From Vallitalea guaymasensis (lineage in GTDB: Bacteria > Bacillota > Clostridia > Lachnospirales > Vallitaleaceae), in contig NZ_CP058561.1 in NCBI RefSeq assembly GCF_018141425.1, positions 1,612,001-1,676,000 on the forward strand: 64,000 nucleotides of DNA, in the 5' to 3' direction. The notes under the pieces were generated by a model, which did no database searches, was not told the DNA's origin, and saw nothing but the letters and a program-made list of their open reading frames with translations. The number at the start of each line of letters is the position of its first letter. Within the stretch, counting starts at the first letter, position 1. Both the position numbers and the translations under genes were made by a program. Below, in pieces: positions 1 through 64,000 of this stretch.

Positions 1-404
1 CATTTAATCTGCTAAAAAGCGGAGGCGTATTTGCAAGATTTGCCAATCACCCTTATAAAGACAAAAGTATACCTGAGATGCATGAAGCTCTAAAAAAAGT
101 ATATGATGTTTATATGCCTAGGACATTAGGCGAAAAGGAATATAGTGAAGATAACGCAAAAAATCGTGCTGATATTGCTAAAAAATATGGATTTATTGAT
201 ATTGATTATAAGATGTATTATAGGACAAGAACCTTTACTTCAGATGAGTATATTTCACTTTTAGGAACTTACTCCGACCATATTGCAATTCAAGAAGAGA
301 AACGAAAAGAATTTTTTGCTGAAATTAAGAAAGCGATAGATGAATTAGGTGGGTTAATTACGATTTTTGATACCATTGATTTGGAGCTTGCAAGAAAACC
401 TTAA
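1..404 (+). CDS. SAM-dependent methyltransferase, C-terminal part
   Basis: The window opens inside this gene. The frame is open from base 3 to the TAA at 402-404, so the true start lies outside. The first readable residues (FNLLKSGGVFARFANH) match the LLKPGG strand found after the cofactor-binding core of class I (Methyltransf_11-like) methyltransferases. A charged, helical tail of about 100 residues follows. The protein would transfer a methyl group from S-adenosylmethionine to a small substrate in the cytosol; the substrate cannot be told because the N-terminal half is missing. It is convergent with the XRE operon downstream. An internal ATG at 78 gives a 108-residue frame but has no clear ribosome binding site and would start in mid-domain. 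Confidence 0.7.
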   Translation, partial: FNLLKSGGVFARFANHPYKDKSIPEMHEALKKVYDVYMPRTLGEKEYSEDNAKNRADIAKKYGFIDIDYKMYYRTRTFTSDEYISLLGTYSDHIAIQEEKRKEFFAEIKKAIDELGGLITIFDTIDLELARKP

Positions 405-866
405 CATTCTATTATGAATATTTTCCAAATTAACAAATTTAACTATTGTATTTAATATATTATAGATTAAGAGTTAGTGGATATAAATGTATTTGGCTTT
501 ATATGTCACTTACTTCTCTTATAGGTCACATACAGATATAACGGTAAATTACTTTAAATACATAGAAAGACAAATAAATTATAAAGTAAGAATGTATATT
601 AATCTTTTAAAAAAACGCTCACATAAATGCGGCTCCTAAACAAGTATAATAATATGCAAACAATTATACCACTTCTCAACGATATCTAATAAGGTAGGGA
701 TAGTATTCGAGTTTACGCGGGAGCTAAGAGACTCTCTTTTTATGTGTAGTTATATGGAATAATTTGTGCAAATATAGAAAAATACATGATATAATTAATA
801 CAGTATAAAGACAATTATAAAGAAAGTGCGTAGCAAATATGGGACAATCAGTTATGACAAAATCGT
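405..866. other. Intergenic stretch, no gene seen
   Basis: About 460 bases between the methyltransferase stop and the XRE-operon terminator. It is AT-rich with many stops in all frames. The only mild structure is a short AGAG/CTCT hairpin followed by Ts near 728-742, which could end plus-strand transcription but is weak. I see no RNA gene, operator or coding remnant that I can defend. Confidence 0.5.
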
Positions 867-899
867 AAAAAAAAGACGACCTCATTATAAGTCGTCTTT
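867..899 (-). terminator. Rho-independent terminator of XRE operon
   Basis: Perfect 9-bp arms (872-880 and 891-899; AAAGACGAC / GTCGTCTTT) around a 10-base loop, followed in the minus-strand direction by a run of seven Ts (867-873). It lies directly after the stop of the XRE regulator at 904. Confidence 0.9.
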
Positions 900-903
900 C
901 TTT

Positions 904-1098
904 TTAACTCTTAAGAATAAATAATTGTTCCACTGTAGTGTTTAGTAGTTTAGCAAGTTTCATGGCTAATTCCAGCGTAGGGTTATACTTTTCATTTTCA
1001 ATCGCATTGATAGTTTGCCTTGTAACTCCAAGAGCAATTGCTATATCTTCCTGCCTAACTCCAAGTTTTTTTCGTAATTCTCTTATATTATTTTTCAT
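904..1098 (-). CDS. XRE-family helix-turn-helix regulator
   Basis: A 64-residue Cro/CI-type DNA-binding protein. The whole chain is one HTH_3 domain: helix 1 at IRELRKKLGVRQEDIA, helix 2-3 at IALGVTRQTINAIEN, then the usual ENEKYNPTLELAMKLAKLL end. There is no sensor domain. The gene overlaps the upstream membrane-protein gene by 11 bases, so they are translated together. Small regulators of this type paired with a short membrane protein are common in Clostridia and usually control their own operon; the repeat sites at 1407-1480 fit that. The signal sensed is unknown. Confidence 0.9.
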   Translation of the reverse strand: MKNNIRELRKKLGVRQEDIAIALGVTRQTINAIENEKYNPTLELAMKLAKLLNTTVEQLFILKS

Positions 1099-1303
1099 CT
1101 TTTACGAGTTTCCATTTAAAAAAAGACTGAATTGCAATTAAAACAAGATTTTGTGTTATCAAAAGAAAAAATGCTAATCCAAATGTTCTTGTCTGAATGT
1201 AATTATAGATAACCCACATTGCCAAAAATAAACATGTATACGCCCAAGCCCATTTTATTGCCTTCAAGCTAATACTTATCTCCATTTCATCCATTTTTCT
1301 CAT
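1088..1303 (-). CDS. Small membrane protein paired with XRE regulator
   Basis: A 71-residue protein with two clear membrane helices (about residues 15-35 and 40-60) and short charged ends (MRKMDEMEIS at the front, KWKLVKDEK at the back). I do not recognise a named family. GGGAAGTG stands about 6 bases before the ATG at 1303; a second ATG three codons later is possible. Its 3' end overlaps the XRE start by 11 bases. By context it may transmit a membrane signal to, or be controlled by, the XRE protein; that is inference. Confidence 0.75.
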   Translation of the reverse strand: MRKMDEMEISISLKAIKWAWAYTCLFLAMWVIYNYIQTRTFGLAFFLLITQNLVLIAIQSFFKWKLVKDEK

Positions 1304-1319
1304 AAAATCACTTCCCTAT

Positions 1320-1394
1320 TTAAATTATAATAAGTAACTTACCTACTGCTAAAATTGCTATAGAACATAATAAAGTACCCAAAAATATTTTCAT
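1320..1394 (-). CDS. 24-residue hydrophobic peptide, first gene of XRE operon
   Basis: A short open frame giving MKIFLGTLLCSIAILAVGKL plus a four-residue isoleucine-rich end. It is one membrane helix with a positively charged start. AGAGGTG lies 5-6 bases before the ATG at 1394, and the stop (1320-1322) falls 16 bases before the start of the 71-residue membrane protein. It is the first reading frame after the promoter at 1435-1463. It could be a real membrane microprotein or a leader that couples translation. Confidence 0.5.
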   Translation of the reverse strand: MKIFLGTLLCSIAILAVGKLLIII

Positions 1395-1406
1395 AAAAAC
1401 ACCTCT

Positions 1407-1480
1407 AAAATGTAAAAGACTTTTTACATTTTGATTTTAACACTAACTTAAGGAAAATGTCAAATACTTTTTACATTTTA
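1407..1480 (-). promoter_or_regulatory. SigA promoter with three repeated operator half-sites
   Basis: On the minus strand TTGACA (1458-1463), a 17-base spacer and TTAAAA (1435-1440) form a good housekeeping promoter. Just downstream sits a perfect 11-bp palindrome, AAAATGTAAAA / TTTTACATTTT (1407-1417 and 1422-1432, four bases between). The same half-site occurs again upstream of the -35 box (about 1466-1479), 47 bases from its twin. This flanking arrangement is what autorepression by the XRE protein would look like; that the XRE protein binds it is inference. Confidence 0.75.
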
Positions 1481-1803
1481 TTGTATGTACTATATGAATA
1501 ATCTATAGTTTGGTTTAACTCATAACTTTTATAAATGATGATTTCAAAGATTAATAATCTTAGAAGTACTTAAGACATAAAAGCAAAAATAGCGTCCTAA
1601 TCATTGGGTATATGTGATACTTAGAATTGTTATGACAGTATGCATATAAATTCAAGCTTAATGGATCTTTTATATTACCTTGGGCAATCTTTTGTTATTA
1701 ATCTACTATTATAATTTATCAAGGTAAATAAATTCTTCTTCTAGATTTCCATAAAATTTTAAGTGGCTGTAATTATCAAAGTTACAAACAGTTTATTAAA
1801 ATG
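1481..1803. other. Intergenic stretch with no supported gene
   Basis: About 320 AT-rich bases between the XRE promoter and the 56-residue gene. On the minus strand a 27-codon open stretch (ending near 1710, reading FDNYSHLKFYGNLEEEF) has no start codon and may be the decayed end of a former accessory gene of the toxin locus. Nothing else could be supported. Confidence 0.4.
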
Positions 1804-1974
1804 TTACTCGTTTTTATCATCATTTATGTCATCTGAGCTTATTTCTTTATATGATAGTAACCATTCTCTTAATTTAGCAAATAGAATAACACCAAATCCT
1901 ATAGATAGAGTTATAATTAAATACCAGATTCTAGATGTTTCATAAGTAGATAAAAAGACTATATATATAAGCAT
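1804..1974 (-). CDS. Small single-pass membrane protein (56 aa)
   Basis: A 56-residue frame starting at ATG 1974 with AAAGGA about 10 bases upstream. The chain has a hydrophobic helix (roughly residues 16-34, IWYLIITLSIGFGVILFA), then an amphipathic KLREWLLSYKEI stretch and a very acidic end (SSDDINDDKNE). It is the last gene of the minus-strand array headed by the LXG-like toxin candidate, 62 bases after the DUF2809 gene. I do not recognise the family. It may be an accessory or immunity protein, from position only. Confidence 0.6.
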   Translation of the reverse strand: MLIYIVFLSTYETSRIWYLIITLSIGFGVILFAKLREWLLSYKEISSDDINDDKNE

Positions 1975-2020
1975 AGAATCATCATCCTTTATTTAAATAT
2001 TGTTTGATAAGGTTTTTATC

Positions 2021-2438
2021 AGTTAAATTGAATTCCCTAAGCGTTGCTAATAACCTTATATAATTCTATTTTTTCCCACATAAGAATGATAACAGTTCCT
2101 ACTAAGTAGCAATATATGTCTTTTATATCAAATGTTCTTCCAATAATAGTTGACATTAAGATGTTACCTTGAAAATTTACTGCTAGGTTAAAATATTGGG
2201 CTATTTCTACAACTATTGCAACAAGCAAAAGATATATAGGTAAAAACTTTATCTTCTTTTGATGTATACCTCTTATAAAGGTATACATTAAAATAACTAT
2301 TAAAACATCTCCAATATATGGTCTAATAAACATATCATGTATATATATAGCAATAAAAAATTCTGTTATTAAAAGAATTAAAAAAGTTAATAAATAATAT
2401 TTTCTCTTCATTTCATATCTCTTTCTATTATTAGTCAA
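2021..2438 (-). repeat. 418-bp near-identical direct repeat, copy 1 (DUF2809 gene)
   Basis: Bases 2021-2438 match 3892-4309 with the same length, no gaps and only about a dozen substitutions. The repeat starts just outside the stop codon of the DUF2809 gene and ends at the upstream edge of its reading frame (…ATTAGTCAA); beyond both ends the sequences diverge. It therefore marks a recent duplication or gene conversion of a single-gene block. Confidence 0.95.
2037..2411 (-). CDS. DUF2809 family membrane protein, copy 1
   Basis: About 124 residues with four predicted membrane helices: YYLLTFLILLITEFFIAIYI, a second around GDVLIVILMYTFI, a third around FLPIYLLLVAIVVEIAQYF, and a last one around CYLVGTVIILMW. 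The motif FIRPYIGD and the end IIGRTFDIKDI(Y/W)CYL are typical of DUF2809. Biochemical function of the family is not established. The frame can be extended 9 codons to a TTG at 2438, but the ATG at 2411 has the better context. It is near-identical to the copy at 3908; the differences include LAVNFQGN here versus LAENFEDN there. It belongs to the array behind the toxin candidate. Confidence 0.8.
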   Translation of the reverse strand: MKRKYYLLTFLILLITEFFIAIYIHDMFIRPYIGDVLIVILMYTFIRGIHQKKIKFLPIYLLLVAIVVEIAQYFNLAVNFQGNILMSTIIGRTFDIKDIYCYLVGTVIILMWEKIELYKVISNA

Positions 2439-2452
2439 TTGTTCATTATGAT

Positions 2453-2480
2453 AAAAGGCTTGATTCTCAAGCCCTTTTTT
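2453..2480. terminator. Bidirectional hairpin terminator
   Basis: GGCTTGA / TCAAGCC arms (2457-2463, 2467-2473) with a 3-base loop, flanked by As on the left and six Ts on the right. It can end transcription in either direction. On the minus strand it separates the decayed reading frame at 2487 from the DUF2809 gene. Confidence 0.75.
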
Positions 2481-2486
2481 AGTTTC

Positions 2487-2687
2487 TTACTGTTCGGTGT
2501 AATTATCAAAATCACCAAGATAGCTATATTTATCTATTTTATTTTTGTCACCCAAGTATAACAAGCGTTGTAATAGATAATGACCAATCGTATAGATACC
2601 CATTATTACATGTTCTTTATTAAGATATTCTTTAATTTCTTTAAAGCTCGATATAATATTTATGGTGAAATGATTTGTCTTTATTTT
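2487..2687 (-). pseudogene. Gene remnant, 66 open codons without a start
   Basis: On the minus strand the frame is open from 2687 down to a TAA at 2487-2489 and would encode a plausible protein end (EHVIMGIYTIGHYLLQRLLY, then a charged DKNKIDKYSYLGDFDNYTEQ tail). The only ATG is deep inside and has no ribosome binding site, and a stop lies just before the readable part. The composition is protein-like, not random. I read it as the 3' end of a truncated accessory or immunity gene in the second cassette. Confidence 0.4.
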
Positions 2688-2724
2688 TTACATTACTCAA
2701 CAAAAATATGTTGTTAATCATTAG

Positions 2725-3138
2725 CTACTTTACATTCTCTTTATAAAATTTATCTATTCTAAAACTAGTTAAAATATCTTGTAATTTTTTCATGTCTGTA
2801 TTATCAATAAATAACATGTTTAATTCATCATATTGTTTCTTGATAGAATTATGGTAAAAGGTTATATTTCTCGAACTATTATTAAATTCTAATTCGCATT
2901 TATCTACAATTTTTTTCAAATCATTTATAGCATTTTTATTTTTTTCATTTCGTATAACTTGTATAGCCTCTTCTATTGATAAACCTTTTGTTTCATTAGT
3001 AATATTAGTGATAATCTTAATATATTCATCAGTATATTGTTTATAAATACTGATATGATTACTTTTAGATTGTATTATAATAGATATAGTTATTAAAACC
3101 AATATTGTTATGGGTATAATTTTAATTATTTTTCTCAC
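2725..3138 (-). CDS. Membrane-anchored hypothetical protein in toxin array
   Basis: 137 residues with an N-terminal membrane anchor or uncleaved signal (IIKIIPITILVLITISIII) and a Lys/Asn/Glu-rich helical outside part (about residues 30-137). No lipobox and no known domain. The start is a GTG at 3138 with AGGAGG 11 bases upstream. It occupies the same slot in the second cassette that the 140-residue protein at 4364 holds in the first: between a DUF2809 gene and a membrane-protein paralog. That position suggests a variable cargo such as an immunity protein; function unknown. Confidence 0.6.
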   Translation of the reverse strand: MRKIIKIIPITILVLITISIIIQSKSNHISIYKQYTDEYIKIITNITNETKGLSIEEAIQVIRNEKNKNAINDLKKIVDKCELEFNNSSRNITFYHNSIKKQYDELNMLFIDNTDMKKLQDILTSFRIDKFYKENVK

Positions 3139-3280
3139 TTTTTAATAATCCTCCTTAACAAAAATGTAATGTGAGGACAAATTAATAATATAACTCAGAT
3201 TAAAAAGAAAGACTAGAAATAGTCATTTCTTGTTTCTATGTATTCTGCTTTTATGTAACATGTGAACTGGGTAACATTTA

Positions 3281-3844
3281 TTATTCCTTTCTTATCTCCT
3301 CAACTTTTATAACTTTTCCTTTTTTAGGATTAAATTCATAATATTGATATGTTATTATGTATTTTACGTTATCTTTAGGTACTGCTTTATAACATCTTAA
3401 TATATTACTGCTTTCTTTATCACAATTAAGTTCTTTATCTTCTAGATATATATAATCTTTAAATTTAATTTGTCTAATTTTAAATTGATTAATACTAGTA
3501 ATTTCTATACTTACAGTTGATTTAAATTGAGATATAATCCACATACTTATACTAACTACAACAATAATTATTATAGTGCTGAAAAATATCCACTTTTTAA
3601 TTTTTTCTTTTTGTTTCACTGTATATGTTTTAGATAAAGTTCTTATACCACCAATAATCTGTAAAACAAAAATAGAATAAGCAAAGATTGAAAATGAAAT
3701 CAAACCTATTTTTTCATTCATTTCACTTAATGCCTTAATAAATATTATAGTATATATTATTCCTACACCAAGACCCATTATTAATAGCAATAAACCCTGC
3801 GCTTTTTTATTATCTAGATTTTTATTGAAATTTTGATCTTTCAC
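3281..3844 (-). CDS. Three-helix membrane protein, accessory paralog B
   Basis: 187 residues. Helices at about 15-38 (LLLLIMGLGVGIIYTIIFI), 50-68 (SFSIFAYSIFVLQIIGG) and 85-105 (FFSTIIIIVVVSISMWII), then an outside beta-rich domain of about 80 residues ending ITYQYYEFNPKKGKVIKVEE. The start is GTG 3844 with AAGGAGA upstream. It is clearly homologous to the protein at 4849-5502: the first 65 residues are nearly identical, also in DNA, and the outside domain is divergent. This is the pattern expected of membrane immunity or accessory proteins that diversify in the part facing a toxin. Confidence 0.65.
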   Translation of the reverse strand: MKDQNFNKNLDNKKAQGLLLLIMGLGVGIIYTIIFIKALSEMNEKIGLISFSIFAYSIFVLQIIGGIRTLSKTYTVKQKEKIKKWIFFSTIIIIVVVSISMWIISQFKSTVSIEITSINQFKIRQIKFKDYIYLEDKELNCDKESSNILRCYKAVPKDNVKYIITYQYYEFNPKKGKVIKVEEIRKE

Positions 3845-3891
3845 TTTATATAATCTCCTTTTGTTACTGAATACATATTCAAGTCTTTATG

Positions 3892-4309
3892 AGTTAAATT
3901 GAATTCCCTAAGCGTTGCTAATAACCTTATATATTTCTATTTTTTCCCACATAAGAATGATAACAGTTCCTACTAAGTAGCAATAAATGTCTTTTATATC
4001 AAATGTTCTTCCAATAATAGTTGACATTAAGATGTTATCTTCAAAATTTTCTGCTAGGTTAAAATATTGAGCTATTTCTACAACTATTGCAACAAGCAAA
4101 AGATATATAGGTAAAAACTTTATCTTCTTTTGATGTATACCTCTTATAAAGGTATACATTAAAATAACTATTAAAACATCTCCAATATATGGTCTAATAA
4201 ACATATCATGTATATATATAGCAATAAAAAATTCTGTTATTAATAGAATCAAAAAAGTTAATAAATAATATTTTCTCTTCATTTCATATCTCTTTCTATT
4301 ATTAGTCAA
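3892..4309 (-). repeat. 418-bp near-identical direct repeat, copy 2 (DUF2809 gene)
   Basis: Second copy of the block at 2021-2438, offset 1871 bases and ungapped. The right-hand boundary is the same base as in copy 1 (after …TTAGTCAA); the following bases differ completely. Confidence 0.95.
3908..4282 (-). CDS. DUF2809 family membrane protein, copy 2
   Basis: Near-identical to the DUF2809 protein at 2037 (about four residue changes, including LAENFEDN and IEIYKV). Four predicted membrane helices. Same start question: ATG at 4282 preferred, TTG at 4309 possible. It closes the first accessory cassette, after the membrane protein at 4849 and the cytosolic protein at 4364. Two such similar copies this close may be maintained by recombination. 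The role in the toxin locus is not known. Confidence 0.8.
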   Translation of the reverse strand: MKRKYYLLTFLILLITEFFIAIYIHDMFIRPYIGDVLIVILMYTFIRGIHQKKIKFLPIYLLLVAIVVEIAQYFNLAENFEDNILMSTIIGRTFDIKDIYCYLVGTVIILMWEKIEIYKVISNA

Positions 4310-4363
4310 ATATTTCGTTATAAGGAAAATAGTAACTGTGTCACAATTTCTTTATCTCCAGAA

Positions 4364-4783
4364 TTATTTAATCCATTCGGCGATTCGTTCACCTTCTTTA
4401 AGATTTTCACGTTTATAATGATATACTACACCAAATTTATATGAAAAATCCTCTGCTATGATGTAGTGTTTTTCAAAAAATTTATCAAAACCTTTATCTA
4501 ATTCTACACATATAACAGTACCATCTATATCATTAGACAAAAATCTTTCTCTTTTCAAATCTTGTTTTTCCTGTTCAGTAGCTCGTCTAAAAGTTGGATA
4601 CTCAAAATATTTAGGTAACGAGATATAACTTGGATTCTTTATATAGATTTCTATGTCATGATTGTAGCTAGAATCAAAACTCCCTATAATAGTTAGCACT
4701 CCATCAATTGATAAGTTTAGAAGTTCAAATTCTGTTATATTAGTTTTTTCTAATTCTTTTTGTAATTCATCAAAAACATTCAT
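4364..4783 (-). CDS. Cytosolic protein, candidate immunity protein
   Basis: About 139 residues from ATG 4783, which has a strong GGGAGG 5 bases upstream; the frame is open 17 codons further but those lack a binding site. The chain is soluble and acidic: MNVFDELQKELEKTNITEFE, then a region reading SFDSSYNHDIEIYIKNPSYI and SLPKYFEYPTFRRATEQEK. This resembles small beta-sandwich proteins often seen next to Gram-positive polymorphic toxins, but I cannot name the family. It lies between the accessory membrane protein and DUF2809, two genes after the toxin candidate. Confidence 0.6.
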   Translation of the reverse strand: MNVFDELQKELEKTNITEFELLNLSIDGVLTIIGSFDSSYNHDIEIYIKNPSYISLPKYFEYPTFRRATEQEKQDLKRERFLSNDIDGTVICVELDKGFDKFFEKHYIIAEDFSYKFGVVYHYKRENLKEGERIAEWIK

Positions 4784-4848
4784 AATGCCTCCCTTATGAC
4801 ATAACTGGTAGATGTTCCCTATCCGTAGGCACATCTATTAATAATTCC

Positions 4849-5502
4849 TTATTCATTTTTTATTTTATCTATTTTTAATACTGTTCCCTTTTTATGATTA
4901 AATGAGTAATATTGATACGTTATAATATATTTAGTATTTTCATTTGGAACCACCTTATATTCCCAAAGTACACCATAATTATCTTCGTTACATTCAAGTT
5001 TTATTTGTTTATCTTTAAGGTACACATATTTTTTTAACTGTACTTCTTCAATATCAAAGGAATTAGTATTTGTAACTTCAAATGTTTTTATAAGTTTAAA
5101 TTGTTCTTTCGACCATGTACCTATACCAATCATAATAATTATTAAAGCACTACTAAGAATGACTCTCTTCTTTATCCTTTTGAAATGTTCTTTAGAGTAT
5201 GCTTTGGATAAAGTTCTTATACCACCAATTATCTGTAAGATAAAAATACTATAAGCGAAGATTGAAAATACAATGAAACCTTTTTTTTCGTCCATTTCAC
5301 CTAATGACTTAATAAATATTATAGTATATATTATTCCTACACCAAGACCCATTATTAATAGCAATAGACCGAGTGCTTTTTTATTGGCTGGATTTTTATA
5401 GGCTGGGGGAACATTTCCCCCTAAATAGTGTCCTGGGTCATATTGATGTTCCATCCATTCATTAATATCTTCAATATTTTTATCATCATTTTGATTCTTC
5501 AC
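4849..5502 (-). CDS. Three-helix membrane protein, accessory paralog A
   Basis: 217 residues from GTG 5502, with GGAGG about 9 bases upstream; this start matches the paralog at 3281, and the longer frame to 5550 would overlap the toxin gene. It has a 40-residue cytosolic head (DINEWMEHQYDPGHYLGGNV) absent from paralog B, then three helices nearly identical to B, then a divergent outside domain ending ITYQYYSFNHKKGTVLKIDK. The start is 16 bases after the stop of the toxin gene, so it is the first gene behind the toxin and the best placed membrane immunity candidate. Confidence 0.65.
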   Translation of the reverse strand: MKNQNDDKNIEDINEWMEHQYDPGHYLGGNVPPAYKNPANKKALGLLLLIMGLGVGIIYTIIFIKSLGEMDEKKGFIVFSIFAYSIFILQIIGGIRTLSKAYSKEHFKRIKKRVILSSALIIIMIGIGTWSKEQFKLIKTFEVTNTNSFDIEEVQLKKYVYLKDKQIKLECNEDNYGVLWEYKVVPNENTKYIITYQYYSFNHKKGTVLKIDKIKNE

Positions 5503-5518
5503 TTTATATGACCTCCAT

Positions 5519-6946
5519 CTAATTACTAAATATATATTGTTTATTTGCATCTTTTAATATTTTACTATTCTTTATTACACCTGTTCCTGATTCTCTTAGA
5601 TCATTATACATATCATATTTTACATCATATTCTCCATAATAATACTGATACAGAATAGTTTTTTCACTTACTATCTGAGCATTATCATCTTTATATAATT
5701 TAGCAGTCATAGTTAATTGTCCCTTATCATTAACTCCAATGTAACCTACATATGGATCATTAGCATGACTACTGTCAACTGTTAATCGAACATTAGTATG
5801 CCTTTCTCCTTCCACATATTCGCCATATCCACGTGATGTTAAATAATCATTTAGTCCTTTTACAGCTGTATTATGGCCAGGTTCTGCCCAATAACCAAAA
5901 GCCAGTTTATCGTATGTTATGCCTGCTTTTTTCATTAAAGTATTATTATAACTACCAAATTGAATAATAGCTCTTTGTTGTCCATCTTTTTCTTGTACAG
6001 TAATTGAAAGTACATTTTTTGTAGCATTATTTATAGCTGTATTAACAATTTCTAATGCCAAAAGAGCACCTTGTACTTTTCCTCCACCATTAAAATTTCC
6101 ATAATCCATAATCTGTTTTCTACCAACTTCTTTATAAGGTATTCCTGTATCTTCTTCAAGAGTGTCACCGAAATGTCCAATTGCATTTATCCAATCAAGT
6201 TCTAAATCAGTTATAGTCTTAGTTAGATTATTATTCCAACCTTCATTATTAAAATTAGCATTCGAACCATTTGAATATACTGATGGAATGAAAATCGGAA
6301 TTTTTTTACCGCTTATTGTAATAAATCCATTTCCATAATTTTTAGGATTATTTGATTCTTTTTCAAATGCCTTCCTAAAAATTCTCTCTGACTCTAATTT
6401 GCTGTATGTATTTATCTCTAAATCACCCAATACACCACTTTTCAACGCATCTCTATCTTCAACTACTGTCTTTGAGTAATCTTTATTATTTACACAAACT
6501 CCATTATCCTCAAAAAACTTCTTTATATGAGTTACTTTACTTATAAATTGATCATATAATTTTTCAAACCAGTTTTGTAAAATACTGCCCCCACTCATAC
6601 TTACTTCCTTATGTTTTATTTTATTCATCTCTGTTTCACATGAATTATTATTTATACCTAATAATCCATTAAGAAGATTATGTATCTGTTGTTCACCATC
6701 ACTATATTCAGTTATTGCTCTATTAATAATCCTACTTGAATTGTAAGTATTTTCAATAAGATTTTGAAAATCACTTACCAAACTATTAAATTGATTACTA
6801 ATATTATCTCTTCTTATAATATCAGTGTCAACAGAATTCTTAATAATTTTGAATCTATTAAAAATATAGTCTATTCTTTTATTTACTTCTATTAAGTCAT
6901 TTTCTTTTTCAGATAAAGCATTTAAATTGTATTTTGTTTGTCCCAT
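5519..6946 (-). CDS. LXG/WXG-like secreted toxin candidate
   Basis: 475 residues, no signal peptide. Residues 1-100 are a helical, coiled-coil-like head (LSEKENDLIEVNKRIDYIFN … DFQNLIENTYNSSRIINRAI) typical of proteins exported by the type VII (ESX/Yuk) system. Residues 115-200 are a linker with charged helices, and residues 200-475 form a separate alpha/beta C-terminal domain (motifs IDLELDW-like, NAIGHFGDTLEEDTGIPY, KLAFGYWAEPGHNTAV, ILYQYYYGEYDVKYDMYNDL) that I do not recognise. This modular plan, plus a string of small membrane and soluble genes directly behind it, suggests a polymorphic toxin with immunity genes. It has its own promoter (6971-6998) and AAGGAGC binding site. It could also be a non-toxic secreted enzyme. 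Confidence 0.6.
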   Translation of the reverse strand: MGQTKYNLNALSEKENDLIEVNKRIDYIFNRFKIIKNSVDTDIIRRDNISNQFNSLVSDFQNLIENTYNSSRIINRAITEYSDGEQQIHNLLNGLLGINNNSCETEMNKIKHKEVSMSGGSILQNWFEKLYDQFISKVTHIKKFFEDNGVCVNNKDYSKTVVEDRDALKSGVLGDLEINTYSKLESERIFRKAFEKESNNPKNYGNGFITISGKKIPIFIPSVYSNGSNANFNNEGWNNNLTKTITDLELDWINAIGHFGDTLEEDTGIPYKEVGRKQIMDYGNFNGGGKVQGALLALEIVNTAINNATKNVLSITVQEKDGQQRAIIQFGSYNNTLMKKAGITYDKLAFGYWAEPGHNTAVKGLNDYLTSRGYGEYVEGERHTNVRLTVDSSHANDPYVGYIGVNDKGQLTMTAKLYKDDNAQIVSEKTILYQYYYGEYDVKYDMYNDLRESGTGVIKNSKILKDANKQYIFSN

Positions 6947-6970
6947 AACTAGCTCCTTTCTTCATTTATT

Positions 6971-6998
6971 ATTATATCTTTTTACAACTATTTTTCAA
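6971..6998 (-). promoter_or_regulatory. SigA promoter of toxin/accessory array
   Basis: TTGAAA (6993-6998), 16-base spacer, TATAAT (6971-6976) on the minus strand, 25 bases before the toxin start. It is the only strong promoter seen for the array 6946-1804, although internal ones are possible. Confidence 0.7.
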
Positions 6999-7090
6999 CA
7001 AATCCTGACGAACGACACGATTTATGGGATAAAATGCATTTTTATTACATATTATTCGTTATTCTTAATATATTTCCAAGTAATACCTCC

Positions 7091-7136
7091 ATAAAATAAA
7101 GCGGTGAAACCAACAATCTCTTGTTATTTCACCGCT
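7091..7136 (-). terminator. Terminator after GH94 gene
   Basis: AGCGGTGAAA / TTTCACCGCT perfect 10-bp arms (7100-7109, 7127-7136), extended inside by ACAA/TTGT, then TTTATTTTAT in the minus direction. It closes the large sugar-use operon. Confidence 0.9.
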
Positions 7137-7159
7137 CTACACTAAAGAGTCTACTAATA

Positions 7160-9772
7160 TTAATCTGTTACCCTAACAATAATTTTATCTTTAACCAGTA
7201 AAGATTTATCTAACCAAAGTTTATCTAGTTTCATTATACTGTCATAAGTCCCCTGTTTTCTATTCTCATCTATGTAAAATTCCCTCTTATCATAACCCTT
7301 GTTCTCATATTTTATTATTACTTCAGTTTCACCCATCATAATACTGAAATCAAAACTTTTAAAAGGTATATTCTTGCATGGTTGAATCCATATCCCTTTA
7401 TATTCAGGCTGAAATCCAAATATATATTTTAAAAATATCTTCAACAGTACATTGGAGCTTCCTGTCTGCCAATCATGCATTGATTCCCCGTCAATGCATT
7501 TTTCTTCATTATAACCATATGAATTAGGCATTATATAAGGTGAGCAAGAAATCTTATCATGGGTTATTGGCATAGATTTATTTAATTGTTCCCATGCTAA
7601 CTCACTGCATCCCATTTTAAATAGTGCCATTATACCGAACATTGAAGCATGGATATATGGAGCACCATTTTCCGCTGTCCCTGCTGGGAGATTAGGTATC
7701 CTACCTACTCCTTTAACACCTCTCTCAAAATGAGGTTCAAAGGTCTTTAACCCATATTTGGAATCAAGTCTTGCAAAAGCTCTAATAATGGTACTTTCTA
7801 TACTTGTATCTTGGTCATACAAACCAGAAATCGCCCAAAAAGCATTAGAGGTAAGTCCATCTCTCTCAACACCATCAGGGTCATTGAAACTGCCTACATA
7901 ATAGCTTTTTTCATCGCCCCAACCATGAACAATCTTTTTCATATTGTCTTTAGAAATGACAGCATGTTCTTTTAATCCTTGCTCAATCTCTAATCTTGCC
8001 TGTTTATATTGTTTTATTATATCTTGATATTTATTCGCATCTAATAATTCTAGAAGCTCTATCATCTCGTTAAGGTTTTGATAAACTTGTAAGGTTGCCA
8101 TGACTGATACACCTGTTCCATATTCCTTACTTTTATCTTTACTTACACCTAGACCATCAAGTGCATCATTCCAATCACCATATAGAGCACACACGCATTT
8201 TGTATTTTCATGATCCCTGTTGACCAACAAGTAATCCATGATATCAAATAAATGTTGTAATACAGTACTTTGCTTATGGCTTTTTTGTACACTATGGATT
8301 TTATCATCAATGATATCGTAATAACCACATATTTCATCCAAGAACTCAAAATCACCTGTGAATTTCAGATAACTTGATATTGTACTTATAACCCAAACTC
8401 CTTGGTCAATGAAAGGTCTTAAATCCATTGCTGGTGGTTCTCCTTCTCTCTTAGGAAGAGAGTATTGTCTTGGGCATCTTCCATTAGGTGCAATGAAATT
8501 AAGTGCCTCCAGCATTTTATCTCTAGCAACCTCAGGCTGCCAATATAATAAACCTTCAATAGCTTGGAATACATCTCTTATACCTATTAGGGAAAAGCTT
8601 GATAATTGAATATATCCCTTGATAACTGAACAAAATTCAACTTGTTTTTTTAGATGTTCAAAAAATGAATTCAGTACATAAGGTTTAACTTGAGATTCAT
8701 TAATTTCTCTCCCAAATGTTAAATCAAGTCTTGATTGTCTATCCTTTTCTTCTTGTTCAATTTCCTGTAACAGATTATCTATATTATTACAAGTTGTATA
8801 TTCCTTTAATAACTTATTCTTTTTATCATCAGAAAAACAATAACCTAGAGTTAAATCTATTCTAGCATTATCTTTCAATTTTAATCTCATCAAATCCCCA
8901 GCTATAGCTGTTTCTGTAAAAGTACAGATAGGCTGATGTTCACCAAAAGTACCATTATATAGTGCAGATGGTGTATGAAGACTTTTTCTTGTACCACCAA
9001 CATACTTATACCTGGAAGTTGTTATTTCAGATTTTATGAGTTCTGAATTCTCATCCAGCTTAAGATATCTATTTATAACACCGTAATTAGCCTTCATAGA
9101 TGATCTGTCCAGTTCTTCGTAAGTCTCTACAACGAAACTTCCTAATTTATTTACGTCTTTTACATCTATATATGTAACCTGTCTGAACCATCTATCAGTA
9201 GAGTTTTCAACAATAGCATTCTTCAAAAATGGATTTAGATAAGATGAAATAAAAATTTCTCTTTTATCTTCATTTTCGTTATGGGCTGTTATAGTAAAAT
9301 ATACTTGATTATTCTCGTCAACGAAAACTCTGACTGCAAATAGTATATTGTCATATTCTGTTATGTAATATGTTGCGCCCTTAGTGAATATTGTATATCT
9401 TTCTACCCCTAAATGTTCAGCTTCCTCAATGACTGGTACTGATAATAAAGGTATGACTCTGTATCTCTCATCATCTTTAATACCTGCAAAAAAAGCTATT
9501 TTAGGTTCTGCACCCTCGGATGCCCTGATGAATGGTGAGAATAATCCCTCATTACAATGCATGTATCCAGAAGAATAAGCCCAGAAATTAAAACCTTTCT
9601 GCCCGTATGGATATCTGCATTCTCCATCATCTCTAGGCATAACCAGTATATTACTATCATCAATAAAATACGTATTACCAGGCATTTTATTGATGGTATA
9701 TCCTGATTTACTATCTTTTATATTATGATATTCATTTGAAAAATCTTTAACGATCCTAGTAATATCTTTCAT
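7160..9772 (-). CDS. Glycoside phosphorylase, GH94-like
   Basis: 870 residues, no signal peptide, so cytosolic. Residues 1-280 are the beta-sandwich head of the family (GECRYPYGQKGFNFWAYSSG), followed by an (alpha/alpha)6 barrel. Marker motifs: GIRDVFQAIEGLLY, PKREGEPPAMDLRPFIDQGV, YGDWNDALDGLG (the Asp of the GDWND motif is the general acid in cellobiose-type phosphorylases) and AGTAENGAPYIHASMF. GH94 enzymes cleave beta-linked disaccharides or oligosaccharides with phosphate to give a sugar 1-phosphate. Last gene of a minus-strand operon with a GH3 enzyme, a phosphohexomutase and a CUT1 importer; the mutase would turn the sugar 1-phosphate into the 6-phosphate. The exact sugar is not visible; the GH3 partner suggests GlcNAc- or glucose-containing substrates. 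Confidence 0.85.
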   Translation of the reverse strand: MKDITRIVKDFSNEYHNIKDSKSGYTINKMPGNTYFIDDSNILVMPRDDGECRYPYGQKGFNFWAYSSGYMHCNEGLFSPFIRASEGAEPKIAFFAGIKDDERYRVIPLLSVPVIEEAEHLGVERYTIFTKGATYYITEYDNILFAVRVFVDENNQVYFTITAHNENEDKREIFISSYLNPFLKNAIVENSTDRWFRQVTYIDVKDVNKLGSFVVETYEELDRSSMKANYGVINRYLKLDENSELIKSEITTSRYKYVGGTRKSLHTPSALYNGTFGEHQPICTFTETAIAGDLMRLKLKDNARIDLTLGYCFSDDKKNKLLKEYTTCNNIDNLLQEIEQEEKDRQSRLDLTFGREINESQVKPYVLNSFFEHLKKQVEFCSVIKGYIQLSSFSLIGIRDVFQAIEGLLYWQPEVARDKMLEALNFIAPNGRCPRQYSLPKREGEPPAMDLRPFIDQGVWVISTISSYLKFTGDFEFLDEICGYYDIIDDKIHSVQKSHKQSTVLQHLFDIMDYLLVNRDHENTKCVCALYGDWNDALDGLGVSKDKSKEYGTGVSVMATLQVYQNLNEMIELLELLDANKYQDIIKQYKQARLEIEQGLKEHAVISKDNMKKIVHGWGDEKSYYVGSFNDPDGVERDGLTSNAFWAISGLYDQDTSIESTIIRAFARLDSKYGLKTFEPHFERGVKGVGRIPNLPAGTAENGAPYIHASMFGIMALFKMGCSELAWEQLNKSMPITHDKISCSPYIMPNSYGYNEEKCIDGESMHDWQTGSSNVLLKIFLKYIFGFQPEYKGIWIQPCKNIPFKSFDFSIMMGETEVIIKYENKGYDKREFYIDENRKQGTYDSIMKLDKLWLDKSLLVKDKIIVRVTD

Positions 9773-9822
9773 TGTTCTCCTCGTCCTTTTATTTTTTTCT
9801 CGTACCTAATGTTATTTGTTAT

Positions 9823-11442
9823 TTACCTACAAAAGAATTCCTTAGCCTTATTATATTCAAACTTTTCTTTTCCAAATATTGCGTTAGAAACACCTTCTAA
9901 GATACTTGGAGTCAAACCGCCTGTTATAATTACATAATCTGAGTATTCAGCTAAGATTTTTGCATCCATTGGACTTCTAGTAGCAATGGATATAACCTTT
10001 TTGGTCGGACAAAATTTTCTAAATTCCTTTAATACTTCAATCTGTCTATCAAAACGATAAGCATTGACTGTGGTAAATATCAATACATCGGATATGATTC
10101 CTACATCGGCTAGTGATATGATTTCTTCATCTGTAGGATGCCAAGGCATTATTGCCTCTTTTATATTCCTGTGATAACCTTTTTTCTTGATGATATCCTT
10201 TAATGATATATCGTATAGGTTAGTGGCATCTGACATCACAAGTCTAGCTGGATTACCTAATATTATGCCTATTTTATCTTTTTTATCTATCCTTATTGGC
10301 AGTTCTTCTTGGTTCCCCTTATATAGTATTAATCCTTTTGCTGCTATCTTGGCTGATAGTTCTTTTCCATAGTTACTGTCGTATTCTTTTTTATCTGGTA
10401 TTTCACCTACATTTGCTTTTTTCTTATACTCAAGAATTCTTTTCACAGATTCCTCTATTTTTGATTGTTCTATTTCACCATTGATGACGCAATCATAAAC
10501 ATAATCTACAAACCATTCACTGGCACATGTTGATATAATTAAATCTATGCCAGCATTTATGGCTAGTTTAATTGATTCTTTTTCACCGTATTCATTAAGT
10601 ACAGCTTTCATTATCAAATCATCACTAACTATTAATCCCTGGAACCCAAGATCTTCTCTCAGATATGTTAATATTTTTTTAGATAATGAGGCTGGATATT
10701 CATGGTCTAGTGCTTCAAATATACCATGATGTGTCATTATACAACTTACACCTTTTTCAATGGCTTTTCTAAAAGGTAATATTTCTACGTTTTTCAATCT
10801 TTCTTTATCATATGGACTTCTATCTACTTGAAAGTGAGTATCCACTTTAGTGATTCTCATACCTGGGAAATGTTTGCCACAAGCTAGAATTCCTTCATCT
10901 TCAAGTCCTTTTATGAATGATGAACCCATATCAGCTACAACTTGTGGTTCTGTAGAGAATCTTCTATTATCTACTACTGGAACACCATTTTTCACATCAT
11001 AATCAACGTCAAGTACAGGAGCATAGCATATATTTATTCCTGCATATTTCAACTCTTTTCCTACATGTTTTCCTTGTAGATAGGCTAAATTTTCATCATT
11101 GGCGAATCCCATGCTCATGTTACCAGGGAAAATTGTAGTACCATTGAAGATTGCTGTTAATTGTCCGCCTTCTTGGTCTATAGTTAATAAAAATGGTAAG
11201 TTATATTTGTTTTCTTTAGCATAAGATTGAATCTTCTTGGTCATATTATGTAACTGGTCTATATCTCTAACATTGTTTCCTGAAAAGAATATTACTCCCC
11301 CAAGTAGATTTTTCCTGTTAAGCTCTTTCAGATTTTCTGGTAAATCATCATAACCTTGGTAGTACTGTAAATACATCTGTGCAATCTTTTCTTTTAGAGT
11401 CATTTCAGCAAGTATCTTGTCTACATTAATCAAATTTCTCAC
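9823..11442 (-). CDS. GH3 family glycosidase, NagZ-like
   Basis: 539 residues without signal peptide. N-terminal TIM barrel (1-340): TIDQEGGQLTAIF near residue 88, GKHFPG at 189-194, VDTH at 200-203 and the nucleophile motif IVSDDL at 271-276 (Asp274). The second domain (about 350-539, LYKGNQEELPI … VIITGGLTP) matches two-domain NagZ-type enzymes. NagZ enzymes remove terminal beta-N-acetylglucosamine; some act as phosphorylases. The loop that usually reads KHFPGHGDT-DSH here reads KHFPGMRITKVDTH, keeping the Asp-His pair but losing the HGDT stretch. It lies 14 bases after the mutase gene and 50 bases before GH94, so it probably trims imported oligosaccharides in the same pathway. Confidence 0.85.
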   Translation of the reverse strand: MRNLINVDKILAEMTLKEKIAQMYLQYYQGYDDLPENLKELNRKNLLGGVIFFSGNNVRDIDQLHNMTKKIQSYAKENKYNLPFLLTIDQEGGQLTAIFNGTTIFPGNMSMGFANDENLAYLQGKHVGKELKYAGINICYAPVLDVDYDVKNGVPVVDNRRFSTEPQVVADMGSSFIKGLEDEGILACGKHFPGMRITKVDTHFQVDRSPYDKERLKNVEILPFRKAIEKGVSCIMTHHGIFEALDHEYPASLSKKILTYLREDLGFQGLIVSDDLIMKAVLNEYGEKESIKLAINAGIDLIISTCASEWFVDYVYDCVINGEIEQSKIEESVKRILEYKKKANVGEIPDKKEYDSNYGKELSAKIAAKGLILYKGNQEELPIRIDKKDKIGIILGNPARLVMSDATNLYDISLKDIIKKKGYHRNIKEAIMPWHPTDEEIISLADVGIISDVLIFTTVNAYRFDRQIEVLKEFRKFCPTKKVISIATRSPMDAKILAEYSDYVIITGGLTPSILEGVSNAIFGKEKFEYNKAKEFFCR

Positions 11443-11456
11443 CTCTAATTTCTTTT

Positions 11457-12875
11457 TTATCTATCATTAACTCCCAAAAACTCCACCATATCATCCACTA
11501 TTTCATTAGCTTTTCCTTCATCATCCATTTCTCCGAATATACGTATCAATGGTTCTGTTCCTGAAAATCTGGCAATTATCCAACCACCATTTTTGAAATA
11601 TACTTTTACTCCATCTAGATAGCTTACTTTCTCTATCTCATAATTAAACTCTGGAAGCTTTTTTTGTCTATATAATATATCCACTAACTTCTCTTTGTCT
11701 TCGTTAGCGAATTTGCAGTCAAATTCAACCATCTCAAATTTACCAAACTCATTGTCAAGCTCATCTAACATTCTGGCTAACCTTTTACCTGTCACGCTTA
11801 TCATTTCTACAAGTAAACCTGCTGCAAATACACCGTCTTTTCCTTTTATATGTCCTCTTATTGTTAAGCCACCACTGCTCTCACCACCGATTACAGCGTC
11901 TGTTTCTTCCATCTTGGAACTAACATGTTTGAATCCCACTGGTACCTCATAACAATCTTCACCGTATTTTTTTGCTATTTCATCTAATAGATGTGTCGTA
12001 GCAACATTCCTGACAACTGGACCTTTCCAGCCTTTGTATTTCAATAAATAATAATATAATAATGACATTATCTTATTCGGATGTATAAAATTCCCATTTT
12101 CATCTATAATACCTAATCTATCTGCATCCCCATCAGTTCCTATACCCAAATCATATTTTTTATCTACTACCATTTCTCGTAATCTTTTTAATGTGACGGC
12201 ACTTGGTGAAGGTAATCTGCCTCCGAACATGGTATCATGTCTATCATGTATTACATCCACTTCACAACGTGCTGTAACTAATATAAGCTGTAATGCTGTC
12301 TTAGATACCCCGAACATAGGGTCTAATAAAATCTTTAGATTCTTATTTCTTATAGCTTTCAGATCTAATTTGTTTAGTATGGTATCTACGTATTCATTAA
12401 GTGGATTAATCTTTTGTATCATTCCAGTTTCCAATCCTTTTTCAAAAGCAATAGCTCTAACCCTGTAATCCTCAATTTTATTAGCTGTTTCTTCAATTAC
12501 GTTAGTTACTTCTACTGTGGCGTCCCTGCCGCCTTTTGTAAATATCTTTATTCCATTATATTCTGCAGGATTATGACTAGCTGTTACTGCCACACCATAA
12601 TCTAAGTCTAGAGTTTTCACACTGTACATAACCATAGGTGTAGGTGCTATTTTATCTATAAAGTATACTTTGATACCATTTCCAGCAAAAACTTCTGCAA
12701 GCCACTTGGCTGATATATCAGATATGAATCTTCTATCAAAGCCTATTACAATACTTTTATTTATACACTCATCCTTTATGATATTAGATATAGCCTGCCC
12801 TACTTTTACTATATTGCTTTTAATGAATTCATCTCCAATAATAGCTCTCCAGCCGCCAGTTCCAAAGTGAACCAT
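11457..12875 (-). CDS. Phosphohexomutase (phosphoglucomutase/phosphomannomutase family)
   Basis: 472 residues with all four active-site loops of the alpha-D-phosphohexomutase family: TASHNPAEYNG (phosphoserine loop), GTDGDADRLG (Mg-binding), GGESSGGLTIRGHI (sugar loop) and RFSGTEPLIRIFGE (phosphate loop). It interconverts sugar 1- and 6-phosphates in the cytosol. Being in one operon with a GH94 phosphorylase, it most likely processes that enzyme's sugar 1-phosphate (Glc-1-P or GlcNAc-1-P). The sugar loop alone does not settle which one. Confidence 0.9.
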   Translation of the reverse strand: MVHFGTGGWRAIIGDEFIKSNIVKVGQAISNIIKDECINKSIVIGFDRRFISDISAKWLAEVFAGNGIKVYFIDKIAPTPMVMYSVKTLDLDYGVAVTASHNPAEYNGIKIFTKGGRDATVEVTNVIEETANKIEDYRVRAIAFEKGLETGMIQKINPLNEYVDTILNKLDLKAIRNKNLKILLDPMFGVSKTALQLILVTARCEVDVIHDRHDTMFGGRLPSPSAVTLKRLREMVVDKKYDLGIGTDGDADRLGIIDENGNFIHPNKIMSLLYYYLLKYKGWKGPVVRNVATTHLLDEIAKKYGEDCYEVPVGFKHVSSKMEETDAVIGGESSGGLTIRGHIKGKDGVFAAGLLVEMISVTGKRLARMLDELDNEFGKFEMVEFDCKFANEDKEKLVDILYRQKKLPEFNYEIEKVSYLDGVKVYFKNGGWIIARFSGTEPLIRIFGEMDDEGKANEIVDDMVEFLGVNDR

Positions 12876-12943
12876 AATATAACTCTCCTTTTTCTGTATT
12901 TTTTATTATATGATTGTTAACTATCTACCCCCAATCACTATTT

Positions 12944-13801
12944 TTAACCTTTGACTGCACCTGCTGTCATACCTTCCACAATCTGATTTTGAGCTAACAT
13001 ATAAACTGTTAATACTGGAACTATAATAAGTACTATTACCGCACATAGTAACCCGTAATCCGTACCATACTGACTACTTATCTCTGTTAATAATCTATTT
13101 ATAGGGAATTTAGCTTTTGACCTTATTATAATCAATGAAGTAAACAAATCATTATAAGACCATAGAAAAGCAAATGTTGCTGTAGTTGCTATAGCTGGTT
13201 TTGTGATTGGCATAATAATTCTTGAGAATACCTGCCAAGCGTTAGCTCCTTCTACTACCCCTGCTTCTTCAAGTTCCTTAGGAATAGTTTCCATAAAACT
13301 TGTTAACAGCATAATGGTAAAAGGCAGATTGTTAGCGATCTGTGGTAAAATAACTCCTCTATGAGTATCAATGAGTTTCCAGCTTAATAACATTCTAAAA
13401 ACTGGTAAAATAGTAGCGAATATAGGTATCAATAAGCTTCCGATAACTAATGTTTTTATAATTTTACGTCCCTTGAATTCAAATCTTGCCAGAATAAACG
13501 ATGCCAATGAACCAAAAAATACTGCAAATAAAACAACTGAACCCGAGATTATCAAGCTATTTGCATATCCTTTGAAAATATTCATTCTTACAATAGCTGT
13601 CTTGAAGTTATCCCATAACAGACTTGTTGGCATTGTGAATGAGCTGCTCATTATATCATTTGAAGTTTTGAAAGCATTCTGCACAACCCATATCATGGGA
13701 TAAATAGTGGTTATGGCAAACAAAGATAAGAATATATAGATAAGGAGCGTACCAATGCCGAATTTTTTCTTCTTCATGCCTATAACTTTCTTCTTGCTCA
13801 T
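12944..13801 (-). CDS. Sugar ABC transporter permease (MalG-like, CUT1)
   Basis: 285 residues, six membrane helices, and the EAA loop (EELEEAGVVEGANAWQVFSRII MPITKPAI split here for length) that contacts the ATPase. The end YMLAQNQIVEGMTAGAVKG is typical of MalG-type CUT1 permeases. AAAGGAAG precedes the ATG at 13801. It works with the permease at 13836 and the binding protein at 14952. No ATPase gene is in the cluster; CUT1 systems of Firmicutes often share a distant MsmX-type ATPase. Confidence 0.93.
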   Translation of the reverse strand: MSKKKVIGMKKKKFGIGTLLIYIFLSLFAITTIYPMIWVVQNAFKTSNDIMSSSFTMPTSLLWDNFKTAIVRMNIFKGYANSLIISGSVVLFAVFFGSLASFILARFEFKGRKIIKTLVIGSLLIPIFATILPVFRMLLSWKLIDTHRGVILPQIANNLPFTIMLLTSFMETIPKELEEAGVVEGANAWQVFSRIIMPITKPAIATTATFAFLWSYNDLFTSLIIIRSKAKFPINRLLTEISSQYGTDYGLLCAVIVLIIVPVLTVYMLAQNQIVEGMTAGAVKG

Positions 13802-13835
13802 ATATACTACTTCCTTTCTTAATAATTTATGTAAA

Positions 13836-14711
13836 CTAATATGTTATTGTATCTTTTTTAAATATCTTATTAACTATAAAAATAGTCAATAATCCTAAAA
13901 CTACGATTAGTACTGATATAGTTGCAGCATATCCGAAAGTATTATCTGCAAAAGCTTTCTTATACATGTATAAACCTAATATCTGTGATTTATTTAATGG
14001 ACCTCCTTCAGTGATTACAAGAACCATGTCAAATACTTTTAGAACTCCGTTTATGGCAAGAATAAGACACGTAATAATTACATTCCTGATAAGAGGTAAT
14101 GTAATATAAATGGTTTTTGTAAACCCATTTATACCATCTAAATGTGCCGATTCATATAGTTCTTTTGGAATCTGTTTGATTGCTGTAAGAATAATTATGA
14201 AATAAAATCCTATGTACTGCCATACTATTGGAATGGAAACCATCTTAACTGCCGATTTTACTGTAATCCAATTTCTTCTTTCTTGTCCTAATGCTTCCAT
14301 TATGGAATTAAGTAATCCTACATCATATGAATAGACTAATTTAAACATCATACCTATTGCTGTAGCAGATATTACAATTGGGAAAAAGTAAACTGTCCTA
14401 AAGAATTTTTGCCCTTTTGTTATACTATCCACCATACAAGCTAAAATGATAGCTATTCCAACTTCAAATACACATACATATAACATGATTTCATAAGTAT
14501 TTTTAACAGCTATTTTTATAGTGTCATCTTTTAATAATCTTCTATAGTTGTCTAACCCGATGAACGTAGATTCTAGGAATCCATCTGATTTGTAGAAGCT
14601 GTTTATAAAGTTCATGATGAATGGGTAAAACATGAATACAACTAAAAATATTAATGCAGGTAATAAAAATAATACTATTATTATATTTCTACTCCTCTTG
14701 TTACCTCTCAT
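13836..14711 (-). CDS. Sugar ABC transporter permease (MalF-like, CUT1)
   Basis: 291 residues with six membrane helices and the EAA loop IPKELYESAHLDGINGFTKT. MalF-type partner of the permease at 12944, 34 bases apart. Strong AGGAGG before ATG 14711. It is separated from the binding-protein gene by 240 bases holding a large hairpin (14805-14898), which may adjust how much permease is made relative to the binding protein. Confidence 0.93.
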   Translation of the reverse strand: MRGNKRSRNIIIVLFLLPALIFLVVFMFYPFIMNFINSFYKSDGFLESTFIGLDNYRRLLKDDTIKIAVKNTYEIMLYVCVFEVGIAIILACMVDSITKGQKFFRTVYFFPIVISATAIGMMFKLVYSYDVGLLNSIMEALGQERRNWITVKSAVKMVSIPIVWQYIGFYFIIILTAIKQIPKELYESAHLDGINGFTKTIYITLPLIRNVIITCLILAINGVLKVFDMVLVITEGGPLNKSQILGLYMYKKAFADNTFGYAATISVLIVVLGLLTIFIVNKIFKKDTITY

Positions 14712-14804
14712 TAATGCATCCTCCTAACTAATTTATGTCTAATATATTCCGATAATTTATTGCCACATTAATTACTTTCAAAATTTTCTATATATTTTTA
14801 TCAA

Positions 14805-14898
14805 GGCTGCATCATAATACATTTTCTATGGTTATCATTGTAAGATAGACTATGTTTAACTTACTGGGATTAAACTTGAAATGTATTATAATACAGCC
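14805..14898 (-). promoter_or_regulatory. Long intercistronic hairpin between binding protein and permeases
   Basis: 20-base arms (14805-14824 and 14879-14898) pair at 18 positions, and the two exceptions become G-U pairs in one orientation. The loop is about 54 bases. There is no T-run, so this is not a plain terminator. Stable hairpins right after binding-protein genes commonly protect the upstream mRNA and lower expression of the membrane subunits; that role here is inference. Confidence 0.6.
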
Positions 14899-14951
14899 CC
14901 TTTATAAAAAATTCTTATTGGTTATGTTATCTTATTAAATCTAAATAATTA

Positions 14952-16286
14952 TTATCTTTCGTTAGTTTCTTTTACAGCTTGTAATACTTCTTCAGGAGTC
15001 TTTTGTCCTTCAACTATGAAAGGTATACCATCTTTTACAATTACATTGAATGCTTCTGGTGATAGTCTAGAATCAATAGGCATATTTAATGTTTTTGCAT
15101 TAGCTACCATCTTGTGACCTTCTATGTATAATGGATGTAAACCTTCTACTTGTACGTTAGCTGATGGTGAACCACCATTTGCACCGGCAATTGCTTTAAT
15201 TCTATCAGCTGAAGTCAAGTAAGATACTAGATCAATAACTGCTTGTTGTTTGTTTTTATCTTCATAAGAACTTCTGCTTACATAATATCCAGTTGAGAAT
15301 CCAGCAATAATAGATGTTGGATCCATCTTATCACTAGCGGCTGGCATTGGAATTATAGCCATTTTATCTTTTAATTCGTCCTCACAGCCTCCTATGAACC
15401 ATGAACCTTCAAGAATCATTGCAGATTTTTCTTGTTTAAACAAGTTCTGAGCCATTTCAATGTCCATTACTAATGAATCTTTTGCAAAAGCTTTTTTTTC
15501 ATACAAGTCCTTGATATTATTGAATGCTTTTACCCAATCCTCAGGAGCACCATTTTCTAATACGTCCATATGACCTTCAGCACCAGCTTGTGATAATACA
15601 AAATGTTCTATCATATAATGTGATTGAGCTATTGGACCAGCAAATGGAACTATGTCATTTTCTTTGAATACTTCAACAGCTTTTTGGAATTTCTCCCAGT
15701 TTGTTGGTAAGTCTAGTCCGTATTTATCAAATAATGCTTTGTTTACAAAAAGTCCTTCATAGAACCCTGTTAGAGGTAATGCATATACATTTCCATCTGC
15801 TTCACGAATGGAATTTTTAATTCCATCAGTAATGTCTTTACCTACTTCAGGGAAATCTTTCCATATCTCATCATATGGCATAACTTTTTTACTATTGATG
15901 ATTCCTTTTACATCTGCACCAGTATAGAAGAAAGTAATATCTGCTTCATTACCTGATGAAAAATCTGTTTTTACTTTTGTTCTATATTCATCTCCAACAG
16001 ATGTCATTGACTCGTTTTTGATTTTTATGTTTGGATGTAATTCCATAAAATCTTTTAGAGATTGTTCAAATGTTTCTGTTGATGGGTCAGTTCCACCGAA
16101 CATAGTTGCAATTCTTAATTCTACTTTTTTTGCTTCTTTATTATCATTATTATCTTGGTCTTTGTTGTTATCCTCTACTGTTGTTTGATTTGAGTCAGTT
16201 GGTTTCTTCTCACCGCAACCTACAACTAGTACACATAATAATGAAATTGAAATTAATAACGCCATAACTTTAGAACTTGCTTTCAT
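14952..16286 (-). CDS. Sugar-binding lipoprotein of CUT1 ABC transporter
   Basis: 444 residues. Type II signal peptide with lipobox LVVGC (Cys24), an acidic Asn/Asp/Lys linker (25-52), then a SBP_bac_1 fold: VELRIATMFGG, DITFFYTGADV, NVYALPLTGFYEGLFVNKALFDKYG, MILEGSWFIGGCE. It would be tethered outside the membrane and deliver a sugar to the MalF/MalG pair. First gene of the operon, with GGGAGGAG before its ATG and a promoter at 16333-16360. The neighbouring YesM/YesN pair is the likely regulator. Confidence 0.95.
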   Translation of the reverse strand: MKASSKVMALLISISLLCVLVVGCGEKKPTDSNQTTVEDNNKDQDNNDNKEAKKVELRIATMFGGTDPSTETFEQSLKDFMELHPNIKIKNESMTSVGDEYRTKVKTDFSSGNEADITFFYTGADVKGIINSKKVMPYDEIWKDFPEVGKDITDGIKNSIREADGNVYALPLTGFYEGLFVNKALFDKYGLDLPTNWEKFQKAVEVFKENDIVPFAGPIAQSHYMIEHFVLSQAGAEGHMDVLENGAPEDWVKAFNNIKDLYEKKAFAKDSLVMDIEMAQNLFKQEKSAMILEGSWFIGGCEDELKDKMAIIPMPAASDKMDPTSIIAGFSTGYYVSRSSYEDKNKQQAVIDLVSYLTSADRIKAIAGANGGSPSANVQVEGLHPLYIEGHKMVANAKTLNMPIDSRLSPEAFNVIVKDGIPFIVEGQKTPEEVLQAVKETNER

Positions 16287-16332
16287 AATGTAACTCCTCC
16301 CTAATAGTTATTATTTGTTTGTATTTATTACA

Positions 16333-16360
16333 TTAATATAATATCATGCACTTTAGACAA
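16333..16360 (-). promoter_or_regulatory. Probable promoter of sugar-transport operon
   Basis: TTGTCT (16355-16360), 16-base spacer, TATTAA (16333-16338), 46 bases before the binding-protein start. The -35 box is weak, as expected if the AraC-type response regulator activates it. Confidence 0.45.
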
Positions 16361-16441
16361 TTCCTAGAAGTCAATCTTGCACTTTATTGTACAATTTTGT
16401 TTAGTATTACAATTATAGACAATATGAGTTCGACAACATAG

Positions 16442-16469
16442 AAAAAAAGCATGCACTTTTATTGCATAC
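16442..16469 (-). terminator. Terminator after response regulator gene
   Basis: GTATGCA / TGCATGC arms (16463-16469, 16449-16455) with a 7-base loop and seven Ts (16442-16448) in the minus direction, 34 bases beyond the response-regulator stop. Confidence 0.8.
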
Positions 16470-16502
16470 CTTTATGTAAAGTACTGTAAACATGGCAATG
16501 AA

Positions 16503-17321
16503 TCATCCTTTTTGTTTATTATCCCACTTCTTATTCCGATATTGATTTGGAGTTATTCCAACATGTTTTTTAAAGGTCTTAGAAAAGTATGGGGTATCTG
16601 AATATCCTACCATCTCAGTTATTTCATAGACCTTATAATTAGTTGTTGTCAATAGATTTTTAGCTTCTTGTATCCTAACTTCATTCAATAATTCTATGAA
16701 GCTGTTACCAACTTCTTTTTTTAATATTTTACATAGATACCAAGAACTTATGTATAGATGATCTGCTACTGTTTGGAGATCCAGTTTACTACTAAAATTT
16801 TCTTTGATATATTTTATAGCCTGTCCTGTTAGGAATCTGACTTTATCATCTTCGTTATCATTTTCATCTTCTTCAACATCACTTAAGGCATTAAATTTAT
16901 AAAGTTTTTTTCTAAGGTTCTCAATATCTTTTACTTTTGTTCTTTCATCATCTAAAATATTGATTGCCTCCAATATTGCATTTTTTATATCTTCTAGGTT
17001 AGTTGGTTTCAACAGGAATTGAGTAACTCCTAGAGTTACTGCTTCTCTTGCATACTCGAACTCCCTATATCCAGTTAATATAATAAATTTTGTATCTTTG
17101 CTCTTTTCTTTTATTCTCTTAATCATTTCCAGCCCAGATAGTTTCGGCATTTGGATATCAGATATTATAATATCCGGTTTCAGCTCATGGGCTAATTCCA
17201 GTCCCTCTTCACCATCTTCTGCTACGCCAACAACTTCACATTCAATTTCTTCCCATGGAACAAGTTTTTTTAATCCTTCAATTATTATTTCTTCATCGTC
17301 GATAAGTAATATTTTATACAT
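16503..17321 (-). CDS. Response regulator, AraC-type output (YesN family)
   Basis: 272 residues. Receiver domain 1-120 with acidic pair DDEE, phospho-acceptor in KPDIIISDIQMPKLSG (Asp55 region) and KPTN. C-terminal AraC double helix-turn-helix at about 165-268 (VADHLYISSWYLCKILKKEV … EMVGYSDTPYFSKTFKKHVG). Shorter than the classic 500-residue YesN because the middle region is only about 45 residues. Binds DNA when phosphorylated by the kinase at 17337, with which it is co-transcribed (15 bases apart). Most likely activates the adjacent sugar transport operon. Confidence 0.93.
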   Translation of the reverse strand: MYKILLIDDEEIIIEGLKKLVPWEEIECEVVGVAEDGEEGLELAHELKPDIIISDIQMPKLSGLEMIKRIKEKSKDTKFIILTGYREFEYAREAVTLGVTQFLLKPTNLEDIKNAILEAINILDDERTKVKDIENLRKKLYKFNALSDVEEDENDNEDDKVRFLTGQAIKYIKENFSSKLDLQTVADHLYISSWYLCKILKKEVGNSFIELLNEVRIQEAKNLLTTTNYKVYEITEMVGYSDTPYFSKTFKKHVGITPNQYRNKKWDNKQKG

Positions 17322-17336
17322 TAAAAACTCCTCCTT

Positions 17337-19127
17337 CTAATTCTTGGTCAGCACTGTTTTTGGAACCTTAAGTGTAACTTTTGTACCTTTTGTATATGTA
17401 CTTAATATGGAAATCTCTGCTTCTTTTCCATATATAAGCAACAATCTCCTGTAAACATTCTTAAGCCCGATACTCTTGGAATTGTCTTGTTCTTCTGCAA
17501 TATATTTATTATCACTTAGCTCGACATTGATAGATTTTAACTTGGGTACTTCTATACCTGCCCCATTATCTTCCACTTCTATTATCAATTTTTCATCTTT
17601 TTCAGATATTCCTATTAATATTTTACCTCTACCTACAGGCTCAATTCCGTGTTTGATGGCATTTTCAACTATAGGTTGAATAATTAGTTTTGGTAATTTT
17701 TCTTTTAAAATATTCTGGTCTATAATTTTATCGTATTCAATTTTTTTACCGAATCTTTTTTGTATTAAGAATAGAAAGCTGTCCATATATTGTATTTCTT
17801 GTTCTATAGTTGAGAATTTTTCTCCATTACGGTTCATATTGGCATCCATGAGCTTGGATAATGCTTGTACCATTTCTGCTATATCCTGTTCTCCCGACAA
17901 TTGTGCTTTCCAGTTTATTGTCTCTAGAGTGTTGTATAGAAAATGAGGGTTAATCTGTGATTGCAAGGCTGATATTTCTGCGTTTTTCCTTGCTATCTCT
18001 TCTTCATAGACACATTCAACTAGATACTTTAATCTCTTAGCCATACTGTTGAACGAGTTATAGAGATACCCTATTTCGTTTTTCCTTATTATATCTATAC
18101 TTGTATTCAATTCTCCTTTTTCTATATCTTTCATCTTGGACACCAACAAATTGAAGGGCGATATTATTTCGCTATATATCATGTTTGCTATTATGATGTA
18201 TATAGGCATGCTGATGATACACAGAATTATAATCAGATCAAATACTTTTCTGGTATCTGATATCAACATGTCTGTAGTTATCACACTAATTATCTTTAGA
18301 TTTACATCGTCTATGGTTTCAACAATTACATAATAGTTGTTTCCGTTGATCGTATGAGTGTATGTTCCTTTTTCATTAAGGTATAATTTCTTGCTTTCTA
18401 TAATCTGATTATTATAATTCCTGCCTGCATACACGATTCTGTCACCCTCATAAGTGTATAGATAAGTGGACTCTGCAGGCTCTCTATATGTATGACTCAA
18501 TATCTCTTGGAGATAATTATTATCAATCCTGAAGGACATTATACCAATTTTGTCAAAACTATTTATATCATATATTGAGCGGACTAGATATATATACTGT
18601 CCATTATCTTCTTTATCAAAATAATATAATACTTGATTATTGTCTTCAGTGACTTTTTTAAATTCTTCTTTTGGAATTTTACCTATATTAACAAGTCCTT
18701 TTTCTTTTGCTGCATAATACACACTATTATCGCTTACAAATTGCATAGTTACTAGATCAAACTCCTGTTTAGCGAATATAGTGGATTTCAGATATTTGTT
18801 CATGTCCTTTTGAAATTTGTATTCAAGCATGGTGTTGTTAATATTGATATCTTTTGGTTTTGACCTAAATAAATCATATGCATCAATATTATAAAGAACT
18901 TCTTGAAATATCTCTTCCATGAAATCAAGGTCATTGGACATTCTCACCTTAGCATTCATGACATCATTCTCAACATAACTTACAAAACGGTCTTTTATTA
19001 TTTTCTCATTGTTATACATACCGAATATAATGACAAGTATGATTGGATATAATATCATAATCAGACCAAGTATTATTATTTTTCTCTTAATGGATATATT
19101 GTGGAAACCATCTGCAATATTTTTCAC
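17337..19127 (-). CDS. Sensor histidine kinase, YesM family
   Basis: About 596 residues. Helix 1 near the start (KIIILGLIMILYPIILVIIF), an outside sensor domain of about 230 residues, helix 2 (VFDLIIILCIISMPIYIIIA), a HAMP linker, then a His_kinase domain with phospho-His in NPHFLYNTLETINW and an ATPase lobe with PIVENAIKHG and DNGAGIEV. The GTG at 19127 has AGGAGA 7 bases upstream and is preferred; the frame extends to ATG 19157. Senses an outside ligand, probably the sugar or the loaded binding protein, and phosphorylates the YesN-type regulator. Confidence 0.92.
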   Translation of the reverse strand: MKNIADGFHNISIKRKIIILGLIMILYPIILVIIFGMYNNEKIIKDRFVSYVENDVMNAKVRMSNDLDFMEEIFQEVLYNIDAYDLFRSKPKDININNTMLEYKFQKDMNKYLKSTIFAKQEFDLVTMQFVSDNSVYYAAKEKGLVNIGKIPKEEFKKVTEDNNQVLYYFDKEDNGQYIYLVRSIYDINSFDKIGIMSFRIDNNYLQEILSHTYREPAESTYLYTYEGDRIVYAGRNYNNQIIESKKLYLNEKGTYTHTINGNNYYVIVETIDDVNLKIISVITTDMLISDTRKVFDLIIILCIISMPIYIIIANMIYSEIISPFNLLVSKMKDIEKGELNTSIDIIRKNEIGYLYNSFNSMAKRLKYLVECVYEEEIARKNAEISALQSQINPHFLYNTLETINWKAQLSGEQDIAEMVQALSKLMDANMNRNGEKFSTIEQEIQYMDSFLFLIQKRFGKKIEYDKIIDQNILKEKLPKLIIQPIVENAIKHGIEPVGRGKILIGISEKDEKLIIEVEDNGAGIEVPKLKSINVELSDNKYIAEEQDNSKSIGLKNVYRRLLLIYGKEAEISILSTYTKGTKVTLKVPKTVLTKN

Positions 19128-19260
19128 TAATATTCTCCTCACATAACATTTATGCATAATATTATAAATTTTTCAGCTTATATCTTACTTTATTATAATA
19201 ACAACCATTATAAAAAATCAAGTAAATAACATAATAAATCTGACAAAAATCTGCATAAAA

Positions 19261-19301
19261 ATAGAAAAAAGCTGATAAGATGTAGAATCCTACCAGCTTT
19301 T
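19261..19301 (-). terminator. Terminator of ribose/deoxyribose operon
   Basis: 14-base arms (19267-19280, 19288-19301; 12 Watson-Crick and two wobble pairs) followed by TTTTTTC in the minus direction, 28 bases after the deoC stop. Confidence 0.85.
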
Positions 19302-19328
19302 CATAGCTAATTTATTTGTTGACTTTAT

Positions 19329-19976
19329 TTACTTTTCACTTACAAATGCTACTCCAGAACTTGTACCGATTCTGTCAGCTCCTGCTTCAATCATGGCTAC
19401 AGCAGTTTCATAATCTCTTACTCCACCTGATGCTTTTACTTTAGCTTTATCGCCTACAGTTTCTTTCATCAATCTCACATCTTCAAGTGTAGCACCGCCA
19501 GTGCTGAATCCAGTGGAAGTCTTAACAAAATCAGCTCCAGCCTTTACAGATAATTCACAAGCTTTTATCTTCTCATCATCTGTTAGAAGACAAGTCTCAA
19601 TGATAACTTTTACATGAGCTTTTCCTTTAGCTGCATTGACTACAGCTTCAATGTCTTCCTCTACTTCTTTGTATTTCTTGCTTTTCAAGTACCCTATGTT
19701 AATAACCATATCTACTTCATCTGCACCATTTTCTATGGCATTAACAGTTTCAAAGGCTTTTACTTCTTTTGGAGTTGCTCCTAGAGGGAAACCTATTACT
19801 GTACAAGTCATGACATCTGTTTCTTTTAATGATTCTGCTACATATTTTACGTAAGATGGATTAATACATACAGAAGCAAAATTGTATTTTTCGGCTTCAT
19901 CACATATTCTTTTTACATCTTCTTCACTGGCATTTGGTTTTAATATTGTATGATCTATATATTTTGATAAATTCAT
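19329..19976 (-). CDS. deoC: Deoxyribose-phosphate aldolase
   Basis: 215 residues, full length. It splits 2-deoxyribose 5-phosphate into glyceraldehyde 3-phosphate and acetaldehyde through a Schiff base. Start [12 protein letters not shown], proton relay Asp89 ([12 protein letters not shown]), Schiff-base lysine Lys152 in [15 protein letters not shown] and the second lysine Lys181 in [10 protein letters not shown] are all present. AAGGAG precedes the ATG. It is the last gene of the lacI-rbsKDACB operon, which suggests that the imported pentose, or one of its products, is deoxyribose. Confidence 0.96.
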
Positions 19977-20036
19977 TGTAATCTCCTTTTAGTACTAGAT
20001 TGATTAATATACCTAAGTACTTTTAATCTTTGATTA

Positions 20037-21008
20037 TTATTCTTCTTTAGTTACTATATCATCAACATTATCTTTAGTTACTAATGTTGAATCTAATATG
20101 ATATTTTTCTCTATTTCTTTACCATTTATATAATCTAATCCCATTAATACTGCATTCTTTCCTAAGAAGAAAGGTGGTTCAGCGATTGTTGCTTCTAGTT
20201 TGTCTCCTCTGATAGCTTCTAATGATGGATCGATAGCGTCACAACCAATTAAAACTATTTCATCTAATCTTCCAGCTGCTTCAATAGCTTCTAGTGCACC
20301 TAGAGCCATTTCATCATTAGCTGCGTATACTCCGTCAATCTCAGCATTTGCTTGTAGAATGTTTTCCATAACCTTCATTGCTTCAGCTCTATCGAAATTA
20401 GCACTTTGAGTAGCAACAACTTCAAAACCTTCTGTCTTATCAACTATTTCATTGAAACCTTTACTTCTGTCTTGAGCAACGTTAGTACCCATAATACCCA
20501 TAATCTCAACTATTTTACCTTTTCCATTAAGTACATCAACTAAGTATTCTCCAGCAATATTTCCTGAATGAATTGCATTGAATCCCATATGTGCAACAAC
20601 TTCTCCGCCTTTTGCAGCTCTGTCAATTGTTATTACAGGTACATCTTTTTCATTAGCTGTTTCAATTGCAGCTACTATAGCATCACTATCACATGGATCT
20701 ATGATTAGTAAATCCAAATCTTTTTGTAATAGATTCTCTACATCAGTTTGTTGTTTACTTGGCTGATTCTGAGCATCTGTAACGAATAATTCAACGTCGT
20801 TATCTTTTGCACCTTTTTTAGCACCATTTGAAACGTCTACAAAGAATGGATTGTTCAAGGTATTCATTGATAAACCAATCTTGATTTGTTTTGTTCCACC
20901 ATCTTTTGAATTGTCATCCTCTTTACTAGTATCATTTGCTTTTTGTCCACAACCTACTACCGAAAACATAAGAGTTAAAACTAAAATACCTACTAAAAAT
21001 TTTTTCAT
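20037..21008 (-). CDS. rbsB: Pentose-binding lipoprotein (RbsB-like)
   Basis: 323 residues. Signal peptide with lipobox SVVGC (Cys20), an acidic linker, then a Peripla_BP_4 fold: KIGLSMNTLNNPFFVDVSNGAK, LIIDPCDSDAIV, DRAAKGGEVVAHMGFNA, VYAANDEMALGALEAIEAAG and IGCDAID. It captures a pentose outside the cell for RbsC/RbsA. The gene order A-C-B and the co-transcribed kinase support ribose or deoxyribose as ligand; the ligand pocket cannot be decided by eye. Confidence 0.9.
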   Translation of the reverse strand: MKKFLVGILVLTLMFSVVGCGQKANDTSKEDDNSKDGGTKQIKIGLSMNTLNNPFFVDVSNGAKKGAKDNDVELFVTDAQNQPSKQQTDVENLLQKDLDLLIIDPCDSDAIVAAIETANEKDVPVITIDRAAKGGEVVAHMGFNAIHSGNIAGEYLVDVLNGKGKIVEIMGIMGTNVAQDRSKGFNEIVDKTEGFEVVATQSANFDRAEAMKVMENILQANAEIDGVYAANDEMALGALEAIEAAGRLDEIVLIGCDAIDPSLEAIRGDKLEATIAEPPFFLGKNAVLMGLDYINGKEIEKNIILDSTLVTKDNVDDIVTKEE

Positions 21009-21032
21009 TTTAATATCCTCCTTAAAGTTTTA

Positions 21033-21992
21033 TTATTCATCTAGTTTTGATGAAACTGATTTAAATTTACTGTCTGCAAGAACAGCCAGCAAAATAACAA
21101 ATCCTTTAACTATGTCTGATGCAAATGGATTCACATCAATCAATACCAATATGTTATCAAGTACCCCTAAGATCAATGCTCCAAATACAGTAGGAATAAT
21201 TGCTCCTTGTCCACCTGAAAGACTAGTTCCACCCAAGATTACTGCTGCTATCGCATCCAGTTCATAGCCTTTACCAGCTGTTGGCTGTGCAGAACCTAAC
21301 CTAGCTGTTAATATTAGTCCAGTTAGACCTGCCAATAAACCACTTATTGTATATACCAGTGTTTCTACTCTTTTGACATTGATACCAGATAATCTAGTGG
21401 CTTCTCTGTTACCACCTATACTGAATACACTTCTTCCAAAAGCAGTATATTTAAGTATAAAAAACCCAATTGCAAATACAACTATTAATATAATAATTGG
21501 AAAAGGTATACCGAATAGATAACCCTTACCTATAAAATTGTAAGCTTTCATTCTTGCCGCTATAGGAGAACCATTAGTGAATACTAATACGAATCCTCTC
21601 ACAAAAGTCATAACCGCCAATGTTGCAATAAATGGAGGTAAATTACCTTTAGTTATTATGATTCCGTTAAATGCTCCACATATACTTCCTACTATCAAGG
21701 CAACAATAATAGCTAATACTACACTGTTAGTATTTAACAACGTATAAGCTGATAATGCTCCAGATATTGCCACTATGGAACCTACGGATAAATCAATACC
21801 ACCTGTCAGTATTACAAAAGTCATACCTGATGCAATAATTGCAATGATAGAAACTTGTCTTATTACATTCAACAAGTTATTAAATGTCAGAAATGAATTA
21901 GATAAACATGTTGCAATTATTAATATCAAGACCAATACTGATACCGTTCTATATTTCGTTAATAACTTCAATCCTAATTTTTTCATATTCAT
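21033..21992 (-). CDS. rbsC: Pentose ABC transporter permease (RbsC-like)
   Basis: About 319 residues with 8-10 membrane helices and family motifs FVILTGGIDLSVGSIVAISG, GAFNGIIITKGNLPPFIATL, GGNREATRLSGINV and AIAAVILGGTSLSGG. The start chosen is ATG 21992, one base after the rbsA stop and 9 bases after AGGAGGGG; the longer frame to 22034 would overlap rbsA. Works with RbsA and RbsB. Confidence 0.94.
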   Translation of the reverse strand: MNMKKLGLKLLTKYRTVSVLVLILIIATCLSNSFLTFNNLLNVIRQVSIIAIIASGMTFVILTGGIDLSVGSIVAISGALSAYTLLNTNSVVLAIIVALIVGSICGAFNGIIITKGNLPPFIATLAVMTFVRGFVLVFTNGSPIAARMKAYNFIGKGYLFGIPFPIIILIVVFAIGFFILKYTAFGRSVFSIGGNREATRLSGINVKRVETLVYTISGLLAGLTGLILTARLGSAQPTAGKGYELDAIAAVILGGTSLSGGQGAIIPTVFGALILGVLDNILVLIDVNPFASDIVKGFVILLAVLADSKFKSVSSKLDE

Positions 21993-21993
21993 T

Positions 21994-23502
21994 TTATTCA
22001 ACCCCTCCTGCTCCAGCTGCATATGATAATACATTTTCTTGTGTTAATTTATCCTTACTAATGGAAGCTGCTACTTCACCTTCTCGCATAACCAATCCTC
22101 TGTCACTCATTCCTATTAATTCAGGCAGATCGGATGTAATCAAAACGATGCTGATTCCTTGTTTAGTAAGTTCATGCATTATATTATATATTTCTGCTTT
22201 TGCTCCAATGTCAATACCTCTTGTAGGTTCATTCAAGAATATTATCTCTGGGTTGGTTTCAAGCATCTTTCCAAATACTACTTTTTGCTGATTACCCCCG
22301 CTTAGATTACCTACTATCTGATGTGGTGAAGAAACTTTTATATTCAATTTATCAATCTCTTTTTTGGACATTTCCATATCTTTTTTGTCAGATAGGAGTC
22401 CATTTGACATTATAGATTTTAATGAAGCTAGTGAAATGTTTTCTTTTACATTTCTAACTAAGACCAATCCTTCATTCTTTCTGTCATCTGATACAACAAA
22501 TATTCCTTTTGAAAGAGCTTGTGCAGGATTTTTTATCTTGGCTTTTTTACCTTTTATCAAGACTTCACCATCATAGTCTCCATAGTATCCTGCTAGAAGT
22601 TTTGATAGTAATATATTACCTGATCCTAATAATCCAGCTATTCCTAAGATTTCACCTTTGTACAATTTGAATGAAACATCTTTGATACTATTTTTATATA
22701 CAATATTTTTTGCTTCAAATACCACTTCTTTTGACCTTACATAATCCCTCTTAGGATATAGATTGGTTAAATCGCTACCAACCATCAAGCGAACTATCTC
22801 ATCATGGTCAGTATCTTTTGTCAACATACTATTTATGAATTTTCCATCTCTAAAAATGGTGACTCTGTCAGTTATACGGAATATCTCATTCATTCTATGG
22901 GAGATATAGATAATTGCTATGTTCTCCTTTTTGAGATTTTCAATTATATCAAATAAGCATTCTATCTCTTCATCTGTCAATGCAGCCGTTGGCTCGTCCA
23001 TTATGATTACTTTTGAATTTATTGATAGACATTTGGATATCTCTATCATCTGGGCTTCTGCTACAGATAAATCTTTCACAAGTTTTTTAGGACTTATGTT
23101 CATTCCTACTTTTGCAATCAGATCTATGGCATCTTGATTCATCTTTTTCCAATCAATAATGCCTCTTTTACTTACAGGATACCTTCCAAGAAAAATATTT
23201 TCAGCTACAGTTAGATGAGGTATAAGATTGAATTCTTGGTAAATCATGGATATACCTAATTCTTGTGCTTCTTTAGTAGAAGAAAATTTTACGTTTTTAC
23301 CTTGATAACGCATGTTACCAGAAGTATATTCCTGAGCACCAGATATTATTTTCATCAGAGTAGATTTACCAGCTCCATTTTCTCCACATAAAGCATGTAC
23401 TTCTCCTTCATATATCTCTAATTTAACATTATCTAAGGCTTTTACACCTGGAAATATCTTAGTGATATTCTCTAACTCTAGAATTAGTTTCTTATCAGCC
23501 AT
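21994..23502 (-). CDS. rbsA: Pentose ABC transporter ATPase, duplicated (RbsA-like)
   Basis: About 502 residues with two ATP-binding domains. Domain 1: Walker A GENGAGKST, signature LSVAEAQ, Walker B VIIMDEP. Domain 2: degenerate Walker A (GLLGSGN), signature LSGGNQQK, Walker B IIFLNEPTRG. This asymmetry is usual for RbsA/MglA proteins. ATG 23502 is preferred (AGGGG upstream) over 23520. Drives uptake through RbsC. Confidence 0.94.
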   Translation of the reverse strand: MADKKLILELENITKIFPGVKALDNVKLEIYEGEVHALCGENGAGKSTLMKIISGAQEYTSGNMRYQGKNVKFSSTKEAQELGISMIYQEFNLIPHLTVAENIFLGRYPVSKRGIIDWKKMNQDAIDLIAKVGMNISPKKLVKDLSVAEAQMIEISKCLSINSKVIIMDEPTAALTDEEIECLFDIIENLKKENIAIIYISHRMNEIFRITDRVTIFRDGKFINSMLTKDTDHDEIVRLMVGSDLTNLYPKRDYVRSKEVVFEAKNIVYKNSIKDVSFKLYKGEILGIAGLLGSGNILLSKLLAGYYGDYDGEVLIKGKKAKIKNPAQALSKGIFVVSDDRKNEGLVLVRNVKENISLASLKSIMSNGLLSDKKDMEMSKKEIDKLNIKVSSPHQIVGNLSGGNQQKVVFGKMLETNPEIIFLNEPTRGIDIGAKAEIYNIMHELTKQGISIVLITSDLPELIGMSDRGLVMREGEVAASISKDKLTQENVLSYAAGAGGVE

Positions 23503-23562
23503 CTTCTGCCCCTTTCTCATATATATTTATGTAACCCCTTACATTCTCCTCATTTTTACAAT

Positions 23563-23961
23563 TTAGTAAGCACAACCACTTACTAATATAATGCTTGGAT
23601 ATGGAGTAAATTCACCAGTTCTTATTATCCCTCTTGCCTGTTTTGTTTTTTCTTTGAACATAACATGTGGCACATACTCTATTTCCATGTCTTCTGGAAA
23701 TAAGTCAATAATTTCTTTATGCATATCTGGGCTAACAGTTTTTAACTCTTCTGCCAATATTATTTTCTCCACAACTAGAGATTTTAACACTTCTTTTAAA
23801 ACATCCAGATATCTTGGTTCATTAGGTTTCCATGCTAAGTCTACTCTTTCTACTTCTAGCGGCATAGGTAATCCAGCATCACTTACTACAATTGTATCTT
23901 TGTGCCCCAGTTCTGCTAATAGATTAGCCATCTGAGGATTGAGAATTCCACCTTTTAACAT
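23563..23961 (-). CDS. rbsD: D-ribose pyranase
   Basis: 132 residues, full length, with the RbsD motifs MLKGGILNPQMANLLAELGH (catalytic His20), VVSDAGLPMP and the C-terminal RTGEFTPYPSIILVSGC. It converts the beta-pyranose form of the sugar to the furanose form that the kinase uses. Sits between rbsK and rbsA, 16 bases from rbsK. Confidence 0.95.
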   Translation of the reverse strand: MLKGGILNPQMANLLAELGHKDTIVVSDAGLPMPLEVERVDLAWKPNEPRYLDVLKEVLKSLVVEKIILAEELKTVSPDMHKEIIDLFPEDMEIEYVPHVMFKEKTKQARGIIRTGEFTPYPSIILVSGCAY

Positions 23962-23977
23962 TTTATGTCCTCCTTGT

Positions 23978-24910
23978 TTAGTTCCTTGTATTGTTTATTA
24001 TAAAATTGTTAATAGCATCTCTTGTTGGCATTGCAGGTGCAGTACCTATTTTTGTAACTGATAAAGCTCCTACAGCATTTCCGAATTCAGCAGCTTCAAA
24101 GATTCCTTTATCTTCTCCTAATGCTGTTACGAATCCGCCATTAAAAGCATCTCCTGCTCCTGTTGTATCAATTGCATCTACTTCATATCTTGGGATTATT
24201 CTTTCTTCTCCATTGCATCTTACATATACTCCTTGACTTCCCATAGTGATAATTACATTATTTACACCTTTTTCAATAAAAACATCTGCTGCTTTCTTTG
24301 CATCATCCATATCTGTGATCTCTACACCTGTCAGTATTGATGCTTCTACTTCATTAGGTGTGATAATATCAATCTTTGATAGTAGTTCATCTGATATAGG
24401 TTGGATAGGTGCAGGATTAAGAACAGTTGTTATGTTGTTTTTCTTAGCTATATCCACTGCTGACTCTACAGCTTCTAAATTAGTCTCCAGCTGGGTTAAG
24501 AATACTTTTGCACCTTTTATCTTATCTTCACATTTCAATATTTCTTCATCTTTGATATTGCCACATGCCCCTGATGTAACCAAAATACTGTTTTGACTAG
24601 TATTCTCGTCTACTAATATTAATGCTGTTCCTGTTTCTATTTCCTTATCCTCAAACACATAACTTGTGTCCATACCTTCTTCTTCAAAAAAATCAGTTGC
24701 AACTTTTCCAAATAGGTCATCACCTATTTTTGTAATCATTGTTACATTTGCTCCTGCCCTATTGGCTGCTACTCCTTGATTGGAACCTTTCCCTCCAGGT
24801 CCTAACTTGAACATTGAGCCTTTCACAGTTTCTCCTGGCTTTGGTAAGTGGTCTGCTCTTCCCATTAAATCAACAACAAAGCTGCCTAGTATAACAATGT
24901 CATGTCTCAT
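23978..24910 (-). CDS. rbsK: Ribokinase-family sugar kinase, possible deoxyribokinase
   Basis: 310 residues, PfkB fold. Motifs: GSFVVDLM at 9-16, PKPGETVKGSMFKLGPGGKGSNQGVAANRAGA (split: GGKGSNQ glycine motif), TPNEVEA and the catalytic TTGAGDAFNGGFV near 250. It phosphorylates the pentose at C5. In E. coli ribokinase the GS-I-N-A-D motif places Asn14 on the ribose hydroxyls; here that residue is Val12 (GSFVVD) while the following Asp14 is kept. Known deoxyribokinases also lack this Asn. With deoC at the end of the operon, 2-deoxyribose is a reasonable substrate, alone or with ribose. Confidence 0.85.
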   Translation of the reverse strand: MRHDIVILGSFVVDLMGRADHLPKPGETVKGSMFKLGPGGKGSNQGVAANRAGANVTMITKIGDDLFGKVATDFFEEEGMDTSYVFEDKEIETGTALILVDENTSQNSILVTSGACGNIKDEEILKCEDKIKGAKVFLTQLETNLEAVESAVDIAKKNNITTVLNPAPIQPISDELLSKIDIITPNEVEASILTGVEITDMDDAKKAADVFIEKGVNNVIITMGSQGVYVRCNGEERIIPRYEVDAIDTTGAGDAFNGGFVTALGEDKGIFEAAEFGNAVGALSVTKIGTAPAMPTRDAINNFIINNTRN

Positions 24911-24927
24911 AAAACTCCTCCTTTTAG

Positions 24928-24941
24928 TGGTACCGCTTACA
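24928..24941 (-). promoter_or_regulatory. LacI-type operator-like site before rbsK
   Basis: TGTAAGCGGTACCA on the minus strand shares its first half and CG centre with the perfect operator at 26009-26022. It lies between the regulator stop and the kinase start, 18 bases before the kinase. Probably a second, weaker binding site of the LacI-family protein. Confidence 0.5.
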
Positions 24942-24958
24942 TTTTGATTTAAAAAAAA

Positions 24959-25996
24959 TTATTTTGTGTTTTTTTCTGAACCTCTTAGTATTAATGTTGG
25001 TAATAATATAATCCTCTTAGTATCTTGATTATCAACCTTTTGTTCATTCAATCTATCTAATAAAATCTCCATTGCAACTTCACCCATTTGTGCAGTAGGT
25101 CGAGATACAACACTTATATCCATATTCATGATATTCAATAATTCTATTTCGTCAAATCCTATTAATGCCATATCTTCTGGAATCCTAACATTAGCCTCAG
25201 TCAATGCTTTTATGCATCCTAGGTTCATCATGTTGTTGGATACAAAAATAGCTGTAGGAGGATCTTCCATCTTTAAGATTTCTTGAGTCAATTCATAACC
25301 GCTTTCCAGCCTAAAATCTCCATAGAATATATATCTATCATCTATTTCAATTCCATTCATTGTCAATGCTTTTTTATATCCTCTTAATCTATCTCTACCT
25401 GGCTTAGAACTCAATGGTCCTGAAATGATAGCTATTTTCCTATGTCCTTCTTTGATAAAACACTCAATAGCATCGTAAGTTCCTGAAATACTATCTAGAA
25501 ATACACCATCAAACTTGGAATACTTAACATCTCTATCAAGCAAAACTACAGGAACGTTAAGATTTTCTAATATACTCAAATACTTAGCATTGAATTTATC
25601 GTTATCAGCTGTTGGAGTAATTATCAATCCTCTTATCCTTTGACGTTTAAGCATTTCAATGAATTTCATTTCCTTCTGTTCATTTTCATCAGTATCGCAT
25701 AAAAGCATATATAAATCATTCTTGTCAGTTACGGAACTGATTCCTTTTATAACTTGTCCGAAGAATGGGTTATTGATATCTGGCACAACCACACCTATTG
25801 TATTGGTTATGTTCCTAGATAAACTTCTTGCAATATCACTGGGTGCATAATTCAATTCTTTTATCGCTTTTAGAACTTTTTCTTTGGTCTGTTCTTTAAC
25901 TTTATCAGAATCATTAAGCACCCTGGACACTGTAGCTACTGATACTTTCGATTTTTTAGCTATATCGCTAATTGTTATCGGTGCTATAATCATCAC
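24959..25996 (-). CDS. LacI-family regulator of pentose operon
   Basis: 345 residues. HTH at the N-terminus (TISDIAKKSKVSVATVSRVL, then NDSDKVKEQTKEKVLKAI), followed by a Peripla_BP_3 effector domain (NTIGVVVPDINNPFF, DGVFLDSISGTYDA, PTAIFVSNNMMNLG, ALIGFDEIELLNIM). It should repress the operon until a pentose or pentose phosphate binds. The reading frame begins GTG-ATG (25996/25993) with AGAGGGG upstream. First gene of the operon and autoregulated, judged from the operator overlapping its promoter. Confidence 0.93.
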   Translation of the reverse strand: MMIIAPITISDIAKKSKVSVATVSRVLNDSDKVKEQTKEKVLKAIKELNYAPSDIARSLSRNITNTIGVVVPDINNPFFGQVIKGISSVTDKNDLYMLLCDTDENEQKEMKFIEMLKRQRIRGLIITPTADNDKFNAKYLSILENLNVPVVLLDRDVKYSKFDGVFLDSISGTYDAIECFIKEGHRKIAIISGPLSSKPGRDRLRGYKKALTMNGIEIDDRYIFYGDFRLESGYELTQEILKMEDPPTAIFVSNNMMNLGCIKALTEANVRIPEDMALIGFDEIELLNIMNMDISVVSRPTAQMGEVAMEILLDRLNEQKVDNQDTKRIILLPTLILRGSEKNTK

Positions 25997-26008
25997 CCCT
26001 CTTGTTAA

Positions 26009-26022
26009 TGTAATCGCTTACA
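26009..26022 (-). promoter_or_regulatory. Perfect LacI-family operator
   Basis: TGTAAGCGATTACA: 5-bp arms TGTAA/TTACA around a central CG, the classical pattern of LacI/GalR-family sites. It sits just after the promoter at 26036-26066, about where transcription starts, so bound repressor would block the whole operon. Confidence 0.85.
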
Positions 26023-26035
26023 CTTTCTTTTTTTC

Positions 26036-26066
26036 ATTATATTATCATATTTTATATCTGTCAAGC
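26036..26066 (-). promoter_or_regulatory. SigA promoter of pentose operon
   Basis: TTGACA (26061-26066) with TATATA at 17 bases (26038-26043) or TATAAT at 19 bases (26036-26041). Either fits a strong housekeeping promoter. Confidence 0.75.
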
Positions 26067-26091
26067 TTTTTCTACTAAATAATTCTTTTCA

Positions 26092-26796
26092 CTATAAGAA
26101 GCTTTCAATGATTTTATTGATGGTATAATAATGATTATATGGTATATCATGTGCTGCATCCTTGATGATAATAGGATTTTGACTTAAGCTTTTTGCAGAC
26201 TCTAACATTATTTTTTTCTCTTTCTCTCCTACCACTACAAGAGTTCTGTCATCTAATTGATTGGTATTTTGGAATGACATGTTTTCACTGAAAATATTTT
26301 TTAGGGATTTGTAATTCATTACTTTTGATGTATTATAATAATCCTCAAACAAATCATTTTTTATATTAAGTTGTTTAGCATTTAATTTGGCATACCACTT
26401 ATATCTGACAAAGGGTATACTGCATTTTACTAACGGCTTAATAAATGGTAATATCTTTTTCATCGGCTTATTTAAAGCACTAATAATAATAGCTTTATCA
26501 ATTGGTAATTCATTAAAAGCTTTTAAAGCTATTTGAGCTCCTAGGCTATGACCTATTAAGTAAACAGGTTCATTTTTCACTTCATTTTGGATTATGAATC
26601 TTAAATCATCTATAACATCTGACATGCTAACAAAATCTTTGTTACCATTTTCTCCATGACCTTTATAATCAAATGTTATCATTTTATATTGTGGTAGATT
26701 ATTTAATTGAGCTTCCCACATCCATGGACCTACACCACCACCATTTAAAAATATTATTGTCTTTTTTTTAGTTTGATTCGTAACTTCATATTTCAT
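26092..26796 (-). CDS. Alpha/beta hydrolase
   Basis: 234 residues, soluble. Oxyanion region FLNGGGVGPWMWEAQL, strand ITFDYKGHGEN, nucleophile elbow GHSLGAQ (Ser near 93), late acid in VVGEKEKK region and catalytic His in AAHDIPYN. Family members hydrolyse esters or related bonds; the substrate is unknown. It starts 9 bases after the TetR-type regulator gene and is surely controlled by it, which suggests a role in removing or modifying a small molecule sensed by that regulator. Confidence 0.85.
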   Translation of the reverse strand: MKYEVTNQTKKKTIIFLNGGGVGPWMWEAQLNNLPQYKMITFDYKGHGENGNKDFVSMSDVIDDLRFIIQNEVKNEPVYLIGHSLGAQIALKAFNELPIDKAIIISALNKPMKKILPFIKPLVKCSIPFVRYKWYAKLNAKQLNIKNDLFEDYYNTSKVMNYKSLKNIFSENMSFQNTNQLDDRTLVVVGEKEKKIMLESAKSLSQNPIIIKDAAHDIPYNHYYTINKIIESFL

Positions 26797-26805
26797 AATA
26801 TAACC

Positions 26806-27399
26806 TCACTTTACAATTCCGTATTTTAATGCATCTAAAATCAGTTCTAACATTCGTATTATATCTTCTATACAAGTGTCATTATTAATTGATTGATTAA
26901 CACCATCTGATATGAATTTATACATGATTAGAATTTCGGACTTAGGAATTTTGTAACAATCAAAGTCAATATTCTTTAACATTTCATCTTGTAATTGACT
27001 TACGATCTCACCTTTGATATTAACTACTTTATCGTAAACAGGTGCTGTGGTATCAGTCAAAGCGTGGAGTATGAACTTATAAGTTGCTTTATTCTCTTTA
27101 TAGAAATCAATACTTTGAATTGATAGTTCCTTTATTCTAACAAAAAAATCAGTAGTCTCTAAATTTGTATTTTCTAATTGATAATTTATCAATCGTTTCA
27201 ATTCTTTCTCAAGAATATGTAAATACAAATCTTCCTTTGAATCAATATATTTGAACAAGCCTCCTTTAGATATATTTGATGCTTTAATAATCCTATTAAG
27301 AGATGCCTCATGATAATAATAATTAGAGAACTCGTATATTGAATTTAATATGATAGCATCTCTTTTATCTTCACTGATTTTAAAAAATAGTTCTTTCAT
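26806..27399 (-). CDS. TetR-family regulator
   Basis: About 197 residues from ATG 27399, which has GAGGAGG 6 bases upstream; the frame extends 7 codons but without a better site. N-terminal HTH: RDAIILNSIYEFSNYYYHEA, then SLNRIIKASNISKGGLFKYI. The C-terminal ligand-binding helices have no recognisable signature. Overlies an 18-base palindrome 12 bases upstream of its start that is probably its own operator. Co-transcribed with the hydrolase. Confidence 0.9.
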   Translation of the reverse strand: MKELFFKISEDKRDAIILNSIYEFSNYYYHEASLNRIIKASNISKGGLFKYIDSKEDLYLHILEKELKRLINYQLENTNLETTDFFVRIKELSIQSIDFYKENKATYKFILHALTDTTAPVYDKVVNIKGEIVSQLQDEMLKNIDFDCYKIPKSEILIMYKFISDGVNQSINNDTCIEDIIRMLELILDALKYGIVK

Positions 27400-27411
27400 A
27401 TTTACCTCCTC

Positions 27412-27429
27412 AGAGACCATGCGGTCTCT
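27412..27429 (-). promoter_or_regulatory. TetR operator palindrome
   Basis: AGAGACC - 4 bases - GGTCTCT, perfect arms (27412-27418, 27423-27429), between a likely promoter (TTGTTT, 17 bases, TATTAT on the minus strand) and the ribosome binding site. Typical size and position for TetR autorepression. Confidence 0.85.
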
Positions 27430-27453
27430 AACAAAATAATATCATACCGACAT

Positions 27454-27494
27454 AAAAAAAACAAGCCTTATCCATTATGGACAATACTTGTTTT
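27454..27494 (-). terminator. Terminator after aldehyde dehydrogenase
   Basis: AAAACAAG / CTTGTTTT arms (27458-27465, 27487-27494), a second inner stem TCCAT/ATGGA, and a run of Ts to 27454 in the minus direction. It lies 17 bases after the ALDH stop and ends just before the TetR promoter. Confidence 0.85.
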
Positions 27495-27510
27495 AGTTTA
27501 TATTAATTCA

Positions 27511-28875
27511 TTACTTCAATAATTTTCTTATAGTCTTCAGATCTTTTTCATTGTAAGGAGGATACCTGGCTGGTATGTCTATCCACATTGCTTTTGTGAG
27601 GACACTCTTATGGTGACTAAATGTTCTGAAACTATCTATTCCATGATAGCCACCCATTCCACTGTTTCCTACTCCTCCGAACGGCATATTTATATTAGCA
27701 AGATGTACCAATGTATCATTAACACATCCTCCACCATATGAAACTTTTTTGAGTACTTCATTTATATTAGATTTATTGGTTGAGAAATAGTATAGTGCTA
27801 ATGGTTTTGGTTTATCATTCAATAATGCTATTACATCTTTTATTTTATCAAATTCAAGTACTGGGATTAATGGTCCAAAGATTTCTTCTTTCATTACATC
27901 ATCATCCCATATTACATTATCCATTATTGTAGGTGATACATAATTATCTTTTTCAACTGTTTCACCACCAAAAACAACTTTATCCTTATTTATCAGACCT
28001 GATACTCTATTATAATGTTTTTCATTAACTATTCTAGGGAAATCAGGTGATTCATAGATGTTTTCACCATAGTAACTAGTTATAACTTTTTTTAATTCTT
28101 CAACGAGTTGATTTTTAACACTTTTGTGGGCTAATATATAATCTGGTGCAACACAGGTTTGACCTGCATTCACCAATTTACCCCAAATAATTCTTTTTGC
28201 GGCTATCTTGATATTGGCTGTTTCATCTACTATACAAGGACTCTTTCCACCTAATTCCAATGTTACTGGTGTCAAGTTCTTAGCTCCAGCTTCCATAACT
28301 ATTTTTCCTACAGTAGGACTTCCAGTAAAGAATATGTAATCGAATTTCTCCGCTAACAATGCAGTATTTACATCACGTCCTCCTTCAACAACAGTTATGT
28401 ACTTTGGATCAAAGTATTCTTCAATCATTTCCTTTATTACTGAAGATGTATGAGGTACATACCTAGATGTTTTTACTACTACACAGTTACCTGCTGCCAT
28501 AGCTCCTATAACTGGAGATATAGTCAATAGAAATGGATAATTCCATGGAGACATTACTAATACTACTCCATATGGTTCTGAATATATTCTGCTAGTTGAT
28601 TTAAAATGCGCTAATGGTGTTGGTCTTTTCTTAGGTTTTGCCCATCTACTCAGATGTTTTATGGTATATCTTATTTCTTCCAGGGCCATACCTATTTCTG
28701 TCTCATAAGTCTCAAATTTTGATTTTCTGAAGTCTTTATTCAAGCCGTCAAAGAGTCTGGTTTCATATTTTTGTATAGCTTCTCTCAATAGTTTCAATTG
28801 TTTCTTACGGAAAGCTAAATCTTTTGTTTCATGAGTTAAAAAATAATTTCTTTGCTTTTCAACTAACTCTCTCAA
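27511..28875 (-). CDS. NAD(P)-dependent aldehyde dehydrogenase (class 3 type)
   Basis: About 454 residues, the short ALDH form. Head VEKQRNYFLTHETKDLAFRK, MSPWNYPFLLTISPVIGAMA, catalytic Glu in LELGGKSPCIVDE and catalytic Cys in NAGQTCVAPDYIL, end FSHHKSVLTKAMW. Oxidises aldehydes to acids. A TTG at 28875 with GGGGTGG 6 bases upstream fits the family start better than the ATG at 28890, which has no binding site. It is a single-gene unit; a link with the acetaldehyde made by DeoC is possible but there is no shared operon. Confidence 0.9.
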   Translation of the reverse strand: MRELVEKQRNYFLTHETKDLAFRKKQLKLLREAIQKYETRLFDGLNKDFRKSKFETYETEIGMALEEIRYTIKHLSRWAKPKKRPTPLAHFKSTSRIYSEPYGVVLVMSPWNYPFLLTISPVIGAMAAGNCVVVKTSRYVPHTSSVIKEMIEEYFDPKYITVVEGGRDVNTALLAEKFDYIFFTGSPTVGKIVMEAGAKNLTPVTLELGGKSPCIVDETANIKIAAKRIIWGKLVNAGQTCVAPDYILAHKSVKNQLVEELKKVITSYYGENIYESPDFPRIVNEKHYNRVSGLINKDKVVFGGETVEKDNYVSPTIMDNVIWDDDVMKEEIFGPLIPVLEFDKIKDVIALLNDKPKPLALYYFSTNKSNINEVLKKVSYGGGCVNDTLVHLANINMPFGGVGNSGMGGYHGIDSFRTFSHHKSVLTKAMWIDIPARYPPYNEKDLKTIRKLLK

Positions 28876-28966
28876 AAATAACCACCCCATTTTAAAATAA
28901 TTATAAAAAAATTAGGAAAATATATCCACAATAATATAATTATAGCATAGAATACCAGTAAACACA

Positions 28967-29000
28967 AAGCAAGTATTATCGTTATAGAAAATACTTGCTT
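28967..29000. terminator. Terminator hairpin after acyltransferase
   Basis: AAGCAAGTATT / AATACTTGCTT perfect 11-bp arms, loop of 12. In the minus direction followed by TTTGTGTTT; the plus side has As. Twenty bases after the acyltransferase stop. Confidence 0.75.
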
Positions 29001-29020
29001 CAAAAAATTCTTATATTATT

Positions 29021-29734
29021 TTATTTATCTAATCCAGATTGTACTATATTATAGACATTGGTGATTAAATTGTCTTTGTCTTCTTTTGACAGGTCATCCA
29101 TATATATTGGTGGATGAACTATTATTTTTACATTGGATTTTCTTATTCTTTTTTTCTCTTCCAGTAATTTGTATGAACCATTGATAGTAATAGGTACTAT
29201 GGGTACTCCTGATTTTATAGCAAGTTTTAAACTACCTTTTTTGAATTCACCCATAACATTGCTTTTACTTCGTGTTCCTTCTGGAAAGATTACCAATGTG
29301 TGTCCATTTTTTAAATCTTCAATACCTTTTAGAATTACTTTTAGTGATTGTCTTGGATTACTTCTATCCAGAAAAAGACAACCTAATTTTTTCATCCATC
29401 CACTTACTATAGGCATTTTTTCAAGCTCTACTTTTGCTACAAAGCCTTTTAGTCTAGGAATATATCCCATCAATAATGGTATATCAAAATTACCTTGATG
29501 ATTAGATACGAACAGGACATTTCTGTCTGGTATATTTTCTACACCTTTGACTATTACCTTACTGCCTGTAAATCTAACCATGTTTTTAGCCCATTTGGTC
29601 GTTGTTTTTTGTAATACCTCTAATTGTTTTTCTTCATTTCCCATTTTTCCTAGATACCAGTATCTAAAGCGGTTGAACAAACTATATACTTGATATATCC
29701 AAAAAGCTATGAACCAAAAAATTGTACGTATCAT
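29021..29734 (-). CDS. 1-acylglycerol-3-phosphate acyltransferase (PlsC family)
   Basis: 237 residues. N-terminal membrane helix (IFWFIAFWIYQVYSLF), catalytic SNHQGNFD (NHx4D motif, near residue 80), FLDRSNPRQS and the acceptor motif FPEGTRS. It adds the second acyl chain to lysophosphatidic acid at the inner membrane face. AAGGAGG precedes the ATG. Single-gene unit; a clostridial genome often has several such genes, so it may act on another lysolipid. Confidence 0.9.
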   Translation of the reverse strand: MIRTIFWFIAFWIYQVYSLFNRFRYWYLGKMGNEEKQLEVLQKTTTKWAKNMVRFTGSKVIVKGVENIPDRNVLFVSNHQGNFDIPLLMGYIPRLKGFVAKVELEKMPIVSGWMKKLGCLFLDRSNPRQSLKVILKGIEDLKNGHTLVIFPEGTRSKSNVMGEFKKGSLKLAIKSGVPIVPITINGSYKLLEEKKRIRKSNVKIIVHPPIYMDDLSKEDKDNLITNVYNIVQSGLDK

Positions 29735-29807
29735 GTAGTTCCTCCTTTTAGTCAGCAGAATTAATTATATCATACTTTAAAGCGTGAAACTACATGTTTT
29801 GTTATAA

Positions 29808-30017
29808 CAGATAAGTCAGAAAAAGTATTTTGTTCTGACTTGGCTTTTGCAAAATAGTATATGTATATGTTTCGCCAGCTACTTGCTCGTCCTGAGCAAA
29901 AAGCTGGGTTCGGCATCCTGCCTCACTACTTCACATATACATATACTATTTTGCTGCCTAGTGAGCGTTAGTATAATCACAAAACACTTTTTCTTCTAAA
30001 TTAGCAAACTATTGGCT
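29808..30017. repeat. 210-bp folded dispersed repeat, copy 1
   Basis: A strongly folded block also present at 54370-54580. Nested arms: outer 29818-29833 with 29979-29994 (15 of 16), middle 29849-29870 with 29933-29954 (22 of 22), inner CCAGCT-AGCTGG with TTGCTC-GAGCAA (29875-29909), and a small GGCA/TGCC hairpin near 29911-29922. The two copies differ at paired positions in a way that keeps pairing. It carries no reading frame. It could be a non-autonomous mobile element (MITE) or the gene of a structured RNA. It fills the gap between the FtsX-type permease and the acyltransferase. Confidence 0.85.
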
Positions 30018-30026
30018 AATAAAGTC

Positions 30027-31916
30027 TTATTGTTTTATTAATTTCCTATAATGTTTTACAGTTAGTAGGTAGTACATGAAGAATATTAAGGACACTACTC
30101 CTATACTTATGAGGATAGGTATGTTGAGTAGTATTCCTATTAGGTTTTCAAGTACTTTGATAGCAACTATTGTGTGGACTATGGATACTAATAATGGGAG
30201 GATGAATGCCATTCCTACTTGGGTACGTATTATTTTTGTGATTGTTGATTCTTCCATTCCTATTTTACTTAAGGTGGTGTATTTATCTTTGTCTTCCATT
30301 GCTTCGGTTATTATTTTGAAGTAGATGATACTACCTGTAGCCATGATGAATACTAATGCCAGGAAGGCTCCAAGGATGTATACAATTTTTATTACATTAT
30401 TTTTGGTTTGTGAATCATGTTTACCATTTTTAAAGAAAGTGTATCCTTCTTCTGAGAGTGCAGATACCTTATCTTCCAGTTCATTAGTTAGTATGGTTTC
30501 ATCTTTTAGTTTATAGCCACTGAAATAATATTTTTCGCCTATACTTTCAAAAGCTTTATAGGTATTGTCATTAACAATAATAGCATCAACAGGTATTCCT
30601 GTTCCATATAGTGGTGCTCTAAACATTTTTTTTATATCTATTTTCTGGCCGTTTATCTCTACTTCATTCACTTTGAACAAGCTAAATAAGGTATGGGAAT
30701 TCTCATTGAACATACCTTCAAAGTCATTTAGAGGTTTATCTGCGAATATCCCTTTATCAAATTTATATCCAACATTATCAATAACTTTTTTATAATCCTC
30801 GTATCGTACAATTGTAGCACCACGATAATTATAATCTTTTGTTTTTGCATTATCCACTTTTAATATTTCAAAATGGTTATCAAATGCCCTATCAACTTGT
30901 TCATCTTGTAGTACCCTATTTATTTCATCTTTTCTTTGCTCAGTATCAGCTAATACAGTAAATGAAAACGGATAATCAATATCTTTTATACTATTATTGG
31001 TATAGTTAAGTGATGTTACTGTTCCAAATGCTGTAATGGTACTAGTAAGAAGTATTGCTATAGTTGCGTATACCTTATAGTTTCTTCTTATACGATAGCA
31101 TAGATTGGATATAGTCATTATGTTGGTTTTACGGTATAGTATATTTTTATTCTTTATCAATCTTTTTAGAATAATAGTTGTGGTACTTCTGAATAGCATA
31201 TAAGTTCCTATTATAACAAGTATAGTAGTTATGAGGGTAAAAAGTAAAAAATTCAGTCCCATGGCTAATCTAGTACAGTAATATCCAGCTCCAATTACTA
31301 CTAGTGATAATATTCCTGTTATTATACTTGCTTTTGGAATTGCTTCTTCTTTTTTCATTGCGTTTATAAGGGATAAAAGACTGCTTCTGATGATATTAAT
31401 GTATCCTTTTATTGAGAAGAACAAACTTATAACCCCAAAAATGATTGCTGTTTCTAGGATTGCTTTACCTGATATAAAAAACTTGATGTCTACTCCCATA
31501 TTGCAATATCTTGCTAAGATCATCATGAACAGTTTACCAAAAGCAGCACCTATAAGACATCCCGTAATAATAGCCAAAGTACTCATTATCAGGTTTTCCA
31601 TGGCATAGATTAAAGCTACCTTATAGTTGCTTACTCCCATTAGAGTATATAATCCAATCTCCTTTTTCCTCTGTTGTAGAAAAAAAGAACTTGAGAACCA
31701 TGAAAAATATAAGAGAAATACTATAAGCATAATAGCTGTTACATGACCTAGAGTTGATACCATCTCTTGTTCAGATACAGTCAGCACTTCTGGATTATAT
31801 CTCATGGCACTGAATTGATAATATGCCATTACAGAGAAAACCAGCGCAAGAAAATGAAGCTTATATAGACCAAGATTACTTTTCATATTTTTATAAGCAA
31901 TACTAATCGCATTCAT
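30027..31916 (-). CDS. FtsX-like ABC permease (BceB-type)
   Basis: 629 residues. Ten predicted membrane helices in the BceB order: one at the start, a group at 55-160, pair at 195-245, one near 283, a large outside domain (about 310-505), and three at the end. Early motif FFLQQRKKEIGLYTLMGVS is typical. BceAB systems remove peptide antibiotics from lipid II or sense them. The gene overlaps the ATPase gene by 14 bases. No BceRS two-component system is adjacent, so control and substrate are open. Confidence 0.9.
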   Translation of the reverse strand: MNAISIAYKNMKSNLGLYKLHFLALVFSVMAYYQFSAMRYNPEVLTVSEQEMVSTLGHVTAIMLIVFLLYFSWFSSSFFLQQRKKEIGLYTLMGVSNYKVALIYAMENLIMSTLAIITGCLIGAAFGKLFMMILARYCNMGVDIKFFISGKAILETAIIFGVISLFFSIKGYINIIRSSLLSLINAMKKEEAIPKASIITGILSLVVIGAGYYCTRLAMGLNFLLFTLITTILVIIGTYMLFRSTTTIILKRLIKNKNILYRKTNIMTISNLCYRIRRNYKVYATIAILLTSTITAFGTVTSLNYTNNSIKDIDYPFSFTVLADTEQRKDEINRVLQDEQVDRAFDNHFEILKVDNAKTKDYNYRGATIVRYEDYKKVIDNVGYKFDKGIFADKPLNDFEGMFNENSHTLFSLFKVNEVEINGQKIDIKKMFRAPLYGTGIPVDAIIVNDNTYKAFESIGEKYYFSGYKLKDETILTNELEDKVSALSEEGYTFFKNGKHDSQTKNNVIKIVYILGAFLALVFIMATGSIIYFKIITEAMEDKDKYTTLSKIGMEESTITKIIRTQVGMAFILPLLVSIVHTIVAIKVLENLIGILLNIPILISIGVVSLIFFMYYLLTVKHYRKLIKQ

Positions 31917-32667
31917 GGTTAATACCTCCCATGCTAGCTAACTGATCCAAAATTCTTTTATATAAATTTTTCCTGTTTCCATCTTTTTTTAACTGAGTCA
32001 ATATTTTACCGTCTTGTATAAAAATTATTCTATCACAATAACTAGCTGTAAAGGCATCGTGAGTAACCATTACTATAGTTGAACCAAATTTTTCATTGGT
32101 CTTTCTAAGATTTTCCAATAGTTCTGAAGCAGATTTTGAGTCTAGTGCGCCTGTTGGTTCGTCAGCTAGAATTACAGCAGGTTTTGTAATCAAAGCTCTT
32201 GTTGCTGCTACTCTTTGTTTCTGTCCACCTGATAGTTGATATGGATATTTATATAAATGCTCTGACAGCCCGAAAAATGAAGCTAACTCGTTAATTTTCT
32301 TTTTGACAGTCACTGTTTTGACTCCTGCCAATACTAGTGGTAGAGCAATATTGTCCATTATACTTAAGTTATTAAGCAGATTGAAATCCTGGAACAAGAA
32401 TCCAATATTCTTTCTACGAAATTCTGCTAACTTCTTTCCCTTCATTGTAGCCAAGTCCATGCCTTTAAAATTGATTTGTCCTTCTGTTGGTGAATCAATA
32501 GTTGACATAAGATTTAATAAAGTTGTTTTACCACTTCCTGAAGGACCCATTATTCCAAAGAACTCACCTTCTTCAATTGTTATATCCACACCATTTACAG
32601 CATAAGTTTCTATGCCTTTGGCTTTGTATATTTTTTTTATTCCTTTTGTTTCAATTACATTTGCCAT
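31903..32667 (-). CDS. ABC transporter ATPase (BceA-type)
   Basis: 254 residues. Walker A GPSGSGKTT, Q-loop FLFQDFNLL, signature LSGGQKQR, Walker B VILADEPTGALD, H-loop VTHD. The MacB/LolD/BceA subgroup that pairs with FtsX-like permeases. ATG 32667 follows AGGAGG by 7 bases. Forms a two-gene operon with the permease; an IS200 element lies just upstream. Confidence 0.95.
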   Translation of the reverse strand: MANVIETKGIKKIYKAKGIETYAVNGVDITIEEGEFFGIMGPSGSGKTTLLNLMSTIDSPTEGQINFKGMDLATMKGKKLAEFRRKNIGFLFQDFNLLNNLSIMDNIALPLVLAGVKTVTVKKKINELASFFGLSEHLYKYPYQLSGGQKQRVAATRALITKPAVILADEPTGALDSKSASELLENLRKTNEKFGSTIVMVTHDAFTASYCDRIIFIQDGKILTQLKKDGNRKNLYKRILDQLASMGGINHECD

Positions 32668-32804
32668 CACAATTCCTCCTAATACATATCTGACTCTGTC
32701 TTTAACTGTATTTTACCCCTTGGAGGAACTAACAACCATTCCATTGACTTACATTATACTTACTAACCTTACATTTTTGTAATTTTAAAATATTATAAAT
32801 AATC

Positions 32805-33525
32805 ACCACCACCCGTAAAACGGGTGGTTTGCACTTACCCTATAAGGGTATATTACTAGCTGAGTCTCAAGACTCATTGAATAGTCTGCCAACTGCATCT
32901 ATTCTCAAGTTACACCTAAAGGTGTTTTCATTAGCCTTTTATTATCGGCTTACCCGTAAACGGGTCAATATATTCCTTCAGACTTAATTGATCTGAGGCT
33001 ATATCTTCTTGTAATTGATTTCTTATATACTGTTCTATTGCCTTCTTGTTCCTTCCTACTGTATCTACAAAATATCCTTTACACCAAAATTTTCTATTCC
33101 CATATTTATATTTTAAATTAGCATGTCTGTCAAATATCATCAGCGAACTTTTTCCTTTTAGATATCCTACAAACTGTGATACACTTAATTTAGGTGGTAC
33201 ACTTACTAACATATGTATGTGATCTTTACATGCATTTGCTTCTATTATTTCTACGCCTTTATACTCACATAATTTACGAATTATCTGCCCAATATCTTTT
33301 TTTATCTTTCCATAAATTATTTGACGTCTGTATTTTGGTGCAAATACTATATGATATTTGCAATTCCATTTGGTATGTGCTAAACTTTTGTTGTCCATTT
33401 GGACTTCCTCCTTTGTCTATTATAGATGCGGTCGGCAAACCTGCTTCTATCTTAGCATTGGAGGTTATTTTTTTCTACTCATAGCTATAAGCTTTTTAGA
33501 ACCACAGGCATAGCCTGTGGTATTC
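32805..33525 (-). mobile_element. IS200-type insertion sequence (IS200/IS605 family)
   Basis: About 720 bases with one transposase gene and subterminal hairpins instead of inverted repeats: ACCACCCGT/ACGGGTGGT at 32808-32828 on the right end and ACCACAGGC/GCCTGTGGT at 33501-33521 on the left end (5' of tnpA). Further hairpins lie between tnpA stop and right end (TACCCT/AGGGTA, GAGTCT/AGACTC, CACC/GGTG). Exact ends are not fixed by target duplications, because the family makes none. No tnpB is present. Confidence 0.9.
32931..33398 (-). CDS. tnpA: IS200/IS605 transposase TnpA (Y1 HUH)
   Basis: 155 residues, full length. HUH motif DHIHML near residue 60, catalytic tyrosine in KAIEQYIRNQ near 128, and the usual KWNCKYHIVFAPKYRR start. 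It cuts and joins single-stranded DNA at the hairpin ends during peel-and-paste transposition. AAAGGAGG lies before the ATG. No disruption is seen, so it is probably active. Confidence 0.97.
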   Translation of the reverse strand: MDNKSLAHTKWNCKYHIVFAPKYRRQIIYGKIKKDIGQIIRKLCEYKGVEIIEANACKDHIHMLVSVPPKLSVSQFVGYLKGKSSLMIFDRHANLKYKYGNRKFWCKGYFVDTVGRNKKAIEQYIRNQLQEDIASDQLSLKEYIDPFTGKPIIKG

Positions 33526-33533
33526 ATTAATAC

Positions 33534-33564
33534 AAAAAAGCCCTGCCTTAGTAGTAAAGCAGGG
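33534..33564 (-). terminator. Terminator after MEMO-like gene
   Basis: CCCTGC / GCAGGG arms (33541-33546, 33559-33564) and six Ts (33534-33539) in the minus direction, 14 bases after the stop. It is directly outside the left end of the IS200 element. Confidence 0.85.
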
Positions 33565-33577
33565 TATCTGAATCAAC

Positions 33578-34519
33578 TTACTTAATATAACTAACTGAAA
33601 AATAACTGGTAGTTTCTTGAATTTTTTTATCTCCTATTATATTAGCTGAATTATCATGTCCATTAATCTTACAAGTATAGTCTATTCCAAGTTCATTTAG
33701 AATTTCAATTAGTAATGCATAGGAAGAAGGTGAATCTATGTGATCATTACTCAAACCAATCATTCTATCTACATCTGATTCTTCAATGATTTTTCTGGTT
33801 ATTTCATCTTTTTCATTAGCTTCTTCCAATGTAAGATAATGTGAAAAATCTATTGAAGCTATGATAATAAATTCTTTATCTTTTATTTCTGTTGTTATTG
33901 CTTTAGCTACATCTAATATGCCCTCATCGTTTCTAGTTTCGCCTATTGTGATAGGAACGACCTTGGCTTTATTGAAATACTGTTTTATGTAATTCATATG
34001 CAACCCTACAGAATGCTCATTTTTAAAAACTTCTTCTATGGCATAATTAATGTCAGGATAATTTGCTAAGTTATTTATTATATCAGAATCGCTTTTTACA
34101 ACTCCTGCTCTAGTGTTGAAATCATAATTACCTATCTGGAATCTTGGTCCTTCACCAGGATGATTGGGTCCTATCAATATAATGACTTCTGGTTGTTTTT
34201 TGTTAGCTATAGTCATATATAATGAAGCCACATATTTACTGGCTACATCATGATGTGGTATTATCCCAGCTATAATATTGTCCTCTTCACTTATTAGTGT
34301 ACTTTCATTTATGGATTTGATAAATGATCTTTCATCTATAAATTTGCAACTGTCCAGTAAAGGTGGTCTAACCTCATTCACTTCTTCCCTTGGTATAATT
34401 ATTTCAGTTTCAGTACTTACAGCATCGTCAACAACAATATTATCTGATTTTTCTTTATTACAAGATGATAGAGTCATTATCATGATAAATACTATAATAC
34501 TAATTATTAATCGTTTCAT
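33578..34519 (-). CDS. MEMO-family protein (AmmeMemoRadiSam system protein B) as lipoprotein
   Basis: 313 residues from ATG 34519 (AAGGAATGAG upstream). Signal peptide with lipobox LSSC (about Cys19), then a MEMO fold: GIIPHHDVASKYVASLY, ILIGPNHPGEGPRFQIG, HSVGLHMNYIKQYF, VPITIGE, IASIDFSHYLTLEEA and GHDNSANI. The His and Asp clusters expected in the MEMO pocket are present. Typical bacterial members are cytosolic and linked to AMMECR1 and radical SAM genes; here the protein is exported and neither partner is adjacent. Downstream of an alpha-2-macroglobulin-like gene, 59 bases apart, probably one operon. Confidence 0.85.
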   Translation of the reverse strand: MKRLIISIIVFIMIMTLSSCNKEKSDNIVVDDAVSTETEIIIPREEVNEVRPPLLDSCKFIDERSFIKSINESTLISEEDNIIAGIIPHHDVASKYVASLYMTIANKKQPEVIILIGPNHPGEGPRFQIGNYDFNTRAGVVKSDSDIINNLANYPDINYAIEEVFKNEHSVGLHMNYIKQYFNKAKVVPITIGETRNDEGILDVAKAITTEIKDKEFIIIASIDFSHYLTLEEANEKDEITRKIIEESDVDRMIGLSNDHIDSPSSYALLIEILNELGIDYTCKINGHDNSANIIGDKKIQETTSYFSVSYIK

Positions 34520-34578
34520 TATCTCATTCCTTGTTATAACTATGGAGCTGTTATTGTGACAGCCCCATATATTATTTG

Positions 34579-37500
34579 CTATTTTATTTTCACAACGTTT
34601 TCTTTGCTGCAAGTTATTTCATCATTCATATAATCTCTGATTATGATTGGTTCTGCAATATATTCACCTGCTAGAACTGCTTTTGTTTTGTAAGTGATCT
34701 CGAAGCTGTATTCATCAGACATCCTATAATTCCAACCAACATATACATGTAATTTAGTTCTTCTTGCTTCATTATCTGCCCATACACCTAGTTTATCGGA
34801 ATTCGTCTTCTCTTTACCTATGAAAGTTAGTGCGGTAGGTAAAATATCGTCTAATACAAATGTTGATAAACGGTTATCAAGAACATTGACTTTTATATGG
34901 ACTGTTACAATCTCCCCTTGTTTTATGTCTTCTCCTGAACCATCTGAAGAATACCATCTTTCTATATTGTATTTGTCGGTCTTCTCAATATCCTTTACTG
35001 TTCCAATAAAATCTTTTATAACCCTAACATTGCCATCAATCTCTGAGAACTTGATACTTCCTGCTTGTTCTTTAGTTAAATCCAATGAATGATATCTATT
35101 TATTCCTAATGATACAGTTTCTTCTTTGCCATCTAATTCATATTTAAAAGATGCTTTATCCTCTTTTGGTTTCATGTTTTGCAGATAATAGAGTTTTTCT
35201 GTTATTGTAGGATATTTATATTCACCTGTATGTTGTAGGTGAGCATACATACCTTTTGCATCTTCCAAGTTGTTTAATTTAATAGCTGCCATCATCATCA
35301 TAGCAGTAAATTTATTACCTGTATCAGCATCATCTATATATAGCATCTCATGTTTTTGTTTAACATAATTATCCTTTATATCATTATATATTTCTTTTGC
35401 TTTTTGTAACTCTCCATTTTCAATAAAAGTCAACATCATATACATCTTTTCAAAACTTAGTGTTTCACTTGTGCCATTTATTTTAGTATACATTGCATTT
35501 GTCTCTAGTAACACTGGTTCATCCAACAAGGATAATCCCCATAGAGCCGCTATGTTTTCTTTTACAGGCCTATATTCATCTCTGGCTGCTTGTAGTAGTC
35601 CGTTTACCTGTTTCTCTCTATCTTCTACAAAGCCTACTGATATTAGATTGGCTGTTATCTCTGCACTATTGTTTCCATATGAAAAATCTCTATATAATCC
35701 ATTATAAGATACGAATTCTTCACATCTTGGTTCATCTAATTTAAAATCTGTCTCAAATTTCTTATTCAGCTCTTTTCCTGCTATATTAGATGATATTATA
35801 TACTCACTTCTATCGTTATAGTTTGAATAATATACATCCAGTAAACCAAGGTAATATTCGCATAAATCTTTGTTAAGGAATATAAGATTGACATATTGGT
35901 CATTACTTATTATTTCCATATCTTCTTTTAGGTCTTCTTGTTTTATAACATCAAAATAATGAAGAGAATCTTTTATTTCGATATCATATTGTTCACCATC
36001 TTTATAATTACCAGTTTTAGCTATAATAGTTATCTTATGCTTACCTTTTGGAAGTTTACCAATAGGAATGTTAACATACTCATGGCCTTTTCCTGTTTCT
36101 GTGACCTCTACTACTTTACCGTCTTCTTGTTCTATCTTGGCAGTAAATTCTACTGAATCTTCTTTTTTAAGCTTAGCACCACCTGTTTTTATGGTAGCGT
36201 TGATATAATCACCTTTCATATAACTATCATATACAAGTGATGAGATGAAGAATGGCAATTTTGCATTTATATTATATTTCTCTTTACCTGCCTTTAATTT
36301 GTCATTTATGGCTGTACATGTAATTCTCCAGCTAGTCAAGTTATCTGGTAATTCAAATTCCTTGGTACATATCCCGTTTTCATCTGTTTTGATGATGCCG
36401 AAATCTGCTGTGTTCTTGAATTTGCTTCTTATTATTTCCGAATCACCTTCGCCACCACATTCAGCTCCACCAAAATTATTATATATATTGTAAGCTGCTA
36501 GGAATTGACTTGTTAATCCTGATGAAAATACACTTCTATAGAGATCAGATAACACCCATGTAGAATCTTCACAGATTGCAAAGAATGCTTCATCAACTAC
36601 ACTTATATTTACATCAGCTGTAACTGGTTTATCATCCTTATCTGTTACCTTGACTGTTAATTTTACCTTATCTCCTGGTTTATAATCATTCTTGTCTGTC
36701 TCAATATTTACATTAAGCTTTTCGTCTTCATAGTCATATCCGAACCATCTTTTCATACTATAATCATTATGTAATGATTTGCCATCAAAATATACAGCAT
36801 ATATGGTAGCATTTGGAATATATTTTTGTAAGTATTTAATATCCACTTTTGTATCATCACTGATTATATAATCAATTATTCCTTCTTTACATACAAAGAA
36901 TAAAGATTTGTCATTCTCTCTTTCTGATATATTTTCATTCCCTTGTTTAATAGCTAGTTCCATATTGTCATTCTTCTTGAATAAATCTTTGTTCATATGC
37001 AATGAATATCTCTGCAAGTAGTTTTGGTTATCATTAACATAATAGGCTTCTGAATAATAGTGAATCTGTTCAATCAACCTACCCTTGCTGTCTTTGGTTC
37101 GTATATAGAATCTATATCCTCTATTTTCCTTTATTTCATCAAAGTTGAAAGTTAATACACCATTCTCGTCTGTTATTCCCTCTATAGTACCTAATATGTT
37201 ATCATGTCTTTCATATGTATAACTGTCATAGCTTCTTTTATTGATATAATCGTATTCTTTGCCTTGATAAATCCTTTCATAATAGGTTTCTTCTATTTCT
37301 ATTTCTACATCTTTAGAGGCAATGCCCTCTCCCCTATATGAATCATAATCATATAATTGTCCATTAAAATTACTTGTATCAATATTATTTACGTTAACTG
37401 ATATTTTAACTTCTTCATCAGATATTTTTTTATCCTCTGTCTCTATCATTATATCTCTTGGAAAGAGAATAACACTGGACACATCTCTTATATAATTCCT

Positions 37501-39486
37501 ATCCAAGTCATCAAACCTTGTTCGTATGTTGATAAATCTAGGTTTCCATTTAGTTGTATTAAGATAAGGTGTTAACTCCACTTCTTTATGTCCCTTTTCA
37601 TCACAAATATATTCTTTACTGCAACTCGTTTCTTTACCAAACAAACTGAATCTACTTGTTTCTATAGAGATATGTGAATCAGCAGCTGGCGTTCCTTCAT
37701 AGAATGTAACATCAGCTGAGTAGTTGACTGTATCGTCCATCATTATGAATTCTTTATCAAGGGAAGTATCCAGTTTGTAAGTAGGTTTCTCGAATCTGGC
37801 AATATCTATATACTCATTTTCAATCTCGTATTCACCATCTACTATTACCCTTACTTTTAGATAACTATCAAGATAATTATCAATATTGAATTTCGTTTCA
37901 TAAGTACCTATGTTGCTTAATTTTACTTCTTTTGCTTCCATAAGGGTATTATTATCGTTCAACAATTCTACCCTGACATTTTTTATACTCTTGCCTTCTC
38001 TGTTTTGTACAAAACCAAATACATTTATCTCATCAGTAGGTAGATATATCCCTCTATCAAAATATATGTAAGACCAATAAATGCAGTTAGGATTCTTGGA
38101 ATGATCGTCTATTACCAATGGAATCATCAATGGATTATCATTACCTGCCTGTAGTTCCATAAGCACATTTTCACTGTACTCTTGTTTTTTATCCAAAAAT
38201 GCAAAACCATTCTCATCGGTTTTACCTATATTCTTATCATCAATTACTATATTTGCATCTTTTACTAACTCACTAGTTGTTCCATTCACCATCCATACCA
38301 TTACCTTATCATTATCAACTGCTGTATATGCGTTGTATGGAGATACTTGAATGAACATATAATCCACTGAATCATAATACTTGGCTTTTAAGAAATAATA
38401 ACCTTCATCTAGATGTTGCAGTTCAATAACATCCTCATATCCAAAATCATTGGCAGTCACCTCATATGTATAATTCTCAGTTGCAGTCAGACTGGAGGCA
38501 TATTTATCTATATCAATATCATTTCTATCATAATAACCTTTTACAAAATCCTTTTTGTCCTTATATTTGTATATACTAAGACTTATCTTCTTTTCTTCAT
38601 CATTGCCATTAGCATAACATGTAAGCATTTGTGGTTCATTCGGTTTCATATATGTAATAGACTCAGTAGTACCATATAGGTTAATATACTTATCATTAAA
38701 ATTATGTCCATCTGTCTTGAAGGTGAACGTATAATCTTCGTCTATAGTCTCAGCACCGTCACTATATCCTTTTTTGATGGTTACTTCATATTCTTTTCTT
38801 TCTTTTAATTTATTCTTTGGAACGAATATTATTTTATCTTTTTCATATTTGAATTCACCTTCAACAGATGGCTTAATATTAAAATATTGGTCGAAGTTAT
38901 GTTCGCCTATATCTTTGGTGAATTGTATTTCTATACCTGTATTAGTTGGAACACTATAACCTTCATTAGCTGGGTGAGTTGTAGATACACCAAATTTTTT
39001 AACTGTTTGGAAAGCCCATCCTAATTTCTCTTCCTTAGTATTATAAGTTACTTTTACAAGCTCATTGTTATCAAAAGGAGAATTCACCGATAAAATATAT
39101 TCCTTATCATTTACCTTCTCAATATCGTAACTTCTATGAGGACTGAAACTCAAATTTTTCTTTATGGCATCTTCTCTCATAGGAGTTTTGGAAGTTACTT
39201 TTATTTTTGGTTTTGTATCAATGCCATATGGCGTATTGGACATGGACTCTACTAGAATATCAGTATTTTCTGGTATGTCTTGGGTATCATCTTTCCCTAT
39301 ATCAACCACTTCTTCTACTTTATTTTTATCGTCTGCTAAATCTTTGCTTTTGTCGTTACTATTAGCAGACAACAAAACTGCACTTGTTGTAATACCAGCC
39401 AAAATAACTATACACATTATTACAGCTATCATTTTTTGCTTTTTGGTCATATTTTTCAGTTTACCTACAATATTAATTTTTTTCAT
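34579..39486 (-). CDS. Alpha-2-macroglobulin-like surface protein
   Basis: 1635 residues anchored by an N-terminal helix (MIAVIMCIVILAGITTSAVL). A string of beta-sandwich MG domains follows: an Ig-like start (about 65-260), MG domains with DKKQEYSENVLMELQAG and the typical IYWSYIYFDRGIYLPTDEIN near 480, A2M central domain FGIIKTDENGICTKEFELPDNLTSWRITC near 1090. Bacterial A2Ms trap proteases by a CxEQ thioester; I see only CEEF near residue 1255 and no CxEQ, and the following helical domain is short. So it may be a structural homolog without covalent trapping. AAGGAG before ATG. Co-directional with the MEMO lipoprotein. Confidence 0.85.
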   Translation of the reverse strand: MKKINIVGKLKNMTKKQKMIAVIMCIVILAGITTSAVLLSANSNDKSKDLADDKNKVEEVVDIGKDDTQDIPENTDILVESMSNTPYGIDTKPKIKVTSKTPMREDAIKKNLSFSPHRSYDIEKVNDKEYILSVNSPFDNNELVKVTYNTKEEKLGWAFQTVKKFGVSTTHPANEGYSVPTNTGIEIQFTKDIGEHNFDQYFNIKPSVEGEFKYEKDKIIFVPKNKLKERKEYEVTIKKGYSDGAETIDEDYTFTFKTDGHNFNDKYINLYGTTESITYMKPNEPQMLTCYANGNDEEKKISLSIYKYKDKKDFVKGYYDRNDIDIDKYASSLTATENYTYEVTANDFGYEDVIELQHLDEGYYFLKAKYYDSVDYMFIQVSPYNAYTAVDNDKVMVWMVNGTTSELVKDANIVIDDKNIGKTDENGFAFLDKKQEYSENVLMELQAGNDNPLMIPLVIDDHSKNPNCIYWSYIYFDRGIYLPTDEINVFGFVQNREGKSIKNVRVELLNDNNTLMEAKEVKLSNIGTYETKFNIDNYLDSYLKVRVIVDGEYEIENEYIDIARFEKPTYKLDTSLDKEFIMMDDTVNYSADVTFYEGTPAADSHISIETSRFSLFGKETSCSKEYICDEKGHKEVELTPYLNTTKWKPRFINIRTRFDDLDRNYIRDVSSVILFPRDIMIETEDKKISDEEVKISVNVNNIDTSNFNGQLYDYDSYRGEGIASKDVEIEIEETYYERIYQGKEYDYINKRSYDSYTYERHDNILGTIEGITDENGVLTFNFDEIKENRGYRFYIRTKDSKGRLIEQIHYYSEAYYVNDNQNYLQRYSLHMNKDLFKKNDNMELAIKQGNENISERENDKSLFFVCKEGIIDYIISDDTKVDIKYLQKYIPNATIYAVYFDGKSLHNDYSMKRWFGYDYEDEKLNVNIETDKNDYKPGDKVKLTVKVTDKDDKPVTADVNISVVDEAFFAICEDSTWVLSDLYRSVFSSGLTSQFLAAYNIYNNFGGAECGGEGDSEIIRSKFKNTADFGIIKTDENGICTKEFELPDNLTSWRITCTAINDKLKAGKEKYNINAKLPFFISSLVYDSYMKGDYINATIKTGGAKLKKEDSVEFTAKIEQEDGKVVEVTETGKGHEYVNIPIGKLPKGKHKITIIAKTGNYKDGEQYDIEIKDSLHYFDVIKQEDLKEDMEIISNDQYVNLIFLNKDLCEYYLGLLDVYYSNYNDRSEYIISSNIAGKELNKKFETDFKLDEPRCEEFVSYNGLYRDFSYGNNSAEITANLISVGFVEDREKQVNGLLQAARDEYRPVKENIAALWGLSLLDEPVLLETNAMYTKINGTSETLSFEKMYMMLTFIENGELQKAKEIYNDIKDNYVKQKHEMLYIDDADTGNKFTAMMMMAAIKLNNLEDAKGMYAHLQHTGEYKYPTITEKLYYLQNMKPKEDKASFKYELDGKEETVSLGINRYHSLDLTKEQAGSIKFSEIDGNVRVIKDFIGTVKDIEKTDKYNIERWYSSDGSGEDIKQGEIVTVHIKVNVLDNRLSTFVLDDILPTALTFIGKEKTNSDKLGVWADNEARRTKLHVYVGWNYRMSDEYSFEITYKTKAVLAGEYIAEPIIIRDYMNDEITCSKENVVKIK

Positions 39487-39687
39487 AACAAACTCCTTAC
39501 TATAACTATTTAAGTTATACTCATTATTACATAAAACTTACACCCATTTTAATAAGTTCAATATATTCCCCTTGATTTTATAGTTTGAATAGAATTATGT
39601 AATTCAACTCATATAATATATAATAGCAATAATTTATTAAAAATATGTTATTAATTATTTTACATTACTATTACTAAATATTAACAA

Positions 39688-39726
39688 TTAGCTTTTACTT
39701 ATCCCAAATTGTTAAGTAAAAGCTAA
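39688..39726 (-). terminator. Hairpin, probable terminator after large lipoprotein gene
   Basis: TTAGCTTTTACTTA / TAAGTAAAAGCTAA, perfect 14-bp arms (39688-39701, 39713-39726) with an 11-base loop. T content after the stem is only moderate, so termination may be partial and allow read-through into the A2M gene. Confidence 0.6.
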
Positions 39727-39754
39727 TAATTTATAATACTTTCTTTAATTTTGA

Positions 39755-42553
39755 TTAATACTGTGGAACTATAACTTTTACATTTGCTCCCTCTTCCACA
39801 ATTATTTCTTGCCATTTACCCTTAGTTTCATAAGAGTCACCTTTGTATCTTATGACATTTTCATTTACTTCATAAGTAACCGTCTCTGCATCTTCCAAAG
39901 CTTTTAGTCTCTTCTTGTTATTATCATATATTAATAGATGAGCACCATAATCAGTACCATTGTACAATAAATAATAGTCTACTTCTGTATCACTTTTATC
40001 AAGCTCATAGATTTTATCTACAGACATTATTTCTAATGGTGCTGGACCATCATAACAGATTAAGAAGTAAATATTATCTTTATGTATTGCCAGTATATAT
40101 GGATAAGTGATGTTCGCCATTATTATGCTTTCTTTTCTTGAAGGGTCATATTTAACTAAATATCCACTACAATCATAGAATAAATAGTCATCACTCCATT
40201 TGAAATCTGAACCTTCAATAGTATCAATTATCTCAAATTTGTTCAGGTCAATAATATTTATGTTATTATTTCCTTTTTCATCAATAGCTATATAGCTATT
40301 GGACGCTTCGAAGTGCAATCTTGAATTCTCAACTTTTAATGATTCAGTCATTTTGTTTTCAAGATTAATCCTGTTCAATACGTCCTCATCAACTGGTCTA
40401 AAATACCCATGATCGCCTATTAATTCCAAGTCACTTACATAAGAATCATCATATAGTGTTATGGTCGACCCACTATTGAAATCGTAATAATATAAATATG
40501 CTCTATCTTCAAAACCTGTATATAAAACACCTTTATCTGTAATACTATATAGTCTTACTGGCTCAGAAATAATTTTATTCCATTTATCCTTTTCAAGACT
40601 ATATAGGGAGTTGGTTTCATATTCTTTAAAAACTTTGTGGTTATCTGCCATCTTATAATCACTTAAACGATAATTTCCACTAGGTGTCTCTAGTGGTACA
40701 TATTCTGAATCTAAGACTTTGTGGTTAGTATCTTCCATAACATCTTCCTCTACATATTCAGAATATATATTGACATATAACATATCGTCAACAACCATAT
40801 TGTTATATATTTCTGATTTATTTATATAATAAGGCTTAAAAATATGTTTATCTGTATCAAGTATATATGAACTATCCACATCACTATATGTATATCCATT
40901 ATCAGGGTTGTATCTAATCTCTTGTTCTGTTTTTATGGTATTCCACTCTTTATCAGTACGATCATAATAATATAAGATCTGATATCCGATAATTCCTATT
41001 CCTTTTTCATCATACCCCATCTTTAAATAGTTGTTATACTGTTCTTCATAAGCAGCTTCCCAAATCTCATCTGGAATGATTGTGTCAAGTTTTCTTTTGC
41101 CCTCTTTATTTATAGTATATATAGCTTTTTCTTCTGCATTAATGTAAGTTATATTTTCATTAACTGAGTCAAATATTATATTGTCGAAGGACATTTTTTC
41201 ACCTAGGAAATTATTATCAACAACTCTACTTTTATATTCTTCATCAATATAACATATCTCATCACTTCCATTTAATCCAACATAGTAATCATCAATATTC
41301 ATAAATCTGGTAACACCATTATATGGTTTTTCTAATATATAACATACATCATACTCAGAATTACTTTTTACTATATCACCATTTTTTAATAAGAAATAAT
41401 TGGTCCCGTTATAATTACCATCTAATAATTTTTCTTCTTCAACAATCTTACCATTATCAAAGATCCAATATCCTTCATTGATAATATAATGGTGTTCATA
41501 CTTTTTATTATAACTAGGGTCTTGGTTTATCAGTACTGTATAGGAATATAACTGTGGGTAATTATTATCTATAGATATATCAGCCTCGTATAATTTATCA
41601 TCTTTTTTAGCATATAATTTCAACTCACATTTTTCATTTCTTTCAAGAATATATTTAATTGAATCAATCTCTGTTTTTATATCCAATTGAATTACGTCTA
41701 ATAAAGCAAAAGATTTATTGCATATAGCTACATAACGGTTATCTTCATTTTTATACTCAACAAATATTGTGTTATCACTTGTATACATATCAACTACATC
41801 GTCTTTGAATCGTTGTTTTTTAACAAAAGTTATTCCATCTTTACCATATGAATATGTATCAATGAATTTCTTATCTTCTTTATCATAGATCAAATAAAAT
41901 GATGTTATACCTGCTGATATCAGCTTAAAGTTACTTGCATCACTGTAATTCTTAAATTTATAGTCAATCATTGATTTATTAAAATAATCAGTACAATCAA
42001 AACATATTTCCCCTAGCTCTTTGTCATAGGATAATAATACAATATGGTCATCCCATCCTAGATAACCTGACTGTAAACTGTATTTACTATTGATTAAAAT
42101 GCTCTCATCATCTTCACTAGCATAATCATTACCAAACGAAAACAGAGCTTGTTTTTTATTCCCTATCAATAATTGAAAAGAACAAACATAACTGGAATAA
42201 TTCCAATCAATACCACCATGTTTCTTAATGACAACATCTTCTATTGTGAAATCATCAGGTAGAATTACATTAGGAAAAATTATTTGTTCAGGTGATTCAT
42301 TGGTGATACTAAAATCATCCTCAGTAAAGTTTTTAGCATCAATACTTAACTCTTGGTCGCTTATTCTTATTATGTCAGCTTCCTGCTCAGGCTGTTCTTT
42401 TGAATCTGCATCATTAATATCTTCTTCATCTTGCTTACCTGACATTGTTCCTGATTCTTCTGTAGTAGAAGTTGGTTCATCCTTAGTGGAACAACCTGTA
42501 ATAAATATAGCTAGAAAAGTAATTATTATTATAGTTGCATTAAATTTTTTCAT
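39755..42553 (-). CDS. Large lipoprotein, beta-propeller-like
   Basis: 932 residues. Signal peptide and lipobox FITGC (about Cys21), then an acidic low-complexity linker (KDEPTSTTEESGTMSGKQDE and on to 60), then a long chain of short repeating beta units (VEYKNEDNRYVAICNKSFAL, YVGLNGSDEICYIDEEYKSR, LYSLEKDKWNKIISEPVRLY, YIAIDEKGNNNINIIDLNKF) as in DUF5050/WD40-like propellers. No catalytic motif. It is a surface-bound protein of unknown ligand. Upstream of the A2M/MEMO pair and in the same direction, but separated by a 268-base gap. Confidence 0.7.
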   Translation of the reverse strand: MKKFNATIIIITFLAIFITGCSTKDEPTSTTEESGTMSGKQDEEDINDADSKEQPEQEADIIRISDQELSIDAKNFTEDDFSITNESPEQIIFPNVILPDDFTIEDVVIKKHGGIDWNYSSYVCSFQLLIGNKKQALFSFGNDYASEDDESILINSKYSLQSGYLGWDDHIVLLSYDKELGEICFDCTDYFNKSMIDYKFKNYSDASNFKLISAGITSFYLIYDKEDKKFIDTYSYGKDGITFVKKQRFKDDVVDMYTSDNTIFVEYKNEDNRYVAICNKSFALLDVIQLDIKTEIDSIKYILERNEKCELKLYAKKDDKLYEADISIDNNYPQLYSYTVLINQDPSYNKKYEHHYIINEGYWIFDNGKIVEEEKLLDGNYNGTNYFLLKNGDIVKSNSEYDVCYILEKPYNGVTRFMNIDDYYVGLNGSDEICYIDEEYKSRVVDNNFLGEKMSFDNIIFDSVNENITYINAEEKAIYTINKEGKRKLDTIIPDEIWEAAYEEQYNNYLKMGYDEKGIGIIGYQILYYYDRTDKEWNTIKTEQEIRYNPDNGYTYSDVDSSYILDTDKHIFKPYYINKSEIYNNMVVDDMLYVNIYSEYVEEDVMEDTNHKVLDSEYVPLETPSGNYRLSDYKMADNHKVFKEYETNSLYSLEKDKWNKIISEPVRLYSITDKGVLYTGFEDRAYLYYYDFNSGSTITLYDDSYVSDLELIGDHGYFRPVDEDVLNRINLENKMTESLKVENSRLHFEASNSYIAIDEKGNNNINIIDLNKFEIIDTIEGSDFKWSDDYLFYDCSGYLVKYDPSRKESIIMANITYPYILAIHKDNIYFLICYDGPAPLEIMSVDKIYELDKSDTEVDYYLLYNGTDYGAHLLIYDNNKKRLKALEDAETVTYEVNENVIRYKGDSYETKGKWQEIIVEEGANVKVIVPQY

Positions 42554-42681
42554 ACTTTTAGTACATTCCTTTCGCCTTACTAAAATTATATTATGTATCA
42601 GCTCAAAATCATTTTGTCAAAATATATAATAACAGTAAGTTATTAAAATTATGTTATATATTTTTTTAAATAATTATTAAC

Positions 42682-42725
42682 AAAATAATCCCACTGGATT
42701 TTTTATGCCTATTACCAGTGGGATT
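42682..42725 (-). terminator. Terminator after chemoreceptor gene
   Basis: AATCCCACTGG / CCAGTGGGATT perfect 11-bp arms (42687-42697, 42715-42725), then ATTTTG in the minus direction. Confidence 0.8.
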
Positions 42726-42747
42726 TTATCATATAACTTATTTAATT

Positions 42748-44562
42748 TTATATTCTATACTGTGATATCTCATCCTTAAAATCTAATGTCATTTCCTTGA
42801 AAGTGCTTATACTATCTGTAATACCTTTTATATGTACTGTATAATCTGTTACATTAGCACTAACTTCTTCTGCTGAAGCTGAGTTTTCTTCTGCAATAGC
42901 TGCTAATGACTCTATGTTTTGGAACACTTTTGACATTGAGTTGGCTTCATTTTCTAGTCTTTTTGATGTATCTATCATTTTATCTGCAACCGTATTGATA
43001 TTGACATTAGCTACACTGGAAGCTTCAACGGCTTGACCTAGACTTGAATTCTCCTTAACCAATACATTATACTGAGAAGCAACATCTTCTACTAGTTTCT
43101 CTATTTCACTAACAAACTCACTAAGATTATTCTTTATCTTTTCAACTGCGTCATTAGTCTCTTCTGAAAGGTTTCTTACCTCATCAGCTACTACTGCAAA
43201 ACCTTTGCCAGCTTCACCAGCTCTAGCAGCTTCTATTGATGCATTAAGTGCAAGAAGATTAGTTTGACCAGATATTGCTGATACGATTGAAACGATTTCT
43301 GTAATCTGTTCAGCTTTGCTTTTTAACCTTAATCCATTATCTTGTACTTGTTTGAAACGGTCTAATAACATATTGATCTCTGTAGCTGTGGATTCTACCT
43401 CTTTGAAGCTATTGTCTATTTGGTCCACAGAACCTTCTAATTCAGTTTTATTGTTTTGTTCTTCACCAGCGATATTATTGATTTGGTCAACATTATCATT
43501 CAAAGTATATATGGAATGTTCTGTTTCTTCAGCTTGGCTTACTGCCGCTGTTGCCAACTGTTCAACTACATCTGATATTTCATCTGAAGTATTGCCCATT
43601 TTCTCAGCAAACTTTGAAATACTGTTGGTGAATGTGTTCATTTCATCTACTAATCCTTTGAAACCAACAAAATCTCTTCTTATATTAGTTTTGTAAGTAT
43701 TGATTTCATTGAAAATCTCTTCAAATTGGTCTTTTGTCTCTATTCTAGTCAGTACAGTATAATCTTTATTACTGAAGTTCTTAACTTCCTTTATAATCTC
43801 TTTATATGGTCTATACAGTATCTTGGATGATAAATAAACCGAGAAAAGACTGATTGCTATTATACTGACAGTAGTTAAAATATGTGAATCACGTACATTA
43901 AAGAATACTAAGACCAATTGTAGAAATAGTCCACTTAGTATAGCTGTCAATATTGAAATCTTTAGATGTACGTCTTTTATAAATCCAAAGGATAAAATTT
44001 TATTCATTATATATGATTTCTTGTATTGTATATCTTCTTGGAAAGTCAATTTCAATTTTAGTTGATTTTCATTCTTTTCAAGCTGCTTAATTTCTATTTG
44101 TTCATTAAAGTATTCTGCTGCACCTTCGACTAATCCCATAAAATAATCAAACATACCTCTATGAGAATTATAAGTAAAAATAACTTCTCTCCTGGATATA
44201 GCCTTAAACTGTAATTTTGGTGGTTTTGCACCTTTTATTCTTTTCATGACAACACTATGTACATCATCCATTGATTTTAGAAAATGATATAGATTATCAT
44301 GATGGAAAAATCCTGGATAATCCTGCTGGAAAGTTCTAATATTATCCTTCCCTATTGATTTCCATAACTTATCTTCACTAACATTAACTTTTGAAGCTAT
44401 AGTAGAAAAAAGTTTAAACACCCTTGTGTCTTCCACATCCTCCAATGGTGAAAACGTTTGGTTAGCTTTCCATCCTAGATTTTCTAAAGCTTCGTTAATT
44501 ATATTTTCTGAATATTGTTTTCTACAGGTTTTGATCCATGTTGATACGACTGTTCCTTTCAC
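42748..44562 (-). CDS. H-NOX methyl-accepting chemotaxis protein
   Basis: 604 residues. Residues 1-185 are a heme-binding H-NOX domain: proximal His102 (DVHSVV), heme-propionate motif Tyr131-x-Ser133-x-Arg135 (YNSHR), Pro115. The distal-pocket residues Trp9, Asn74 and Tyr140, which hold O2 in Thermoanaerobacter H-NOX, are all present at the same numbers. Two membrane helices follow (about 205-228 and 235-255), then a HAMP-like segment and an MCP signalling domain with [20 protein letters not shown]. It starts at GTG 44562 with AGAGGTG upstream. Predicted to control flagellar rotation in response to O2 or NO through CheA/CheW. Confidence 0.95.
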
Positions 44563-44767
44563 TCATTTTCACCTCTTACACTATAGTTATTTGATATTCA
44601 AAGTTGCTTGTAAAAATTTCCATATAGTTAATTTTATAACAGATTTTGACAAATTACAATATAATCTTAATTTTATTTTTATATGGCATATATTATTTTA
44701 CTTTTTAACTAATTTATATCATATACTAATATAAAAGGTTACTGAAATTACTAATTAGTTAATAATC

Positions 44768-45799
44768 TTAATCTATATCATCCAATTTGCTTTTACCCAA
44801 AAATACATCTCTAGCCCATTGAGCCCATTCTTCTTTGACATCTATATCTTCCCAAGTGGGATAATCCTTAGCAATAAATCCTCCACCATAACTTCCAAAT
44901 TCAGTCATCATTTTTTCTGCACTCCTTTGTATGTATTCCTTATCTCCAGTAGCCATAACTTTTTGAATATCCACAGGTGACCAGAAAGTTACTCTTCCAC
45001 CAAATTTGTCAGATAATTTATTGATGCCTACTAGTTCAGGTTGATCAAATTGTAAAACGTCAACACCAATTTCTATAAAATCTTCAATGATATCGTATAC
45101 ATATCCACATGAATGAACAAAGAAATGTAGTCCTTTATAATGAGCGTCTTTTACAATTCTGGCATAAATAGGTTTGAATAGTTCTCTCCATAATACTGGA
45201 TTAATAAGTAATGCCGTTTGGGTTCCCCAATCATCATAGACAATGACACCATCAAAACCTAATGACCCTGCTTTATCAATAAGCTCAAGAAGTAATTTTT
45301 CTATCTTTTTTAATACTTTTATTACATTATCTTTCTCTAGAATGACGTCCATCAGCAGATTATCTATTTTTCTTAAATCTCTAATGGTAGAAAAAACTGC
45401 TACAGATAATGTACCCAACAGATATTTATCTTCGTTTTTGCTGATTATGCTTTTTACTTCCTCTTCATAAGCCTCATTATATTTGGGTAGTTCATAGGTA
45501 TCTAGATATTCCCAACCTTCCTGCAAAGCTCCCTTAATACATTCTCCCTTAGTTTTTTCCTCTAATCGTCCGTAAATATTACCATATGGATCTCTTCTTA
45601 CCTCTCCTTGAAAATCAGGTACTTCTCTGAGGGCATCCTCATAATATCCCCATTCCTTTTGATGTTCATATAGAGGATTAATCAATTTGGTTACCGATAT
45701 GCATGCTATATCATCTTGATGAGGTTTATTGAAATCCATACCTATTCTCTTGGGTGAATTAAATTCTATGACATCTTTTATAATCTGTTTACTATTCAT
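44768..45799 (-). CDS. Uroporphyrinogen-decarboxylase-family protein 1
   Basis: About 343 residues from ATG 45799 with AAAGGGG upstream. URO-D fold (TIM barrel): GMDFNKPHQDDIACISV, VIVYDDWGTQTALLINPVLW, FFVHSCGYVYDIIEDFIEIG and VDVLQFDQPELVGI. The H-S-C-G motif is the zinc-binding pattern of the corrinoid methyltransferase branch (MtaA/CmuA-like), so it is more likely a methyl- or small-substrate enzyme than a heme-pathway decarboxylase. It is divergent from the AraC pair; a second URO-D family gene lies on the other side. Confidence 0.85.
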   Translation of the reverse strand: MNSKQIIKDVIEFNSPKRIGMDFNKPHQDDIACISVTKLINPLYEHQKEWGYYEDALREVPDFQGEVRRDPYGNIYGRLEEKTKGECIKGALQEGWEYLDTYELPKYNEAYEEEVKSIISKNEDKYLLGTLSVAVFSTIRDLRKIDNLLMDVILEKDNVIKVLKKIEKLLLELIDKAGSLGFDGVIVYDDWGTQTALLINPVLWRELFKPIYARIVKDAHYKGLHFFVHSCGYVYDIIEDFIEIGVDVLQFDQPELVGINKLSDKFGGRVTFWSPVDIQKVMATGDKEYIQRSAEKMMTEFGSYGGGFIAKDYPTWEDIDVKEEWAQWARDVFLGKSKLDDID

Positions 45800-45978
45800 T
45801 ATATAACCCCTTTTCATTTTATTTTACCTTATGGTAACCTATTTTTCTAAGAAGCACCATGTATAATAGATATAAAACATGTAATATATTCATATGTAAT
45901 CAAATGTTATATTGTATAGTTATAGAACATGGTTTATAATAAATGTAATATATCCATAAAAAAAGGCAGGAATATATA

Positions 45979-46806
45979 ATGAACAGTATTAATAATCTTA
46001 ATCATCTGATACCTGATTTTTTACATATAGCCAACAGATACTGTAATAAGAACTGGTCTGTTCCCATTGCAACTAGAAATTTTCATAATCTATTATTCGT
46101 TGTAAGTGGAGAGGGTATTTCTTATTCTAAGGGTAAAGAATATAAATTATCATCTGGAATGTTGATTTATCACTCGCCTGGAGAAACCTACGGCTATAGC
46201 ACAAGTCAAAGCAACCCAATGCATTGTTATGGTATAAATTTTCATGTATTAGAAGCTATGTTCTCAGGTGGTAAATGGATAACCAATAATATTGAACAAT
46301 TACCCTTTAATAATAAATCCAACATCCCCTCCAAAGGGATTTTGAATAAATATTTTGAGGACCTTTCGACCGTATGGGAAGAAGGAGGAAATAATAATCT
46401 ACTGAAATGTCGTAGTATCTTTCTTAATATCCTCTATGAATTATATACTCAATCACTCCTAGAAGATAATATTGACAATACTATTAAAAAGATTAAGGAT
46501 GTCATAGTTTATATACGTAAGAATTATAAAAGCCAAATAACTCTTGGCTATCTAGCCTCATTAATTGACCTTAATCCAAAATATTTTGGAAGCCTGTTCA
46601 AAAAACATACAGGATATACACCTATAGATTATTTAACTAAGGTAAGGATTGAAAAAGCCAAAGAGTACCTTGGTATAGGTTATAGTGTTAGTGAGACTTC
46701 TGTTTTAGTAGGATACAATGACCCTTTCTATTTCAGTAAAGTATTCAAAAAAGCAACTGGAATAGCACCTCGTGAATATGCTAAGAAACCTCTACATTTT
46801 TGCTAG
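45979..46806 (+). CDS. AraC-family regulator 1
   Basis: 275 residues. Cupin-type ligand domain (1-150: NLLFVVSGEGISYSKGKEYK, GMLIYHSPGETYGY) and AraC double HTH (170-270: ITLGYLASLIDLNPKYFGSL, VLVGYNDPFYFSKVFKKATG). Starts 180 bases from the divergent URO-D gene and is followed after 21 bases by another AraC gene. Likely controls the flanking URO-D genes. Confidence 0.92.
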   Translation: MNSINNLNHLIPDFLHIANRYCNKNWSVPIATRNFHNLLFVVSGEGISYSKGKEYKLSSGMLIYHSPGETYGYSTSQSNPMHCYGINFHVLEAMFSGGKWITNNIEQLPFNNKSNIPSKGILNKYFEDLSTVWEEGGNNNLLKCRSIFLNILYELYTQSLLEDNIDNTIKKIKDVIVYIRKNYKSQITLGYLASLIDLNPKYFGSLFKKHTGYTPIDYLTKVRIEKAKEYLGIGYSVSETSVLVGYNDPFYFSKVFKKATGIAPREYAKKPLHFC

Positions 46807-46827
46807 ATAAAGGATAGGAGATTATAT

Positions 46828-47661
46828 ATGAAAGCTATAGATAATAACAATCTTGAAAATATCGTGCCAAATATTCGTACTGTCATTGATAGGACAGGAT
46901 TCGAAGGTTGGAGTGTACCTACTAGAACAATACAGGACCATGAATTAGTTCTAATCCTTGAGGGTAAGGGAAGCTTTTCAGTTGAGGGTATAGAGTATCC
47001 TGTACGCCCAGGTATGCTTTTCTATTTTTATCCTGATCTTGTGCATTCAGGCAGAACATGTCTAGACCCTCCAATGCACTTTTTGGCTGTGCATTTTTCT
47101 TTTGCTCTTACTAATTATAATGATGGTAATTGGACAATGGATACAGAATCTTATAGATTGCCACTGGAACCTGTAAGCCAACTACAACATTCTCTGAAAG
47201 CCCAGCAAGCACTTGAATCATTATATAAAACCTTTATAGAAAAACGCGAAAGTTATAAGTGGAAACTCAAGATTCTATTTCAAGAATTTGTTTATGAAGC
47301 ACTGTATGACCTTAATAATCCTCCCAAAAATTATGCAAACATATCAAGGGTTGAAAAAGCCCTTAATTATATTAATGAACACTACACAGAATCAATCAGT
47401 ATATCCCAGTTATGCTCTATGATAAAACTTAGTCGTGGTCATTTTACTAAGATGTTCAAAAGTATTACCAACAAAACACCTGTAGAGTATATTAATCAAG
47501 TCAGAATTGAACATAGTAAAGACCTGCTGGTTACTACAAGTTTACATGTAAAGACTATTGCTGTACAAACAGGTTTTAATGATGAGTTTTATTTCACTCG
47601 TGTTTTCAAACAATATGAAGGTTGCAGTCCCTCACAATATAGACAAGGACTCTTAAAATAA
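46828..47661 (+). CDS. AraC-family regulator 2
   Basis: 277 residues. Cupin domain (VLILEGKGSFSVEGIEYPVR, GMLFYFYPDLVHSGRTC) and AraC HTH (ISISQLCSMIKLSRGHFTKM, AVQTGFNDEFYFTRVFKQYE). About 30% similar to the protein just upstream by eye, so the two are probably old duplicates. AGGAG precedes the ATG. Followed by a second URO-D gene, 125 bases on. Confidence 0.92.
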   Translation: MKAIDNNNLENIVPNIRTVIDRTGFEGWSVPTRTIQDHELVLILEGKGSFSVEGIEYPVRPGMLFYFYPDLVHSGRTCLDPPMHFLAVHFSFALTNYNDGNWTMDTESYRLPLEPVSQLQHSLKAQQALESLYKTFIEKRESYKWKLKILFQEFVYEALYDLNNPPKNYANISRVEKALNYINEHYTESISISQLCSMIKLSRGHFTKMFKSITNKTPVEYINQVRIEHSKDLLVTTSLHVKTIAVQTGFNDEFYFTRVFKQYEGCSPSQYRQGLLK

Positions 47662-47786
47662 TCCCAGAATTTATATTACAATAATCCATGCTGCAATTGT
47701 TTTATCTATGGATATCTTAAGGTTTTTCTAATATACTATAAGCAAATATGGAACATAAATATCTAGTATATGTGGAGGCTTTTTTT

Positions 47787-48908
47787 ATGAGATGGACAAG
47801 AGAAGAATATATTGAATTATTGACTTTTGGGGATGTAAAACGTCAAATGTTTGTAGAACTGTTTGGTCCTCTGATAGGATTGGAAGATGAATGGCATAAA
47901 CAAGGAGCAACTCAAGATCAAATTGATATGATTGGTTTTGATTGGGATTATGTACCAAAAATTAGTTGTGGTGGTAATACTTTTCGTATAAGTAATTTGA
48001 CTCCTAAGATTATAGAAGAAACCAGCGAACATATTATCCAAACAGATACCTTGGGCAGAACAACCAAGTTGTGTAAAGGCAAAGCTACTATTCCATTGCC
48101 ACTTGACTACCCTGTAAAAGACATGGATAGCTGGTTAAAAATAAAGCCTATGTATGAATTCAGTGAAGATAGAATAGACTGGAATGCTGTAGAAGCGGCT
48201 AAAAAGGCTCAGAAACAAGGAATTCTAATAAGAGCTGAAATACCTGGCGGATTTGACGAAGCTAGAGAACTCATGGGCGAAGAAGAACTATGTGTAGGCT
48301 ATTACACTCAGCCGGAACTTATGAAAGATATTCTTGATACTATTTGTAACACTTCTTATCAAGTATTGGATAGAGTGAGCGAACATGTAACCATTGATAA
48401 TCTATCTATACACGAAGATATGGCGGGAAAATCAGGCTCACTAATTGGACCTAATATCATCACAGAATTCATTAAACCTTATTATAGAAAAATCTGGGAT
48501 ATGCTATCTAATAAAGGGACTAGAATCTTCAGCCAAGACAGCGATGGTAATATGGAAGCTGTTATTGACGCTTTTCTGGATTGTGGTGTTACTGTAATGT
48601 ATCCAGCTGAACCTGCCGCAGGTATGGATATTGTTCAGTTGAGGAAAAAATATGGCAACAGACTTGCCTTCAAAGGCGGTATTGACAAACATGTATTAAG
48701 ACAAAGCAAAGAAGCTATCAGAAAAGAATTAGAATACAAAATGCAGCCACTTATGCAGCAAGGAGGAGTGGTATTTGGTTTAGATCATCGTATACCTAAC
48801 GGTACTCCCCTTGAAAATTATATATATTACGTTAATACTGGTAGGGAAATTCTAGGCTTACCACCATTGGATGGTAAAAATAAAGGTTGGGACCGTATGG
48901 CATTCTAA
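47787..48908 (+). CDS. Uroporphyrinogen-decarboxylase-family protein 2
   Basis: 373 residues from ATG 47787 (GGAGG 8 bases upstream; the frame extends to 47748). URO-D TIM barrel with MIGFDWDYVPKISCGGN, EIPGGFDEARELMGEEEL, HEDMAGKSGSLIGPNIITEF, RIFSQDSDGNMEAVIDAFLD and LAFKGGIDKHVL. The H-x-C-G zinc motif of protein 1 is here replaced by FSQDSDGN. Family members of this branch act on small molecules in anaerobes; the reaction is unknown. The stop codon lies inside the terminator hairpin. Confidence 0.85.
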   Translation: MRWTREEYIELLTFGDVKRQMFVELFGPLIGLEDEWHKQGATQDQIDMIGFDWDYVPKISCGGNTFRISNLTPKIIEETSEHIIQTDTLGRTTKLCKGKATIPLPLDYPVKDMDSWLKIKPMYEFSEDRIDWNAVEAAKKAQKQGILIRAEIPGGFDEARELMGEEELCVGYYTQPELMKDILDTICNTSYQVLDRVSEHVTIDNLSIHEDMAGKSGSLIGPNIITEFIKPYYRKIWDMLSNKGTRIFSQDSDGNMEAVIDAFLDCGVTVMYPAEPAAGMDIVQLRKKYGNRLAFKGGIDKHVLRQSKEAIRKELEYKMQPLMQQGGVVFGLDHRIPNGTPLENYIYYVNTGREILGLPPLDGKNKGWDRMAF

Positions 48909-48925
48909 AATGCCATACTTTTTTA
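48896..48925 (+). terminator. Terminator overlapping URO-D stop codon
   Basis: TATGGCATT / AATGCCATA (48896-48904, 48909-48917) with a 4-base loop containing the TAA stop, then CTTTTTTATTT. The last codons of the gene are thus part of the stem. Confidence 0.85.
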
Positions 48926-49417
48926 TTTATAATAATCATTATATAATATCACCCAATTTACTCCTTTGTCTTTATCGGCATCAAAATTATCAAATTTTAT
49001 ATATAGCTGTCCTTTTTTTACCCATGATTTATATTCTAGAACCTTGTCTCCTTCAAGAGGGGTCAGTATTATTTTGTTGATGAGATTAGGTGTAAAACTG
49101 ATTTTATGACTTAGAACTGGAAATATGTAAACACCATCTATGAATTTATGGTCACCAAGATATTCTTTTCCTATTACCTGTTTGGTATCAGCTATGTCTT
49201 CCAGCATATTTGACATTAGTTTAGTCCGCTCTTTTTCTATAAAATTACGCAAATATTTTTTTATGGTAGTATAAGAGATAATAGAAAAAAGAGCAACCAG
49301 TAGACTTATTATAACAAAAAATGAACTGTATATGAATTTGATCGCATCATATATGACATTGATTTCTCCATACATCTTATTTATCAGTTCACCACTAATA
49401 ATATTTAATATAAACAT
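48923..49417 (-). CDS. Hypothetical membrane-anchored protein
   Basis: 164 residues. A membrane helix at about 28-50 (FIYSSFFVIISLLVALFSII), then a charged helix with FIEKERTKLMSNMLEDIADT and a beta-rich end (LEYKSWVKKGQLYIKFDNFD). Family not recognised. GGGGGA before the ATG. Its 3' end overlaps the T-tract of the convergent URO-D terminator. Possibly in one unit with the 61-residue gene upstream. Confidence 0.6.
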   Translation of the reverse strand: MFILNIISGELINKMYGEINVIYDAIKFIYSSFFVIISLLVALFSIISYTTIKKYLRNFIEKERTKLMSNMLEDIADTKQVIGKEYLGDHKFIDGVYIFPVLSHKISFTPNLINKIILTPLEGDKVLEYKSWVKKGQLYIKFDNFDADKDKGVNWVILYNDYYK

Positions 49418-49467
49418 AAAAATCCCCCTTGTCCTTATAATATATTAAGAAACAAAAGGGATTAGAA

Positions 49468-49653
49468 CTATAGATTATCAAAGGCTTTGCTCCTTATCTC
49501 ATCTATACATGTCTTATTCAATTTTATATACTCTTCGTTACTTCTAAGATGCAAGTCCTTCTTAAGCTCTCTATCATCATTATCTATAAAACCACTATTA
49601 GGGCCATGACATCTTACAGCTTCTCTGGTCTTTTTATCGTATATAAGAAACAT
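49468..49653 (-). CDS. Small acidic/basic protein (61 aa)
   Basis: 61 residues, soluble, MFLIYDKKTREAVRCHGPNS then GFIDNDDRELKKDLHLRSNE. GAAGGTGA lies 6 bases before the ATG. The chain has the compact look of a real small protein and not of a shadow frame. Family not recognised. Next to the folded non-coding block at 49747-50119. Confidence 0.55.
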   Translation of the reverse strand: MFLIYDKKTREAVRCHGPNSGFIDNDDRELKKDLHLRSNEEYIKLNKTCIDEIRSKAFDNL

Positions 49654-49746
49654 TTATTTCACCTTCTATTAGCTTGTTTCCTATATTCTCGCCAAAAATA
49701 TGATAATCTAATCAATTATGTTTTTAGTGTTAGAAGCAATAATGAA

Positions 49747-50119
49747 TCGAGTATATAATGATTTACCTTGCACCAGCTAAGATAACTGCTTGCCAGACTA
49801 TGATATGGGACCATAATCCAACAGTTCATTACCCAAGTTGATGGTTCGTTCAACCATATATAATACTATACCAGCAATATATAACCTCTCGGCTATATAT
49901 AACCAATATAAGCACTATATATGATTATTGCTCGGCACTATATGATTATACCTAGCCTCATTACAATCAAATAAATTCGACTATAATAAAACTATTGTTA
50001 ACCACATAAAACCTTCCTTCCGACAGTATATAAGCTTGTACCTATATACTATCTTCAGTTGAATTGAATATACCTATATAAAGCATATTCAATTCTTAGC
50101 TCAACCATTATATACTCGA
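49747..50119. other. Palindrome-rich non-coding block
   Basis: A 530-base gap (49654-50184) contains this block. It is bounded by perfect 14-bp inverted arms TCGAGTATATAATG / CATTATATACTCGA (49747-49760, 50106-50119). Inside are GAATTGAATAT / ATATTCAATTC (50061-50071, 50085-50095) and AGTATATA / TATATACT (50025-50032, 50043-50050), plus several ATATGG/CCATAT and TATATA pairs around 49800-49910. No reading frame longer than about 30 codons. It looks like a MITE-type element or a folded RNA; it is unrelated to the repeat at 29808. Confidence 0.6.
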
Positions 50120-50184
50120 TAATATTATAATGACCATTTAGCTTCTAATATATATTAGAAATTATTTCAAATAATTATATTTTA

Positions 50185-51414
50185 TTACCTTCCAAATTTG
50201 AATAAATCTAATTCTGGTCTTTTATTGTTAAGGTATAAATCTTTTATCAACTGTCCACAAAGAATACCGTTGACAATACCATTAGAACCATATGCTAAAG
50301 CAAAATAGGTATTAGGCATCTGAGGATATTCTCCTATATATGGCAAACCATCTTTAGTTACACCAAATAGACCACTGAATTTATATTCAACCTCAATATC
50401 TTTTATATCTGGGAAAAATGCTTTGAGTTTTTCTAGGAGGATATCATATTTCTTAATAGAAACCGTATCTTCATTAGTTAGGTTTGACATCTTACTACTC
50501 TCTTTACCTACTTTTTCATCTTCTCCGCCTATTATGATTCTATTATCAGCTGTAGTCCTCAGATATATATAAGGATCATTATCATCTCTGAATATGCAGG
50601 TATTATGCCACCCATGAAATTCTTTTATTGGTTTTGTAACAAGGTTGAATGTTCTTGTCAAACTTACTACATCTTCTTTTATATACTTCTTGCTTTCATA
50701 TCCTGCTGCCATAATGACTTTCTTTGCTCTTATGCTAAAATCGTTTGGAGTCCCTAATAATACATGGTCATCTTGGCAATTTATCTTATTGATTTCTGTG
50801 TTCTCATATATAGTAAGTCCATTTTTTACTGCTTCTTTTATTAGTGCATTAGTAAATTTGTATGGATTAATCAATGCCCCTCCTGATTTTGAATATACTC
50901 CTGCTTCAAGGGAAAAAGAAAACATATCTTTTGCACTATTCTTGTCTAAAAACTCAACGTCAAATCCGTATTTCTTTCTAATATCAAATTCTTGTTTTAA
51001 TGGGGCAATATGTGAGGCATTGGATGTATAATATAAGCATTCCTTCAACTGGAAGTCACAATTATCTTCTAATGTGCTAACAATATCTCTTATATCAAAA
51101 ACTGCTTTTTCACTGAGTTTAAAACATTCTACAGCCTGTTTTTCACCAATCATATGTGATAATCCCCATAGGTCAGTATCAACTTCATATTGTAATATGG
51201 CTGTTGATGCTCTTGTACTTCCATAACCTATGATGTTCTTATCCACTAAAACCGTATTTATACCTTCTTTAGTCAGATAGTAAGCAATAATTGCTGCTGT
51301 TACTCCACCACCGATTATAAGAGCATCACATTCAATATTTTCACTTAGATATGGGTATTTATTAGGTACTTTAGTTAGATTAGTCCAAATCATGTCACCT
51401 GCTACTAATTTCAT
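50185..51414 (-). CDS. FAD-dependent oxidoreductase (DAO family)
   Basis: 409 residues. N-terminal Rossmann motif CDALIIGGGVTAAIIAYYLT with VLVDKN, FAD/substrate residues in GSTRASTAIL, and C-terminal GLFGVTKDGLPYIGEYP and ALAYGSNGIVNGI. Similar to glycine/D-amino-acid or glycerol-3-phosphate oxidase-like proteins. It lacks a C-terminal Rieske domain. Substrate unknown. GGAGATGAG before ATG 51414. Confidence 0.88.
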   Translation of the reverse strand: MKLVAGDMIWTNLTKVPNKYPYLSENIECDALIIGGGVTAAIIAYYLTKEGINTVLVDKNIIGYGSTRASTAILQYEVDTDLWGLSHMIGEKQAVECFKLSEKAVFDIRDIVSTLEDNCDFQLKECLYYTSNASHIAPLKQEFDIRKKYGFDVEFLDKNSAKDMFSFSLEAGVYSKSGGALINPYKFTNALIKEAVKNGLTIYENTEINKINCQDDHVLLGTPNDFSIRAKKVIMAAGYESKKYIKEDVVSLTRTFNLVTKPIKEFHGWHNTCIFRDDNDPYIYLRTTADNRIIIGGEDEKVGKESSKMSNLTNEDTVSIKKYDILLEKLKAFFPDIKDIEVEYKFSGLFGVTKDGLPYIGEYPQMPNTYFALAYGSNGIVNGILCGQLIKDLYLNNKRPELDLFKFGR

Positions 51415-51479
51415 AGTCTCATCTCCACAAAATATACTTTTTCTAACTCTATTATCTTCATAATGTTTTTTAATTATAC

Positions 51480-52196
51480 CTACCCATCAATCCTTTTTCG
51501 TTTATATATCATGATGAAACCTGCAAAAGATATTATAATCCAAACTAATAGCACTAAGATATTCTGTTGACCTACAGAAAATATGTTTTCGTTATTTAAC
51601 ATCTTGTCCATCAATGATTGAGAATGATATGTAGGTAATAGTTTTGCTATATGTAATAATGTCTTATTGGCTACACCTAGAGTAGGAATAAAATAGAATA
51701 ATAGGATAACCGGCATACTATTGGTTCCTGATGACATAACATTTTTGGAAAGAATTCCAATTATTGCACCTATCAATATCATGATAGTTGATATTAAAAA
51801 GGCTATTACAATATACATTGGTAAAAATTTATTAGGTGCTTGAATAATAAGGAATATACCTATATTAGTAATACCTACAAGGAGCCAAGTAACAATTGCT
51901 TTTCCAACTAGAAATTCTACTGGTGATACTGTTGAAAGCATAAGGGTTCTTAAGGTATTCTTCTCTTTTTCTTCAGCTATTAGCATTGCCATTGTCATTG
52001 GTGTAATCAATGCAGAATTCATGATGAATATTATTAATAATACTTGCATCCTAACCTCTTCTTTCGGTCCCATCATGCTAAAAAATATTGCACCTACCAA
52101 AGGTATCAGACTAACTACAAATACATTTACATTCCTAAGCAAATCTTTTATTTCTTTTAAAACTAATGTATTAATTCTTTTCATGGAAAATCCCAT
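51480..52196 (-). CDS. ABC-2 type permease
   Basis: 238 residues with six membrane helices (VFVVSLIPLVGAIFF, VLLIIFIMNSALITP, IVTWLLVGITNIGIF, VIAFLISTIMILIGA and two more). NatB-like motif MAMLIAEEKEKNTLRTLMLS. Its ATG shares one base with the ATPase stop (TAATG) and follows GGGAGG, so they are coupled. Together they export a small molecule or ion. Confidence 0.9.
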   Translation of the reverse strand: MGFSMKRINTLVLKEIKDLLRNVNVFVVSLIPLVGAIFFSMMGPKEEVRMQVLLIIFIMNSALITPMTMAMLIAEEKEKNTLRTLMLSTVSPVEFLVGKAIVTWLLVGITNIGIFLIIQAPNKFLPMYIVIAFLISTIMILIGAIIGILSKNVMSSGTNSMPVILLFYFIPTLGVANKTLLHIAKLLPTYHSQSLMDKMLNNENIFSVGQQNILVLLVWIIISFAGFIMIYKRKRIDG

Positions 52197-53041
52197 TATA
52201 ATTCCCTCCCTGTCAAACTTAAAAATATCTCTTCTAGATTAGGTTCATTTGAATGAATAGTCAGCAATCTATCTTCTGACATCCATCTTCTTATCTTATC
52301 TAATCCATCTGTATCTTTTCTAACAGTAACTTTTTCACTATTACCTTTTAATAACACTTCTATAGATTCCTTGGCATATCGTAATTTCAATTTTTCTGGA
52401 TTACCTACCTCAACTATCTCTCCATTATTCAAAAAGGCTACACGATTACATAATTTATCTGCTTCTTCCATTCTATGGGTTGTCAAGAATATTGTTGTCC
52501 CCTCTTTATTCAGTTCAAGAAGTAATTTATGTATCTCATTAGCAGTTCCTGGGTCAAGTGCTGATGTTGGCTCATCTAAAAAAAGTAGTTTTGGTTTATG
52601 TATGAATGTTCTTGCCAGCATAAGTCTTTGTTTCATCCCTCTGGATAACTTTTTCACTACTTTCTTTTTATCTTTTAACAAGTCAACTCTCTCCAATATT
52701 ATGTCAACTTGTTTTTTATCTACATTATATAAATCTGCAAATATCTTAAGGTTATCTTGTACTGAAAGTCTTTCATATACTCCACTGTTATCTGACAGGA
52801 TACCTATTTGTTGAAATATATTGTTTTTTATTGATTTGATATTATTACCAAACAATCTTACTTCTCCACTAGATGGTATCAGCTGAGCTGTTAATATTTT
52901 TATAGTAGTAGTTTTTCCTGCTCCACTTGGACCAAGAAATCCAAAAATTTCACCTTGTTCTACCGAAAAATTAATTCCTTTTAATACCCTGTTTTGTTTA
53001 AAATGTTTCTCAATGTTATTCATTTCTATAATTTTTTCCAT
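52196..53041 (-). CDS. ABC transporter ATPase
   Basis: 281 residues. Walker A GPSGAGKTT, signature LSRGMKQR, Walker B LLFLDEPTSALD, H-loop TTHR. NatA/CcmA-type exporter ATPase with a C-terminal extension (VRKDTDGLDKIRRWMSEDRL). ATG 53041 follows AAAGGAGC. Pairs with the ABC-2 permease; the upstream LytTR regulator is its likely controller. Confidence 0.94.
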   Translation of the reverse strand: MEKIIEMNNIEKHFKQNRVLKGINFSVEQGEIFGFLGPSGAGKTTTIKILTAQLIPSSGEVRLFGNNIKSIKNNIFQQIGILSDNSGVYERLSVQDNLKIFADLYNVDKKQVDIILERVDLLKDKKKVVKKLSRGMKQRLMLARTFIHKPKLLFLDEPTSALDPGTANEIHKLLLELNKEGTTIFLTTHRMEEADKLCNRVAFLNNGEIVEVGNPEKLKLRYAKESIEVLLKGNSEKVTVRKDTDGLDKIRRWMSEDRLLTIHSNEPNLEEIFLSLTGREL

Positions 53042-53130
53042 CAATATTGCTCCTTTCTGTAACTAAGCACATTATGCCAGATTACTGGGCTTAGCACTAT
53101 AAATATGCTGTGAAAGGAGTAATATTATTG

Positions 53131-53150
53131 CTGAAATATGCATTTTTCAG
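53131..53150 (-). promoter_or_regulatory. 20-bp palindrome upstream of ABC exporter
   Basis: CTGAAATATGCATTTTTCAG, 9 of 10 base pairs symmetrical about ATGCAT, in the 166-base gap between the LytTR-fusion gene and the ATPase. Possible operator; LytTR proteins usually bind direct repeats, so another regulator could also use it. Confidence 0.4.
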
Positions 53151-53207
53151 GTTAAAATTTCAATGTTAAAGGCTGAGTGGAGTATATAATTCTCTGAATG
53201 GATCTAA

Positions 53208-54275
53208 TTATAGATTAAGTATCTGCTTCAATTCTTCCATTCTTCCTTTTGACAATGGTATGGAACTTTTATTCTTATCATCCAATATGAGACTGTAACT
53301 ATTTCTTGTCCACGTGATGACTTCTCTTACTCTCTGAAGATTAACCAAGTATGATCTATGACATCTAAAAAATCCTATATGTTTTAATCTTTCTTCCAAA
53401 TTGCTAAGTGTCAATGAACATTGAAATTTTTCTGTTCCTACATTTATATAACAACATCCATCAAGAGTTTCTATATAATTAATCTCCATAGGATTAAATA
53501 ATATTATCTTATCATCTATCTTAGTTGGTATTTTATCTATTTTTATATTAGGTAATTCTATTTCGTTTGTTTCTTTGCTTTCTGTTTCTTTTTGTATTTC
53601 ATCTGGTACTTCTTTTTGATTATCTTTTCCATTGTCAATTTCGCTTTCTATAGGTTTCAATCCATTCTCATTCAATGTATAAGAATCTCCATCTAATAGA
53701 ATGGTATCTTCCAGAGCTATAGAAAAAGCTAATATGGTTATTCCTAATGATTTCATATGGATTATATTTTCTCTAATGATACGATTACTCTGTCGGTCAA
53801 GATTAAGGGTAGGTTCTTGAATCAATAATATATTGGGCATACTAATAAAAGCTCTTGCAAAACTTACTCGTTTTTTTTCAGAGTAAGTAAGAGAACCTAT
53901 TTTGTTTTTAGCAATGTCCAACAAAGCAAATCTAGCCATTACATCCTCTAAATCAGTATCAGAATCATATAATCCATGAAAAAACTTTAGATAATCTATG
54001 ATATTCAGTCTTTCATAGAATCCTTCTTCTTTATATATTACTGCTATATTTTGTTTATTGGTTTTTATATATTCTTTTGGTGTCATATCTTCTAATAAAA
54101 TACTACCTTTTGATGGAATCATATTTCCTAGAATCATATCCATAATAGTCAATGCTATTTCTTCTGTACATTTAATAGCGATGCTTTGTCCTTTATCTAA
54201 TGTAAAATATATATCATCAATCAATGTTGTATTTTTATCTTCTTTGGATACTCCTTCGAATTTTAATATATTCAT
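53208..54275 (-). CDS. LytTR regulator fused to a degenerate ABC ATPase domain
   Basis: 355 residues. Residues 1-205 have the ABC ATPase fold (FEGVSKEDKNTTLIDDIYFT, LTYSEKKRVSFARAFISMPN at the signature place) but Walker A is lost (IKCTEEIALT where GxxGxGKT should be) and Walker B ends IQEP. An acidic linker (205-250) leads to a LytTR DNA-binding domain (260-355: INYIETLDGCCYINVGTEKF, FRCHRSYLVNLQRVREVITW). It would bind DNA, and the dead ATPase could dock on the exporter at 52196. AAGGAGG lies 13 bases before the ATG. Confidence 0.9.
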   Translation of the reverse strand: MNILKFEGVSKEDKNTTLIDDIYFTLDKGQSIAIKCTEEIALTIMDMILGNMIPSKGSILLEDMTPKEYIKTNKQNIAVIYKEEGFYERLNIIDYLKFFHGLYDSDTDLEDVMARFALLDIAKNKIGSLTYSEKKRVSFARAFISMPNILLIQEPTLNLDRQSNRIIRENIIHMKSLGITILAFSIALEDTILLDGDSYTLNENGLKPIESEIDNGKDNQKEVPDEIQKETESKETNEIELPNIKIDKIPTKIDDKIILFNPMEINYIETLDGCCYINVGTEKFQCSLTLSNLEERLKHIGFFRCHRSYLVNLQRVREVITWTRNSYSLILDDKNKSSIPLSKGRMEELKQILNL

Positions 54276-54369
54276 ATGTATTTAATTCCTCCTTGTTTAG
54301 GATAAACCACCACTTATTATATATGTAAATTGAAAGAAAATCAAAGAAAACTGCGGTAATAATATATTG

Positions 54370-54580
54370 CAGATAAGTCAGAAAAAATGTTTTGTTCGGA
54401 CTTGGTTTTCGCAAAATAGTATGTGTATATGTTACGCCAGCAAATTGCTCGTCCTGAGCAAATTGCTGGATTCGGCGTCCATGCCTCATTACTCCACATA
54501 TACACATACTATTTTACTAATAAGTAATCTTCAATGTTATCACAAAACACTTTTTCTTCTATATGGAATTACTCTTGGCT
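54370..54580. repeat. 210-bp folded dispersed repeat, copy 2
   Basis: Matches 29808-30017 over its full length, about 80% identical by eye. The middle 22-bp stem has A-T here changed to G-C on both arms, and the inner stem reads CCAGCAA / TTGCTGG in place of CCAGCT / AGCTGG. The outer ACAAAACACTTTTTCT arm is identical in both. It lies between the LytTR-fusion gene and the AraC-BtrH gene, followed by that gene's terminator. Confidence 0.85.
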
Positions 54581-54584
54581 ATGT

Positions 54585-54628
54585 AAAAAAATCCTAATTT
54601 ACCGCATGATAAGTGATAAATTAGGATT
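54585..54628 (-). terminator. Terminator after AraC-BtrH gene
   Basis: AATCCTAATTTA / TAAATTAGGATT 12-bp arms (54590-54601, 54617-54628), T-runs on both sides. In the minus direction it ends TTTTTTTAC, 20 bases after the stop. Confidence 0.9.
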
Positions 54629-54647
54629 TTTTAGTTGACATAATATT

Positions 54648-56168
54648 TTACTTGATTTTAGTTAATATCTGTTTTAATATTGTACAAGCTTTTGCATCGT
54701 ATTCTTTAGCTTTATTAATTAAAGGTACTATTTGTTTTCTTACGTCTGGCTTGGCGAATGTTCTTGTTGCTTGTTCGTCTTGCATGAAGCCGCCTTTGAC
54801 TTCGTTCATTTTGAAGGCGCATTGTGCTTCTTCTTTAAACAGTTTTGCTGCCTGTTGGCATTCATCAGCTATAATTTCATTGTTGTTGCCCACCCAGCTT
54901 ATATAACAAGCCGCATATGATCTTCCTTCACCAACCATTACTTGTGCATCACCTTGACACATTATACGTTCAAACAATAATGGTAATATAGCATCCTTAG
55001 GAAATTCTTTTTCGTCTGATATAGCATTAGCCCATGCATCGTAAGCAGATTGACCTCCTGCATACTCAATTTTTATATTGCTGTCAGTACTATCATAGCA
55101 TATCTTTTCTGTGGTCATTATTTTGATAGCATCTTCTATTATATCTTTTGCATCCATTGGTTGGTTTTGTTCTTCACCAACAGCCATGACTGCTATTGTG
55201 GCTGGATTTTCCCACCAAGTATTACATATGAAATATCCTGATTCGTGAATCTTTATATCTTTTCTGAATTCCCTGTTTTCTTGGAAACAGTTCCATCCTA
55301 GTAATGTTTCACCGTTGTTTTGGTAGCCTGTTATAAGACAAGCTTCTGGTGGTCCTATGATACCTAGGGCGATAACAGGTCTACCCTCATCTATTTCAGA
55401 TTTTATAAATTCAATAAAGTCTTCTTTACTTGCTTTTTCTCTTTTAAGTATTTTATAGGTTCTGCCAGCTGCCTTAAATGCTCTTTTGAAAGCTTCATAT
55501 TTATCTTGATATATATTCATGATGTCTACATTTCCGCCATCCCAACAATTGATATTCCATCTTAATCGAAATGCCGCTCCCGATGTAGCCATTATATAAT
55601 AATAGTCTATTTCTTGCCCCATATAGTTAAGACATGCTTTTAATGCTGTAGGAAAAGGTGTGCATTCTTCGAATGAATAGGCTACCTTTGGAACCCCAAA
55701 TAATATACAACTATTGTCAGTCTTTTCACGATTCTTCATTATATTTTCAACCTCCAGAATTGAATTCGATAAAAGTATATCTTCATTCTCTTCTAATATG
55801 ACAGGAGCAAACATACCCATGAGAAATCTGTATCTTCCTACCTTACAGCCTTTTGTTCTGAATTCAGATGGAGTTTTTTTAGTATATCTTTTGAAGGCTC
55901 TGGTAAAAGTATCATAATTATTGAAAGTATATTCACCAGATATATCTAGAAGGCTTTTGTTGGTATGAATGATTTCAAATGCTGCGTTAGCAATTCGTCT
56001 CGTAAGAATATACCTGGATAAGGATATATTTGTACATTCTTTGAACGTTTCTCTTATATGACGGTATGAAAACCCTATAGTCCTCTCTAGACGAGAGTAA
56101 TCTATCTCCTCTTTGAGTCTTGCTTCAATGTATGTTGCTATTGACCATATAAAAAAAGAATAATCCAT
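54648..56168 (-). CDS. AraC-type HTH fused to a BtrH-like domain
   Basis: 506 residues. AraC double HTH at 20-110 (LERTIGFSYRHIRETFKECT, ISGEYTFNNYDTFTRAFKRY). From about 150 a BtrH_N/papain-like fold: SFEECTPFPTALKACLNYMG (with the Cys of the family), DYYYIMATSGAAFRLRWNIN, EGRPVIALGIIGPPEACLIT, YQNNGETLLGWNCFQ. The end (400-506) is helical. BtrH-like proteins transfer or cleave acyl-linked amino groups in aminoglycoside pathways; in this fusion the domain more likely senses a ligand. GAGGAG before the ATG. Single-gene unit. Confidence 0.8.
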   Translation of the reverse strand: MDYSFFIWSIATYIEARLKEEIDYSRLERTIGFSYRHIRETFKECTNISLSRYILTRRIANAAFEIIHTNKSLLDISGEYTFNNYDTFTRAFKRYTKKTPSEFRTKGCKVGRYRFLMGMFAPVILEENEDILLSNSILEVENIMKNREKTDNSCILFGVPKVAYSFEECTPFPTALKACLNYMGQEIDYYYIMATSGAAFRLRWNINCWDGGNVDIMNIYQDKYEAFKRAFKAAGRTYKILKREKASKEDFIEFIKSEIDEGRPVIALGIIGPPEACLITGYQNNGETLLGWNCFQENREFRKDIKIHESGYFICNTWWENPATIAVMAVGEEQNQPMDAKDIIEDAIKIMTTEKICYDSTDSNIKIEYAGGQSAYDAWANAISDEKEFPKDAILPLLFERIMCQGDAQVMVGEGRSYAACYISWVGNNNEIIADECQQAAKLFKEEAQCAFKMNEVKGGFMQDEQATRTFAKPDVRKQIVPLINKAKEYDAKACTILKQILTKIK

Positions 56169-56360
56169 ATTTTTATCTCCTCTATATTAATTCTTCCGGA
56201 AGTAAATTTATTATATCATTAAATATATAGTAATACTCGACATTTTTGACCTTATATATTATATTAATAATTAATTTACCTTAATAACTACTACATTTTA
56301 TGAATAGTAAAATTATTAAAATTAGTGTATAATAAAAATAATCATAATGGAGGTGAAAAT

Positions 56361-56540
56361 ATGAATACCATAAAAAAAGAAGTTATAAATATTATTACAA
56401 AACTCCCAGATGATGTATCTATAGATGATATCATGTATAAATTATATGTATTAGATAAAGTAAAAAAAGGGCAAGAAGATATTAAAAATGGCAATTTTAT
56501 AACAAATGACGAACTTAGAGAGGAAATAGAAACATGGTAA
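56361..56540 (+). CDS. Antitoxin of type II toxin-antitoxin pair
   Basis: 59 residues from ATG 56361 with GGAGGTGA upstream; the frame extends to 56325. Helical: MNTIKKEVINIITKLPDDVS, then IDDIMYKLYVLDKVKKGQED, then DELREEIETW. It resembles short RelB/ParD-like antitoxins with the toxin-wrapping part at the C-terminus. The last 7 bases overlap the toxin gene, as usual for such pairs. Confidence 0.8.
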   Translation: MNTIKKEVINIITKLPDDVSIDDIMYKLYVLDKVKKGQEDIKNGNFITNDELREEIETW

Positions 56541-56842
56541 AATGGTCCAATTCAGCTAAACTTGACTTGCGACAGATTTATAATTATATTTCTACCAACT
56601 CAGAATTTTATGCTAAAAAAGTAATTAATGATATCATTTATAAGTCAGATAATCTGAACAATTTTCCATCTATTGGGAAAGAAGTAAATGAATTTAATAA
56701 TCCTTTAATCAGAGAAATATATGTATATTCTTATCGTATGATATATCAAATAGTTTCAAATAATAATGTTGAAATATTAGCTATAGTTCATACCAAAAGA
56801 AATTTGAAGTTAAATGATGATACTGATACTATAGAAAAGTAG
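56534..56842 (+). CDS. RelE/ParE-family toxin
   Basis: 102 residues, full length. Family hallmarks: WSNSAKLDLRQIYNYI, a helix pair, IGKEVNEFNNPLIREIYVYS, YRMIYQIV and the last strand VEILAIVHTKRNL. RelE members cut ribosome-bound mRNA, ParE members block gyrase; the sequence does not settle which. Immediately downstream and convergent is the WYL regulator pair of the rtcB locus. Confidence 0.9.
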   Translation: MVKWSNSAKLDLRQIYNYISTNSEFYAKKVINDIIYKSDNLNNFPSIGKEVNEFNNPLIREIYVYSYRMIYQIVSNNNVEILAIVHTKRNLKLNDDTDTIEK

Positions 56843-56870
56843 TTTTTATAATATGAAAAACTACTTTTCT
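56833..56870. terminator. Terminator shared by toxin gene and WYL operon
   Basis: AGAAAAGTAGTTTTT / AAAAACTACTTTTCT perfect 15-bp arms (56833-56847, 56856-56870), 8-base loop, T-rich on both sides. It overlaps the toxin stop codon and lies 16 bases after the stop of the WYL gene. Confidence 0.85.
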
Positions 56871-56885
56871 ATTTTTAAATATAAT

Positions 56886-57863
56886 TTAATTAAATAATCT
56901 TTTCTGCCTATTAATCCTATCTACTACTTTCTGTTTAAATCCTTCTGGTCCTACCACTTTTAGGATTGGTCCGTATGATAACAGTTGTATTAATAATTCT
57001 GATTCGTCAAAGTCATAATAATATATTTTAACTCTGCATGTATTTGTTTCTTCGTCATATTCTGAATTTCTTTCATAGTTGGAAAGATGGACGAATACTC
57101 GTTCAAAGCCATTTCTTTCATTGTTTAAAATGATTTCTATTGGTTCTGGCATTTTGTGATTGGATATGTACTCAGATATACCCGATGGATACTTGGCTGG
57201 TTCGATAATCTCTGCTTTTACTATCCTTGCCACATTGATCTTGCTATGATATACTATCTTGCCTCTATTGATTAAAACTGCGTTCAGACGAAATTTATCA
57301 TCTTTTGGTGAGTATTCTATTCTGTATCCTGCGTAACTTGCACTTCTTCTTACACCTTCTGCATTCAAGTAAGTTATGTTAAGACATTTCTTATTATTAA
57401 CTGCATATAATAACTTTCTAAAATTATTAATGTAATCAATATTATCATAAGGGTCTCCATCTTTTGCTTGACCTATGTAGATTATTGTATCTTGGTCAAA
57501 CAATTCTTCTACATCTGCTAATTGTTCCTTTAATACATCTAATTCTTCTTCATCTAAAAACAACTGTATTCTCTTATCCATCAATAAAGTTTTTATCCAT
57601 CTTAACTCCAGTGTTGTCAATAAAACTGATGGTTCCTTATCTAGTATAGATTGGTAACCCTCTTCATTCTTGCTTAACAAGTTATAACTATCTTCATCAT
57701 CGTTTATAATTCTAGGAGCTAGAGTCAGTAAAGTATCTCCAAAACCTTGGTTCCTTATCAAATCGTAAATATACTCCACTGAAACGGTTTTATCCTGAGC
57801 TTTATTCAATATTTCACTTATCAATCTATAATATTTTCCGTATACTTCACTAAACAGACTCAT
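56886..57863 (-). CDS. WYL-domain protein B (YafY/PafC-type)
   Basis: 325 residues. N-terminal winged-helix-like part (1-120), then a WYL domain around 145-225 (KCLNITYLNAEGVRRSASYA, GYRIEYSPKDDKFRLNAVLI) and a C-terminal WCX part (LNNERNGFERVFVHLSNYER, YDFDESELLIQLLSYGPILK). WYL proteins are nucleic-acid-sensing regulators, for example binding single-stranded DNA or tRNA fragments. The gene starts 3 bases after WYL gene A and is co-transcribed with it, divergent from rtcB. Confidence 0.85.
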   Translation of the reverse strand: MSLFSEVYGKYYRLISEILNKAQDKTVSVEYIYDLIRNQGFGDTLLTLAPRIINDDEDSYNLLSKNEEGYQSILDKEPSVLLTTLELRWIKTLLMDKRIQLFLDEEELDVLKEQLADVEELFDQDTIIYIGQAKDGDPYDNIDYINNFRKLLYAVNNKKCLNITYLNAEGVRRSASYAGYRIEYSPKDDKFRLNAVLINRGKIVYHSKINVARIVKAEIIEPAKYPSGISEYISNHKMPEPIEIILNNERNGFERVFVHLSNYERNSEYDEETNTCRVKIYYYDFDESELLIQLLSYGPILKVVGPEGFKQKVVDRINRQKRLFN

Positions 57864-57866
57864 TCC

Positions 57867-59120
57867 CTAACCCCCATACATTTCATACATGGCATCAATA
57901 TCTCTTAAGAATCTTTTTTCTACAATTTCATTAGAACATCTAAAAGATATCATTCTTCCTATTAATGTTCTTAGCCAAGGCACCATTTCATTGACATCGT
58001 TGACTTCAATTGAATAGAGATATGTATTTTCACTTATCTTCTCGATAGTACCATGTCTACCTTCTCTATGAAGTCTTTTTAATATGTATCCTTCATCATC
58101 AGCTATAATCAATGTTACCTCTAATTTTTCAAGTTTTTTCCCATTGAATATAGTAACACCCCAGCTTTTTTCTGAACGCTCAGATAGATTTTCTACATGT
58201 GAATCATAGCTATCATCTATATCTTCAATTACTACTTCTTTTATATTATCGATTCTGTATGTTCCATAACGCTTATATTTATTGTTATAAGCAGCTAGAT
58301 ACCTTCTACCGCTACTGACATTATCTAATATTTTTAACGGTAGGACCTTTACCTTTATATTGCTATTTCTTCTATAGGTACTTACGAACTCAATATTTCT
58401 ATGTTCTCTAATAGCCATTAGGATATTAAGTAAAATTTCATCATCTAGTGTATGAGCTAAATAAATATGACGAAATGAAAATAGAGGTTTGTTTACAATA
58501 GAATTATCTACTCTCTGACGAATAAAATTCCCTAGAACTCCAACTGGAAATACATTTTGATAATAACCACAGATGTGAAGTAGTTTATCAATAGTATCTT
58601 TTGATAATGAATCAATTCCTTGTCTATTAATATGGTATTGTAATGTCCTGCCTTTTTTAATACTATGTAAAAACCCTATTCCTGTAAGCTCTTTCAGCTT
58701 ATTTCTAATAGTCATATTATCGGGTATCTTGATATCTTCAAATATACTTAAATAATCGTTAACTATAATATCCGTAATTTCATTTAATGTCAAACCTTCA
58801 TCTATACTTAAAATATCCAATATAATAAAATGCAACATTATATCATTCTTAGTAAATGTCTTTGTCATCCAAGTTATAAAAAGAGGGTTTTCTTCTAGGT
58901 CAACTGTATCAGCTGTTATAAATAATTTTTTACCTCTAACTGAATTATCATGTCCAATATAACCTGATAAATAATTTTCTATCCTTCTTCTCTCATTATC
59001 ATAACTTCTGCCACTTCTTGAACCAAAGTCATTACGACATTTATAACCATAAATGTGAAAATCCCTTAGATAATCTCTTATCTTTTCATAATTCTTTATT
59101 AACTCGTTGAACCCAGCCAT
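57867..59120 (-). CDS. WYL-domain transcriptional regulator A
   Basis: 417 residues from ATG 59120 (AAGGTGA upstream; the frame extends to 59192). Winged HTH region around 75-180 (KNDIMLHFIILDILSIDEGL … NKLKELTGIGFLHSIKKGRT), WYL domain around 240-320 (HRNIEFVSTYRRNSNIKVKV, SGRRYLAAYNNKYKRYGTYR), and a C-terminal ligand part. Transcribed from a strong promoter (59183-59211) in the gap shared with rtcB. A pair of WYL proteins next to rtcB suggests that they sense RNA damage and turn on repair; this is inference. Confidence 0.88.
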   Translation of the reverse strand: MAGFNELIKNYEKIRDYLRDFHIYGYKCRNDFGSRSGRSYDNERRRIENYLSGYIGHDNSVRGKKLFITADTVDLEENPLFITWMTKTFTKNDIMLHFIILDILSIDEGLTLNEITDIIVNDYLSIFEDIKIPDNMTIRNKLKELTGIGFLHSIKKGRTLQYHINRQGIDSLSKDTIDKLLHICGYYQNVFPVGVLGNFIRQRVDNSIVNKPLFSFRHIYLAHTLDDEILLNILMAIREHRNIEFVSTYRRNSNIKVKVLPLKILDNVSSGRRYLAAYNNKYKRYGTYRIDNIKEVVIEDIDDSYDSHVENLSERSEKSWGVTIFNGKKLEKLEVTLIIADDEGYILKRLHREGRHGTIEKISENTYLYSIEVNDVNEMVPWLRTLIGRMISFRCSNEIVEKRFLRDIDAMYEMYGG

Positions 59121-59182
59121 ATATATCACCTTCATTCTTATGAAATCACTATCTGCATAGTAATAAACTTCTGTCCTATAAA

Positions 59183-59211
59183 ATAGTATCATTACAGAAA
59201 AGTCATGTCAA
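59183..59211 (-). promoter_or_regulatory. SigA promoter of WYL operon
   Basis: TTGACA (59206-59211), 17-base spacer, TACTAT (59183-59188) on the minus strand, about 60 bases before WYL gene A. Confidence 0.8.
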
Positions 59212-59215
59212 TTTT

Positions 59216-59228
59216 AAGTTCGCAACTT
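59216..59228 (+). promoter_or_regulatory. Palindromic operator candidate in rtcB-WYL gap
   Basis: AAGTTCGCAACTT: perfect 5-bp arms around CGC. It lies just upstream of the WYL -35 box and of the rtcB promoter region, where no strong -35 for rtcB is visible but a TGATAAAT-type -10 is. A bound WYL protein could activate rtcB and limit its own operon. Confidence 0.5.
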
Positions 59229-59264
59229 TTTTTTAATGATAAATACTCAGCTGGGTGGTAACAT

Positions 59265-60548
59265 ATGGTTCATGAGGATGAGATATACATAATTGATAAG
59301 GACGTGAAAAAAATGTTTGTAATTTATGAGAAAGAAAAAAATAGAATACCTATAAAAATATGGGTTGAAGATAGAAGCAAAATTGAAGATGAATGTTTGG
59401 CACAAGCTACGAATTTATCTAATCTGCCTTTTTTACATAAATGGGTTTGCCTAATGCCTGATACGCATACTGGAAAAGGAATGCCCATAGGTGGAGTAAT
59501 AGCCGCTGATAATGTGATAATACCTAATGCTGTGGGAGTTGATATTGGTTGCGGTATGGCTTTTATACAAACTAATATCCCTGTAAGATTATTAAAAGAT
59601 ACCAAAACACCTAATGGTACATTACTTCAAGGTATCATCGGTGATATTCTTAGAAATATACCTGTTGGTTTTTCCCATCATAACAGTAGACAAGAATGTA
59701 AGACATTAGATGATGCTATTAAGAACCTTGATATATATCAAGATGCAAAAGAGCTGATTCCAGAGATTGAAGCTGGATATTATCAAATAGGTACTCTTGG
59801 TGGTGGTAATCATTTTATTGAACTACAAGAGGATGAACAAGGATTGGTATGTATAATGCTTCATTCTGGCAGTCGTCATTTTGGTTATAAGATATGTAAT
59901 TATTACCATAAGTTAGCAAGAGAATTGAACACTAGATGGTTCTCTTCTGTACCTGATGAATATAGATTAGCATTTCTGCCTGTAAATACCAAAGAAGGTC
60001 AAGATTATATCAATTGGATGAATCTAGCTTTAGGTTTTGCTAGTGAAAACAGAAGTCAGATGCTTGATAATGTCATTAATATAGTAAACAAATGGGTTAA
60101 GAAACATTGTGATTTCAATACTGATTATACTGATTTGATTAACTGTCATCATAACTATGCTGCCATTGAACATCATTATGGTAGGAATGTATGGGTACAT
60201 AGAAAAGGTGCCATACGTGCAAGAGAAGATGAACTTGGCATTATTCCAGGTGCAATGGGCTCATATAGTTATATTGTAAAAGGCAAAGGTAATCCTGAAA
60301 GCTTTCATTCTTGTTCTCATGGTGCTGGACGATTGATGTCCAGAAAGAAAGCAATGGAAACTTTTGGCGTTGACGAAGTAATCAACGACTTGAAAGCAAG
60401 CGAAGTAATAATTGGTAAAAGATCCAAGAAAGATATACCTGAAGAATCAAAGTTCGCTTATAAAGATATAGATACTGTAATTAATAATGAACTTGATTTG
60501 ATAGAACCAATTAAAAAGCTTAAAACTATTGGTGTAGTAAAAGGTTAA
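59265..60548 (+). CDS. rtcB: RNA ligase RtcB
   Basis: 427 residues. RtcB joins RNA 2',3'-cyclic phosphate and 5'-OH ends using GTP and Mn. All metal and guanylylation residues are seen: Cys96 in GVDIGCGMAF, His183 in GGGNHFIE, His205 in HSGSRHFG, His295 in CHHNYAA and the GMP-accepting His352 in SCSHGAGR. Also PDTHTG at 65. The chosen ATG 59265 has GGGTGG upstream; ATG 59313 (AAGGACGTG upstream) matches the usual start of the short RtcB branch and is a real alternative. No rtcA gene is adjacent. Confidence 0.97.
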   Translation: MVHEDEIYIIDKDVKKMFVIYEKEKNRIPIKIWVEDRSKIEDECLAQATNLSNLPFLHKWVCLMPDTHTGKGMPIGGVIAADNVIIPNAVGVDIGCGMAFIQTNIPVRLLKDTKTPNGTLLQGIIGDILRNIPVGFSHHNSRQECKTLDDAIKNLDIYQDAKELIPEIEAGYYQIGTLGGGNHFIELQEDEQGLVCIMLHSGSRHFGYKICNYYHKLARELNTRWFSSVPDEYRLAFLPVNTKEGQDYINWMNLALGFASENRSQMLDNVINIVNKWVKKHCDFNTDYTDLINCHHNYAAIEHHYGRNVWVHRKGAIRAREDELGIIPGAMGSYSYIVKGKGNPESFHSCSHGAGRLMSRKKAMETFGVDEVINDLKASEVIIGKRSKKDIPEESKFAYKDIDTVINNELDLIEPIKKLKTIGVVKG

Positions 60549-60594
60549 TTATTGGAAGTCTTCTTCCTTAATTATAAATTGTATTTTCTTCTAT

Positions 60595-60770
60595 GCTAAG
60601 ACTTTTAATGTCTTGCGGTGCCTAAGAGTTCTCTTAAGGTATGCCGAAGTAATACGGATAAAAGAGGTTAAGTACCTCAATTATGCTCAAGTTAGAGCAC
60701 TAAATGGTCAGAACATCAAAAATGTTCGGGGTTCAAATCCCCAAGATTATGCAACCTTTTTAGTTGCCCA
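60595..60770 (+). ncRNA. tRNA-like structured RNA candidate after rtcB
   Basis: The 514 bases between rtcB and the slipin gene begin with a row of hairpins: CTT-CGG-CCT-AAGAG with CTCTT-AGG-GCCG-AAG (60612-60649), GAGGT/ACCTC (60664-60677), a D-arm-like TGCTC-AAGTTA-GAGCA (60684-60699), GAACA-TCAAAAA-TGTTC with a 7-base loop (60711-60727), and a T-arm-like GGGG-TTCAAAT-CCCC (60728-60742), then GCAAC/GTTGC. TTCAAAT is the exact T-loop pattern of tRNA. There is no matching acceptor stem and the D-to-anticodon linker is 11 bases, so it is not a standard tRNA. Confidence 0.4.
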
Positions 60771-61062
60771 AATATATTACCTATTTAATCTGATTCCCCT
60801 GCACAAGAGAACTAATATAAGAATCTTGATTATTGAGATTATTTATAACGGTTTTCAATTGCAACAAATCAAGTGCTTTGAGATCACTGGGATACCGTTT
60901 GGATTAGAATATATCCAAGGTATAATGAAATTCATCTTAGTCTAACATCATGTACCTCATTATATCCCCGATATACTATAGTCTTTACTTAACAGTAATC
61001 CCGCACTTGATTTGCAGGAATCGGACTTATTAACCAAGAAATATCTGAAAGGAGATTTTAAG
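60771..61062 (+). other. Rest of rtcB-slipin gap
   Basis: About 290 bases with further small hairpins (TTGGAT/ATCCAA near 60898-60917) but no reading frame that I trust. The 110-codon open frame that runs from 60613 to 60945 crosses the hairpin region and starts at a TTG without binding site. The end (61045-61062) holds the AAGGAG site of the slipin gene. Confidence 0.5.
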
Positions 61063-62172
61063 ATGAAATATTATATCAAAAAAACTGAAAGAGGACTTTT
61101 ATTCCAGAATGGAGATTATATCAAATCCCTTGAACCAGGAAAATATTCATTTCTATCCTTTCTAACATATAAAGTTGTTATTTTAGATGTAACTAAACAA
61201 CGTTTTAACGTAAAGTTCGATCTAGATATATTAGCAGATGATGATAAGTTATTAAGTGAACTAGATATTATAGATGTTAAAGACAACCAATTAGTTTTAC
61301 ATTACATAGATGGAAAATTATCAGACATATATGAAACAGGTAAATATGCCTTTTGGAATATACATAAGAAAAATGATTTCAAGATAATAGATATGACTAA
61401 ACCTGAAATAGATGAATACATAGAAAAAAACATCTTCAATAGTAAGAATATCTTTCATCCTAGACTAAGAGACAAATATGTTGAGATACATGTACAACCA
61501 TATGAAAAAGCCGTACTTTTCTATAACAATAATTTCGTCAAGATTCTTGATGCTGGAAGATATTTTTATTGGACGAAATATGTTGATGTTACGGCAGATA
61601 AAATAGATATGAGACAATCACAATTAGATATGACTGGACAAGAAATCATGACAGCTGATAAAGTGACTCTTAGACTAAACTTCTTCTGTCAATACAAGGT
61701 TACAGATGTTCTAAAAGTCACTCTTGATATAAAACATTATGTAAATCAAATATATATATTGATACAGCTTATATTACGTGAGTATTTAGGCGCAATAAAA
61801 CTGGATGACCTATTGAAAATGAAACAAGAAGTTGCTGATTATGTACTTTCAAGATTAAAAGAAAAAGAATCCGAAATGGGTATTGAATTCATATATGCAG
61901 GCATAAAAGATGTAATTCTGCCAGGTGAAATAAAAGATATACTTAATACTGTTCTAATAGCTGAGAAAAAAGCTCAAGCCAATGTTATAACAAGAAGAGA
62001 GGAAATAGCATCCACAAGAAGCTTATTGAACACTGCAAAACTGATGGATGAGAATAAGACTCTCTACAAACTCAAGGAACTGGAGCATATTGAAAAAATA
62101 TGTGAAAGAGTTGGCAGCATTTCACTTAATGGTGGAGGTAATGTTTTAGAAAGATTGAATGAACTCTTTTAA
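61063..62172 (+). CDS. Slipin/SPFH-family protein
   Basis: 369 residues from ATG 61063 with AAGGAG 9 bases upstream. The C-terminal part is an SPFH domain (about 140-300: YEKAVLFYNNNFVKILDAGR, QSQLDMTGQEIMTADKVTLR, KLDDLLKMKQEVADYVLSRL, MGIEFIYAGIKDVILPGEIK) and a coiled tail (300-345). In front are two more copies of the small beta unit with the pattern LxFxxGxxxxxLxPGKYxFW, at about 10-30, 76-97 and 146-170. No N-terminal membrane helix is seen, unlike most slipins. SPFH proteins form ring scaffolds. Co-directional with rtcB; such pairs are known in bacterial RNA-repair neighbourhoods. Confidence 0.88.
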   Translation: MKYYIKKTERGLLFQNGDYIKSLEPGKYSFLSFLTYKVVILDVTKQRFNVKFDLDILADDDKLLSELDIIDVKDNQLVLHYIDGKLSDIYETGKYAFWNIHKKNDFKIIDMTKPEIDEYIEKNIFNSKNIFHPRLRDKYVEIHVQPYEKAVLFYNNNFVKILDAGRYFYWTKYVDVTADKIDMRQSQLDMTGQEIMTADKVTLRLNFFCQYKVTDVLKVTLDIKHYVNQIYILIQLILREYLGAIKLDDLLKMKQEVADYVLSRLKEKESEMGIEFIYAGIKDVILPGEIKDILNTVLIAEKKAQANVITRREEIASTRSLLNTAKLMDENKTLYKLKELEHIEKICERVGSISLNGGGNVLERLNELF

Positions 62173-62173
62173 A

Positions 62174-62207
62174 AATCGCAGGGGGCTAGCCCCCTGCTCT
62201 TATTTTA
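62174..62207. terminator. Bidirectional terminator
   Basis: GCAGGGGG-CTAG-CCCCCTGC (62178-62197), a perfect 8-bp GC-rich stem, T-rich on both sides. It ends the slipin transcript on plus and the GH101 transcript on minus. Confidence 0.95.
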
Positions 62208-62221
62208 ATATAATTGATATA

Positions 62222-64000
62222 TTATTTTACTGTTATTGTAGCAGTAACTATGATTTCACTTCCATTGACATGACCTTCTACAATGAAAGTTCCTTCCTTC
62301 ATATAGTTATCTCTATCAATACCGTCCCATGCTATAGGTAAATCCATGATAGAATCATCACTTAATCTAGTAGGTAATTCCACTGGAAGTGTTGGTGCAT
62401 AGCCTACTCTAGTTGCTACTTCTATAGGTGCAGTTTCTACTATGGAAACTTCATTCCTGTATACATATAGTTCAGCAACACTTGCCCATCCACCATAACC
62501 TTCAATGGCTTCAAGTTTTACATACTTAGCTTCTGTTTCATTGAAATTAATTGTTTTTGCATCATAATTAACATCCCAATTTCCTTCTCCTATTTTTCTA
62601 TAATCAATTCCATCATTAGATACATAAAGTCTGTACTTGGATATTATTCCGTTATATTGACTAGTCCTTGGTTGCATCTCTACCTTATTAATCCTATAAG
62701 TATCGTTAAGGTTTAGTGTAATTGATTGAGGTAGTGAATCTGATAAATCCCATTTTGTATGCCATAGAGTTCCTTTGTCCCCATCAATAGCATTTGAGGC
62801 AGGGTCCCAAGTCTCTTGACTTGTTGCTGTGGCAGTCATATTGGATTGTGATACTTTACTTAAGTCCACTGGAGTTATCTCAGTTGGCTCAGATGGCAGA
62901 TATTCAATTTCTTTTATAACAAGATCATCAAGGACAAAATCACTTGAATTTCCATTAACACATTTTATACCTATAAAGCTATCTCCTGAATTAGATGCTT
63001 GGAATGATTTTGTAAATTGTGTAGGTTCATCAGCAAATTTTATAGGCTTAGTATATATTTGTGTCTCCCCGTCTCCAATAACAAATTCGTAAGCACCATC
63101 AGCATTAGTTTCATATACAAAAGTCACTTCATAACATTGACCTTCAGCAAATCTTAGATTTTGAGGTATAGTCTGATAAACAAGTCCTGCTGATTCCTTG
63201 TGTGCTTTCAGTGACCAGTTACCGTTAATTACATCATCTATCTCTTTTTGGTTCCAGCCTTTTTGAGTATATGGAGCATGAAGTTCAGATAGATGGGTTC
63301 TTGGGTCATTGACGCCACCAGCAGAACCTTTAACAAATGGATATATCCCTTGAACTATATTCTCAAAATCCTCTGCAAAATACACATCTTCTCCTTTAGC
63401 AACTCTTTTTGTCTTAACAACACGTAAATCATCAAATATGACTGTAGCTGTACCTGCTTCTGTTTTTAGATATATAGTAGCTGAGTCACTACCTGATGGA
63501 ACGTCAAACAATACTCTCATTCTCTGCATTTTGGTATTGTTCTTTGAATCAGCCAAGATATAGTTATTAGCTATGGAATTATCTGTGTAGTTGGAAACAT
63601 CATTTCCATCACTGGTCATCACACAAATAGATGCACGTCTATTGCCTTTTACTTCTACATATACTGAAGCCGCATATGTTCCCTCTGATAAACCAGTAAT
63701 TTCTTGGCTTATAGTTGCACCACTACCATTTTCAATTACTAATTCATATTGTGAGGAATCATTACGTTTCACTGACACTCCTTCTCCAGTTACTGTATAA
63801 TCATCTAAATTACCATTATTGAATCCAGGGTCTTTAATAAGTGTTCCTTGCCCAAAATCAACAGCTTCATGTACTTGTGCATCTTGCTTATACACTACAT
63901 ATGGTGTAGCTGGATTTGCATTAATAGTTATTTGTCCCTGAATAACTTGAATATCCTCAATGAATTCTCTACCTTGGTCAGTCAGTTTGTATAACTTGAC
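62222..64000 (-). CDS. Endo-alpha-N-acetylgalactosaminidase (GH101), C-terminal part
   Basis: The gene runs off the window; the frame is open through 64000, so at least 592 C-terminal residues are visible. They carry the family's beta-sandwich modules: VYFAEDFENIVQGIYPFVKG with a DPRTHLSELHAPYTQKGWNQ stretch, a GBD-like domain, an F5/8 type C (CBM32-like) domain (SNMTATATSQETWDPASNAI, DGDKGTLWHTKWDL, VKLEAIEGYGGWASVAELYV), and a Big_4 domain (VEVATRVGYAPTLPVELPTR). The catalytic barrel lies outside the window. GH101 enzymes release Gal-GalNAc from mucin-type O-glycans. No LPxTG motif at the end. The GH101 call rests on module order and motif memory. Confidence 0.8.
   Translation of the reverse strand, partial: VKLYKLTDQGREFIEDIQVIQGQITINANPATPYVVYKQDAQVHEAVDFGQGTLIKDPGFNNGNLDDYTVTGEGVSVKRNDSSQYELVIENGSGATISQEITGLSEGTYAASVYVEVKGNRRASICVMTSDGNDVSNYTDNSIANNYILADSKNNTKMQRMRVLFDVPSGSDSATIYLKTEAGTATVIFDDLRVVKTKRVAKGEDVYFAEDFENIVQGIYPFVKGSAGGVNDPRTHLSELHAPYTQKGWNQKEIDDVINGNWSLKAHKESAGLVYQTIPQNLRFAEGQCYEVTFVYETNADGAYEFVIGDGETQIYTKPIKFADEPTQFTKSFQASNSGDSFIGIKCVNGNSSDFVLDDLVIKEIEYLPSEPTEITPVDLSKVSQSNMTATATSQETWDPASNAIDGDKGTLWHTKWDLSDSLPQSITLNLNDTYRINKVEMQPRTSQYNGIISKYRLYVSNDGIDYRKIGEGNWDVNYDAKTINFNETEAKYVKLEAIEGYGGWASVAELYVYRNEVSIVETAPIEVATRVGYAPTLPVELPTRLSDDSIMDLPIAWDGIDRDNYMKEGTFIVEGHVNGSEIIVTATITVK

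Follow-up and report, generated by a model that had tools for sequence, protein, structure and literature searches.

The folded repeat that occurs twice in a 64,000-nucleotide stretch of the Vallitalea guaymasensis genome (NZ_CP058561.1, positions 1,612,001 to 1,676,000 of the forward strand; hereafter the window) is, with a probability that we put at about 0.85, a structured RNA related to TwoAYGGAY, an RNA with the Rfam entry RF01731 that is listed in PMC2864571. Its two copies, at 29808-30017 (copy 1) and from 54370 (copy 2), are members of one dispersed repeat family. They had been described before from the letters of the window alone (the sequence-only reading), which recognized neither the minus strand as the informative one nor the link to TwoAYGGAY and CsrA.

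Both copies were present where the sequence-only reading had placed them, and the base changes that it named between them are real: an A-T pair is replaced by G-C in the 22-bp stem, T-A by A-T beside CCAGC, and A by G at the foot of the small loop. The folds of both copies were far below those of their shuffles (z -8.0 for copy 1 and -7.0 for copy 2), and none of 200 shuffles was as low for either. The proposed unit of 210 bp held up in part, as the core is constrained (table 1) and the outer 15-bp arms are weak by themselves. Both copies had also been placed next to minus-strand genes; such genes are indeed there, and each copy stands between two of them (crude open reading frames), the minus strand of the element therefore running in the same direction as these genes. 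Consensus scans around the window copies gave no promoter excess and no terminator alongside. Elsewhere in the window there are two pairs of direct repeats (1985-2284 with 3856-4155, and 3624-3825 with 5198-5399; 93% and 89% alike), two small overlapping plus-strand genes at 56325-56842 that by eye resemble an antitoxin-toxin (RelE/ParE-like) pair, and a SNORD36 match at 39984-40058 on the minus strand, just over its cut-off (E 0.71) and probably due to chance.

Table 1. Features of the element in the window (R1 is the covariance model described in the text).
Feature	Position	Strand or pairing	Details and basis
Core of copy 1, predicted structured RNA	29849..29954	-	R1 (built in the plus sense) matches the plus strand with 120.6 bits
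Predicted RNA strand of copy 1 core		minus	Wobble skew; RF01731 matches to relatives
Long stem, first arm	29849..29870	pairs with 29933-29954	Fold and covariation
Long stem, second arm	29933..29954		Fold and covariation
Hairpin 1 of RNA	29912..29922	-	GGC/GCC stem, loop AGGAT in copy 1; sequence, motif counts
Hairpin 2 of RNA	29883..29899	-	TTGCTC/GAGCAA stem, loop AGGAC; sequence, motif counts
Inner stem	29875..29907	CCAGC (29875-29879) with GCTGG (29903-29907)	Encloses hairpin 2
Family-A outer arms	29818..29994	29818-29832 with 29980-29994	Complementary; covariation support weak
Core of copy 2	54411..54517	-	Same architecture as copy 1; full-length RF01731 match of 36.5 bits on the minus strand (locus L026)
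Copy 2, loop of hairpin 1	54477-54482		ATGGAC
Copy 2, loop of hairpin 2	54451-54455		AGGAC

The genome-wide search that the sequence-only reading had proposed, run with copy 1, returned many further places. The 5.63-Mb genome holds at least 83 distinct ones, including 81 full cores, one truncated copy (L088, model positions 21-87) and one place with the stem arms only; these are the places whose flanks were fetched and searched with the model, and the genome has more copies. We used this number instead of the raw tally of 125 matches to R1, which may count one place on both strands. By sequence two families were recognized, A and B, of which 52 and 31 copies were compared in this genome. Family B was recovered via a shared module of about 65 nt; its stem sequence is unlike that of family A and its architecture is identical. 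At the DNA level family A was found in this genome and in the sister genome G005 (2 of 59 genomes), and it was absent from plasmids, phages and, by pattern search, viral contigs. The covariance model that had likewise been proposed (R1) was built from families A and B in the window-plus sense. It matched all six genomes of the genus. Across the order, in a survey that scored 13 candidates per genome and in which absences are weak, it matched 10 of 295 genomes. These 10, from four genera, comprised the six of the genus, three more from its family, among which G006 matched weakly (40 bits), and a single genome from a different family. Tandem arrangements of two or three copies, about 150-170 bp apart, were seen in genomes G002 and G035 (L238, L248, L227, L153), and 55-bp derivatives that lost the hairpins and kept both stem arms were seen at L028:1393-1447 and L271:859-913. 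A separate dispersed repeat of about 180 bp occurs at L012:1311-1490, where it adjoins the element, at L011 and L014, and on the G005 contigs C21, C61 and C67.

The sequence-only reading had offered selection on the fold as one explanation of the two-sided changes, and this part of it was borne out by pairing retained between families of different stem sequence, by mismatches skewed to one strand and by loop letters that are near-invariant. In the alignment of families A and B (15 sequences), 95.8% of the cells were paired as against 82.0% after shuffling, both-sided changes occurred in 16 of 30 pairs (9.5 when shuffled), and between the families 60 cells had both-sided changes that kept pairing (shuffled mean 19.6). 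This signal was lost when the stem partners were slid, and the number of pair types was not above that of the shuffles (433/500). Among 28 short family-A copies, both-sided changes were found in 11 of 51 pairs (shuffled mean 2.3, 0/500), eight of them in the four inner helices (36 pairs) and three in the outer arms. For the outer 15-bp arms alone, 11, 52, 32, 497 and 31 of 500 shuffles reached the five measures, and we dropped the idea of a strongly selected outer helix on account of this weak covariation. The local 5' hairpin was also weak (48, 76, 76, 40 and 40 shuffles reached the five measures), and a pseudoknot pairing the loop of that hairpin with the 3' arm was dropped for weak support.

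Considering that R1 was built in the window-plus sense, its score is uninformative on the RNA strand, and mismatches were used for this purpose. Their types were counted over 159 places in nine genomes, in the long stem minus its outermost four pairs. In the window-plus sense A.C filled 45 cells versus 8 for G.T, with 22 others; counted as distinct events of genome, pair and type, A.C had 33 versus 7 for G.T (p 4e-5, shared descent uncorrected). Every genome with such cells was skewed alike, from 8:0 in G002 to 12:5 in G035. The skew was limited to the long stem, as the two short helices scored had none (A.C 5, G.T 6). Read from the minus strand, a plus-sense A.C mismatch becomes a G.U wobble, and the mismatch skew thus points to a minus-sense RNA. 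Our results demonstrated a strand-specific constraint, which is that of a minus-sense RNA or of single-stranded DNA of the same sense.

RF01731 has a gathering cut-off of 43 bits. At the gathering threshold there was no Rfam match to the element in the whole window or in 16 related loci. At a relaxed threshold RF01731 aligned over all of its 168 positions in five of eight loci, with 31.8-38.0 bits and always in the minus sense; copy 1 (L001), L095 and L180 had no RF01731 match even at an E value of 1. In the V. guaymasensis genome the model had 12 matches, of which two were over the cut-off (46.1 and 43.5 bits). In the reverse test three of the 20 RF01731 loci were matched by R1 with E values of at most 1.9e-4 (L253, L263 and L257); its alignment spans both hairpins only in L253, and the match in L257 is essentially the long stem. 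RF01731 itself is multi-copy in other genomes too: at E 0.01 the ten genomes scored had 26, 18, 18, 12 (V. guaymasensis), 11, 8, 3, 3, 2 and 1 matches. Like TwoAYGGAY, the element has two AYGGAY-type hairpins within one long stem, with the qualification that the 5-nt loops of family A have no Y base. We class the window copies as divergent relatives of TwoAYGGAY and, by the Rfam cut-off, not as formal members.

The loops resemble the binding motif of the Csr/Rsm proteins. Read in the minus sense, both hairpins have A(N)GGA in 153 of 158 cores (one 55-nt arms-only match excluded). Of the five exceptions, L162, L209 and L210 differ by a single altered or missing base, L154 is degenerate and L088 is truncated. 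The motif is flanked by C and G, a C-G closure, in 150 of 154 and 155 of 156 cases, and the distance between the starts of the two motifs is 26-28 nt in 116 of the 121 short cores that show both. RNAfold drew exactly two hairpins in 123 cores, and in 120 of them the second loop was A(N)GGAC; among the 36 other cores, 22 of those listed have the own hairpins of the module. The hexaloop ANGGAC is found in family B and at many other loci, and the 5-nt loop AGGAC in most of family A and in several G002 copies. In PMC4005645, which describes RsmZ, the element recognized by CsrA/RsmE is A(N)GGAX, placed in a loop of 5 to 8 nt whose stem has a C-G closing pair, and the cores, which carry A(N)GGAX on C-G closed stems, agree with this description. 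According to the same account of RsmE, a hexaloop binds best and a missing N lowers affinity; the loops of family A lack this base. Identity with a CGTC-tagged REP was considered and dropped, as the motif of the element is found in loops and on the opposite strand.

The distribution of csrA was compared with that of RF01731. csrA was detected in 28 of 33 Clostridia genomes with RF01731 (E 1e-4) as against 97 of 358 without it (Fisher p 7e-11); the RF01731 survey scored 7 candidates per genome, which makes absences weak, and the RF01731 and csrA surveys were two 391-genome draws taken as an identical set because handles and totals agree. Counted by family, to which level the phylogeny was corrected, csrA accompanied RF01731 in 12 of 12 families and occurred in 26 of about 75 without it (p 1.5e-5), the total of 87 families being derived from family labels. 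Among genomes with RF01731 over the cut-off, csrA was found in 23 of 27. It was undetected in five of the 33 RF01731 genomes (G466, G506, G543, G560 and G602), three of which are under 90% complete. All ten genomes with R1 matches had csrA, and so did four of five others tested. The csrA of V. guaymasensis (PF02599) matches solved CsrA/RsmE chains and is flanked by genes that by eye resemble fliW and flagellin; the CsrA antagonist of Bacillus subtilis described in PMC7652899 is the protein FliW. As set out in PMC4333381, a hypothesis of 2014 regarded TwoAYGGAY as a CsrA-binding RNA of Clostridia, with validation then under way, and the co-occurrence of RF01731 and csrA is independent support for the proposal as worded there.

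Based on these motifs and distributions, we propose that the element is an amplified and genome-dispersed relative of TwoAYGGAY RNA that would be transcribed from the minus strand of the window. The long stem, whose sequence varies between families, would display two short A(N)GGA hairpins, C-G closed and about 27 nt apart, and one CsrA dimer would grip both hairpins of a unit. Every transcribed copy would then be a docking site that titrates CsrA or tethers it to the transcript carrying the copy. Judged from sequence, CsrA docking is probably the function of the element, which we hold with less assurance than its kinship with TwoAYGGAY. Several results count against it: the window copies score under the Rfam cut-off, few RF01731 loci are matched by R1, the wobble skew is limited to the long stem, the loops of family A lack N, the orientation to genes varies, and the window copies have neither a promoter excess nor a terminator; the link to csrA, moreover, is corrected for phylogeny to family level only, and five RF01731 genomes are exceptions to it. 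More speculatively, the multiplied repeat may be a distributed chromosomal sponge for CsrA, made of dozens of twin-GGA units whose number would tune free CsrA, and with a 65-nt module, common to the two families, that is gained and lost at a single fixed position; we put this forward tentatively, as an idea with somewhat less than even chances.

The module was found at 30 of the 83 places, 29 of them recognized by length and one being L088. Its position was identical in all 30 cases fetched from this genome, inside the CCAGC/GCTGG inner stem, in families A and B alike. Near-full matches to it numbered 32 in this genome and 6 in G005, and the other four genomes of the genus had none. At four loci only one of the two orthologous sites has it, with the long form here at L038, L039 and L083/L208 and in G005 at L004. 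The short G005 copy at L208 still has a base characteristic of long copies, and this suggests that the module was lost there. A different insert of about 30 nt lies between the two GGA hairpins at L219, L220 and L224 of genome G004.

The orthologous sites of G005 bear on the history of the repeat. They were occupied at L001, L004, L038, L039, L083 and L201, as far as the G005 part was compared, and held remnants of the element at L006, L011, L023, L091, L190, L197 and L202. The element is missing from G005 at L189 and, for L208, at copy B, the gap being part of a larger indel or reaching back to the stem base; L007 had no recognizable G005 counterpart beyond the gene, and L010, L019, L020, L024 and L085 had a G005 match on one side or past a gap only. 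In the other direction, the site of one G005 copy is empty here, by a 332-bp indel beside the T-run of a terminator (L044 compared with L141). So many shared occupied or remnant sites suggest that the burst of family A mostly predates the split of the two genomes. The check for empty sites that the sequence-only reading had recommended yielded no clean insertion among the aligned sites, and the differences were internal deletions or larger indels. Its second suggestion, that the element is copied through a folded form, found no backing, in that the tests made gave no autonomous partner, no clear target duplication and no clean insertion.

There are two explanations in which the repeat is a mobile DNA. 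It may be a passive MITE or palindromic repeat, dispersed in many copies, whose both-sided changes came from correction between the arms at the DNA level (template switching), without selection acting on an RNA. In line with such correction, two-sided changes are frequent and wobble intermediates scarce; hairpin parts are deleted in the sister genome. No clear target-site duplication was found in either family when the longest words shared by the flanks were compared with those of re-paired flanks; the test was borderline for family A (52 copies, mean 7.56 versus 7.25 re-paired, 7 of 200 re-pairings as high) and flat for family B (31 copies, 98 of 200 as high). A passive repeat does not account for mismatches skewed to one strand, for loop letters that are near-invariant while the stems change, or for matches in four genera and the relation to RF01731, and the copies do not show the random one-sided changes that the sequence-only reading had named as favoring it; we regard it as quite unlikely. 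Strand-specific folding would also fit single-stranded DNA, and the element could be a non-autonomous one moved by a TnpA of the IS200/IS605 type, with the hairpins as transposase sites. An IS200-type Y1 transposase gene does lie in the window (32931-33398, minus strand), about 3 kb from copy 1, and the orientation bias of the repeat is lineage-specific; the edges of the transposase gene, however, carry no element copy. A search with the family-A end motif for an autonomous partner led back to known places in 39 of 43 hits, with no intact core found by R1 at the other four (one of which is a 55-bp arms-only match), and the idea of such a partner was dropped. Moreover, the ends of the element fade without a fixed boundary (45 copies), despite the 15-bp outer arms of family A, and together with the lack of a clean insertion among aligned sites this makes movement by TnpA very improbable.

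The remaining explanation grants selection on an RNA and assigns it to the untranslated regions of mRNAs, where the long stem would act in processing, stability or attenuation and the GGA loops would bind a protein other than CsrA or no protein. The element is intergenic, and in this genome 27 of the 52 copies of family A and 13 of the 31 of family B are co-directional with both neighbors. The orientation is reversed in two other genomes, however, with 18 of 25 copies in G002 and 14 of 16 in G035 opposed to both neighbors, and a constant orientation to genes is ruled out, as it differs by lineage. The uniform, C-G closed A(N)GGA loops, which closely fit recognition by Csr/Rsm proteins, also speak against this explanation, and we consider it unlikely. 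Orientation in this genome was associated with the genome half (78 places, three trial cuts, p 0.001-0.006). A purine riboswitch lies near an element copy in G035 (L179:2863-2962, minus strand).

If the element is indeed a relative of TwoAYGGAY that docks CsrA, a repeat family would be spreading docking sites for a global regulator through a genome, and about eighty copies in one genome make the link between TwoAYGGAY and CsrA directly testable. In a literature search of limited depth we met no earlier account of a repeat of this kind.

The element can be compared with three known systems. Like the MITEs and palindromic repeats bcr1 and REP, in so far as PMC3733652 describes them, it is dispersed, non-coding, folded and located between genes; it differs from that description in having no clear target duplication and no tagged palindrome of 20-40 bp, and in its conserved loops and strand-specific wobble. 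With the decoys CsrB and RsmZ, as portrayed in PMC4005645 and PMC7652899, it shares C-G-closed A(N)GGAX hairpin loops, several per molecule. In contrast to them, it has two loops per unit within one long stem and many dispersed copies, no terminator was seen beside its window copies, and its CsrA binding is putative. The closest likeness is to TwoAYGGAY, with which it has in common a long outer stem followed by two GGA-loop hairpins in identical order and on the same strand. The differences from TwoAYGGAY are that the window copies score under the cut-off, that family A has mostly 5-nt AGGAC loops, that 30 of 83 places carry the module in the inner stem, and that the element is more numerous, with 81 full cores extracted here as against 26 for the highest RF01731 count in the ten genomes.
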